From positions 1 to 39,364 of the forward strand of contig JACPVQ010000155.1 in assembly GCA_016191645.1 (NCBI GenBank): 39,364 bases of DNA. The letters are read 5' to 3'. Of the stretch, positions 1 through 39,364 are shown in pieces. The stretch is from Candidatus Solibacter usitatus. GTDB taxonomy: Bacteria > Acidobacteriota > Terriglobia > Bryobacterales > Bryobacteraceae. A program made the position numbers and the translations under genes. Below the pieces are notes generated by a model. It saw nothing but the letters and a program-made list of their open reading frames with translations, was not told where the DNA came from and ran no database searches. The first letter of the stretch is position 1. Each line of letters starts with the position of its first letter.

Positions 1-111
1 TTAAAAGACATTCAACTTTTTTACTTGTTTTCCTGATAATACCTTCTTTTGTTAAAAAGGCATCCCGAGTTACTGATCCATCTAAATAACTGATCATTAT
101 ATCTTTAAAGC
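1..111. other. AT-rich edge segment, no gene seen
   Basis: This stretch is strikingly AT-rich compared with the high-GC sequence that follows, and it holds runs of A and T. Stops occur in the frame of the next coding segment, with a TAA at 106-108. I see no ORF, RNA or clear promoter. The change in composition coincides with the point where the protein similarity of the next feature begins, so this may be a foreign junction, a deletion scar or an assembly edge. Confidence 0.5.
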
Positions 112-465
112 ATGTCTCCGCGGCAAGGGATCCTCGACGCGTTCCTCAAACGTCACGTCTATGGAGCGACGGAAAACATTCTGGCCGATTTTCGTTCCGG
201 CGAGCACATCATGGGCGATGCATTCACCACGGACAAGGCGCCGGAATTCAAAGTGAAGCTGCAGGGTACGAGGCCGTTCGCGAAAGTAGTGGTGATCAAG
301 GACAACAAGTACGTCTACACTTCAGAGCCCAAGACGGCGCGCGTTGAGTTCACGTGGCGCGACAGCGAATCGACGGCGGGCAAAACGTCGTATTACTACG
401 TCCGCGGCGAGCAAGTGGACACGGAAATCGTGTGGGTGTCGCCGATGTGGGTTACGCGGAAGTAA
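112..465 (+). pseudogene. C-terminal remnant of a PHP/DUF3604-like protein
   Basis: The 117-residue reading frame resembles only the C-terminal end of acidobacterial PHP-domain (DUF3604-like) proteins. It shows the late segment around KRHVYGATENILADFRSG, a beta-rich tail, and the closing YYYVRGEQ and WVSPMW motifs. The metal-binding N-terminal PHP part, several hundred residues in the family, is missing. The frame is stopped by TAA two codons before the ATG, and the sequence before it is AT-rich and unrelated. The ATG is therefore probably an internal methionine or a chance start. Family assignment is from memory of conserved tail motifs. A complete small protein is possible but less likely. 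Confidence 0.55.
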
Positions 466-466
466 C

Positions 467-1840
467 CTAACTCCAAAGCCTGTCGTTCGAACGGTCTTTA
501 TCCCAAGCCGGTGTCGGCTCGAAATAGCCGGGCTCGGCGAGGTGCTGTTTGACCACCTCGTCATTCAGCGTGATGCCCAACCCGGGCTTATCAGGAACCT
601 TGGCGAAACCTTTGTCGAATAGCGGCTTGTCGCCATGGACCAGATCTTCCCACCATGGAACATCCACCGAATGATGTTCCAACGCAACGAAGTTCTCCGT
701 TGCGGCGGCACAATGAACGTTGGCCAGGAAGCTCACGGGGCTTCCGGCGAAATGCATCGCCATGGGCACTCCGTATTCCTGGCAGGCATCGCCGATTTTC
801 TTTGTTTCCAGAATTCCACCGGCTGTCGCAAGGTCGGGGTGCACCATGTCGACAACGTGCTCGCGCGCCAGTTTGACGAAGTCTTCCTTGAGATAAATGT
901 CTTCGCCGGTGAGAATGGGGATGTCGACGGCGTCAGTGATCTTCTTCAGCAAATCGGTTTGCTGCCACGGGATCATGTCTTCAAGCCACGCCATGTTTTG
1001 TTTCTCCAGCGCCTTGCCCAGCCGGATGCAGGAATTCACGCCGATGTGACCGAAGTGATCGGCGGCTAACGGCACCTCCATGCCAATTGTTTCGCGAATG
1101 CGGCCGACATATTCCGCCATCATCGCGACGCCCTTCTCCGTAAGCTCCATACCCGTAAACATGTGCTGCGTATTGAAAAAGCTTCGCGACGTCGTCCCCA
1201 GCGGTTTGGTCAGCGTGCCCGGCGTACCTTCGACAAGGTCCACGCCGAGATCCATCTTCAGAAAAGTGAAACCCTTCTCCACCATGCGCGCCTTCAGCCT
1301 TGCCGCATAAATCTTGGGATCGTGCGACTCCGTGGTATCGGCGTAGCAGCGGATACGGTCGCGGAACTTGCCGCCGAGAAACTGGTGCACAGGCACTTGA
1401 TATGCCTTTCCGGCGAGATCCCAAAGCGCCATCTCCACGCCGCTGACGCCGCCGCCTTGCCGCGCGTGCCCGCCAAATTGTTTGATCTTCCGGAATATCT
1501 TGTCGATGTTGCACGGGTTCTCGCCCAACAACCTGCTCTTCAGAACCAGGGCGTAGTTCTTGCTTGCGCCGTCGCGAACCTCGCCCAGGCCGTAGATGCC
1601 TTGATTGGTATCAATGCGGATGAGTGGGCACGTCATCGGCGCTCGGGCAATGGTGGCCACGCGCAGGTCAGTGATCCTGAGATCCGATGGTTTCGATGCG
1701 GAGTTGACGTTTTGCATTGCTGCTTCCAGGTCCCGGTCTGCCCAAAAGGAAGCGGCGAACGCACCGCCGGCCGCGCCCAGAAACAACCGGCGCGAGGAAT
1801 GATGGCGTTTGAGTTGAGGAAAGAAAGAATGAGTACTCAT
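467..1840 (-). CDS. Tat-exported mandelate racemase/muconate lactonizing-type enolase superfamily protein
   Basis: This is probably a sugar-acid dehydratase or racemase of the enolase superfamily; the substrate cannot be read from sequence. Numbered from the ATG at 1840 (457 aa), it has a twin-arginine-type leader with SRRLFLGAAGG at 16-26, the N-terminal capping domain, then the barrel. K195 lies in FLKMDL. Candidate metal ligands are D261, E287 (WLED) and E313 (TGED), and H363 (MAMHF) is a possible general base. The frame could begin at 1909, but that extension lacks leader features, whereas the 1840 start sits directly before the Tat leader and 6 nt after a TATAAT. Upstream lies the divergent ku gene. 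The MFS carrier at 3239-4507 could serve the same sugar-acid pathway, but that is only inferred from proximity. Confidence 0.85.
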   Translation of the reverse strand: MSTHSFFPQLKRHHSSRRLFLGAAGGAFAASFWADRDLEAAMQNVNSASKPSDLRITDLRVATIARAPMTCPLIRIDTNQGIYGLGEVRDGASKNYALVLKSRLLGENPCNIDKIFRKIKQFGGHARQGGGVSGVEMALWDLAGKAYQVPVHQFLGGKFRDRIRCYADTTESHDPKIYAARLKARMVEKGFTFLKMDLGVDLVEGTPGTLTKPLGTTSRSFFNTQHMFTGMELTEKGVAMMAEYVGRIRETIGMEVPLAADHFGHIGVNSCIRLGKALEKQNMAWLEDMIPWQQTDLLKKITDAVDIPILTGEDIYLKEDFVKLAREHVVDMVHPDLATAGGILETKKIGDACQEYGVPMAMHFAGSPVSFLANVHCAAATENFVALEHHSVDVPWWEDLVHGDKPLFDKGFAKVPDKPGLGITLNDEVVKQHLAEPGYFEPTPAWDKDRSNDRLWS

Positions 1841-1846
1841 GCCCGC

Positions 1847-1852
1847 ATTATA
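1847..1852 (-). promoter_or_regulatory. -10 box (TATAAT) 6 nt before the start codon
   Basis: A perfect TATAAT on the minus strand is followed by six bases and then the ATG at 1840. Transcription would start at or next to the start codon, giving a leaderless message, and no Shine-Dalgarno sequence is present. No good -35 box is visible at 16-18 bp. Confidence 0.5.
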
Positions 1853-1921
1853 TTCCCCGCTTAGGGGGCCTGGGCAGCGCGGCGTTATGATTGAAATAAG
1901 GTTAACCACTGGAGGCGGACT

Positions 1922-2752
1922 ATGGCGTCAACCATTTGGAAGGGTCATCTCACGTTCGGACTCGTGTCTTTGCCCGTGAAGTTATTCGCGGCGGCGCGCG
2001 CCGAGACCATCGGCTTCAATCAACTACATCGCACCGATCATTCGCGCATCAAGATGAAAATTTTCTGCGCGGCGGAAGACGTAGAACTCTCTCGCGCCGA
2101 TATCGTAAAGGGTTACGAGTACGAGAAAGATCGATACGTCGTGATCGACGACGAAGATATCAAGAAGATGGCTCCCAGAACCGCCAGGGTGATGGAGGTT
2201 CTGGAGTTCGTCAAGGCAGTCGATGTCGATCCGACCTATTACGAGAAGTCCTATTACATGGCTCCGGAAGAGGCCGGCGAGAAACCGTATGCGCTGCTAT
2301 TCGAATCGTTGAAGCGTTCCGGCTATGTCGCCCTGGCCAAGATCGCCATGCATAACCGCGAACACATCGTCATCCTTCGCCCGTCTCATCAGGGCCTCAC
2401 TCTGCACACGATGTACTTTGAGGACGAGCTTCGCCAGACGGAGGCGTTCCGCACGGACACCTCCTTGGTGAAGGAAAAGGAACTGGAGATGGCGATGATG
2501 CTGGTGGAAGCGCTGGCCGCCGGTTTTGAGCCCGCCAAGTACAAGGACAACTATCGCGAGAACTTGAAGGCGATGATCGAAGCCAAGATCGCCGGCTCGG
2601 AGGTTGTGGCCCCCGTGGAGGCGCAGCAAGTCAAAGTGATCGACATCATGGACGCCTTGAAGGCGAGCCTCGCGTCGCTCAAGAAGCCCGCTGAAACGGA
2701 GTCCACCACTGCCGCCGCGAAGCCGAGGCTTCGCAAGAGCGGCACTGCGTAG
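1922..2752 (+). CDS. ku: Ku protein, non-homologous end joining
   Basis: This is a bacterial Ku homodimer subunit, which binds DNA double-strand ends and recruits a ligase. The 276 residues fit the usual 250-300. It opens with the family signature STIWKGHLTFGLVSLPVKL, followed by the beta-barrel with HRTDHSRIK and the conserved RDxIVKGYEYEK-type segment. The C-terminal tail is short, basic and Ala/Lys-rich. A good ribosome site (GGAGG) sits seven bases before the ATG. No LigD-type ligase or primase is in the window, so the partner must be elsewhere. HicBA follows 55 bp downstream, which may be chance. Confidence 0.95.
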   Translation: MASTIWKGHLTFGLVSLPVKLFAAARAETIGFNQLHRTDHSRIKMKIFCAAEDVELSRADIVKGYEYEKDRYVVIDDEDIKKMAPRTARVMEVLEFVKAVDVDPTYYEKSYYMAPEEAGEKPYALLFESLKRSGYVALAKIAMHNREHIVILRPSHQGLTLHTMYFEDELRQTEAFRTDTSLVKEKELEMAMMLVEALAAGFEPAKYKDNYRENLKAMIEAKIAGSEVVAPVEAQQVKVIDIMDALKASLASLKKPAETESTTAAAKPRLRKSGTA

Positions 2753-2807
2753 CATGAAGACGGTGGCTATGATGATTGGTAGAGAAACGCATTGAGGAGC
2801 ATGTGTA

Positions 2808-3017
2808 ATGAACACCTACACAGCGGTGGTTGAGCAATGTCCAGACACTGGCCTATTTGTAGGTCACGTTCCGGGTTTCCCTGGCGCTCACAGTCAAGGC
2901 GAGACACTGGATGAGTTAAACAGGAATCTTCAAGAAGTCATCGCGATGCTCCTCGAGGATGGGGAACCGAGGTTTCAGACGCAGTTCGTCGGGATTCAAA
3001 CAGTCACTGTTGGCTGA
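2808..3017 (+). CDS. hicB: HicB-type antitoxin
   Basis: This 69-residue protein has the HicB N-terminal RNase H-like fold pattern: a beta strand (YTAVVEQCPDTGLFVGHVPGFPGA) followed by the helix GETLDELNRNLQEVIAMLLED. It lacks the C-terminal DNA-binding extension found in longer HicB proteins, so autoregulation may work differently or depend on the complex. A GAGGAG ribosome site precedes the ATG. It lies 2 bp before hicA, the reversed order relative to classical hicAB but common in this short HicB subfamily. It is expected to neutralise the adjacent HicA. Confidence 0.88.
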   Translation: MNTYTAVVEQCPDTGLFVGHVPGFPGAHSQGETLDELNRNLQEVIAMLLEDGEPRFQTQFVGIQTVTVG

Positions 3018-3019
3018 GA

Positions 3020-3238
3020 ATGGGCAAACCAAGGGTTCTCAAACCACGCGAAGTCATCGCGATACTCAACAAGTTGGGCTTTGTCGAAGTCCGCCAACGA
3101 GGTTCACACAAGCAGTTTCGTCATCCGGATGGCCGCGGAACGACAGTTCCAGCTCACACGGCGAGGGACATTTCGCCGGTACTTCTCCGCCAGATAGCAA
3201 GAGATGTCCGCATGACCGTCGAAGAGTTGTTTGCGTGA
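3020..3238 (+). CDS. hicA: HicA-type mRNA interferase toxin
   Basis: This 72-residue protein has the double-stranded RNA-binding-like HicA fold. It begins with KPREVIAILNKLGFVEVRQRGSHKQF, and the catalytic histidine is H30 in the GSHxxF motif. A second conserved segment, TTVPAHTARDISPVLLRQI, follows. HicA cleaves mRNA independently of the ribosome and is held inactive by HicB. All family residues look intact, so the toxin should be active. The stop codon abuts the stop of the convergent MFS gene with no intergenic base, leaving no room for a terminator between them. Confidence 0.9.
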   Translation: MGKPRVLKPREVIAILNKLGFVEVRQRGSHKQFRHPDGRGTTVPAHTARDISPVLLRQIARDVRMTVEELFA

Positions 3239-4507
3239 TTACGCCAAGTCGGCTGCGACGCTGATCTTTTCCGCGCGATAGCCGCCCTGGGAACGGTAGT
3301 AAACAAACAGCCCCCCGAAGATCACCGTGAGAATCACCGGCAGCACGCCCACATAGCGGAATGCCGCCGCGGGACCGGCCGTGTCGTACCAACCGCCCAT
3401 CATCGGGAGCACGAAGGCCACCGCAAGATTTCCCGTACCGCCCATGATGGCGAGCAGCAGCGCGCCGCCGCGCGGGAACAACTCGCTTGTGATTCCAAGC
3501 ATCGTCGGCCAGAAGTAAGTTTTCCCTATGCCGAATATCGTTGCGGCAACAAACGCTTCCGCCGGGCTCTTGACTCCGCCGAGCAGAAACAATCCGGCGG
3601 CGGCGAACAAGGCGGAGAGAGTCATCAATCCGAACGGCGAGAATCTATGCGCCAACGGACCGCCGAAGAATCGCAGTACGAACATGAGACCCGCGGTGTA
3701 GACCAGGATCAAGACGCCTTGCATGCCGGTCAATTGCGTAATCAACGACGACACCCATTGATCGGGACCCAGTTCCGAGGCCGCGGTCATCCACATGCAC
3801 ACCCACAACAGCAGGAACATTGGACGGTATGCCTCGCGCAGCATTTGCGAATTTGAGATACCCGCGGCCACGCGCTCCGTCGCGGGGAAATGTTGGCCCC
3901 GAATCATGAAGAGATAGATGGCGGCGGGAACCATCACCGTGGCCAGCTTCACCTGCCAGCCGAATGTGATCTGCGACGGGCTAAGGCCCGGCGCGTCCAG
4001 GCCCAGGATCTTCGTCAGCGCGAACGCCAGCAGCCCTCCGATAATCAGGCCGCCGGGCCACCAGGCGTGCAGAATGTTCATGCGATGTGTTTTGTCATTG
4101 GGGAACAGCGTCGCGCACAGCGGATTGATTACACCTTCCACCAACCCTTGCGCCAAGCCGAGGATCAGCATGCAGGCATACAGGATCAGCGTCCCTGTGT
4201 CGCTAAACAGACTGGACACTGCGCCGGAGGGACGGGGTGCAAATAGAATACCCACCACGCCAACCACATAGGCCCAACCCGAAATCGCCAGCAGCCTGCG
4301 CATGCCGAACAAATCCACCAGCGATCCGCCGATGATAATCGAAACCGTGAATCCCCAAAACGCCGGACTCAGCACCATGCCCAACTGCTCTTTGTTCAAA
4401 TGAAAATCCGCGCCGAGAGCGTCGAGAATATCGCCGCGGATGGAAAAAACCATTGAGGTCGTGATAAGAGCCAGACAACTGGCCAGGAATAGCCGCCCAG
4501 GATTCAT
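3239..4507 (-). CDS. Major facilitator superfamily transporter
   Basis: This is a 422-residue inner-membrane carrier with about 12 hydrophobic helices. It shows the MFS loop 2-3 motif as GGSLVDLFGMRRLL near residue 60, and the family-like stretch LVEGVINPLCATLFP followed by NILHAWWPGG. The second half has the matching segment around the ALAHRF loop. The substrate is not evident; similar proteins in Acidobacteria and Planctomycetes are annotated as sugar or sugar-acid carriers. It converges with hicA and stands alone on the minus strand. A TACACT box 7 nt before the ATG and no ribosome site suggest leaderless expression. Confidence 0.85.
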   Translation of the reverse strand: MNPGRLFLASCLALITTSMVFSIRGDILDALGADFHLNKEQLGMVLSPAFWGFTVSIIIGGSLVDLFGMRRLLAISGWAYVVGVVGILFAPRPSGAVSSLFSDTGTLILYACMLILGLAQGLVEGVINPLCATLFPNDKTHRMNILHAWWPGGLIIGGLLAFALTKILGLDAPGLSPSQITFGWQVKLATVMVPAAIYLFMIRGQHFPATERVAAGISNSQMLREAYRPMFLLLWVCMWMTAASELGPDQWVSSLITQLTGMQGVLILVYTAGLMFVLRFFGGPLAHRFSPFGLMTLSALFAAAGLFLLGGVKSPAEAFVAATIFGIGKTYFWPTMLGITSELFPRGGALLLAIMGGTGNLAVAFVLPMMGGWYDTAGPAAAFRYVGVLPVILTVIFGGLFVYYRSQGGYRAEKISVAADLA

Positions 4508-4514
4508 GAGGCAC

Positions 4515-4520
4515 AGTGTA
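4515..4520 (-). promoter_or_regulatory. -10-like TACACT, 7 nt before the MFS start
   Basis: The minus-strand hexamer TACACT is followed by seven bases and then the ATG at 4507. This matches the spacing at several other genes in the window and predicts a leaderless message. It is supported by position only. Confidence 0.35.
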
Positions 4521-4542
4521 CACTACTGACGGGTGGTAACGG

Positions 4543-7500
4543 CTATACGACGCCGGTGCAGGTTTTCGCGTTCTTGCAGGACGCGCACTTGTAAACGCCT
4601 CTGCGATAAGTTTTTTCCATGGCTAACTGCCGCGTGATGGCGTACATTTGTTGCAACGTCGCGGCTCGCGTTTCCTTCACCAGACATTGCGCGCAATAAA
4701 AGTGACCCGGTTTTTGGCGCAGGAATTCTATCACTCGCGTACGACCGCCCCCTTTTGACGCGACCGCCGGCGCCAACCCCATGAGTTGCGAGGCGAGATC
4801 CGCGACAATCTGTTTCTCCTGGCTGTTCAAGACCTTCATGAAGTTCTCAGGTTTCTTCTTGAGATGGGTTTCCAATGCTTCCATCCAATCGTAGGCGGCG
4901 GCAGCCGGATGCCCACCCATCGCATCCATCACCTTCCGTGAAGAAGAAACATCGGGTATTCCGCGATAGCATTCCAGCGCTTCCTTCAACTTGCCGGTTT
5001 CCAGGTAGAGAGCACCGGCCTTGGCCAAATCCCCCGCTCCTTGGTAGCAATGCGCTTCCAGCTCCTTGTCCCGCTCCGGCAATTTCGACAACAGGTCGAG
5101 GGCCTCGCCGTAACGTTTACCATTGACCAGCGTCTTCAGCAGCTTGCCCCGCAGGGCCGCCGTGCGCTGGTCGGCGTCGGGGAAACGCGCGAGGTGATAA
5201 AAAGCAGGGAGTAGCTGCAACATCTCGGCGGCGTGCTCCGGCAAGGCTGCCAACCCTTCCAACTCCTTTGCCCATCCCGCCGTCTTGTCCTGAACGGCAA
5301 CCCAAAACCAACCAGCCAGATCCAACGGGGCCTCTACCAGGACCTGCACCAGGCCGGTGATGTGCTTCGGCCGGTCCGCTACCATGCATTCGGAAATCAA
5401 GTGAAGTTGGTGCATGGCGCTGGAGAGTCCTGGGGCCTCACCCAGAATCGCCCCTTTGGACGCTTCCACAAATAGTGATTTCACTCCCAGTTCCGGCGGC
5501 AGGCGCACGCCGCTAATTGCCATGCGGAAACACACTTCCGCTTGTGCCAAGTAGGTTTGCCTGCGGAAATCGTAGTCGGTCTGGATGGTTTCAAATTCCG
5601 GGGATCCAAGCAGCGTGATCGCCTGCGTAATACGCGACCAAGCCATTTCCGGGCGAATCTCCAGGTATTGCCTGGCGTCGGCGATACAACGCTGAATGCG
5701 TTCCTCTTTTCCCAGTTGTTCCTCGTCCAACGCAGTCAACAAGGCCCCGGGAACCATGGGCGCAAGCGCGTTCGAAAGCCTACCGAGATTGAGAAAGTAC
5801 GACGTCAAATGGATGGCCGTCGTCGGCGGTTGAATGTCCAGCCAGATCAGCCGCTCCGCCGGTCTGCTCAAGGCAACGCGCAGCTTGTCAATGCGCAGCC
5901 GGGTCTGAATGCTATCCAGGACAACGGCATCCTTCGCGGAATTGCCTATGCGCTGCAAATGCTGGCCCGCGTTGATCACACACGCGGTATGAAAGTCCAG
6001 CCCTTTCGCCTCAAAGGGTGTCAGCAGCGCCGGACGCAGCGCTTCGGGAATTGCAGCCGGGATTGTATCCTCCATGAGGATCATCGCCACTCCTTCGCGA
6101 GCGGAAAGAGTTGCAAGCAACTGGTTCAGGTCCTGGCTGGGAGAGGCGCAGCAATAGAACGCCTGATCTGTGGATTCGTCTTCCATTTCCGCATATGCGT
6201 TTCCGCTGGGACGGTCGCGTTTTTCGATTCCGGCGTAAAGATCCCACACGCTATTTACGATCGTCGCGATGCTGCGTGGACTCCGGAGGTTGGCCTGCAA
6301 CCTGAATTCCTGGGGCCGCCCCAAACACTCGTTCAGAATGTCGTTGAACCAACCCCATTCGAAATCCGTTGGAAGGACGGTTTGTGCTTCATCACCCGCC
6401 GCAAGCAGCGTTACTTTCTTCCATCGCCGCGTGGCAGCGGCCGCGATTTCGGCCAGCGCGAATGTCTCGATGGGTGTCAAGTCCTGGCACTCGTCAATGG
6501 CAATGCAATCATATTCCAGATATTCCTTGGGAACGCGGCTCTCCAGGATCGCTTTCGCCGCGCTCCAGGCGTTGTCCAAATCCGGAAAGTAGCGCGCGGC
6601 AATACTGCTTGTGGACCCTTTTTCCAGCCGCACGGCTGCGTCGATTGCAGAAGTTGATCCTTCAAGGAACAAGTATCTTGCGCGTCGCTGTTTGTAGTTG
6701 CGTTCGACAGCCCTGGGCTGGCTGCAAGCGGCGAAGCGGCCAATTTCCCTGGGCAATGCGGACCCGACAAGGTGTGCATAGAACTCATCGAACAGCTCGT
6801 TGTAACGCTCCGACCAAAGACCGAGGGCACGGGAGTGCGGTAACAAATCTCCGCGAAATCGTCTTCGAAGATCGGCCTGCGGCGTCCTGGCGTCTGTGGA
6901 TCCTAAGAGTTCACGGAAGAACGCCGGCAGCGTGACAACGTGGAACGATTTTTCACGGTCGCAGTAGCAATCGAAATACTGCCTTGCCAATGCCGCAAGG
7001 TCCTGAGAGTACGTTACGTAAAGGCAGCGCTCACGGGTCGCTTCGTCGGCGGCATTCAACAACGCGGTGGTCTTTCCGGAACCAGGGTACCCCTTTAAAC
7101 AACGGACTGAAGTTCTGGCGGCGGAAAAGCGATCCTGCGCGGGAGTCCATGGTTTTGGGCCATAAGTTTCATTGCGCATTTCCTGCGTTGTAACCGGCAT
7201 ATAACTGGTTGCGAACGTGTGGGCGGGCAGAGGATCGTGATTGTCATGATGGCGGATGGCCCTAACAAAGACCGATCCGGACGCCGCATCGGCGAAGCCC
7301 TTATCCCCGCTCAACGGCGCAGCCATTCTGGGAGCCCACCACAAATAGAAGTGACTGCCGTGATTGCCGCCCAGACGCGATCGACGCCAGCCGTGATTTT
7401 GTCCGCGCGTCGCTTTGAAGAACACTCTGGCAGGGTCCACGGCAAGACGCTGCAACACGAGGCTGGCACGTTTGCCCACGGCATCGCTGCGCAAGCTATT

Positions 7501-7575
7501 CAACTGTTCCAGCATCTCCTGGTGGCAGTAAACCGGAGTTCCCGCGCGTGCCGTTTCGAACCGGAATGAGTCCAT
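4543..7575 (-). CDS. UvrD/Rep-like SF1 helicase with N-terminal RelE/ParE-like and C-terminal zinc-ribbon segments
   Basis: A 1010-residue protein of uncommon architecture. Residues about 45-118 (RVFFKATRGQNHGWRRSRLG, then RAIRHHDNHD) resemble the RelE/ParE fold that precedes some UvrD-type helicases. The SF1 motor follows: Walker A GYPGSGKTT at 162-170, motif II IDECQD at 360-365, motif III GDEAQ at 394-398, NLRSPRSI at 429-436, motif V EAKGLDF at 522-528 and motif VI VALSRPAERL at 567-576. Residues 620-950 are helical, with a TPR-like repeat near 840-873. The tail has C961-x2-C964, a helical spacer, C997-x2-C1000 and C1006, a zinc ribbon split by a helix-turn-helix-like insert. No nuclease motif is seen. 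It probably acts on nucleic acids in repair or defence; the real role is unknown. Confidence 0.82.
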   Translation of the reverse strand: MDSFRFETARAGTPVYCHQEMLEQLNSLRSDAVGKRASLVLQRLAVDPARVFFKATRGQNHGWRRSRLGGNHGSHFYLWWAPRMAAPLSGDKGFADAASGSVFVRAIRHHDNHDPLPAHTFATSYMPVTTQEMRNETYGPKPWTPAQDRFSAARTSVRCLKGYPGSGKTTALLNAADEATRERCLYVTYSQDLAALARQYFDCYCDREKSFHVVTLPAFFRELLGSTDARTPQADLRRRFRGDLLPHSRALGLWSERYNELFDEFYAHLVGSALPREIGRFAACSQPRAVERNYKQRRARYLFLEGSTSAIDAAVRLEKGSTSSIAARYFPDLDNAWSAAKAILESRVPKEYLEYDCIAIDECQDLTPIETFALAEIAAAATRRWKKVTLLAAGDEAQTVLPTDFEWGWFNDILNECLGRPQEFRLQANLRSPRSIATIVNSVWDLYAGIEKRDRPSGNAYAEMEDESTDQAFYCCASPSQDLNQLLATLSAREGVAMILMEDTIPAAIPEALRPALLTPFEAKGLDFHTACVINAGQHLQRIGNSAKDAVVLDSIQTRLRIDKLRVALSRPAERLIWLDIQPPTTAIHLTSYFLNLGRLSNALAPMVPGALLTALDEEQLGKEERIQRCIADARQYLEIRPEMAWSRITQAITLLGSPEFETIQTDYDFRRQTYLAQAEVCFRMAISGVRLPPELGVKSLFVEASKGAILGEAPGLSSAMHQLHLISECMVADRPKHITGLVQVLVEAPLDLAGWFWVAVQDKTAGWAKELEGLAALPEHAAEMLQLLPAFYHLARFPDADQRTAALRGKLLKTLVNGKRYGEALDLLSKLPERDKELEAHCYQGAGDLAKAGALYLETGKLKEALECYRGIPDVSSSRKVMDAMGGHPAAAAYDWMEALETHLKKKPENFMKVLNSQEKQIVADLASQLMGLAPAVASKGGGRTRVIEFLRQKPGHFYCAQCLVKETRAATLQQMYAITRQLAMEKTYRRGVYKCASCKNAKTCTGVV

Positions 7576-7623
7576 GGCCTAGGAAGTTTTTCAACTGTAG
7601 CACGGCGTTTCGCTGCACAGTGG

Positions 7624-7629
7624 TAGCAT
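7624..7629 (+). promoter_or_regulatory. -10-like TAGCAT, 6 nt before the Nramp-like start
   Basis: TAGCAT is followed by six bases and the ATG at 7636. The intervening bases are G-rich but lie too close to the start to act as a normal ribosome site. This may be a leaderless promoter in the 60-bp divergent gap with the helicase gene. Confidence 0.3.
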
Positions 7630-7635
7630 CAGGGG

Positions 7636-9009
7636 ATGTCTTCCCCCGCCGTCGAACCGGCAATCAAAGATCCCTACGCTTACGATGCGTCCGAAGTGGA
7701 AACTCCTCCCACCGCGTTGGGTGGAATGCTTCGCCGCATTGGCCCCGGCCTGATTCTCTCCGCTTCCATTGTCGGATCGGGCGAATTGATTGCCACCACC
7801 AATCTGGGCGCGGAAGTTGGCTACGTTTGCCTCTGGGTCATTCTGATCAGTTGCTTCATCAAACCTTTGGTACAGGCCGAGATGGGACGGTTCACCATCG
7901 CCACTGGCGAGACTGGGCTCGCGGGCTTCAATCATGTTCCGGGTCCGAAGTTGGGCGTGAACTGGATTGTCTGGCTGTGGGCCTTCATGGTCTTCATGAC
8001 ACTTTTCCAGATCGGGGCGATGTTTGGCGGTGTGGCGCAAGTACTGAATCAGGTTATGCCCGCCGTGAGCGTCAATCTATGGGTGCCCGTGCTGGCGGCA
8101 ATTACACTGATGCTCCTGCTGGGCGGCGGATATGAGCGCGTGGAGAAACTGGCCACCATCAAGGTTGCGCTGTTCACGATGCTGACTTTCCTGTGCGCTC
8201 TACTGTTGGTTTGGAAACCGGAATACTTCAAATGGTCCGATCTTGCCGAAGGTCTTGTATTCAAGATGCCGCCGGAGGGCCTGTCGAGCGCGGTGGCGGT
8301 GTTCGGCATCACAGGCGTGGGCGCGGCGGAACTATTCATGTATCCCTACTGGTGCGTGGAGAAGGGATACGCCCGAAAGGCCGGCGTGCGCGACGGATCG
8401 CCGCAATGGAAGAGCAAGGCATTGGGCTGGATCTCGGTGATGAATGTCGACATCATCGCTTCGATGATCATCTACACGGTCGCCACCATTGCGTTTTATC
8501 TTCTCGGCGCCGGTGTTCTCCATTCGCAGCATTTGGTTCCCGGTCCGAAGGACATGATTCCGGTTCTCTCGCGCATGTATACGCAAACGCTGGGCGGGTG
8601 GTCGGTATGGCTTTTCTATCTAGGCGCAATCGCCACGCTGTATGGAACCATCTTCGCCGCCACGGCCGCGAATTCGCGCGTCTTCGCCGATATGGCCCGG
8701 CTGCTGGGGATGTTCCCGGCCAACGATTATCGCGCCCGCGTGCGCTGGCGCAATGGATTCGTGTGGGCGTTGGTTCTCATTCCACTCGTCTTCTTCTACT
8801 GGGTGCAATCGCCGGTGTGGATGGTGAAGATTGGCGGCGTATCGCAAGCGGCCATGCTGCCCGTGATCGCGGTCGGCGCATTGTACCTGCGTTTCCGCAA
8901 GATGCCGGAAGAAGTGCGGCCTGGATTGTGGACAACGGCGGGCTTGGTTGTTGCGTCGGCGTTGATCATCGTGGCCATGGTCTACGCGGCCATAACGGCA
9001 AGCAAGTAG
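7636..9009 (+). CDS. Nramp-family metal carrier, divergent (no DPGN)
   Basis: A 457-residue membrane protein with about 11 hydrophobic helices and the Nramp layout. The first helix starts GPGLILSASIVGSGE at 36-50, and helix 6 reads GITGVGAAELFMYPYW at 224-239. Canonical Nramp manganese/iron carriers have DPGN in helix 1 and a metal-contacting methionine in an MPHN-type helix 6. Here these are replaced by GSGE (47-50) and GAAELFMYP, so the metal site is rebuilt. The substrate may differ, for example magnesium as in the Nramp-related magnesium transporters, or something else. A loop at 240-260 is charged (VEKGYARKAG). It is transcribed away from the helicase and ends before a hairpin repeat. 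Confidence 0.85.
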   Translation: MSSPAVEPAIKDPYAYDASEVETPPTALGGMLRRIGPGLILSASIVGSGELIATTNLGAEVGYVCLWVILISCFIKPLVQAEMGRFTIATGETGLAGFNHVPGPKLGVNWIVWLWAFMVFMTLFQIGAMFGGVAQVLNQVMPAVSVNLWVPVLAAITLMLLLGGGYERVEKLATIKVALFTMLTFLCALLLVWKPEYFKWSDLAEGLVFKMPPEGLSSAVAVFGITGVGAAELFMYPYWCVEKGYARKAGVRDGSPQWKSKALGWISVMNVDIIASMIIYTVATIAFYLLGAGVLHSQHLVPGPKDMIPVLSRMYTQTLGGWSVWLFYLGAIATLYGTIFAATAANSRVFADMARLLGMFPANDYRARVRWRNGFVWALVLIPLVFFYWVQSPVWMVKIGGVSQAAMLPVIAVGALYLRFRKMPEEVRPGLWTTAGLVVASALIIVAMVYAAITASK

Positions 9010-9046
9010 CGGGTTGTACTACTAGTCTCTGAAATCTTCCCAAGCC

Positions 9047-9148
9047 GTTGCGGCTGTGCGGCTCGGTGGGGCAGTTCTCCAGATCTGCAGCGGGATCTCC
9101 CGATCCCGCATGGCCTCGTCAGAGGCCATCGGCTGCAACGCAGCCGCC
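9047..9148. repeat. Hairpin-array repeat, copy A
   Basis: Three perfect hairpins lie in a row: 9090-9109 (8-bp arms, GCGGGATC), 9110-9129 (8-bp arms, ATGGCCTC) and 9130-9146 (7-bp arms, CGGCTGC). They are preceded by an imperfect AGATCT palindrome and a GTGGGGCAG edge. On the opposite strand the block is closely similar to the copy at 26135-26290, including the flank GCACAGCCGCAAC. It fills the gap between the convergent Nramp and DUF1501 genes and runs up to the DUF1501 stop codon. Confidence 0.8.
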
Positions 9149-10453
9149 TCAGTGCAGCAGCGTGGCATGGAAATCGTACACGGTCAACGGACGCTCTTCC
9201 GCTTTGTAGCCGAGTTCGTCCGTCGAGCCCAAGGAGAAGCCCGGCTTTAATCCCGCGCCGGCGAGAAACGACGTGTAGCCTTCGGGATTGTGATCGCGTC
9301 CGCCTTCGCCGAGCCCTTCGCTGATGGGCAGCCTGCCGAATTCCGTGGTCACTGCGACCAGCGTATCGGTCAACAAACCGCGCTGTTTCAAGTCGTACAG
9401 CAGACCCGCGGTTGGCTTATCGAAGGTGGCGGCGTTCTTGCCGTGATTGGCCACCAGATCCTCGTGCGCATCCCAATTGACGCGCGGCGTGCCGAAGTGT
9501 CCACCGTTATAGAGCTGCACGCAACGCACGCCGCGTTCAATCAAACGGCGCGCCAGAAGGCAGTTGTAGCCGAACGCGCGCGAAGCGGGATTGTTCAAAC
9601 CGTAGAGCTCGCGCGTGGCCTCGGTTTCGCCCGCGATGCTGGTCACATCGGGCGCGGTAACCTGCATCTTCGCCGCGAGTTCATAGGCTTTGATGCGCGA
9701 CGCCAGGGCATCCTCGCCTGGGTTGGCGCGCAGATGATCCTCATTCATCGACGTAAGCAAATCGTAAGTTGCCGCCTGCTCCCGCGCGGGAACGGATGCT
9801 GGCGGCCGCAAGTCGGCGATGGGGTTTTCCTCCGCGCCAAAGATCACGCCTTGGTGAGAGGCGGGCAGAAAACCGTTGCCCCAGTTGGCGACTCCGCACG
9901 GTGGAAGTCCGCGCGGATCGGGCAACACGACGAATGACGGCAGATTCTCATTCTCCGATCCCAGGCCGTAGCTGATCCAGGAACCCACCGCCGGAAATCC
10001 CTGGAAGATGAATCCCGTGGACATCTGGAAGAGGGCCGGGCCGTGCGCGTTGCTGCGCGAGACCATCGAATGCAGAAACGTGAGGTCGTCAGCGCGCTGC
10101 GCCAGATGCGGCATCAGGCTGGAGATCCACTTCCCGCTCTTCCCGTATTGTTGGAAAGAGAACGGACTCTTCATGATGGTTCCGCGTTTTCCAAAGAACG
10201 GCTTAATGGTGTTCGCGCCTTGCGTCTCTTTGCCGTGATGTTTGACGAGGTCCGGCTTGTAATCGAACGTGTCGACGTGGCTCAATCCGCCAGGCAGCGA
10301 GATGAGGATGACTCGCTTCGCCTTTGCGGGAAAATGCGTCTTGCCCGTTTCGGCACGCGCTTCCAGTTGCGACAGCGCGAGGCCCGCAAGGCCGCCGCCG
10401 ATCTCCCACAGCAATTCGCGGCGAGTTGGTTTGCGCAAGGTGTTATGGGACAT
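9149..10453 (-). CDS. DUF1501 protein, C-terminus cut short by a repeat
   Basis: Starting at the ATG at 10453, this 434-residue protein has an arginine-rich leader (PTRRELLWEIGGGLAGLAL) typical of Tat-exported DUF1501 proteins. The alkaline-phosphatase-like core shows RVILISLPGGLSHVDTFD, LHSMVSRSNAHGPALFQM and TEFGRLPISEGLGEGGRDHNP. DUF1501 genes usually sit beside DUF1549/DUF1553 cytochromes, as here: the start overlaps the upstream stop by 11 bp, indicating coupling. Longer upstream starts would lie inside the cytochrome gene. The protein ends at YDFHATLLH, whereas relatives normally continue about 30-40 residues. The stop lies at the edge of repeat copy A. The function of the family is not established. 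Confidence 0.85.
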   Translation of the reverse strand: MSHNTLRKPTRRELLWEIGGGLAGLALSQLEARAETGKTHFPAKAKRVILISLPGGLSHVDTFDYKPDLVKHHGKETQGANTIKPFFGKRGTIMKSPFSFQQYGKSGKWISSLMPHLAQRADDLTFLHSMVSRSNAHGPALFQMSTGFIFQGFPAVGSWISYGLGSENENLPSFVVLPDPRGLPPCGVANWGNGFLPASHQGVIFGAEENPIADLRPPASVPAREQAATYDLLTSMNEDHLRANPGEDALASRIKAYELAAKMQVTAPDVTSIAGETEATRELYGLNNPASRAFGYNCLLARRLIERGVRCVQLYNGGHFGTPRVNWDAHEDLVANHGKNAATFDKPTAGLLYDLKQRGLLTDTLVAVTTEFGRLPISEGLGEGGRDHNPEGYTSFLAGAGLKPGFSLGSTDELGYKAEERPLTVYDFHATLLH

Positions 10454-13097
10454 AGACGAACTCATTGGAATTGAGAAGCGCGCGGGACCATGCTCCCGCC
10501 GGTTGTTGCGACAGGAAGCGCAGATCGCGCTGCAGTTCCCGCGAATCGGGCTCGCGGCCATATAAGAGCCTGTAGGCGAGCGATACGCGATCCTTCGCCG
10601 ACGCAGGGGCTTCGCGGTCAAGGCGCGCGGCAAGCAGGCCCGCCTGTCGAACTACAAACTCGTTGTTCAGCAACGTAAGGGCCTGAACCGGTGTATTCGA
10701 CGCCGCGCGCTGCGGAGTTGCCACCGATGGATCGGGACAATCGAAGTTATCCATCATGATGCGTTCGCCGCCGCGCACCACAAAACGATACACCGCGCGA
10801 CGCCATACTTCCGGGCCGTCGTTGTCCAGCGTTTTGTAAATGTAAGAACCCTTTGCGGCGTTGCGCTGCAGTTCAAAGCCTGGCCCGCCCATCTTCAAAT
10901 TGATGTTGCCTGTGATCTGAAGAATCGAATCGCGCAGCGTCTCGGCGTCCATTCGCTTCAGCGGCATGCGCCATAACAAACGGTTGCCTGCGTCTTTGGC
11001 ATAAGCCGCCTGGTTCATCGCCGTCGATTGCCGGTAGGCGTCCGTCATCAGAATTTGGCGATGCAGCCACTTCAGACTCCATCCGTTCTCCATGAACGAA
11101 ACAGCGAGCGAGTCGAGAAGTTCGGGGTGCGACGGACGATCGCCGTTGATGCCGAAATCGCTGGGCGTGTTGACAATGCCGTTGCCGAAGTGGTGATACC
11201 AGACGCGATTCACAATCACGCGGGCAGTCAACGCGTTCTCGCGGCTGGCGATCCAATTGGCAAGCGCCAGCCTGCGTTCGCCATCGGACGTGTTCGCGCT
11301 CGCCGCCATGCTGCCACCCACCGCGCTGAGAATTCCAGGGGCCAGTTCTTCGACACGGCGCTTCACGTTGCCGCGCTCCAACAGCCACGCTTTTTCCAAC
11401 TCTTTCGGTTTCGCTCCGTAGATCGTCGCCACTTGCGGAGCGCCGCCGATCTGCCGCTGCAGTTCCGCGAGTTCCTTCTTACACCGCGCGATCTCCTGCT
11501 TCGCAGCGGCATGGAGAAGCGCTTCCACTTCTTCATCGCTCACCGCAGGCAATGCGACTTCCACTCCGCTGGTGTGGTCCATCGATGCGGCGAGCACTCG
11601 CCAGCCGTCATCGGCCAAAGCTTCCAGACGATAAACGGTGATAGTGCCTTCCTTCACGCCGTGCGCCAGATCGCTGGCCCACCGCATCTCGCGAACAGCC
11701 GTTGGCTTGTCGAACGCGATGTCGATGAACAGCGGCTTATCCGGAGTTGCAGCCTGTTGCGATGTCCAATTCGTAATTCGGTATCCGGCCGGAGCGAGTT
11801 CCAAGTAGTCGAGCTTGGGAAGCTTGCCCGCCTGATTCGAAATCACCAGCCGGTATTTCGATGCCGTGGTCTCCGCGAAGGCGTTGCGGTTATAGAGCGG
11901 ATTGATGGGCAGCCGTTTCGGTTCCTTCGCGGTCTGTGCATCCTGTCGTTGATAGCGCTCGATGAGAAGACGGTTGCGCACCGGATCTTCCATGGAGGCG
12001 ATCTTCTTTTTCAGATCATTGACAGCGCGATTCAACGGCCGCAAATAGGCGTCGCGCGCTTCGCGCTCCTGCTTCGTGGCGGCTTCGCGCTCCCCGAATC
12101 CGACGCCGCGAAAGAAGGCAGTCAACTGGTAATAGTCGCGAGTTGGAATCGGATCGAATTTATGATCGTGGCAGCGTGCGCAATTCACGGTCAACGCGAG
12201 AAAGCTGTGCGCGGTGGTGGTGACCATGTCGTCCAGCTCATCCATGCGCGCCTGTTCGCGCAGGGTCTCGTCCTTGTTGAGCACCGCGCTCACCGAATCC
12301 CAAGGGCCCGCGACCAGGAATCCTGTCGCGGCAGCCAGCTTGGGATCTTCCGGCGAGAGCACATCCCCGGCGATTTGTTCGCGAATGAATTGATTGTACG
12401 GCTTGTCGTGATTCAGCGATTCAATGACCCAATCGCGGTAGCGCCATGCATTCCTGCGCTCGAAGTTGTGCTCGCCGCCATCCGTCTCGCCGAAGCGCAC
12501 GACATCCAACCAGTGGCGGCCCCACCGTTCGCCATAACGCGGCGATTCGAGCAATCGCTCGACGGCATCGCGGTAGCTCACTTTGTAATCTTCCGGCTGC
12601 GGCGGCAGGCCTGTGAGATCGAAGTACAATCGCCGGATCAAAGTTCGATGATCGGCCTGCGGGCTGAAGGAAAGACCGTTCTGCCGCAGCTTTGCCAAGA
12701 GGAACCCATCGATGGGATTCCCATCGCCTGCCGGTGGTGGACTCTTCACGGGCGGCACGAACGCCCAGAACTTCCTGGTTTGCAGCCCGGCCCAATCCGC
12801 GCCTGCTTCAATCCAATCGTGAACCGCTTTGACGGAGGCGGCATCCACTTTTTCGCCCGGCGGCATCTTGCCTTCCGATACCCATTGATAAAGCCGGCTC
12901 TTCGATGCGCTTCCCGGGACGAGAGCGACGCCGTTCTTACCGCCTTTCAATAACGACTCGCGCGTAGTGATATCGAAATCACTCAACTTCATGGCGGCGC
13001 TATGGCACTTGGCGCACTTCTCATTGAGCAGGCGCGCGACGGCAGGCGGTGTTTCCGCTTGAACAACGCCTACACACACAGCCAGCAGGAGCCACAT
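10443..13097 (-). CDS. Planctomycete-type cytochrome protein, DUF1549/DUF1553 (PSCyt1-PSCyt2-PSD1)
   Basis: An 884-residue secreted protein with a signal peptide (MWLLLAVCVGVVQA). A first haem-binding CxxCH (C28, C31, H32) is followed by the PSCyt1 core with KMPPGEKV. DUF1549 begins near 128 (PIDGFLLAKLRQNGLSF, LYFDLTGLPPQPED), and a second CxxCH is at 306-310 (CARCHDHKFDPIP). DUF1553 occupies the last third, with ARVIVNRVWYHHFG and a late DNFDCPDPSVATPQRAASN stretch. Members are thought to be periplasmic or surface redox proteins, often beside DUF1501 and polysaccharide-breakdown genes. A GGAAGGAA ribosome site precedes the ATG. The middle holds an insertion (about 340-560) with a coiled-coil-like part. 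Confidence 0.9.
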   Translation of the reverse strand: MWLLLAVCVGVVQAETPPAVARLLNEKCAKCHSAAMKLSDFDITTRESLLKGGKNGVALVPGSASKSRLYQWVSEGKMPPGEKVDAASVKAVHDWIEAGADWAGLQTRKFWAFVPPVKSPPPAGDGNPIDGFLLAKLRQNGLSFSPQADHRTLIRRLYFDLTGLPPQPEDYKVSYRDAVERLLESPRYGERWGRHWLDVVRFGETDGGEHNFERRNAWRYRDWVIESLNHDKPYNQFIREQIAGDVLSPEDPKLAAATGFLVAGPWDSVSAVLNKDETLREQARMDELDDMVTTTAHSFLALTVNCARCHDHKFDPIPTRDYYQLTAFFRGVGFGEREAATKQEREARDAYLRPLNRAVNDLKKKIASMEDPVRNRLLIERYQRQDAQTAKEPKRLPINPLYNRNAFAETTASKYRLVISNQAGKLPKLDYLELAPAGYRITNWTSQQAATPDKPLFIDIAFDKPTAVREMRWASDLAHGVKEGTITVYRLEALADDGWRVLAASMDHTSGVEVALPAVSDEEVEALLHAAAKQEIARCKKELAELQRQIGGAPQVATIYGAKPKELEKAWLLERGNVKRRVEELAPGILSAVGGSMAASANTSDGERRLALANWIASRENALTARVIVNRVWYHHFGNGIVNTPSDFGINGDRPSHPELLDSLAVSFMENGWSLKWLHRQILMTDAYRQSTAMNQAAYAKDAGNRLLWRMPLKRMDAETLRDSILQITGNINLKMGGPGFELQRNAAKGSYIYKTLDNDGPEVWRRAVYRFVVRGGERIMMDNFDCPDPSVATPQRAASNTPVQALTLLNNEFVVRQAGLLAARLDREAPASAKDRVSLAYRLLYGREPDSRELQRDLRFLSQQPAGAWSRALLNSNEFVYVP

Positions 13098-13117
13098 AGG
13101 ATTCCTTCCAATATACG

Positions 13118-14050
13118 TCAGGCCAGCGTGTACGGTGGGTTAAACTCAGCCACTCCGGCCTGGCGTCCGGCGATCCAGCGCAGCGCGTAGACCATCTTGG
13201 GATCCGTCTTGCCGCCGCCGATGGTGTTCGGGATCACCTCAAACAGCGCATGAGCGCCGAGATCCTTGAAGTAATCGATGTCGGGCTCGATGCCAACGCA
13301 ATCCTCACCGTCGATGATTTTGGTGTCCCCCTCATGGAAGGTGAGTTGCACATTTGCTTCCCCGAACGCGCGCTGTTTCCAACTCAAAGTCGCGCCGGGG
13401 TGAAAGAAAGCAGATCCGGTCTCGGGTGCAAACATGCCTGCATCGGCGGCGTGCCGCACTTGATCGATGAGAAGACTATCCGCATAGCCGAAGAAGCGAT
13501 CCTGGTGCATCGTCTCCCAATCGAGTTGAACCATGTAATCGAGAGGCGTGCCCACCGCAAGGTGAATCTGAGCCATCGCCGTGGTGATGTTCAGCAGCGC
13601 CGCAAGCGAGGCGGGCCGGTTCTCCAGGAGATCGACGTATCGATCTTTGGCGATGGCCTGACTCTTTGCGCCGGCGGCGAACAGACTTCTCAAACTCTTG
13701 TCGAGCTTGTCCCACTTCGCCGGAGCGAACTGATAGGACGCGTCTTTCGGAATGAGCATCAGGTCAACGTGCCGGGAAACTCCGCGCTTCAGAGGAACCG
13801 GATGGAAACCAGCCTGAATGTATCCATCGGCGGAAACTAGCACGGTCCAATTGTCTGCAAGGTTGTCCTTCACGGGAAGCGATTGGAAGAAGACGTTGGG
13901 CGAAGAATGAAAGTCCGCCGCAAACTGTTTCTGATTGCCGTCGATGAGCCGCACCAAGGTTTGCTGTTTCGATGGGAAGGGCTGACGCGTCCCATCGAAG
14001 ATGTTCACCATCAGATTTGCGGTTTGTGATGCCGGTGCAACGGCTGCCAT
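13118..14050 (-). CDS. Protein of unknown function between the M56-TonB and cytochrome genes
   Basis: A 310-residue protein that I do not recognise beyond a likely acidobacterial hypothetical family. There is no clear signal peptide or membrane segment. The first 110 residues look beta-rich and carboxypeptidase-regulatory-like (LMVNIFDGTRQPFPS, LVSADGYIQAGFHPVPLKRG). The middle is helical, with RPASLAALLNITTAMAQIHL. The end contains GEDCVGIEPDIDYFKDLGAHALFEVIPN. It lies 5 bp after the M56-TonB gene and 20 bp before the cytochrome gene on the same strand, so it is probably co-transcribed with both. Confidence 0.75.
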   Translation of the reverse strand: MAAVAPASQTANLMVNIFDGTRQPFPSKQQTLVRLIDGNQKQFAADFHSSPNVFFQSLPVKDNLADNWTVLVSADGYIQAGFHPVPLKRGVSRHVDLMLIPKDASYQFAPAKWDKLDKSLRSLFAAGAKSQAIAKDRYVDLLENRPASLAALLNITTAMAQIHLAVGTPLDYMVQLDWETMHQDRFFGYADSLLIDQVRHAADAGMFAPETGSAFFHPGATLSWKQRAFGEANVQLTFHEGDTKIIDGEDCVGIEPDIDYFKDLGAHALFEVIPNTIGGGKTDPKMVYALRWIAGRQAGVAEFNPPYTLA

Positions 14051-14055
14051 GGTTG

Positions 14056-15774
14056 TTATTTGCTGAGCGTAAAGTTCACGTCCACCACCGTGAGGACGGC
14101 CACCGGGTTCCCATTCAACAAAGTCGTCTCATATTCCCATTGGCGGACAGCGTCCATGGCGGCGGGAACCAGAATCGGATGCCCGGCAACCAGTTCGACG
14201 TTGGACACTTTGCCCGCGGCATCGATCTCGACATTCATGCGCACGGTGCCTTGAATGCGCGCCGCCTTCGCTTCCGGAGGATACTTCGGCGTCACCTTGT
14301 TCTTGATTTTTGCCGCCTGCAGATTTCCGCCGACACGAATTCCGTTCGCAGCCAGGGAGATGGTGAGGGCCATATCTTCGCTGATGGAGGCGCGCAAACG
14401 CGAGTCGACTTCGGCGAGCGCGCTTTGAATCTCACGGGCCGCATCGAATGTCACCGCATCTCCGATCTTGAGGGGAAGCACGCCCGGGATTCGCCCGCGC
14501 AGTTCCGCCGGCATCTCCGCATAGTCGATGGAGCGCAACACGCCGAGCGTTTCGCGGCCTTGCGGCGGATCCACTTTGCCGAGACGGAAATTGATGGTGA
14601 CCTCCGCCCTCGCCGGTGCGCCCGTCGCTGTGAACTGCCATTGCATCAGGCTTTGCACGGCCGCTCTCCGCAGCTCTTCCGGCCCGCTGAGTACGCGGGC
14701 TTCGGTTACCAGACCCTTCGCGTCGATGGAGGCTTCCAGAATGACGTCGCCCTGGATCCGTTTGAGCTTCGCCTCGGCGGGATAGCGCGTTGGCGCCTTG
14801 TGGATGGCTTGTGAGCCGCTCTTCGTGGTGGCCTCGGCGACTCCTTGCACGGTTTGCGCGGGAGCATGAAACGGGAACGTGACGGTGGCCGCCAGGCCGG
14901 CCAGGAAAAGAATGGATGCACTCACAGCGAGTGAACCGAAGAGACGGGAACGAGTCATGGGAGAAACCTCATGGAGTAAAATTGCCACTCGCCTGGCGAG
15001 GTGACGTCGGGTCAAAAACGGAGCGGCCGGAATCAGGTCGAGGCGCGGCTTCACTCCGGCGATGTGAAGCAACGCGTTGAGATAGGTACCGGGCTGGCCG
15101 GTTGCGCGGACTGCTTCCTGATCGACAACCTGTTCGCGCGTCAAATGGATTCGCGAAAGAACGAACCAGATTCCGGGATGAAACCACAGCAGCGAACGAA
15201 TGGATTCTTCGGCCAGCGCGAACAGCCAATCGCCGCGGCGGATGTGTGCCAGTTCATGCGCCAGAATCGAGTGGCGAATACTTTCCGGCAGCTCCAGGAA
15301 TCCTGTTGGCAGCAAAATGACGGGACGGAGAAAACCGAATGTCACGGGCCCCCCGACATCGCCGGAAATCAGAGAAAGCGCCTCCGCATGTGCATCTTCC
15401 AGAACGACGGACCTTTGGCGATAGAGCCTCAGCTGGTACAGTCCCAACAGAATTCGCAGCATGAGGATGAGCGATCCCGCGCCCATCAGCATCAGCGCGA
15501 GCATCTCCCAATCCATCGCGGCCGTCACGGTTTGAAGCGGAGCCGCCGTTGCCACGCCGATGCGCACCGTTACGTCCGATGAAACCGGAGACGGAGTTTG
15601 CCATTTCCCCAGCAGCGGCAGAAGAAGGCAGGCGATCAGCAGCAGCTGCCAGTGCAACAACTGCGCGCGGGGATCTTCGCGGCGCAACAGCATGCCAAAC
15701 ACGCTCCCCACCAGGATGAGCGCGGAGGAAAGCGCGAGGTAAATAACAAGGTTTTCAACTACCAGATGCAGCAC
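14056..15774 (-). CDS. M56 (BlaR1-like) membrane metallopeptidase with two TonB C-terminal domains
   Basis: A 572-residue membrane protein. Hydrophobic helices at about 10-30, 43-56, 90-113 and 280-300 flank a zinc peptidase with HELAH at 173-177 and a downstream DQE (E220). The BlaR1/MecR1 penicillin-binding sensor is absent. Instead, two TonB-type C-terminal domains follow, near 328-400 (TRYPAEAKLKRIQGDV) and 485-570 (PKYPPEAKAARIQGTV). In the BlaR1 family the peptidase inactivates the BlaI repressor on signal; here the signal must be something other than a beta-lactam bound at a sensor domain. The gene overlaps blaI by 20 bp, the usual arrangement for this pair. Confidence 0.9.
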   Translation of the reverse strand: MLHLVVENLVIYLALSSALILVGSVFGMLLRREDPRAQLLHWQLLLIACLLLPLLGKWQTPSPVSSDVTVRIGVATAAPLQTVTAAMDWEMLALMLMGAGSLILMLRILLGLYQLRLYRQRSVVLEDAHAEALSLISGDVGGPVTFGFLRPVILLPTGFLELPESIRHSILAHELAHIRRGDWLFALAEESIRSLLWFHPGIWFVLSRIHLTREQVVDQEAVRATGQPGTYLNALLHIAGVKPRLDLIPAAPFLTRRHLARRVAILLHEVSPMTRSRLFGSLAVSASILFLAGLAATVTFPFHAPAQTVQGVAEATTKSGSQAIHKAPTRYPAEAKLKRIQGDVILEASIDAKGLVTEARVLSGPEELRRAAVQSLMQWQFTATGAPARAEVTINFRLGKVDPPQGRETLGVLRSIDYAEMPAELRGRIPGVLPLKIGDAVTFDAAREIQSALAEVDSRLRASISEDMALTISLAANGIRVGGNLQAAKIKNKVTPKYPPEAKAARIQGTVRMNVEIDAAGKVSNVELVAGHPILVPAAMDAVRQWEYETTLLNGNPVAVLTVVDVNFTLSK

Positions 15775-16150
15775 GTGTTTTCCTCCCGCGGAGAAGTTTT
15801 TCGATCTCCTTCATCTCACTCTCAGACAGGTGACGCTCTTCCACCAGGTGCATGACCAGCGGCTCGGCGGAACCGTCGAAGACGCGCCGCACAAAGTCGG
15901 TGACCATGTTGTGAATCACCTGCGCCTTCGGCTTCACCGGCGTATAGACATGGGCCTTTTCGTCCGACGCCTTTTTCAAATGACCTTTCTGTTCCAGGAT
16001 CTTCATCATGGTCATCACGGTGGTGTAAGCAACTTTGCGCCGTTCCAGGATGGTCTCGTAAACATCGCGGACCGTGGCCGTGCCACGGCTCCAAACGATT
16101 TTCATAATTTCGAGTTCCTGTTCGGTAAGAGTGGGCGACGCGGATCTCAT
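15755..16150 (-). CDS. BlaI/MecI/CopY-type transcriptional repressor
   Basis: This 131-residue protein begins with the winged-helix signature LTEQELEIMKIVWSRGTATVRDVYETIL, followed by the recognition helix in AYTTVMTMMKILEQKGHLKK. A C-terminal dimerisation part includes VRRVFDGSAEPLVMHLVEERHLSESEMKEIEKLL. It is the partner of the M56-TonB protein encoded next to it and probably controls the whole five-gene minus-strand run to 9149. A perfect inverted repeat covers its own start codon and promoter, so self-repression is likely. No ribosome site is seen, consistent with a leaderless message. Confidence 0.93.
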   Translation of the reverse strand: MRSASPTLTEQELEIMKIVWSRGTATVRDVYETILERRKVAYTTVMTMMKILEQKGHLKKASDEKAHVYTPVKPKAQVIHNMVTDFVRRVFDGSAEPLVMHLVEERHLSESEMKEIEKLLRGRKTRAASGS

Positions 16151-16167
16151 ACTAATTGTTTAGTATG
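16148..16167. promoter_or_regulatory. BlaI-type operator, perfect palindrome over the start codon
   Basis: CATACTAA and TTAGTATG are perfect 8-bp inverted half-sites around a 4-bp spacer. The palindrome includes the ATG of the repressor gene and the bases just upstream. TACTA/TAGTA half-sites resemble known BlaI/MecI operators (TACA/TGTA type). Confidence 0.75.
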
Positions 16168-16185
16168 ATTTCTCTCGTATGTCAA
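16157..16185 (-). promoter_or_regulatory. Promoter of the blaI-like operon
   Basis: On the minus strand a perfect TTGACA (16180-16185) is followed after 17 bp by TAAACA (16157-16162), which is only a moderate -10 box. Transcription would start close to the repressor start codon. The -10 box lies within the operator palindrome, so bound repressor would block the promoter. Confidence 0.55.
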
Positions 16186-16201
16186 GAAGAAAATGCAGCG
16201 G

Positions 16202-18298
16202 CTACTTTTTTTCCGCCGCGGCGGGCTGTGGGACGGCCTGTTTCGGGGGTGCCGGCTCGACGACAAAATCCATCCACTGCGCTGTGAGATTCTGTTTCGG
16301 CTTGCCCAGTTTGTCCATCACCAGCACTTGCAACTGATAGTCGCCTGGAGAAAGGTCGTTGCCCAATCGCAACTGCCCACCGGCGAACAAGTGCTTGGGA
16401 TCGGGCGGGTCTTTAGGACCGAAGGGAAGGTGCTTTCCTTCGAAGACCTTTTCGCCATCGCGGAACAGGAGCGCCTGAATGTCGAGGTCGGCCTTCTTTT
16501 CGGGATCCTGCTTGGCGTTGATCACCTGGAACAGATAGAGCATCTGCTGGCCGTGCTGGAAGGTGCGCACGGCGGGGTTGGCGCGCGGATCCTCCATGGA
16601 CTGTTGTCCCTCCGCCTGCCCGGCCGCTTGCGGCTTCGGCGAGTTGGTCCGCAGGAACAATCCGGACATCGCAAGCCTGCCTTTGTTGAGATCGGGCACG
16701 TCGATAAACTGGCTGGCCGATCCGATCACTTCCGTATTGACATCGCGAACGGCGGCGCGCAGTTGATAGGCGCCGGGTTTCTTGATGGGGTGATGGATGG
16801 TGTAGACCAAGCCGTTCTTCATCGCATGGTCATACATCTCCGCCTTCAGCCGCAGCGTGAACTGCTTGTCGGTTTGATCCACGGGGACGCCGTTGTCGCC
16901 GAACGTCAGAACGGTGATGTCCACCTGCGCCTTCTTCCATCCGTCCGCGTCTTCCATGAATTTCAACGGCTTGATGTCGATGTGGAGCATCGAAGTGACG
17001 AAGGATCCGAGTTTCAGGTTGTCGGAGAAGAGAGTGGTCAAACGCAAGGGGACGCCGCTCGATCCGAACGGTGACATGAGCGCGATGCCGATCTGCTGCT
17101 GACGGGTTCGCGGCGCCGGGCGCGATTCGTCGGGAATACCCAGGAATCCGTGGCGCGAGCGGATCTTGTAGCCGGGTTTCTTCAACCGGACCTGAATCTT
17201 GTGAAATTTGCGGTTGAACGTTTCGCCGGACGGGGAATAGCCGAGCAGATAGTATCCGCTTTGATCTTCCAGAACCTTTCCCAGGCTTCCGGCGAGATCG
17301 TTGGAATCGTGAAAGAAGATTCCCCCCGTTTCGGCGGCCAGGTAATTCAATCCGTTTTGCGACTCGAAGTATTCGTCTTTGCGGCGGTTCATCGCTTCGC
17401 TCATCGCCATTGGATTGGACGATCTTGGTCCGCGCTCCGCCGCGCCGATGTTCAGCGTCGGAAGCCCGCGGGCATCAAGGGTGTAGATGACAACGGAGGC
17501 GCGATTCGCCAGATCGGTCAAACGGCGCATGGTATCCAGAACGCGATCCGAATTGCCGCTGGCATCGAAGATGCGCATGCCGTCGGAAACTACAACCACC
17601 GACTTGCGGCCGGGCAGATCCTTCAATCCGTTGACGACGTAGTTGATGGCCCCCAGCGTTCCCACGGAATAGATGCGGTCACGGAAATCGTCAATCGCCG
17701 CAGCGCCTTCGTCTTCGTCGTCGGAGCCTCCAAATGCACTGACCCGGCCGCGCCCCAGAGGATTCCATTTCACACGGGCCACGGCGGCCAGCATCTGCGT
17801 CTTGTCGGTTGTGAAACTCTGCAATGCGCCCATGCCCGCGCCGGTACGCACGATGGCGACCAGATCGCCGGGTTGGACTTTCTGCTCAATGAACTTCTTC
17901 ATCGCCTGCTGCGCTTGCGCCATGCTTTCCCAGGAAAGGCTTAAATCATCGACGACAATCGCAACGGTGCGGCGGATCTTGCGCGGGTCCACCTTGCTGG
18001 GTGGCGGCGGCGGCGCGTTCTTGGCTCGTTTAACAGGCTGCTTGACGGCACCGGCCGCCAGCGCATCGGGCCCGGTGCGGACATAGGAGAAGCTCTGAAT
18101 CTTCTGCGGCTTGCCATCCTGCAGGATTTCGAAATCGCTCGCTTTCAGGTCGCCGATCAGCTTGCCTTTGGAATCGGTAACGACGGCGTCCACCTGCACC
18201 AGGTTTACGGTGATGCGGATGGTCGGTTCGGCGGGGTTTTGCTGCGCAAATCCGGTGAGGGCGCAATAGAGCGTAGCGAGGCACAATAGCTTCTTCAT
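16202..18298 (-). CDS. VWFA-related acidobacterial secreted protein
   Basis: A 698-residue protein with a signal peptide (MKKLLCLATLYCALTGFAQ) and the opening strand RITVNLVQVDAVVTDSKGK typical of VWFA-related acidobacterial proteins. A proline-rich linker leads to a von Willebrand A domain. Its metal-ion-dependent adhesion site is visible as D118-x-S120-x-S122 (DDLSLS), and it continues to about residue 320 (KSVVVVSDGMRIFD). The C-terminal half is beta-rich and of unknown role. These proteins are abundant in Acidobacteria and thought to bind partners at the cell surface. The gene ends 51 bp before blaI, whose own promoter fills the gap, so co-transcription is possible but not required. Confidence 0.88.
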   Translation of the reverse strand: MKKLLCLATLYCALTGFAQQNPAEPTIRITVNLVQVDAVVTDSKGKLIGDLKASDFEILQDGKPQKIQSFSYVRTGPDALAAGAVKQPVKRAKNAPPPPPSKVDPRKIRRTVAIVVDDLSLSWESMAQAQQAMKKFIEQKVQPGDLVAIVRTGAGMGALQSFTTDKTQMLAAVARVKWNPLGRGRVSAFGGSDDEDEGAAAIDDFRDRIYSVGTLGAINYVVNGLKDLPGRKSVVVVSDGMRIFDASGNSDRVLDTMRRLTDLANRASVVIYTLDARGLPTLNIGAAERGPRSSNPMAMSEAMNRRKDEYFESQNGLNYLAAETGGIFFHDSNDLAGSLGKVLEDQSGYYLLGYSPSGETFNRKFHKIQVRLKKPGYKIRSRHGFLGIPDESRPAPRTRQQQIGIALMSPFGSSGVPLRLTTLFSDNLKLGSFVTSMLHIDIKPLKFMEDADGWKKAQVDITVLTFGDNGVPVDQTDKQFTLRLKAEMYDHAMKNGLVYTIHHPIKKPGAYQLRAAVRDVNTEVIGSASQFIDVPDLNKGRLAMSGLFLRTNSPKPQAAGQAEGQQSMEDPRANPAVRTFQHGQQMLYLFQVINAKQDPEKKADLDIQALLFRDGEKVFEGKHLPFGPKDPPDPKHLFAGGQLRLGNDLSPGDYQLQVLVMDKLGKPKQNLTAQWMDFVVEPAPPKQAVPQPAAAEKK

Positions 18299-18360
18299 AC
18301 GACTGCTTACTAGCTTATCAGCCCACCTTGGGATTGGTACGATGAATCCTGGTTTCCTCC

Positions 18361-19524
18361 ATGACGGTCCGCCTTTCCAGCCGCGTCGATTCCCTGCGTC
18401 CCACGGCGGTGAATTCCATACTGGCTGAGGTGCGGCAACTGCAAGCGGAAGGACGCGAGTTGGTTTCGCTGATGCGCGGCGAGCCGGATTTCAAGACTCC
18501 CGCGCACATTGTCGACGCCGCGGAGCGCGCGCTGCGAAACGGAAGGACGGGATATCCCGACAATCGCGGTGAGATGCCGTTGCGCCAGGCGATTGCGGAC
18601 AAGCTGCACTACGATGCGGGGACGGAGGTGCTGGTTACGACCGGAGCGACGTTCGGCATCTGGGCGGCGCTGACGGCGATTCTTGAGCCCGGGCAGGAAG
18701 TGCTGCTTCCCGATCCGATCTACGATGCCTACCAATCGCCCATTGCGCTGGCGGGTGGCGTGGCAAAGGCGGTTCCCTGCTCCATTGAGAACGGCCGCTT
18801 CACTTTGCATGCGGCGGCGCTGGATGCGTCTTGCACGCCGAATACGCGCGCGCTGCTGTTGAACACGCCGTGGAATCCCGTTGGCACTGTGTTCACGCGG
18901 CGCGAACTGGAGGCCATCGCGGAAGTCGTTTTGCGCCGCGGGCTCGTCTTGTTGAGCGATGAGATCTACGAGGCGATTACCTACGGGCCGCATGAGCATG
19001 TTTCGCCGATCTCCATTTCGCCGGAGCTGCGTGAGCGCACGATTTACATCAACAGCTTTTCGAAGACCTACGCCATGACAGGTTGGCGCATCGGCTATTG
19101 CGCAGCGCCGGCCGCGATCACGCAAGCGATGTTCCTGGTGTTGCAGCAATCGAGCCGCGGGCCCGCGACGTTTGTGCAGGATGCCGCGGCGGAAGCGCTG
19201 CGCGGACCGCAGGAGTGCGTGTCGGCGATGCGGGCCGAGTATGCGCAGAGGCTTCAGAGGCTGCGGCAGGTATTGGACGGAATCCCTGGTTGTCCGGTTC
19301 TGGATCCGGAAGGCGGATTCTTTGCCATGGTGGACGCGCGCGGATTAGAGCAGCCTTCCATTGAAATCCGCAGGCGGCTGATGCGCGATCACGGCGTTGT
19401 GGTTGCGCATGGATCGGCATATGGGCCAAGCGGCGAGGGGACGCTGCGCGTTTCCTTTGCCAGCGGAGGCGCAACGCTGGAAAAGGGATTGCAGCGGCTG
19501 CGGGAAGGGTTGCTCGCTCGATGA
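18361..19524 (+). CDS. Class I/II pyridoxal-phosphate aminotransferase
   Basis: A 387-residue fold-type I aminotransferase (aspartate/aromatic-like group). Motifs present are the RGEPDF loop at 39-44, the TTGAT cofactor phosphate region at 93-97, NTPWNPVG at 168-175, D200 (SDEIY), the cofactor lysine K235 in NSFSKTYAMTGWRIGY, R243, and a C-terminal substrate arginine candidate in LRVSFA. Substrate specificity cannot be read. It is the first gene of a plus-strand trio whose second member starts inside its stop (ATGA). Together they suggest amino acid to 2-oxoacid or 2-hydroxyacid metabolism. Confidence 0.92.
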   Translation: MTVRLSSRVDSLRPTAVNSILAEVRQLQAEGRELVSLMRGEPDFKTPAHIVDAAERALRNGRTGYPDNRGEMPLRQAIADKLHYDAGTEVLVTTGATFGIWAALTAILEPGQEVLLPDPIYDAYQSPIALAGGVAKAVPCSIENGRFTLHAAALDASCTPNTRALLLNTPWNPVGTVFTRRELEAIAEVVLRRGLVLLSDEIYEAITYGPHEHVSPISISPELRERTIYINSFSKTYAMTGWRIGYCAAPAAITQAMFLVLQQSSRGPATFVQDAAAEALRGPQECVSAMRAEYAQRLQRLRQVLDGIPGCPVLDPEGGFFAMVDARGLEQPSIEIRRRLMRDHGVVVAHGSAYGPSGEGTLRVSFASGGATLEKGLQRLREGLLAR

Positions 19525-22376
19525 ACGTCGACGGCGAGAAGCTGCGGCGCGCTCTGGAAACGCGCACGAAGAGCGAAGTCCGCTTCGATGAGATCACGCG
19601 CGCATTGTATTCCACCGATGCGAGCGTCTATCAGATTCAGCCAATAGGCGTTGTGATTCCACGCTCGCAGAACGATGTCATCGAGATCATCCGGATTTGC
19701 GTGGAGATGGGCTGTCCAATCACGATGCGCGGCGGCGGAACGTCGCAAGCGGGGCAGGCGATCGGCGAAGGATTGCAGGTCGACCTATCGAAGTACGTGA
19801 ACCGTCTAATTGAAGTGAACGCAGCGGAGCGTTGGGCGGTTGTCGAACCCGGCATTGTGCTGGACGAATTGAACGCGCAGCTCAAGGCGCATGGACTGCG
19901 GTTTGCCCCCGATATCTCCACGGCCAGCCGCGCAACCATCGGCGGCATGATGGCGAACAACTCCGCGGGAGCGCGCTCGGTGTTGTACGGCAAGACTATC
20001 GATCACGTTATGGAGCAGAAGGTGATTCTCTCGGACGGATCGATGGTACATTTCCGTCCGTTGACGCCGCCGGAACTAGAAGCGAAGTGTGCGGAACAAA
20101 CGCTGGAGGGCGAATGCTATCGCACGGTGCGGCGTTTGGGCGTGGAATGCGCCGAGGAGGTGGAGCGACGGTACCCAAAGGTTCTGCGTCGCGTCGGCGG
20201 ATACAACCTGGATGAGTTTGTAAAGCCGGACCGCGCCTTCGACATGACGCGGATGATGGTGGGGTCGGAAGGCACATTAGGAGTTGTGTTGGAAGCGAAG
20301 GTGAAGCTGGTGCCGCTGCCCAAACACAAGTCCGTATTGACCATTGAATTCGATGATCTATTGGACGCGTTGGGGGCGACGCCGGTCATCCTGAAACACG
20401 GCCCTTCGGCAATCGAGGTGATGGACAAGTTCATCCTGGACCACACCAAACAGAACCCGGCGTTCGAGAGTATTCGCCGCGTGTTTCTGCAGGGCGATCC
20501 CGGAGCGCTGCTGTGCGTGGAGTTCTACGCCGAGCAAGCGGAGGATCTGCGTCCGCGCATGGAGGCGGCGGAGCGCGACGTCCTGGCCGCGGGGTACAAA
20601 GCGAAGTTCTTCCACGCGATGGAACTGGCCACGCAAGCGCGCATCTGGAGCCTGCGAGAGGCGTCGCTGGGATTGTCGATGGCGATGAAGGGCGATGCGA
20701 AATCGGCGTCGTTTGTGGAGGACACGGCGGTTGCGCCGGAGCGGCTGCGCGAATACATCGACCGCTTTCTGAAGATGATTCGCGCGCACGGAACCGATGC
20801 GGGAGTTTACGCGCACGCCTCCGTGGGTTGCCTGCATGTGCGGCCCGTGGTGAATCTCAAAACAGCGGACGGCGTGAAGAAGTTCGAATCGATCGCCACG
20901 GAGAGCGCGAAGCTGGTGCTGGAGTTCGGCGGCGCGCTATCGGGAGAACATGGCGATGGTTACGTGCGCAGCCCGTTTATGCGGCAGATGTTCGGCGACC
21001 AGCTGTACGAAGCCTTTCGCGAAATCAAGCGGACATTCGATCCACAAGCGATTCTGAATCCAGGCAAGATTGTCGATTCGCCGCCGTTGACGGCCAACTT
21101 GCGTTTTGGTCCGGGGTATCAGACTGCGAATGCATTCACCTATTTCGATTACTCGGAGCATGGCGGAATGAGCGGCGCGGTGGAGATGTGCAGCGGAGTG
21201 GGCGCGTGCCGGAAGAAGCTGGAAGGGACGATGTGCCCATCGTACATGGCCACGCGCGATGAGATGCACAGCACGCGCGGGCGCGCGAACGCGCTGCGGA
21301 TGCTGATGGCGGGGAAGGCGGATGGGGAAGGCGTGAAGGAGACGCTCGATCTGTGCCTGGAATGCCGCGCCTGCAAATCGGAGTGTCCGGTGGGCGTGGA
21401 TGTGGCGCGATTCAAGAGCGAGTTTCTGGCTGACTACTATTCGCAGCATGGAACACCGCTGGAAGCAAAGGTCCTGGGGAATGCGGAGCGGCTGGCGAAG
21501 ATTGGAAGCGCGTTGGCCCCGGTGTCGAATTGGGTGGTGCATTCCTTACCGGCAAGATGGATCAACGAACAGCTGGTGGGCATGGATTCGCGACGCCTGC
21601 TGCCGCGATGGACGGGCAAGACTTTGCGAGCACGGAGGAGATCGCAACCGGCAAACGCGGAAGCGCATTTGTTCGTGGATACGTTCACCAACTACTACGA
21701 TCCGGAGATCGGCGAAGCGGCGTTGCACGTGCTGACGGCGGCGGGCGTCCCGTGTGCGCTGGCTCCGAATGTCTGCTGCGGCCGGCCGCTCATTTCGCAA
21801 GGGCTGCTGGCGGATGCGCGGAAACAGGCGGAACGGAACACGGAGTTGTTGCATGCCCTTGCATTGCGAGGCGAGCCCATTCTCTTCTGCGAGCCGAGTT
21901 GTCTTTCGGCGATGAAGGAAGACGCGCCCGCGCTGCTTCGTGGTGAAGAGCGGGAAAGGGCGCTGGCTGTTGCACGTCAGTGTTTCCTATGGGAAGAGTA
22001 CGTCGAGGAACGCTGCGCGGACCGTCTGCAATTGCGGCCTTGGCCTGATGAGATTCTGTTGCACGGGCATTGTCATCAGAAGTCGATGGGACTGCTGCCA
22101 AAGACGAAGAGCCTGCTGCTGCGCATTCCTGGAGCGAAGATCAACGAACTGGATGCGGGTTGTTGCGGAATGGCGGGCTCGTTCGGATACATGAAGCGAC
22201 GCTATGACGTCTCGCGCGCGATCGGCGAACGCAAGCTGCTGCCTGCCGCGCGCGCGATGCGTTCCGATCAAGTGCTGGTGGCTTCGGGAACGTCCTGCCG
22301 CCATCAGGTGGAAGACTTCGCGCAACGGAAAGCGGTTCACCCGGCCGTGCTGCTGGCGAGGCTTCTTCCATCATGA
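19521..22376 (+). CDS. FAD- and Fe-S-containing 2-hydroxyacid dehydrogenase (YdiJ/GlcD-GlpC fusion type)
   Basis: A 951-residue fusion. The N-terminal half is a vanillyl-alcohol-oxidase-type FAD domain (PCMH), with GGGTSQAGQA at 71-80, SAGARSVLYGKT at 148-159 and GSEGTLGVV at 248-256, followed by the FAD-oxidase C domain (GEHGDGYVRSPF at 475-486). The second half has ferredoxin-type clusters (C612, C615, C618, C622, with further cysteines at 557, 563 and 572) and CCG-type heterodisulfide-like motifs (VCCGRPL, GCCGMAGSFGY). Relatives oxidise D-lactate, glycolate or D-2-hydroxyglutarate and pass electrons to the membrane chain. ATGA overlaps with both neighbours show tight coupling. Confidence 0.92.
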   Translation: MNVDGEKLRRALETRTKSEVRFDEITRALYSTDASVYQIQPIGVVIPRSQNDVIEIIRICVEMGCPITMRGGGTSQAGQAIGEGLQVDLSKYVNRLIEVNAAERWAVVEPGIVLDELNAQLKAHGLRFAPDISTASRATIGGMMANNSAGARSVLYGKTIDHVMEQKVILSDGSMVHFRPLTPPELEAKCAEQTLEGECYRTVRRLGVECAEEVERRYPKVLRRVGGYNLDEFVKPDRAFDMTRMMVGSEGTLGVVLEAKVKLVPLPKHKSVLTIEFDDLLDALGATPVILKHGPSAIEVMDKFILDHTKQNPAFESIRRVFLQGDPGALLCVEFYAEQAEDLRPRMEAAERDVLAAGYKAKFFHAMELATQARIWSLREASLGLSMAMKGDAKSASFVEDTAVAPERLREYIDRFLKMIRAHGTDAGVYAHASVGCLHVRPVVNLKTADGVKKFESIATESAKLVLEFGGALSGEHGDGYVRSPFMRQMFGDQLYEAFREIKRTFDPQAILNPGKIVDSPPLTANLRFGPGYQTANAFTYFDYSEHGGMSGAVEMCSGVGACRKKLEGTMCPSYMATRDEMHSTRGRANALRMLMAGKADGEGVKETLDLCLECRACKSECPVGVDVARFKSEFLADYYSQHGTPLEAKVLGNAERLAKIGSALAPVSNWVVHSLPARWINEQLVGMDSRRLLPRWTGKTLRARRRSQPANAEAHLFVDTFTNYYDPEIGEAALHVLTAAGVPCALAPNVCCGRPLISQGLLADARKQAERNTELLHALALRGEPILFCEPSCLSAMKEDAPALLRGEERERALAVARQCFLWEEYVEERCADRLQLRPWPDEILLHGHCHQKSMGLLPKTKSLLLRIPGAKINELDAGCCGMAGSFGYMKRRYDVSRAIGERKLLPAARAMRSDQVLVASGTSCRHQVEDFAQRKAVHPAVLLARLLPS

Positions 22377-23608
22377 ACCTGGCCGTCATTTCCGTAATCG
22401 CATTATTGATCGCGATTGCCTTGAGCTGCTTCACGCAGTTGAACGTGGGCGTGCTGGCGATTGTCTTCGCGTGGATCATCGGCGTCTACCTGGGCGGAAT
22501 GCCGGTCAAAACCGTGGCGGGCGGTTTTCCGGCGGACCTGTTTCTGACACTGGCGGGCGTGACGCTGCTGTTCTCGCAGGCGCAGGTGAATGGAACGCTC
22601 GGGTCGATTGCGAAGCACCTGGTACGGCTGTGCCGCGGCAACGCGGGGCTGCTGCCGGTGATGTTCTTTTGCTTCGCATCGGCGCTGGCAACGATTGGGC
22701 CGGGTAACATTGCGACCGCTGCGCTACTGGCTCCGGCGGCGATGGCGGCGGCGCGACGCACGAACATCTCGCCATTCCTGATGGCGATCATGGTGGGGAA
22801 CGGGGCGAACTCCGGATCGCTGTCGCCGTTTGCGCCCACGGGAATCATCGTGAATGGATTGATGGACCGCATCGGACTGCGCGGATACGAATGGACGAAC
22901 TGGTGGAACAACTTTGCGGCGCACGCGGCGTTGGCGTTTGCGGGATATCTTTTGTTCGGCGGCTGGAAGTTGTTTGCGCGCAAGAGCAGCGCGGCGGAGC
23001 CGGAAGAGGCGGAGCCGTTCCAACGCAACCAATGGATTACGATCGCTGTGATTGCGGGACTGGTGCTTGCGGTGGTTGTGGGTAAGGCAAACATCGGGAT
23101 GGCGGCGTTCGCCGGTGCGGCGCTGCTGGCGGTGTTGAAAGCCTGCGACGACGGAGAAGCGATTCGCAAGATGCCGTGGAACACTTTGGTGATGGTGTGC
23201 GGCGTGACCGTGCTGATCTCGTTGTTGGAGAAGACGCAAGGGATCGAACTGTTCGCGAGTCTCATCGCGCGCATCTCGACGCCGGGCACGGCGACGGCGG
23301 TGGTGGCGTTTGTGACGGGATTGGTGTCGGTGTATAGCAGCACGTCGGGCGTCGTGCTGCCTGCGTTTCTACCGGTGATTCCTTCGCTGATCGAGAAACT
23401 GGGAGGCGGGGACGCGTTTGCCATTGCATCGGCGATGAACGTGGGCGGGCATTTGGTGGACGTATCGCCGCTATCCACGATCGGCGCGTTGTGCCTGGCC
23501 GGAGTGACTGATCCGCAGGAGGCGCGGAACCTGTTCCTGAAACTGATGGCATGGGGCTTGTCGATGTCGGTGGCCGGAGCGGGGTTCTCTTACGTGTTCT
23601 TCCGGTAG
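22373..23608 (+). CDS. MatC/SLC13-like dicarboxylate carrier
   Basis: A 411-residue membrane protein with about 10-12 hydrophobic helices, of the ion-transporter superfamily with a MatC-like N-terminal half (LNVGVLAIVFAWIIGVYLGG). Paired re-entrant motifs are seen as NGANSGSLSPFAPTG near 143-157 and STSGVVLPAFLPVIPS with NVGGHLVDVSPLSTIGALC near the end. MatC-type proteins carry malonate or other dicarboxylates. Position after the dehydrogenase and aminotransferase suggests uptake of a dicarboxylic or 2-hydroxy acid used by them. It converges with the small membrane protein gene 5 bp away. Confidence 0.85.
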   Translation: MNLAVISVIALLIAIALSCFTQLNVGVLAIVFAWIIGVYLGGMPVKTVAGGFPADLFLTLAGVTLLFSQAQVNGTLGSIAKHLVRLCRGNAGLLPVMFFCFASALATIGPGNIATAALLAPAAMAAARRTNISPFLMAIMVGNGANSGSLSPFAPTGIIVNGLMDRIGLRGYEWTNWWNNFAAHAALAFAGYLLFGGWKLFARKSSAAEPEEAEPFQRNQWITIAVIAGLVLAVVVGKANIGMAAFAGAALLAVLKACDDGEAIRKMPWNTLVMVCGVTVLISLLEKTQGIELFASLIARISTPGTATAVVAFVTGLVSVYSSTSGVVLPAFLPVIPSLIEKLGGGDAFAIASAMNVGGHLVDVSPLSTIGALCLAGVTDPQEARNLFLKLMAWGLSMSVAGAGFSYVFFR

Positions 23609-23613
23609 GTTAA

Positions 23614-23880
23614 CTACTGAAGGCGTTTTTCGCTGATGGGAGGTTTGTTCTGGCAGGCGATGGAGTCGCCGACGCCAGAGGCGATCATGGCGCAGGCGTT
23701 GTCGATTGCCGCGCGGCGGGCTCTCGCTTCGGTCTCTCCGGCGGCTGTGCGGCAATTCTGGCGGCCGTTGAATTCGATGCACACCTCATAGCGGAACTGG
23801 CGCATGCCCATTGTCGAATAGACCACCAGCGCGATGAAGACTACCGCGCCCAGGAAGATCCAGAGACCCGTCCGTTTCAT
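23614..23880 (-). CDS. Small single-pass membrane protein of unknown function
   Basis: This 88-residue protein has one N-terminal membrane helix (about residues 5-24) and then an exported domain with four cysteines ([28 protein letters not shown]). A helical stretch, [21 protein letters not shown], resembles secreted acidobacterial hypothetical proteins. Its ATG overlaps the accA stop (ATGA), so it is translated with accA at the end of the pilus-accA run. I do not recognise a function. Confidence 0.75.
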
Positions 23881-24719
23881 TCGACGCCTTCCTCGAAGAA
23901 GCCGCCCATCTTGCGGAACTTCTCATAGCGTTCTTCGATAAGCTGCTGCGGCGACATGTGGCTCATTTCGGCGAGCGCGCCGCGGATGGCCACGCGCAGC
24001 AGTTCCGCCGCCTGCTGTGGACTTTCGTGCGCGCCGCCGGGCGGCTCCGGAATGATGCCGTCGATGAGTCCGAGGCCCTGCAAATCCGGCGCGGTCAGTT
24101 TGAGCGCGTTGGCGGCCATCTCCGCTTTGCCCGCATCGCGATAGATGATGGCGGCGCAGCTTTCCGGCGAGATGACGCTGTAGACGGCGTTTTCCAACAT
24201 GTAGACGCGATTGCCCACTCCCATGGCGAGGGCGCCGCCGCTGCCGCCTTCGCCGATGACCACGACAATGACGGGAACGCCGAGGCGAGCCATTTCGCGG
24301 AGGTTGAGCGCGATGGCCTGAGCCTGGCCGCGCTCTTCGGCGTCGATGCCCGGATAGGCTCCGGGCGTATCGAGCAAGGTGACAATGGGGCGGCTGAACT
24401 TCGCGGCGAGGTTCATCAGGCGCATCGCTTTGCGATAGCCTTCCGGCTTTGGCATGCCGAAGTTGCGGATGAGCTTCTGCTTGGTATCGCGGCCCTTTTG
24501 CTGTCCGATGATCATGAGCGGGCTGCCATCCATGTTGCCCATGCCGCAGACGATGGCGGCGTCGTCGCCGAAGGCGCGGTCGCCATGCAGCTCCTGGAAA
24601 TCGGTGATGAGATGGCCGATGTAATCGAGGGTATGAGGCCGTTTCGGATGGCGGGCCAACTGCACGCGCTGCCAAACGGGGCTGGGCGTAGAATGTGCCG
24701 GTGCGGGGTCCACTTCCAT
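23877..24719 (-). CDS. accA: Acetyl-CoA carboxylase carboxyltransferase subunit alpha
   Basis: This 280-residue protein carries the AccA crotonase-like core: [16 protein letters not shown] near 19-34, [57 protein letters not shown] and [22 protein letters not shown]. With AccD it transfers the carboxyl group from biotin to acetyl-CoA in fatty-acid synthesis. It is about 35-40 residues shorter than usual AccA (about 317) because the N-terminal helical part is missing, and a TAG just before the ATG rules out extension. It lies 14 bp behind the pseudopilin gene, so it is probably transcribed with the pilus genes. Confidence 0.95.
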
Positions 24720-24733
24720 CTATTCTACCCGGC

Positions 24734-26332
24734 TTAGGGCTTGCGAATAGTGGGGGATGTTTGGTTGCCCATGGGGGACTGGTTCCCAAACCCCTGAGTC
24801 CCGAAGCCGGAGCCCGTTCCGAAACCGCCCTGCTGTTGAGGCGCGCCGGTTCCAGGCGCATTGGTCTGAGGCCCGCGGGTTCCACCGGCCGCGGCCTGTC
24901 CAAGGACTTCCTTCTTATAGTCGTAGAGGAATTCCCACTCGTTGTACTTGGTGCGCTCGTTGATGACCTTGATGCCTTCCGCCTCAAACTTGCTGGCAAC
25001 ACCGGCGATGCCGCCCACAATGCCGCCACCCAATCCGCCCGTGCCGGGAGTGCCGAAGGCGGATGATCCGGGAGCGCCCGATCCGGAGACTGCGCCGCCC
25101 GCCGGACGCGGCTGCATGATCATGGTCATGATCTGGTTGGCGACTTGAGGATTCGTGGTGAGGGGCGTTTGGCCGAATCCGGGATTATATTGAGGCTGCT
25201 GCTGTTGCGGCTGCTGGAACTGGCCGGGGAATCCGCCAAAGCCTTGTTGCGGAACTACGCCGCCGGTTTGCGAACTGGACGGGATGGTTCCCGGCATGCC
25301 AAACGTGGGAGCGCCGGTGGGAGGTCGCGTTGCGAAGGGAGAAGCCGGCGCGCCGAAGGGGGAGACGCCGCCGGTTTGCGGGAAGCCGGCGAATCCGGGT
25401 TGCTGCTGCGGAAATCCCTGCTGCTGTTGGGGGAAACCGGGTTGCATCTGAGGGAAGCCCTGCTGCTGTTGCGGAAAACCTGGTTGCTGTTGCGGGAATC
25501 CCGGCTGGCCGTAGACGGGTTGCGATCCGGTCATGCGGCTGTAGTCGACAGGACCCGGGAACTGCTGCTGCGGCTGCATGCCGGGTGTGCCCTGAAATCC
25601 TGGCGTCATCTCCTGACCTTGGCCCGGGCCTTGGCCGGGCGCGCCCACCTGATCGCTGGGGCGCATGCGATTCGCCACAGTTACGGCACCGGGTCCGGCG
25701 TTGGTGGGGGTTTGACCGAGTCCGGCGGTTTCTGTGAGGTAAGTGCTGTTGAACGTGTCCTTCTTCTCCAGGGGATTCGCTTGCTTGTGGACCAGCGAGT
25801 TGGTGAACTCGCCATTCGGACCGATATTGATCACGCGCCATTCGTCTTTGCCGGTCATCGGGTCCAAGTAGCGGCGGCGGAGATAACGGCGTTCGGAGGT
25901 TTTTTCCAGGGCATCGAGATTCGGCGGATACTTCTTTTCCTTGCGGAAGTAGAGTTGGATGCCGCGGCGGTATTCCATGCCGCGCTCGATGAGGAGCTCT
26001 TCGCGGCTGCGCTGGGCTTCGAAGGCGGCTTTGGGAAGTTCGATGTAGAGACTGATGGCGGCGATTGCGCCGAGCAGGAAGACGAAGAGGAGCATGAAGC
26101 CGGATTGATTGCGGCGGGATGGGGAGACCGGGATTCGGCTGTGGGGGCCTCCAGTTCTGCAAGGCGGTCTGGAGACCGCGTTTGTTGGGGCGGCCGCTGC
26201 GCGGCCGATGGCCTCGCGGCGAGGCCATGCGGGGTCTGGAGACCCCGCTGCAGATCTGGAGATCTGCCCCACACAGCAGCACAGCCGCAACCAAGACGGT
26301 AAAGCGACAGCCAAAGAATTGTCGTTAGCCAT
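24734..26332 (-). CDS. Pseudopilin-like type II secretion/pilus protein with P/Q/G-rich tail
   Basis: A 532-residue protein. The prepilin-type cleavage region is G78-F79 followed by a hydrophobic helix (MLLFVFLLGAIAAISLYIEL), after RRNQSG. A GspG-like segment comes next (GMEYRRGIQLYFRKEKKYPPNLDAL and DPMTGKDEWRVINIG). The rest is rich in Gly, Pro and Gln, with five copies of a GFPQQQP-type heptad. The ATG overlaps the previous stop (ATGGCTAA), so the start at 26332 is likely. But residues about 15-66 are encoded by hairpin repeat copy B, giving an unusually long 78-residue leader. A shorter product from an internal start would need a non-ATG codon. Confidence 0.8.
   Translation of the reverse strand: MANDNSLAVALPSWLRLCCCVGQISRSAAGSPDPAWPRREAIGRAAAAPTNAVSRPPCRTGGPHSRIPVSPSRRNQSGFMLLFVFLLGAIAAISLYIELPKAAFEAQRSREELLIERGMEYRRGIQLYFRKEKKYPPNLDALEKTSERRYLRRRYLDPMTGKDEWRVINIGPNGEFTNSLVHKQANPLEKKDTFNSTYLTETAGLGQTPTNAGPGAVTVANRMRPSDQVGAPGQGPGQGQEMTPGFQGTPGMQPQQQFPGPVDYSRMTGSQPVYGQPGFPQQQPGFPQQQQGFPQMQPGFPQQQQGFPQQQPGFAGFPQTGGVSPFGAPASPFATRPPTGAPTFGMPGTIPSSSQTGGVVPQQGFGGFPGQFQQPQQQQPQYNPGFGQTPLTTNPQVANQIMTMIMQPRPAGGAVSGSGAPGSSAFGTPGTGGLGGGIVGGIAGVASKFEAEGIKVINERTKYNEWEFLYDYKKEVLGQAAAGGTRGPQTNAPGTGAPQQQGGFGTGSGFGTQGFGNQSPMGNQTSPTIRKP
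25397..25501. repeat. Five 21-bp tandem repeats coding GFPQQQP-type heptads
   Basis: Five in-frame 21-bp units inside the pseudopilin gene encode heptads of the form GFPQQQP, GFPQQQQ or GFPQMQP. The low-complexity run is embedded in a longer Gly/Pro/Gln-rich region. Copy number may vary between strains by slippage. Confidence 0.85.
26135..26290. repeat. Hairpin-array repeat, copy B, inside the pseudopilin leader
   Basis: Five perfect hairpins lie in a row: 26164-26179 (GCGGTCT arms), 26191-26207 (CGGCCGC), 26208-26228 (ATGGCCTC), 26229-26248 (GCGGGGTCT) and 26250-26267 (GCAGATCT). Three are centred on CTGGAG. The block ends GCCCCAC followed by the flank GCACAGCCGCAAC shared with copy A. On the minus strand it is read through in frame as part of the pseudopilin. 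Confidence 0.85.
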
Positions 26333-27062
26333 TGACTGGAGGTTCCTCCAGGGGCAAGGTTTGCTCGTTCTTGTACTGCGTGTCCTCCATCACTACCGAG
26401 TTTACGCCGATGCGCACCACCTTATAACGGCTCTTGATGAGATCGCCTTCGCGGCCGACATGAATATCTTCGCCTTCGAGGAAGAATGCGCGCTTCAGGC
26501 CGCCTGTTTTCGGTGCAGTGTAGCCGAAGAACTTCAACGGGATGGGCGGCTTGGGAGGATCGGCAGGCTTCACGGGCGCGGCGGGTTTCACTTCTGCCAC
26601 TGCTCCACCCGGGTCCGGCTTTTTGGGGCCGACCTGAATCTTTGGATCTGGCTTCACGGGTTTCGGCGCGGGAGGCAAGCCGAAATCAAAGAGAGTTCGT
26701 TGACCGCCTTGCAACGTCACGGTTTGCAGCTTGGCCAGAATGTCCAGACGTAGAGTGGGATCCACTTTCATGGGATCCGGCCGGTCTTCGGGGCGCGCGG
26801 CTTTCAAGATGGGGCGATACTCACCCACGGATTGACGCCCGGCGAAGAATTGCTTGCGCTGCTGACTGCGCTGATCGGCCTGCCGCTCGGAAGCGGAAGG
26901 CGGTTGCGGCAGAGAAACGACTGCTGCTGCCGGTTTCACAGTTGGCTGGCTCGCGGCGGGTGGCGTGGAATCGGAAAGCACGTTGGTGTAGATGGAGTAA
27001 GCGGCCACCAACAAGAGGACAGCGAGTGCGATGACTTTGTTGCGCTCCGCGCCGATTTTCAT
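26325..27062 (-). CDS. PilP/GspC-like pilus assembly protein
   Basis: A 245-residue inner-membrane-anchored protein with one N-terminal helix (about 9-28), a Pro/Ala/Lys-rich linker (about 130-170) and a small beta domain at the end (PLKFFGYTAPKTGGLKRAFFLEG, then VGREGDLIKSRYKVVRIGVNSVVMED). This layout matches PilP or GspC, which link the inner-membrane platform to the secretin. Its start overlaps the pilO stop (ATGA) and its stop overlaps the pseudopilin start (ATGGCTAA). The name rests on domain layout and position; sequence similarity to either family is weak by eye. Confidence 0.7.
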   Translation of the reverse strand: MKIGAERNKVIALAVLLLVAAYSIYTNVLSDSTPPAASQPTVKPAAAVVSLPQPPSASERQADQRSQQRKQFFAGRQSVGEYRPILKAARPEDRPDPMKVDPTLRLDILAKLQTVTLQGGQRTLFDFGLPPAPKPVKPDPKIQVGPKKPDPGGAVAEVKPAAPVKPADPPKPPIPLKFFGYTAPKTGGLKRAFFLEGEDIHVGREGDLIKSRYKVVRIGVNSVVMEDTQYKNEQTLPLEEPPVNG

Positions 27063-27730
27063 GGCTGGCCCGCTTTCTGGTCAGCGGAGGCCAGCTTGAT
27101 GGGCTGGCCGCTGTCGTCACGCACGAAAACATTCACCTTCAAGCCAACGTTGAGCAGCCCTTGCGCACCTTGCTGAGGCGATGCGGCGAGACTTTCAACG
27201 ATGAAAAAATATTCGGATCGATCCAGCTTGTTGGCGTATTGCACGAGATCGGCGTAGGAGCCTTCGTAGTTGGCGGTGATGGTCATCATCGCCATAGTGT
27301 CGCTTCCTTCCACCTGTTCAAATGCGAACGAGTGCTCTTTCGGTTTGATACCCGAACTCTTTGCCATGCGGGTCAATTCGCCAACCAGCGTGGAAGCGGC
27401 GGTGCGGCGGCCGATGAAGTATTTGGCCAGGAACTGATCGCCTTCCTTGCGCGCCTGTTCGGATTTCTTCACGAGAGCTTTCAGTTGTTCGATGCGGGCC
27501 TTCGTCTGCACCTGCTGCTTTCGCAGCGAGGCGAGTTGGGTTTCCAGACTGGCCTGGGAGTCGGCCCACGGACGGAAGGCAAAGAGGGCGGCGGCGATGT
27601 TGGCAAGCAGAAGAAGTCCAATGACGATGCGCGCGGTGAGGCGCGGGTCCTGAAGGGACGGTTTCACCACCGGCAGCGGGACCTTCAACAGAGACCGTTT
27701 GAGCGCGCTGAGCTTAGAGCTTCTGGGCAT
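27059..27730 (-). CDS. pilO: PilO-like type IV pilus inner-membrane protein
   Basis: A 223-residue protein with a cytoplasmic basic N-terminus, one membrane helix (about 34-53), a coiled coil (about 57-95, ASLETQLASLRKQQVQTKARIEQL) and a ferredoxin-like periplasmic domain (TLVGELTRMAKSSGIKPKEHSF, YEGSYADLVQYANKLDRSEYFFIVE). PilO pairs with PilN to form the alignment complex between the cytoplasmic PilM ring and PilP. Overlaps of 17 bp with pilN and 4 bp with the PilP-like gene show a coupled operon. Confidence 0.85.
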   Translation of the reverse strand: MPRSSKLSALKRSLLKVPLPVVKPSLQDPRLTARIVIGLLLLANIAAALFAFRPWADSQASLETQLASLRKQQVQTKARIEQLKALVKKSEQARKEGDQFLAKYFIGRRTAASTLVGELTRMAKSSGIKPKEHSFAFEQVEGSDTMAMMTITANYEGSYADLVQYANKLDRSEYFFIVESLAASPQQGAQGLLNVGLKVNVFVRDDSGQPIKLASADQKAGQP

Positions 27731-28283
27731 AGTTCACATTGATCCGGTAGCGATAGAGCGGTTCCGATTGCGAGGGCGGCAACCAGTTGGCCATATGGGT
27801 GGCGCCAAATTCCGGCGAACCTTCCAGGCGCATCAGCATGTCGATGACGGGCTCCGGCGATTGCGAGCCGACCACCATTTCGAGATAGACCTCATTCTGC
27901 GCGTTCACCTGCGGGCGCACTTGAATGAGGCGGACGTTGTGCGGCATGACCTCTTCGAGGTCGGCGAAGATCTTTGTCCACGAAATCGATTTGCGGCGCA
28001 GCAATTGATTGAGAAAGACGCTGCGCTCGATGACCTCTCCGTTCTCCTGTTGACGGAGTACGGTTTCGAGACGACTTTGTTCGGCGGTCAAGGCGGACAT
28101 CAATTTCGATTCGCGATCCATTTCGATGCGTTCGGCGGCGGCTTCCCCACGCCCCGCGACGGCAAAGGAAACGAGGATACCCAGCGTTGCGATCAGCGCC
28201 AGGCTCAGCGCGACGGAGGCGGCAATCCAGTGCCTGTCCTTGCGGAACGGTTCGTTCGACAGGTTGATATTGACGCGGATCAT
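27714..28283 (-). CDS. pilN: PilN-like type IV pilus inner-membrane protein
   Basis: This 189-residue protein begins with the PilN signature MIRVNINLSNEPFRKDR, the short cytoplasmic tail that binds PilM. A membrane helix follows at about 19-43, then a coiled coil (about 46-90) and a periplasmic domain including SISWTKIFADLEEVMPHNVRL. The start at 28283 is chosen because the INLSNEPF tail is the true family N-terminus and the ATG overlaps the pilM stop (ATGA). A longer open frame upstream is only a shadow of pilM. Confidence 0.9.
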   Translation of the reverse strand: MIRVNINLSNEPFRKDRHWIAASVALSLALIATLGILVSFAVAGRGEAAAERIEMDRESKLMSALTAEQSRLETVLRQQENGEVIERSVFLNQLLRRKSISWTKIFADLEEVMPHNVRLIQVRPQVNAQNEVYLEMVVGSQSPEPVIDMLMRLEGSPEFGATHMANWLPPSQSEPLYRYRINVNYAQKL

Positions 28284-29194
28284 GCGACGGCTCCCAAATC
28301 GATGCCGGTGGAGCGGACATAGCCGAGAAGGCCGGCGTTGTAAGGACCGGGAAGGCCGAGATGAGAGCGCAGCGGTTCCACCTGAACCTGCATCTCCGCG
28401 CCGAGAATGCGCGAGGCGTCCGGAACCATGTCGCCAAAACCGCACAGCAACAACCGCGCCGGACGTTTCTTGAATTCGTCCTCGACGTAGGCAAAAGTAG
28501 GATAGAGCACGGCGCCGATTTCTTCCGGAGTGACCGTATCCAATTCGACGCAGCGGAACAAACGCAGCATGTTGTGTTCCGTCACGGCGATGCTGAGAAC
28601 GCGGCCGCTGATTTTCGCCGTGACATCGAGGCCGGGAGAATCGAGCAGGTGCAGCGCGCTGAGAGCGGAGATGGTGACAAGACCGGGCTGCAAGCCGGCA
28701 ACGCGAACGGCCGCTTCGTAACGAGCGAGAATGTCCAGCGATACCACGGCCACGACAACATCGCGGCGCTTGCCGCCGCCGGGGTGCGGCTGCACATGGA
28801 AACTGACGCTGGCGGAGTCGAGGTCGAACGGAACGCTCTTCTTGACGCGGAAACGCACGAGGGCCATTTGCTCGTGCCACTCATTGGGGAACGAATCAAA
28901 ATCGAGAACGGCAATGCGTCCGCAGTAATCGGGAAGAATGATGGCTGCGGGTCTGCGGCGCTTCGAACCGGGAACGGCGGGCACAAGGCTACGCACGGCG
29001 GCTTCCAGTTTTTCCGGAAGTAGAATATTGTCGCGAACCGGAGTGGCGGATAGCACGCCGGGTTCCAGGGACTCAAAGCCAAACCGCCAGAACCGGCCGT
29101 GATGAGCCCAGGCGATGCCCGCATCGGAGAATTCGAAGAGAAACTCCGGCGGCGGCTCATCGACCAGGTGGCGTAACTGCTGCATGAATGACAC
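28280..29194 (-). CDS. pilM: PilM-like actin-fold pilus assembly ATPase
   Basis: A 304-residue cytoplasmic protein with the PilM/actin-like layout: an early phosphate-loop-type region (LFEFSDAGIAWAHHG), RPAAIILPDYCGRIAVLDFDSFP, FRVKKSVPFDLDSASVSFHV (a typical PilM segment) and the later RLLLCGFGDMVPDASRIL. PilM binds the PilN tail and helps connect the ATPases to the inner-membrane complex. The protein is slightly shorter than typical PilM (about 350), and the first actin-like subdomain looks divergent. It follows pilB by 9 bp. Confidence 0.85.
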   Translation of the reverse strand: MSFMQQLRHLVDEPPPEFLFEFSDAGIAWAHHGRFWRFGFESLEPGVLSATPVRDNILLPEKLEAAVRSLVPAVPGSKRRRPAAIILPDYCGRIAVLDFDSFPNEWHEQMALVRFRVKKSVPFDLDSASVSFHVQPHPGGGKRRDVVVAVVSLDILARYEAAVRVAGLQPGLVTISALSALHLLDSPGLDVTAKISGRVLSIAVTEHNMLRLFRCVELDTVTPEEIGAVLYPTFAYVEDEFKKRPARLLLCGFGDMVPDASRILGAEMQVQVEPLRSHLGLPGPYNAGLLGYVRSTGIDLGAVA

Positions 29195-29203
29195 GAAAAG
29201 AAT

Positions 29204-30829
29204 CTACCCCTCAATGAACGTGACTTTGTTGACTTCCTTCAACGTGGTCAGACCCATCTGCACTTTTTCCAGCGCGGCGGCGCGAAGGAATCGCATTCCT
29301 TCTTCCTTCGCCACGCGTTTCACTTCAGACCCGGGACGGCGTTCGAGAATCATCTCGCGGATCTTCTCACTCAAATCGAGCAACTCATGAATCGCCGTGC
29401 GGCCGCGGTAACCGGTGCCGCCGCATTCAAAACAGCCCGTTCCTTCGTAGAAGGTGACATTGCGCCACTCCTCGAGATCGAGGCCGCTTTCCACCAGCAG
29501 CTCTTCGGGATAAACCACCGGCTTCTTGCAGTGCTCGCAAATCACTCGCACCAGGCGCTGCGCGAGGATACAGTTCAACGAGGAGACGAAATTGTATGGT
29601 TCGACGCCCATGTTGAGGAAGCGGCCGAGTACGTCGATGACGTTGTTGGCGTGCACGGTGGTGAAAACCAAATGGCCTGTAAGGGCGGCGTTGATGGCGA
29701 TTTGCGCGGTTTCCTGATCGCGGATTTCGCCAACCATGACTTTGTCAGGATCGTGACGGAGGATGGAACGTAAGCCGCGGGCGAAGGTGAGTCCCTTCTT
29801 TTCGTTGACGGGAATTTGCGTGATGCCCTTGATCTGGTATTCCACCGGATCTTCGATGGTGATGGTTTTATCCTCGTCGTTCTTGATCTCCATGAGGGCG
29901 GCGTAAAGAGTGGTGGTTTTGCCGGAGCCGGTGGGCCCGGTGACAAGCACCATTCCGTAGGGCTCTTTGATGGCGCGGCGGAAGCGGGTGATGTCGTGCT
30001 CGGAAAAGCCGACGACGTCGAGATTGAGACTGGAGAACTTCTCGCTCATCGACTCTTTGTCGAGCACGCGCAGTACGGCGTCTTCCCCATAGATGGTGGG
30101 CATGATGGAGACGCGGAAATCGATGAGGCGCGTTTTGTAGCGGACGCGGAAACGGCCGTCCTGCGGGACGCGGCGCTCGGCGATGTCCAACTCGCTCATG
30201 ACCTTGATGCGGCTAATAATAGTTGAGTGCCATTCCTTGGCGATGGGCGGCATGGCGTATTGCAGCACGCCGTCGATGCGGTACTTGATGGCCACTTCCT
30301 GATCGCGCGTTTCGATGTGGATGTCCGAGGCGCGGCGTTCGAGGGCGTTGAAGATGGTGGTGTCGACGAGCTTGATGACCGGAGCGATGTCGGAATCGAC
30401 CGCCGTCAAGCGATCCATGGAAAGCGTTTCGTCCTGATTCTCTTCGTCTCCGACGACGTCGAGCGTGAAGGTTTCGGTGACCTCTTCGAGGACGCGCTGG
30501 CTCTGTTCGGTCTTCTTTAGCAACTCCGAGATTTGCGAGAGCGTGGCGACTTTGACGTGGAGCTTCTTTTCGAGAAGAATGGCCAATTCGTCGATCAGAT
30601 TGAGGTTCTTAGGATCGGCAAGGGCGATTTCCAGCGTACCGTTTTCCGCCCGCAGGGGGACGAAGTTGTAGCGGAACATCAGATCGACAGGAATGGTTCG
30701 GAAGAGATCGTGATCGATGCGGCCTTCCTTGAGATCGACGAACTCGCAGCGATAGCGCGCGGCGACGTTGCGTGCCTGGCTGACCTCGAAGGCCGGGTCG
30801 TTGATGCGTGGACGGTCGGATGCTGCCAT
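29204..30829 (-). CDS. pilB: PilB/GspE-type secretion ATPase
   Basis: A 541-residue hexameric motor for pilus extension or type II secretion. It has an N-terminal GspE-N domain (about 20-110), then the RecA-like core with Walker A GPTGSGKTTT at 298-307, the Asp box TIEDPVEYQIKGI, Walker B VMVGEIRD and the His box HLVFTTVHAN. A tetracysteine zinc motif (ICEHCKK and TGCFECGGTGYRGR) is typical of PilB/GspE. A minus-strand TAATAG lies 7 nt before the start. The gene is separated from pilC by the oppositely oriented vapBC pair and a 327-bp gap, so it probably has its own promoter. Confidence 0.95.
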   Translation of the reverse strand: MAASDRPRINDPAFEVSQARNVAARYRCEFVDLKEGRIDHDLFRTIPVDLMFRYNFVPLRAENGTLEIALADPKNLNLIDELAILLEKKLHVKVATLSQISELLKKTEQSQRVLEEVTETFTLDVVGDEENQDETLSMDRLTAVDSDIAPVIKLVDTTIFNALERRASDIHIETRDQEVAIKYRIDGVLQYAMPPIAKEWHSTIISRIKVMSELDIAERRVPQDGRFRVRYKTRLIDFRVSIMPTIYGEDAVLRVLDKESMSEKFSSLNLDVVGFSEHDITRFRRAIKEPYGMVLVTGPTGSGKTTTLYAALMEIKNDEDKTITIEDPVEYQIKGITQIPVNEKKGLTFARGLRSILRHDPDKVMVGEIRDQETAQIAINAALTGHLVFTTVHANNVIDVLGRFLNMGVEPYNFVSSLNCILAQRLVRVICEHCKKPVVYPEELLVESGLDLEEWRNVTFYEGTGCFECGGTGYRGRTAIHELLDLSEKIREMILERRPGSEVKRVAKEEGMRFLRAAALEKVQMGLTTLKEVNKVTFIEG

Positions 30830-31156
30830 AGTGCTGCTATTACCTTTGACGTGGACGTGGACCGGATCGTTTAGAGCGAATTCCTGGAACGGCCCCGTTT
30901 TGTAAGTGGCTGATAATGCTTAAGTTGTTCAAATCCGTGGGTTCGTTTTGTCAAAAACGGAGATGGGATGCCGGAACTCCTTTGTGTGCGGACTTTCTAT
31001 TGCATTATGGGTGTCAGAACCGCTGGGGTAATCGGGAATCTGGATGGAAGTTGTTGATAATAAGGCAAATAGAGATTCTACTTTCCTGGGAGGCCCGGAT
31101 TAGAGCAAGTCGCCTTAGATCAGATGGGTTATACTTAGATACAGAATTGAATCGCT
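30830..31156. other. Gap upstream of pilB and vapB, no gene seen
   Basis: This 327-bp gap separates pilB (minus) from the vapB-like gene (plus) and is less GC-rich than its surroundings. It contains a hairpin with arms CGTTTT/AAAACG. A TATACT at 31130-31135 could be a -10 box for vapBC. I see a spurious frame but no protein-like content. The promoter for pilB on the minus strand is expected here. Confidence 0.5.
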
Positions 31157-31414
31157 GTGGCAATCACAATAACAGTTCCTCCCGAAGTGGAAGCCAAACT
31201 GGCCTCCATGGCGCAGGCTAGAGGGGTGAACGTTTCCGATTACGCCGCCAATTTGCTGCGAGATGCGGCTTTTCGTCCAGAACCTGCGCGAAGGAGTGAA
31301 ACCCTCGAGGAGTTCGAACGGGCTCTGGGCCGCATGGCGCAGTTTTCGCATAAAATCCCAGTCCTGCCAGACGAGGCTCTTTCTCGTGAAAGCATCTTTC
31401 GGGATCACGATTAA
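31157..31414 (+). CDS. VapB-type antitoxin (short DNA-binding protein)
   Basis: An 85-residue protein whose first 45 residues (AITITVPPEVEAKLASMAQARGVNVSDYAANLLRDA) have the ribbon-helix-helix pattern of CopG/Arc-like antitoxins. The C-terminal tail, rich in Glu and Ser, would wrap the toxin. The start is GTG, chosen because it immediately precedes the beta strand. The stop overlaps the vapC start by one base (TAATG), the coupling usual for such pairs. Confidence 0.75.
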   Translation: MAITITVPPEVEAKLASMAQARGVNVSDYAANLLRDAAFRPEPARRSETLEEFERALGRMAQFSHKIPVLPDEALSRESIFRDHD

Positions 31415-31890
31415 TGCCTGACGCGGCTTGTCTGCTGGATAGCAACATACTGCTCCGTCTAAGCCAAACTGAAAACTCCGGCTTTGCATCGATTCGGCAT
31501 GCCGTAGCTGTCCTTCGTTCGAAGGGTGCGCGCATGTGTTACACAACCCAAACGCTTGGTGAGTTTTGGAACGTTTGCACGCGTCCTTTGGTCAATAACG
31601 GTTTCGGGTTAAGCGTCAATGAAACGGATTCCATTGCGGTGGAGTTTGAGAAGGAATTCGATTTTCTGGCAGACGGCAGGGACGTTCATGACCGGTGGCG
31701 GGCGTTGCTTGTGGAGCATAACGTAAGCGGTACGAAGGTGCATGACGCCCGCCTTGCCGCAAGCATGTACATCCATGGTGTGGACCAAATCCTCACGCTG
31801 AATGTCCGAGACTTCAAACGATTCCCAGGGCTGGTCGTTTTGCATCCAACCGATGTCGTGCTCGCGCCTGATATTCCCCAACCGGATTAG
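31414..31890 (+). CDS. vapC: PIN-domain toxin, VapC type
   Basis: This 158-residue protein has the PIN nuclease acidic residues D9 (LLDSNILLRL), E50 (TLGEFWNV), D111 (KVHDARLAAS) and D133 (LNVRDFKRF). VapC proteins are Mg-dependent ribonucleases that cleave tRNA or rRNA and are neutralised by the partner antitoxin. All four residues are present, so it should be active. It ends one base before the stop of the convergent pilC gene. The pair sits on the opposite strand inside the pilus gene run, which suggests insertion. Confidence 0.88.
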   Translation: MPDAACLLDSNILLRLSQTENSGFASIRHAVAVLRSKGARMCYTTQTLGEFWNVCTRPLVNNGFGLSVNETDSIAVEFEKEFDFLADGRDVHDRWRALLVEHNVSGTKVHDARLAASMYIHGVDQILTLNVRDFKRFPGLVVLHPTDVVLAPDIPQPD

Positions 31891-31891
31891 C

Positions 31892-33109
31892 TCAATGGCC
31901 GCCGAAGCTGTCGGAGAGCGAGAAGATGGGCAAGTAGAGTGAGATCAAGACGAAGGCCACGAAGCCGCCCATGAAGATCATGATGGCGGGTTCGATGAGG
32001 GAGAGGGCGGCGGTCATTTGCGTAGTGACATCGTCCTCGTAGAACTCGGCGACGCTGTTGAGCATGGCGGGGAGAGCGCCGGTGGATTCGCCGACTTCGA
32101 TCATATCGATGGCGAGGGCGGGAAAGATTTTGTTTTGATCGAGGGATTTGGAGAGCGGCTGGCCTTCCTTCACCAGTTGACGGGCCTGCTCGAGGGAGCG
32201 GCGGAGGAGGCGGGAATCGAGCGAGGTAAATGCCGTTTCCAAAGCCTGCATCAGTGGGATGCCTCCCAAAAGCAGCGTGCTGAGGACGCGGCCTAGCTGC
32301 GCGACCTGATACTTCACCCAGATTACGCCGAGTACTGGCGTGCGCAGTTTCCACTGATCGAGTGTTTCCTTGCCCGACTCGCTTCCGGCCCACAGCCTAA
32401 CGCCAACCACAGTACCCACGAGGACGGCGGCGATGAGGAGGATGTAATCGCGCGCACCGGTGCCGAAGGCGATGAGGAACGTCGTGATGGCGGGCAGGTT
32501 GGAACCGAGGCCGGAGTACAGGGTGGCGAACTGCGGGACTACATAAGTGATCATGAAAATGATCAGGCCGAAGACGAGCACTAACAGCACGCAAGGGTAG
32601 ATGAGAGCCAGCACCAGCTTTTTGCGGACGGCCAGAGTCATGCGCTGGTAGGCAAGGTAACGCTCCAGCACTTCGATCAAAGCCCCGGATTTTTCGCCCG
32701 CCATGATAGAGGTCACGTAAATGGGCGGGAAGACGCCGGCGGCGGAGAAGGCGTCGGAGAGCAATGCGCCGTTGCGGACTTCGTCGCGAACCACTTGAAT
32801 ATGCTTGGAGAGCTTAGGGTCGGTGAGGCGATCGGCCAGCAGGTCGAGACATTTGAGAATTGGGAGTCCGGCGCGAACCAGAGTGAGAAATTGCTGGTTG
32901 AAGATAAGGAATTTTTCGAGGTTGACACGCTTTCGTCCGGAGCCGCGGACAATCGCGGGCACCAGGGAACGGCTGGTGGACTTGACGGAGTAGATGAGGA
33001 AGCCTTGCTGCTGGAACCGGTCGCGCAGGTCGGCTTCGGAATCCGCTTCGGCAACCTGCTCTTTGATTTGACCGCGCGCGTCGGCGTACTTGAGGAGAAA
33101 CTCCGCCAT
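31892..33109 (-). CDS. pilC: PilC/GspF-type inner-membrane platform protein
   Basis: A 405-residue protein with the two-repeat GspF/PilC layout. It opens with the cytoplasmic F-domain start FLLKYADARGQIKEQVAEADSE, then FNQQFLTLVRAGLPILKCLDLLADR and the first membrane helix (LALIYPCVLLVLVFGLIIFMITYVVP). The second domain has YQVAQLGRVLSTLLLGGIPLMQALE and IDMIEVGESTGALPAMLNSVAEFYEDDV, ending in a hydrophobic hairpin. It is the first gene of the pilus run. A TACCCT lies 7 nt before the ATG with no ribosome site. Confidence 0.93.
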   Translation of the reverse strand: MAEFLLKYADARGQIKEQVAEADSEADLRDRFQQQGFLIYSVKSTSRSLVPAIVRGSGRKRVNLEKFLIFNQQFLTLVRAGLPILKCLDLLADRLTDPKLSKHIQVVRDEVRNGALLSDAFSAAGVFPPIYVTSIMAGEKSGALIEVLERYLAYQRMTLAVRKKLVLALIYPCVLLVLVFGLIIFMITYVVPQFATLYSGLGSNLPAITTFLIAFGTGARDYILLIAAVLVGTVVGVRLWAGSESGKETLDQWKLRTPVLGVIWVKYQVAQLGRVLSTLLLGGIPLMQALETAFTSLDSRLLRRSLEQARQLVKEGQPLSKSLDQNKIFPALAIDMIEVGESTGALPAMLNSVAEFYEDDVTTQMTAALSLIEPAIMIFMGGFVAFVLISLYLPIFSLSDSFGGH

Positions 33110-33116
33110 AGGCTAC

Positions 33117-33122
33117 AGGGTA
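33117..33122 (-). promoter_or_regulatory. -10-like TACCCT, 7 nt before the pilC start
   Basis: The minus-strand TACCCT is followed by seven bases and the ATG at 33109, without a ribosome site. The spacing matches the other leaderless-type starts in the window. Confidence 0.3.
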
Positions 33123-33163
33123 GACGATGCGAGGGGGGGAAGCGTGCAAACGATGTATGTGCG

Positions 33164-33252
33164 GGGCGGGCTCCAGACCCTGCCTCTGGAGAATACAAAT
33201 ACTTCCGGAGGCGATCTGGAGATCGCCTCGCAGGTCTGGAGACCTGCCCCAC
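33164..33252. repeat. Hairpin-array repeat, copy C
   Basis: Two perfect hairpins centred on CTGGAG lie at 33209-33228 (9-bp arms, AGGCGATCT) and 33230-33247 (8-bp arms, GCAGGTCT), followed by CCCCACC. An upstream CTCCAGACCC / GCCTCTGGAG part looks like decayed hairpins. It lies in the divergent gap between pilC and the sulfatase gene, upstream of both. Confidence 0.75.
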
Positions 33253-33270
33253 CTTGCGTCTGAAAGGTTT

Positions 33271-33373
33271 CAGGGAGGAGTGGTAGCTCAGGGAGGAGTG
33301 GTAGCTCAGGGAGGAGTGGTAGCTCAGGGAGGAGTGGTAGCTCAGGGAGGAGTGGTAGCTCAGGGAGTAGTAC
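33271..33373. repeat. Tandem array of an 18-bp unit, five perfect copies
   Basis: Five perfect copies of CAGGGAGGAGTGGTAGCT run from 33271 to 33360, followed by a degenerate partial copy to about 33373. Each unit contains a GGAGGAG ribosome-site-like core. The array lies immediately upstream of the sulfatase start, and a TACAAT -10-like box follows the last copy at about 33371-33376. It may affect transcription or be a slippage-prone locus. Confidence 0.9.
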
Positions 33374-33385
33374 AATCCAGGTCTT

Positions 33386-34858
33386 ATGAATCGACGAACT
33401 TTTTTGCAGACGGCGACGGGGCCTTTGGCGATGCAGGCGCAGGGGCGGCGGCGCAACATCGTTTACATACTGGCGGACGATCATCGTTACGATTTTGTGG
33501 GCGCGTTGGGGCATCCGTGGCTGAAAGGGCACACGCCGAATCTCGACCGGCTGATTAACAGCGGCGTGCATTTTCGCAACGCGTTTGTGACGAGTTCGCT
33601 TTGTTCGCCCAGCCGGGCATCGATTCTGACCAGCCTGTACATGCACCAGCACAGGATTTCGGACAACTTTTCGCCGCTCGATCCGAAGCTGCCGGTTTTC
33701 CCAAAGTTGCTGCGGGAAAGCGGATATCGAACCGCGTTCATCGGGAAGTGGCACATGGGCGGCGTCAGCGATGCTCCGCAGGCGGGGTTCGATCACTGGC
33801 TCAGTTTTCGCGGGCAAGGCGAATACGAGAATCCGGAGATCAATCGCAACGGAACGCGGCTGCGGGCGCAGGGCAACATGACGGACATCCTCACCGGCGA
33901 GGCGCGGCAATTCATTCGCGATAACGCGTCGCAGCCGTTCTGCGTGTACCTTTCGCATAAGGCGGTTCATGCGCCATTCCGCGCGCCGGACCGGCACACG
34001 CGTTTGTTCGAAGGGTTGGCCATGCCTCGCCCGAAGACGATGCCTTACAAGGACGAGTACTACCGGCAGTGGCCCGATTGGGTGCGTCTGCGGAGACCTA
34101 CGCGGCATGGCGTGGACGGAGCAATCGACAGCGACGAGGCGGTGGAGGTGCATTATCGCCGCTACTGCCAGAGTCTGATCGCAATCGACGAGAGCGTCGG
34201 GCAGATCATGAAGGAGTTGGAGTCGCGCGGGCTGCTGGAAGACACGCTGGTTGTCTATATGGGCGATAACGGGTTTCTGTGGGGAGAGCACGGGCTGATC
34301 GATAAACGCGCCATGTACGAAGCGTCCATCCGCGTGCCGCTGTTTGCTCATTGTCCGGCATTGTTCGGGAAGCAGGGGCGCAAAGTGGACGCGATGGCGC
34401 TCAATCTGGATATCGCGCCGACGTTCCTGGATGCGGCCGGATTGAAGCCCGCTGTGGGGATGATGGGACAATCGCTGCTGGGTCCGGCAACCGGCCGCGT
34501 GCCCGCAAACTGGCGGAAGGATTTCCTCTATCAGTACGCCTGGGAGCAGGATTTCCCTTACACGCCGAACATTGTCGGATTGCGGTCGGAGACGCATAGC
34601 CTGATGCACTATCCGGGGGCGTGGGATATTCCCGAGCTGTACGACATCCGCAAGGATCCGGATCAGATCAACAACCTGATCGCGGAGGCGCGCATCGGGC
34701 CGCGGATGCGCGTGCGGTATGTGGATCATATTAAAAACCCGGAGACGAAGAAGATTGTGGTGGGGATGCAGGAGCGGCTAGCGGCGATACTTACCGAGAC
34801 GGGCGGCGATCCGCGTCTATCGGGCCAGTTCAACGAAGCAGATCGATCGGCGCTGTAG
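33386..34858 (+). CDS. Exported sulfatase, formylglycine Cys-type
   Basis: A 490-residue alkaline-phosphatase-superfamily sulfatase with an N-terminal export signal (MNRRTFLQTATGPL, twin-arginine-like). Metal ligands D31 and D32 lie in ILADDHR. The maturation motif C73-S-P-S-R is the cysteine converted to formylglycine by FGE. K and H positions in GKWHMGG and the late GDNGFLWGEHG metal site are intact. The substrate is likely a sulfated glycan, but it cannot be named. No FGE or anaerobic maturase is seen in the window. It follows the 18-bp tandem array and ends 160 bp before the convergent lhgO gene. Confidence 0.93.
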   Translation: MNRRTFLQTATGPLAMQAQGRRRNIVYILADDHRYDFVGALGHPWLKGHTPNLDRLINSGVHFRNAFVTSSLCSPSRASILTSLYMHQHRISDNFSPLDPKLPVFPKLLRESGYRTAFIGKWHMGGVSDAPQAGFDHWLSFRGQGEYENPEINRNGTRLRAQGNMTDILTGEARQFIRDNASQPFCVYLSHKAVHAPFRAPDRHTRLFEGLAMPRPKTMPYKDEYYRQWPDWVRLRRPTRHGVDGAIDSDEAVEVHYRRYCQSLIAIDESVGQIMKELESRGLLEDTLVVYMGDNGFLWGEHGLIDKRAMYEASIRVPLFAHCPALFGKQGRKVDAMALNLDIAPTFLDAAGLKPAVGMMGQSLLGPATGRVPANWRKDFLYQYAWEQDFPYTPNIVGLRSETHSLMHYPGAWDIPELYDIRKDPDQINNLIAEARIGPRMRVRYVDHIKNPETKKIVVGMQERLAAILTETGGDPRLSGQFNEADRSAL

Positions 34859-34907
34859 GCTGCTCTGCACGGTCGAAAACCCACCCACGGCGACCGCTTC
34901 GCAGATC

Positions 34908-34990
34908 GGCGGGATCTCCAGATCCCGCCTGCCGCGAAGATCGCGATGACTGCCAGCAGAGGCCCTCGCCGACCTGGAGGTCGGCCCCAC
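34908..34990. repeat. Hairpin-array repeat, copy D
   Basis: Perfect hairpins lie at 34908-34929 (10-bp arms, GGCGGGATCT, centre CC) and 34968-34985 (8-bp arms, GCCGACCT, centre GG), followed by CCCAC. The spacer is not obviously structured. The block sits in the convergent gap between the sulfatase and lhgO genes and could act as a two-way terminator. Confidence 0.75.
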
Positions 34991-35018
34991 ATGCCAAGTT
35001 ATGAGAGTGGCAGTGGGT

Positions 35019-36215
35019 TCAGCCAAAAAAAGCTTCCGCCCTCGCAACAATCTCTTCGCCAATCGCCAGCGAGCACGTTGCTCCCGGGCTGGGCGCGTTG
35101 ACCACGTGCAGCATACGCGGCCCTGTAACGAAATGAAAGTCCTGCACCAGATCACCTGACGGCGTCATGGCCTGCGCGCGGACGCCCGCGCCGCCCTCCA
35201 TGAGGTCATCCATTTGAATGCAAGGAACCAATTGTTGCAGCGATTCGCAGAATAGCTTCTTGGAATAGCTGCGCCGTATTTCATCCCAGCACATGCGCGG
35301 ATAGCGCGCTAGAAAGCGCCACAGACCCGGATACGTCAATGCATCCAGCAAATCGCCCGCGCGGAAGTCGCTTTTGCGATAGCCTTCCCGCGAGTAGGCA
35401 AGCACCGCATTCGGCCCGCACTCTACGCCGCCGCCAATCATACGCGTGTAATGCACGCCGAGAAAAGGAAACTTCGGGTCCGGCACCGGATAGATGAGAT
35501 GCCGTACCAATCCTTCGCGACCCGGCTTGAGTTTGTAGTATTCGCCTCGGAATGGCACGATGCGCACGTCGCGGCGCTGCCCGGCCAACTCAGTCACGCG
35601 ATCCGAATGCAGGCCGGCGCAATTGATCACGAACGACGCCTCGTATTCCCCTTTCGCAGTGGATACCACCCATCCCGATGAAGTCTTCCGGAATCGCTCC
35701 GCTCGCGCGGAAGTCACCACCGCGCCGCCGCGGGATTGAATCACGCGCACCAATGCCTCGGCGACGCGCTTGTAATCGGCAATTCCCTCCTCCGGCACCC
35801 GCAACGCAGCCACTCCACCGGCATTCGGTTCAATCTCGCGGTACTCGGATGGCCTCATCCATTGCAAACCCTTCAATCCATTTTGCGCGCCACGGCTCTC
35901 CAGATCCTTCAATCGTGGAATCTCTTCCGCTGTAACGGCAACCACCAACTTGCCGCAAACTTCGTGGGCAATAGAATGCTCTTCGCAAAAAGCGATCATC
36001 TGCCGGATGCCACGCACGGCCATTTTCGCTTTCAGCGATCCGGGTTTGTAGTACAGCCCGCTGTGCAGCACGCCGCTGTTGTGCCCACTTTGGTGCCGGC
36101 CAACGGCCTCTTCTTTTTCCAGCACGGTAACCGTGGAATCAGGATGTTGTTCCTGCATGCGGTAGCCCGTTCCCAACCCGATCAATCCTCCGCCAACGAC
36201 GACAATGTTTTTCAT
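35019..36215 (-). CDS. lhgO: L-2-hydroxyglutarate oxidase/dehydrogenase
   Basis: A 398-residue FAD protein of the DAO family matching LhgO. It has an N-terminal Rossmann motif (VVVGGGLIGLGTGY), the signature VGRHQSGHNSGVLHSGLYYKPGSLKA, GIADYKRVAEALV, VINCAGLHSDRVTELAG and FRGEYYKLKPGREGLVRHLIYPVPDPKFPFLGVHYTRMI. It oxidises L-2-hydroxyglutarate to 2-oxoglutarate and passes electrons to quinone. It diverges from the methyltransferase-like gene 19 bp away and converges with the sulfatase gene. No related pathway gene is adjacent; the FAD/Fe-S dehydrogenase at 19521 is a candidate D-isomer counterpart. Confidence 0.93.
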   Translation of the reverse strand: MKNIVVVGGGLIGLGTGYRMQEQHPDSTVTVLEKEEAVGRHQSGHNSGVLHSGLYYKPGSLKAKMAVRGIRQMIAFCEEHSIAHEVCGKLVVAVTAEEIPRLKDLESRGAQNGLKGLQWMRPSEYREIEPNAGGVAALRVPEEGIADYKRVAEALVRVIQSRGGAVVTSARAERFRKTSSGWVVSTAKGEYEASFVINCAGLHSDRVTELAGQRRDVRIVPFRGEYYKLKPGREGLVRHLIYPVPDPKFPFLGVHYTRMIGGGVECGPNAVLAYSREGYRKSDFRAGDLLDALTYPGLWRFLARYPRMCWDEIRRSYSKKLFCESLQQLVPCIQMDDLMEGGAGVRAQAMTPSGDLVQDFHFVTGPRMLHVVNAPSPGATCSLAIGEEIVARAEAFFG

Positions 36216-36222
36216 GACCAGA

Positions 36223-36228
36223 CATAAT
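36223..36228 (+). promoter_or_regulatory. -10-like CATAAT, 6 nt before the methyltransferase start
   Basis: CATAAT differs from TATAAT at one base and is followed by six bases and the ATG at 36235. The short spacing predicts a leaderless message. It lies in the 19-bp divergent gap with lhgO. Confidence 0.4.
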
Positions 36229-36234
36229 TATCCT

Positions 36235-36819
36235 ATGCATACCCTTCGCATCGCTTCCTTGTGGGCGCTGATTGTGAATTGGCTTCTTTTCGCCGGGCTG
36301 CTGGCTTGGAACCATCTGCGTGTGCGGAAGGAGCGGCAAAGCCGCGGAATTCAGGAGGAAAGGCCGTCCATTCGCGATTCGCGGTCCATGACGGGCCTGC
36401 TGGTGGAGGGTCTTTCCTTTGTGATTGCATGGTCCTTTCCCATGCCGCATTCCTCCACACCCAGGTTTGTTTCGTCTATTGTTTTCGGATGTGTGTCCGT
36501 TCTCTTGCTGCAAGCGGCTTTGCGTCATCTTGGATTGGAATGGAGAATCAAAGCGGTGGTCACTGAGGATCACAAGCTCATCACCTCCGGCCCTTACGCT
36601 ATTGTCAGGCACCCCATATTTACCGCATTGTTCTGCTTACTGTGCGCGAACGTGCTGTTGTTGACGAACCCTATCGCGGGAGCGTCTTCTTTATTCATTT
36701 ATGCAGCCGGCACGGAGATGCGCATTCGCGCGGAGGACGGCTTGCTACAGCGCCGCTTTGGCGCGAAGTTCCAAAACTACCGGGAAGCGGTTAGAGCGTG
36801 GATTCCAGGAGTAAGATAG
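36235..36819 (+). CDS. Isoprenylcysteine carboxyl methyltransferase-like membrane protein
   Basis: A 194-residue membrane protein with about five hydrophobic helices. The C-terminal ICMT/PEMT-like motif is LITSGPYAIVRHPIFTALF, followed by the late EDGLLQRRFGAKFQNYREAVRAWIPG. The family covers membrane methyltransferases and isoprenylcysteine methyltransferase relatives; the bacterial substrate is unknown. The start at 36235 is chosen because the longer frame from 36205 would overlap the divergent lhgO gene and lacks any start signal, while 36235 follows CATAAT. The sigma-like gene follows 19 bp downstream. Confidence 0.82.
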   Translation: MHTLRIASLWALIVNWLLFAGLLAWNHLRVRKERQSRGIQEERPSIRDSRSMTGLLVEGLSFVIAWSFPMPHSSTPRFVSSIVFGCVSVLLLQAALRHLGLEWRIKAVVTEDHKLITSGPYAIVRHPIFTALFCLLCANVLLLTNPIAGASSLFIYAAGTEMRIRAEDGLLQRRFGAKFQNYREAVRAWIPGVR

Positions 36820-36822
36820 ACA

Positions 36823-36881
36823 ACAATTTAATTGTGAAGTGATTCAAGAAATAGTACTAAAGTCCTATAGGCACTTAGTAC
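36823..36881. promoter_or_regulatory. Two inverted repeats around the start of the sigma-like gene
   Basis: The first is ACAATT-T-AATTGT at 36823-36835. The second is a 28-bp interrupted palindrome at 36854-36881: GTACTAA, three bases, CCTATAGG, three bases, TTAGTAC. The second lies within the proposed first codons of the sigma-like gene. Its TACTAA/TTAGTA arms recall the half-sites of the BlaI-type operator at 16148, but with wider spacing. Regulatory use is inferred. Confidence 0.4.
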
Positions 36882-37504
36882 CGCCTAGCCCCACACTTAC
36901 TGAGATAGGCGTATTCATCACTACATCTTGGCCAAGCATCCGCGTCGATGACAGGTTAGTCCCTGGAATCATTCTTGGAGATCCCGCTGCCATCGAAATT
37001 CTGTACGGCAAAGTGCAAATTGTCGTGCGCGTTTGTATTCGCAAGCACCTTCGTGAGCAAGATCCGGAGGACCTGGTTCATGAGGCGCTAATCGGCATTG
37101 TGGAATGCATTCAGAGTGGTGGATTGCGAGATTCCGCGGCCTTGGGCGCGTTTGTCGAAGCTGTAGTCAGGCGGCAAGTTGCGGGCAAGATCCTGGTTCA
37201 GATTCGTCGCCGGAAGTACATTGACGCAGGCCGGCACACAGACGATCTGTCGTGCCTGCTGGATAATCCCGAAGCACAAGCGAGTCAAAGCGAGAGGAGC
37301 CGCATGATGCGGCAAGGTCTACTGCAACTGGTGCCTCGTGATTCCGAAATCTTGACGCGTTTCTACTTACATGATGAAGGACGCGAACAGATTTGCCGCG
37401 AGATGAAACTCACGGCAAATCAGTTTCGACTGTACAAAACGCGGGCAAAGGCGCGGCTTACGGCCTGGACACAATCCGCCAATTTGGCGCTTACCGCTTC
37501 TTAA
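36839..37504 (+). CDS. Sigma-70 family (ECF-like) factor
   Basis: A 221-residue protein. Residues about 47-135 resemble sigma region 2 (GDPAAIEILYGKVQIVVRVCIRKHLREQD, then PEDLVHEALIGIVECIQSG). Residues about 165-215 resemble region 4, with a helix-turn-helix (SEILTRFYLHDEGREQICREMKLTANQFRLYKTRAKARL). No anti-sigma gene is adjacent. The GTG start is weak: no ribosome site is visible and the first 30 residues overlap a palindrome and look unlike a sigma factor, so the true start may lie further in. It converges with the peroxiredoxin gene, overlapping by 14 bp. Confidence 0.75.
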   Translation: MIQEIVLKSYRHLVPPSPTLTEIGVFITTSWPSIRVDDRLVPGIILGDPAAIEILYGKVQIVVRVCIRKHLREQDPEDLVHEALIGIVECIQSGGLRDSAALGAFVEAVVRRQVAGKILVQIRRRKYIDAGRHTDDLSCLLDNPEAQASQSERSRMMRQGLLQLVPRDSEILTRFYLHDEGREQICREMKLTANQFRLYKTRAKARLTAWTQSANLALTAS

Positions 37505-38024
37505 TGCGGCTGCAAGCCATCTCCGCGCCGCTGATATCCACAGCGGTGTTTCCTTCTTCGATGTAGGCAATCTTGCCTTCCATATCGACAAGAAACGTCG
37601 CGCGATTGGCGATGCCGCGCTCTTCCATCAACACGCCATACGATTTGGCAACGGTTCTTTTGGCGAAATCGCTGAGCAGCGGGAAGGAGGCTTCCGTCTG
37701 CTTCGCGAACACGCCGAGACTTGGAGTGTTGTCCGTACTCACGCCGAACACCTGCGTGTCCATTCCTTCAAACTTTGCGATACCAGCCTGGTATCCTTTC
37801 ATTTCCTTTGTTCAACCACCGGTAAAGGCAGCGGGAAAGAAGGCCAGAATGACATTCTTCTTCCCCTTGTAGTCGGAAAGCTTCACGGGCTTTCCGGAAG
37901 TCGAGGGAAGAGTGAAGTCAGGCGCGGCGTCACCCACCTTAAGGTGAGTCTTGGGCGGCGCGTTTTGAGCGAGCAGACCGGCAGCCGGAATCGCGGCAGC
38001 CATCAGGAATTTGCCTCGGGTCAT
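37491..38024 (-). CDS. Peroxiredoxin with selenocysteine at the peroxidatic position (UGA recoded)
   Basis: A 177-residue AhpC/TSA-type peroxiredoxin with an export signal ([20 protein letters not shown]). It has [25 protein letters not shown], then FFPAAFTGG, an in-frame TGA at 37812-37814, then [28 protein letters not shown] and [15 protein letters not shown]. The TGA is residue 71, exactly where the peroxidatic cysteine of the TxxC motif belongs. Both parts are in the same frame and together make a full-length protein. A perfect hairpin 16 nt downstream fits a bacterial SECIS. The enzyme would reduce peroxides with selenocysteine. The alternative is a nonsense-mutated pseudogene. A strong AGGAGG ribosome site precedes the ATG. 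Confidence 0.88.
37779..37795 (-). promoter_or_regulatory. Candidate bacterial SECIS hairpin
   Basis: In the mRNA the arms GAUACCA and UGGUAUC pair perfectly around GGC, starting 16 nt after the UGA; the loop lies 23 nt after it. With a 6-bp stem the loop is AGGCU, close to the AGGUCU loop of the E. coli fdhF SECIS. The distance is within the range used by SelB. There is no bulged U in the stem. Confidence 0.7.
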
Positions 38025-38092
38025 AGATCCTCCTGTTAGAAGGTATCAATGAGAGACGCTATCCTGCAACCCCACCGTCTACGCTCCCGTCA

Positions 38093-38098
38093 TATGCT
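38093..38098 (+). promoter_or_regulatory. -10-like TATGCT, 6 nt before the start at 38105
   Basis: TATGCT is followed by six bases and the ATG, with no ribosome site. This is the same spacing as the TATAAT at 1847 and the CATAAT at 36223. Confidence 0.35.
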
Positions 38099-38104
38099 AT
38101 TACC

Positions 38105-39139
38105 ATGGCAGTTCGGATTGTCCTCTCAGTGCTCCTCTTACTCAGCGGCGTTTTTGGCCAAACGCCGGCGACGGAAACCAAGAAGCAAAGCGCGGAACCA
38201 TCCTGCGTACCAAATGAAGAAGGAGCGCCGCCGCGACTTCGCAGGGGCCGCCCCGGAGACCGTCCGGAGAAACCGCCGTGTGAAACAATCGCCGTTCCCA
38301 TCGGCGCGCCAACACCTGTCTCGCCTGTGGAGCCGGGGGAGCGCTCGACGGCCGCTGCTCCCCGGGCTGAAGACGCACCTGTGCGCGTGCCTGACAGGCC
38401 CTTGACCCTCATCGAGAAGGCTCAAATCAATGCGCTGGAGTATACGTCGAAGCTGCCGAACTTCCTGTGCGAGCAATTGATTCGCCGCTATCAATCGCCC
38501 ACACGCCGCGCCGATTGGGCTATGCAGGATTTTGTCACCGTGGATGTCGCCTACTTCGAAGGACGTGAGGAGTATCGCAACGCCAAAAGAAATACGAAGA
38601 AGGTGGAATGGAAATCCCTCAAAGAAAGCGGAACTTTCTCAGAAGGGGAGTATGGAACTACTCTTCAGGACGTGATGCATCCCGCCACGAACGCAAATTT
38701 CAGACGCCGCGGAATGGATTCACTGGGCGGTACCGAAACCGAGGTCTATGACTTTGTCGTGGAGAAAGCCAACTCGCACTGGCTGCTTGCGTTTGGGGAT
38801 CAGCAAACCAAGCCCAAGTACCGCGGCGCTATTTGGATTGATAAAAAAGACAACATGGTGCGGCGTGTGGAAATGGAAGCGATGGAACTGCCCGGAAGTT
38901 TTCCCGTCAGCATGGCTGAGACCATTCTTGAGTACGGCCCGGCGCGCATCGACAACAAGACCTACATTCTTCCCGTAAAGTCCGAGAACCTGGCCTGCTT
39001 CCGGAGCAATCCGGGTTGCGCGCGCAATGAATTGGAGTTTCGGAACTATCGCAAATTTACCGCTCAGTCCACCATCTCAACTACCGAATCGACGGTTAGC
39101 TTCGATTCCGATGCAAAGCCGCCGGCGAAAAAACAATAG
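38105..39139 (+). CDS. Secreted acidobacterial protein of unknown function
   Basis: A 344-residue protein with a signal peptide (MAVRIVLSVLLLLSGVFGQ), a Pro/Arg/Glu-rich low-complexity segment (about 25-100) and a beta-rich domain. Motifs include YTSKLPNFLCEQLIRRYQSP, RGMDSLGGTETEVYDFVVEKANSHW and the late YRGAIWIDKKDNMVRRVEMEAMELP. The LPNFLC-x-Q-x-xRR segment recurs in acidobacterial outer-envelope hypothetical proteins as far as I recall; no function is known. It diverges from the peroxiredoxin gene, 80 bp apart. Confidence 0.75.
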   Translation: MAVRIVLSVLLLLSGVFGQTPATETKKQSAEPSCVPNEEGAPPRLRRGRPGDRPEKPPCETIAVPIGAPTPVSPVEPGERSTAAAPRAEDAPVRVPDRPLTLIEKAQINALEYTSKLPNFLCEQLIRRYQSPTRRADWAMQDFVTVDVAYFEGREEYRNAKRNTKKVEWKSLKESGTFSEGEYGTTLQDVMHPATNANFRRRGMDSLGGTETEVYDFVVEKANSHWLLAFGDQQTKPKYRGAIWIDKKDNMVRRVEMEAMELPGSFPVSMAETILEYGPARIDNKTYILPVKSENLACFRSNPGCARNELEFRNYRKFTAQSTISTTESTVSFDSDAKPPAKKQ

Positions 39140-39220
39140 CGGTTTTCTTTTTACAATCAATCAGATACGCACTTTTCGGCGCTTCTAGTTCTAAGTAAAA
39201 GGGCCTAACGCCTCACCGTA

Positions 39221-39364
39221 CTATCCCCTTAGTTTTCGCACTAGGACGAGGCTTGATCTAGTCCCAAAGAATTGGAAGAGTTGGGGGACTAAGATTCCCA
39301 CCGCAGTTACATAGGCCGCTACAAAAGCGACGCGTAAATTGGGATTGTGATGAAACGCGCCGCA
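39221..39364 (-). CDS. Possible partial membrane protein, C-terminal end only
   Basis: On the minus strand an open frame of 47 residues enters from the right edge and stops at 39221-39223. It contains HHNPNLRVAFVAAYVTAVGILVPQLFQFF, a likely membrane helix with a charged tail (LVRKLRG). There is no start within the window, so it may be the end of a larger gene. Codon use is less GC-biased than in neighbours, and chance is possible. Between 39140 and 39220 I see nothing. Confidence 0.35.
   Translation of the reverse strand, partial: CGAFHHNPNLRVAFVAAYVTAVGILVPQLFQFFGTRSSLVLVRKLRG

What the first reader, a model, noticed from the sequence alone, without database searches (positions are those of the whole stretch)
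37491..38024. Peroxiredoxin with UGA in place of the peroxidatic cysteine and a SECIS-like hairpin
Seen directly: two same-frame segments of one peroxiredoxin are separated by a single TGA (37812-37814) at the TxxC position, giving TGG-U-TKEM. A perfect 7-bp hairpin (37779-37795) starts 16 nt after the UGA, with a loop like that of fdhF. Known: peroxiredoxins are among the bacterial selenoprotein families. Inferred: the enzyme uses selenocysteine and is exported, given its signal sequence. Standard gene calling would split or truncate it.
Basis: partly seen in the sequence, partly recalled or inferred. Interest (0 to 1): 0.85.

Follow-up and report, generated by a model that had tools for sequence, protein, structure and literature searches.

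The report
Exported selenocysteine peroxiredoxin of Acidobacteriota
This bacterial gene, which looks cut in two by a stop codon, almost certainly makes one peroxide-destroying enzyme in which the "stop" is read as selenocysteine; the same gene with its RNA signal recurs in many related bacteria, so it is a solid example of a known kind of selenium enzyme.

Summary
It is not a nonsense pseudogene: of 110 homologous loci fetched from related genomes, 93 have UGA at this site and 17 Cys. In the main family the hairpin after the UGA is conserved with compensatory changes, and Ala at codon +9 is GCT in 66 of 66 cases against 12% elsewhere in these genes; Cys forms mostly lose the hairpin. The genome holds SelA and a UCA tRNA-Sec. 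SelB and SelD were not found in this 79%-complete assembly, but each is in 10 of 11 same-genus genomes. Main-family UGA forms occur in 0 of 8 genomes lacking tRNA-Sec, SelB and SelD and in 80 of 113 others. Sec-Prx with TxxU is an established selenoprotein family. This branch adds an AhpE-like rather than PrxU-like protein, a signal-like N-terminus, an invariant C-terminal Cys (probable resolving residue) and about 11 Sec/Cys switches. Actual Sec insertion, export and the catalytic cycle remain inferred.

The parts
37491..38024 (-). AhpE-type peroxiredoxin gene, 177 codons plus TAA, UGA at codon 71
   Evidence: single TGA in frame, PF00578 6e-37, nearest solved sequence and fold M. tuberculosis AhpE
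37812..37814 (-). UGA (selenocysteine) codon at the peroxidatic position of TxxC/U
   Evidence: same site UGA in 93 and Cys in 17 of 110 fetched homologous loci
37779..37795 (-). bacterial SECIS-type hairpin GAUACCA-GGC-UGGUAUC, 16 nt after the UGA
   Evidence: covariation on 83 distinct sequences; codon bias
37965..38024 (-). signal-peptide-like N-terminus, residues 1-20 ([20 protein letters not shown])
   Evidence: 12-residue hydropathy 2.07; low-confidence tail in the structure model; no predictor run
37512..37514 (-). codon of invariant C-terminal Cys171, candidate resolving cysteine
   Evidence: 81 of 81 sequences; 100 residues after the Sec and the only Cys in the protein
38029..38034 (-). 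Shine-Dalgarno-like AGGAGG, 4 nt before the ATG
   Evidence: sequence read

Best explanation
The gene encodes one selenoprotein peroxiredoxin. Translation starts at 38024; at codon 71 the hairpin just downstream recruits SelB with Sec-tRNA(UCA), so UGA is read as selenocysteine and translation goes on to the TAA that ends at 37491. The product has the AhpE fold. Selenocysteine-71 takes the place of the peroxidatic cysteine and attacks the peroxide; the invariant Cys171 in the C-terminal helix probably resolves the selenenic acid to a selenenylsulfide, which a thioredoxin-fold reductant then reduces. The protein is probably exported. Shown here: the frame, the conserved UGA, the RNA-level constraint, tRNA-Sec and SelA. 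Inferred: actual Sec insertion, export, the resolving role of Cys171 and the reductant.
For: UGA at the same site in 93 of 110 fetched homologous loci, Cys in the other 17, and in 60 of 80 named loci, Cys in 20 (the sets overlap). dN/dS after the UGA 0.04-0.11 in 7 of 8 genus-level comparisons, the eighth saturated. Hairpin: 3 core pairs kept in 83 of 83 distinct UGA forms of the main family, 5 of 7 pairs with changes on both sides, covariation score above all 500 shuffles and all slid versions. GCT at Ala +9 in 66 of 66 (background 12%); Tyr TAC/TAT linked to Gly/Asp three codons later, 78 of 80. SelA 405 bits, tRNA-Sec 78 bits with UCA anticodon. Main-family UGA form in 0 of 8 genomes lacking tRNA-Sec, SelB and SelD against 80 of 113 others (Fisher p 1e-4, relatedness ignored). 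AhpE fold, pLDDT 91.7, TM 0.81 (Cys modelled at 71).
Against: SelB and SelD are not found in the window's own assembly. Against synonymous recodings only 22 of 86 UGA forms fold unusually well, median z -0.85. The outer stem pairs are often unformed: columns 20-36 unpaired in 43 of 83. On the tree the Tyr/Gly-Asp covariation gives only about 4 concordant independent pairs (none discordant), not significant alone. The 7 UGA forms of other subfamilies lack this particular hairpin. No Rfam family matches. No protein-level evidence.
Confidence: 0.93

Rival explanations
1. A peroxiredoxin pseudogene inactivated by a nonsense mutation.
For: An in-frame TGA splits the ORF; SelB and SelD are not found in this assembly.
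Against: The same TGA at the same codon in 93 of 110 fetched loci and Cys in the other 17, with no TAA or TAG at that codon; purifying selection after it; covarying hairpin.
Confidence: 0.02
2. UGA is read as an ordinary amino acid genome-wide (altered code), not as selenocysteine.
For: The frame is open if TGA is a sense codon.
Against: TGA ends 5 of 20 long ORFs of the window (ORFs picked by length, not all checked as genes); Cys, not Trp or Gly, is what replaces it in homologues; a tRNA-Sec with UCA anticodon is present.
Confidence: 0.01
3. Selenocysteine is inserted in relatives, but this organism has lost SelB/SelD, so its copy is a dying relic making only a 70-residue fragment.
For: SelB and SelD not found in the window's genome.
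Against: The assembly is 79% complete in 267 contigs; SelA and tRNA-Sec are present; UGA, hairpin and strong constraint are intact. None of the 8 genomes lacking tRNA-Sec, SelB and SelD showed the UGA form; 4 had the Cys form and for 4 no copy was fetched.
Confidence: 0.04

Closest known systems
Bacterial Sec-containing peroxiredoxins (Prx, TxxU), as listed in passages of PMC1088965, PMC1794560, PMC9312934 and PMC13188914
   Same: AhpC/TSA fold, Sec at the TxxC position, hairpin with G in a small loop just after the UGA
   Different: Here an AhpE-like branch of Acidobacteriota with a signal-like N-terminus and a C-terminal Cys; Table 1 of PMC1794560 (2006) counts 5 Cys-to-Sec events and no Sec-to-Cys event for Prx, while here Cys forms are scattered within a mostly Sec family
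PrxU (NCBIfam NF040737; the Eubacterium acidaminophilum Sec-peroxiredoxin of 2001 is known to me only as a reference in PMC13188914 and from recall)
   Same: Sec-peroxiredoxin, same superfamily
   Different: 65.9 bits against a cut-off of 270: not a member; its model has 233 positions, this protein 177 residues
Mycobacterium tuberculosis AhpE (Rv2238c), 1-Cys peroxiredoxin
   Same: nearest solved sequence (1e-27) and fold (TM 0.81; 38-40% identity in most top rows)
   Different: AhpE uses Cys and is titled 1-Cys; here Sec plus an invariant C-terminal Cys
E. coli fdhF SECIS (recalled, not compared by a tool)
   Same: short hairpin close behind the UGA with GG in the loop
   Different: different stem sequence; 3-nt loop GGC; no Rfam match

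Membership tests
Sec-containing peroxiredoxin (TxxU) | AhpC/TSA peroxiredoxin domain | tested here: met
   PF00578 6e-37; AhpE fold
Sec-containing peroxiredoxin (TxxU) | in-frame UGA at the peroxidatic position, with Cys in homologues | tested here: met
   93 UGA and 17 Cys of 110 loci
Sec-containing peroxiredoxin (TxxU) | bacterial SECIS: hairpin just after the UGA, G in a small apical loop | tested here: met
   feature as described in passages of PMC1088965; bSECISearch itself not run
Sec-containing peroxiredoxin (TxxU) | SelA and tRNA-Sec in the genome | tested here: met
Sec-containing peroxiredoxin (TxxU) | SelB and SelD in the genome | tested here: inconclusive
   not found in the 79% assembly; each present in 10 of 11 same-genus genomes
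Sec-containing peroxiredoxin (TxxU) | selenium actually in the protein | not testable with these tools
   needs mass spectrometry or selenium labelling
PrxU (NF040737) | score above the curated cut-off of 270 bits | tested here: not met
   65.9 bits
AhpE (1-Cys) subfamily | AhpE-like sequence and fold | tested here: met
AhpE (1-Cys) subfamily | no second conserved cysteine | tested here: not met
   Cys171 in 81 of 81 sequences; whether it resolves the Sec is untested

The most novel reading that the evidence does not exclude
An exported, AhpE-type Sec/Cys peroxiredoxin is an ancestral selenoenzyme of a whole class of Acidobacteriota, with selenocysteine as the starting state and cysteine taking over repeatedly (about 11 switches on the tree, at least 4 forced by well-supported branches). 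It works by a selenenylsulfide between Sec71 and a C-terminal resolving cysteine, outside the cytoplasm.
Probability: 0.55. Interest if true: 0.6.

Novelty: new member of a known kind. Interest (0 to 1): 0.45.

Why it matters
A standard-code ORF list splits this gene, so an antioxidant enzyme whose main-family UGA form was seen in 80 of the 121 related genomes searched is likely to be truncated or missed in annotation. The family gives a dense natural series of Sec and Cys forms, including tandem Sec+Cys copies and a Cys form that still carries the hairpin, suited to testing why selenocysteine is kept or lost at a peroxidatic site.

Tried and rejected
Pseudogene and altered-code readings were tested and rejected. 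Extra TAG stops reported for some relatives were looked at in 5 loci. In L097 the TAG lies 103 codons after the Sec site, at the gene's end. In L127, a Cys paralogue, it lies 46 codons before the Cys. In L089, L102 and L120 the best alignment held no TAG; for L089 that alignment is the first of two tandem copies, so its second copy, the one reported with a TAG, was not checked. In what was checked there is no sign of UAG recoding. Rfam found no SECIS family. The synonymous-recoding energy test was weak (22 of 86); the codon-level test was much stronger. The window's neighbours gave no functional link; a conserved downstream partner exists only in some relatives. The listings of paper searches showed no paper on this acidobacterial subfamily, and one acidobacterial genome paper (PMC5900883, term search only) has no word beginning 'selen'; the library holds only open-licence PMC papers, and earlier surveys count acidobacterial selenoproteins without my seeing which ones.

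Rows dropped: L127 from the hairpin counts by column, the linkage count, the genome table and the tree, though it is one of the 17 Cys; L123-L126 and L128-L130 (7 UGA loci of other subfamilies) from the main-family counts, used only as tree outgroup and comparison; 3 duplicate hairpin sequences (86 to 83); 36 of 182 rows removed as duplicates before the tree. For 23 of 121 genomes no copy was fetched.

Full report
What is there. The minus strand from 38024 to 37491 reads as one 177-residue protein interrupted once, by TGA at codon 71. It matches AhpC-TSA (PF00578, 6e-37). Its nearest solved sequence is M. tuberculosis AhpE (1e-27). The AlphaFold model (Cys placed at 71, 81-sequence alignment, pLDDT 91.7) has AhpE as its best Foldseek match (TM 0.81). 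The stop lies exactly at the peroxidatic cysteine. A Shine-Dalgarno-like AGGAGG precedes the ATG. The hairpin at 37779-37795 is as described.

Not a pseudogene. All 121 genomes searched (the window's and 120 relatives) gave some peroxiredoxin match, and most of the strong matches in the capped list contain one TGA. I fetched 110 loci from that list (30, 80) and read the best match in each: 93 have UGA and 17 Cys at the site, one of the 17 (L127) being a distant paralogue. A separate scan of named genomes, by a protein pattern that does not cover the Sec site, kept the best 80 of 578 confirmed loci: 60 UGA, 20 Cys. Their titles are nearly all Acidobacteriota, many Bryobacterales; L171 (Micropepsaceae) and L176 (Acidimicrobiia) carry other labels, which I did not check further. 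The two sets overlap; without duplicates the main family has 146 sequences, 121 UGA and 25 Cys. dN/dS in the 60 codons after the UGA is 0.04-0.11 in 7 of 8 genus-level comparisons; the eighth was saturated. TGA ends 5 of 20 long ORFs of the window.

The hairpin is an RNA signal. In 83 distinct main-family UGA forms the three core pairs hold in all 83, 5 of 7 pairs show changes on both sides, and the covariation score (0.242) exceeds all 500 shuffles and every slid version. Codon choice shows that the constraint acts on RNA: Ala at +9 is GCT in 66 of 66 (12% elsewhere in the same genes), Gly at +10 is GGT in 58 of 61 (19%), Asp there is GAT in 22 of 22 (39%). A synonymous change TAC/TAT at +7 goes with Gly/Asp at +10 in 78 of 80. 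Allowing for relatedness, about 4 independent concordant pairs and none discordant remain, too few for significance alone. Among 16 Cys forms the three core pairs hold in only 6, 10 and 8; L040 (also L165) is the clear exception, a Cys codon with the whole hairpin kept. Weaker results: only 22 of 86 fold unusually well against synonymous recodings, the outer stem is variable, and the 7 UGA forms of other subfamilies lack this hairpin.

Machinery. The window genome has SelA (405 bits) and tRNA-Sec with UCA anticodon (78 bits). SelB and SelD are not found above their cut-offs (the best SelB match is 163 bits on an ORF of 380 residues, probably EF-Tu). The assembly is 79% complete. Of 11 same-genus genomes 10 have SelB, 10 SelD and 10 tRNA-Sec. 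Of 8 genomes lacking tRNA-Sec, SelB and SelD, none showed the UGA form, 4 have the Cys form, and for 4 no copy was fetched. Of the 113 others, 87 have a UGA copy, but in 7 of these it belongs to other subfamilies, leaving 80 for the main family (Fisher p 1e-4, relatedness ignored); 7 had only Cys among fetched copies, and for 19 no copy was fetched. One search lists TGA-bearing matches for at least 6 of those 19. SelD itself carries a TGA in many of the relatives listed (not counted).

Evolution. On a quick tree of 153 rows, Sec/Cys needs at least 11 changes, 4 of them forced by starred branches. UGA forms hold nearly all the branches nearest the outgroup root, which suggests that Sec is ancestral and was lost repeatedly; direction is inference, and the 7-row outgroup was not one clade. 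One locus (L134) has a Sec copy followed directly by a Cys copy.

How it probably works. Sec71 reduces the peroxide. Cys171, in the last helix, is invariant in 81 of 81 aligned sequences; a Cys lies within the last 30 residues in all 146; the sister groups L123-L126 and L128-L130 have no Cys there. In the window protein it is the only Cys, so it is the natural resolving residue; whether within or between subunits cannot be told, as I had no coordinates of the single-chain model. The N-terminus is hydrophobic in 138 of 143 scored members, and 29 of 143 have a twin-arginine-like motif, so the enzyme is probably exported; no dedicated predictor was available.

Comparison. Sec-containing Prx (TxxU) is an established selenoprotein family: I read passages of PMC1088965, PMC1794560, PMC9312934 and PMC13188914. 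PMC1794560 already counts 4 selenoproteins of 3 families in Acidobacteria, and a passage of PMC12013277 lists 3 known selenoprotein genes in an Acidobacteriota strain; I could not see which. By NCBIfam the protein is not PrxU (65.9 of 270 bits) and reaches the cut-off of none of the 15 families matched. I therefore file it as a new member of a known kind, an AhpE-like, probably exported branch.

Noticed in passing
L134:2501-3031 and 3159-3728; L182:2402-3016 and 3020-3622: Tandem peroxiredoxin copies: in L134 a UGA copy is followed directly by a Cys copy; L182 also has a second, stop-free copy behind the UGA copy.
   Followed up: partly
L134:3637-5529; L197:450-3311: A membrane protein with an Rce1/CPBP-type protease domain (PF02517, tested in L134; the L197 protein looks alike by eye) lies downstream on the same strand; the L197 ORF cluster spans 34 of 81 loci examined but has no member beside the window gene.
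   Followed up: partly
L040 / L165: A Cys (TGC) form that still carries the complete SECIS-like hairpin: a recent Sec-to-Cys change, or an assembly error.
   Followed up: no
L128, L129, L130: Another UGA peroxiredoxin branch with a hydrophobic N-terminus and a Cys four residues after the Sec instead of the C-terminal Cys.
   Followed up: no
L123-L126: A further AhpE-like UGA branch (TPVU motif) with no Cys after the Sec; 2 of the 3 scored lack a strong hydrophobic N-terminus.
   Followed up: no
G097:C197:6211-8094 and G097:C17:10596-12518; G096:C2; G092: One relative has two full-length SelB matches; two relatives have two tRNA-Sec matches each.
   Followed up: no
window:36839-37504 (+): ECF-type sigma-70 gene (TIGR02937, 47 bits) runs convergently into the peroxiredoxin gene and overlaps its end by 14 bases.
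   Followed up: no
window:38105-39139 (+): 344-codon ORF upstream of the peroxiredoxin gene, on the other strand, with no match in Pfam or NCBIfam; may be spurious.
   Followed up: no
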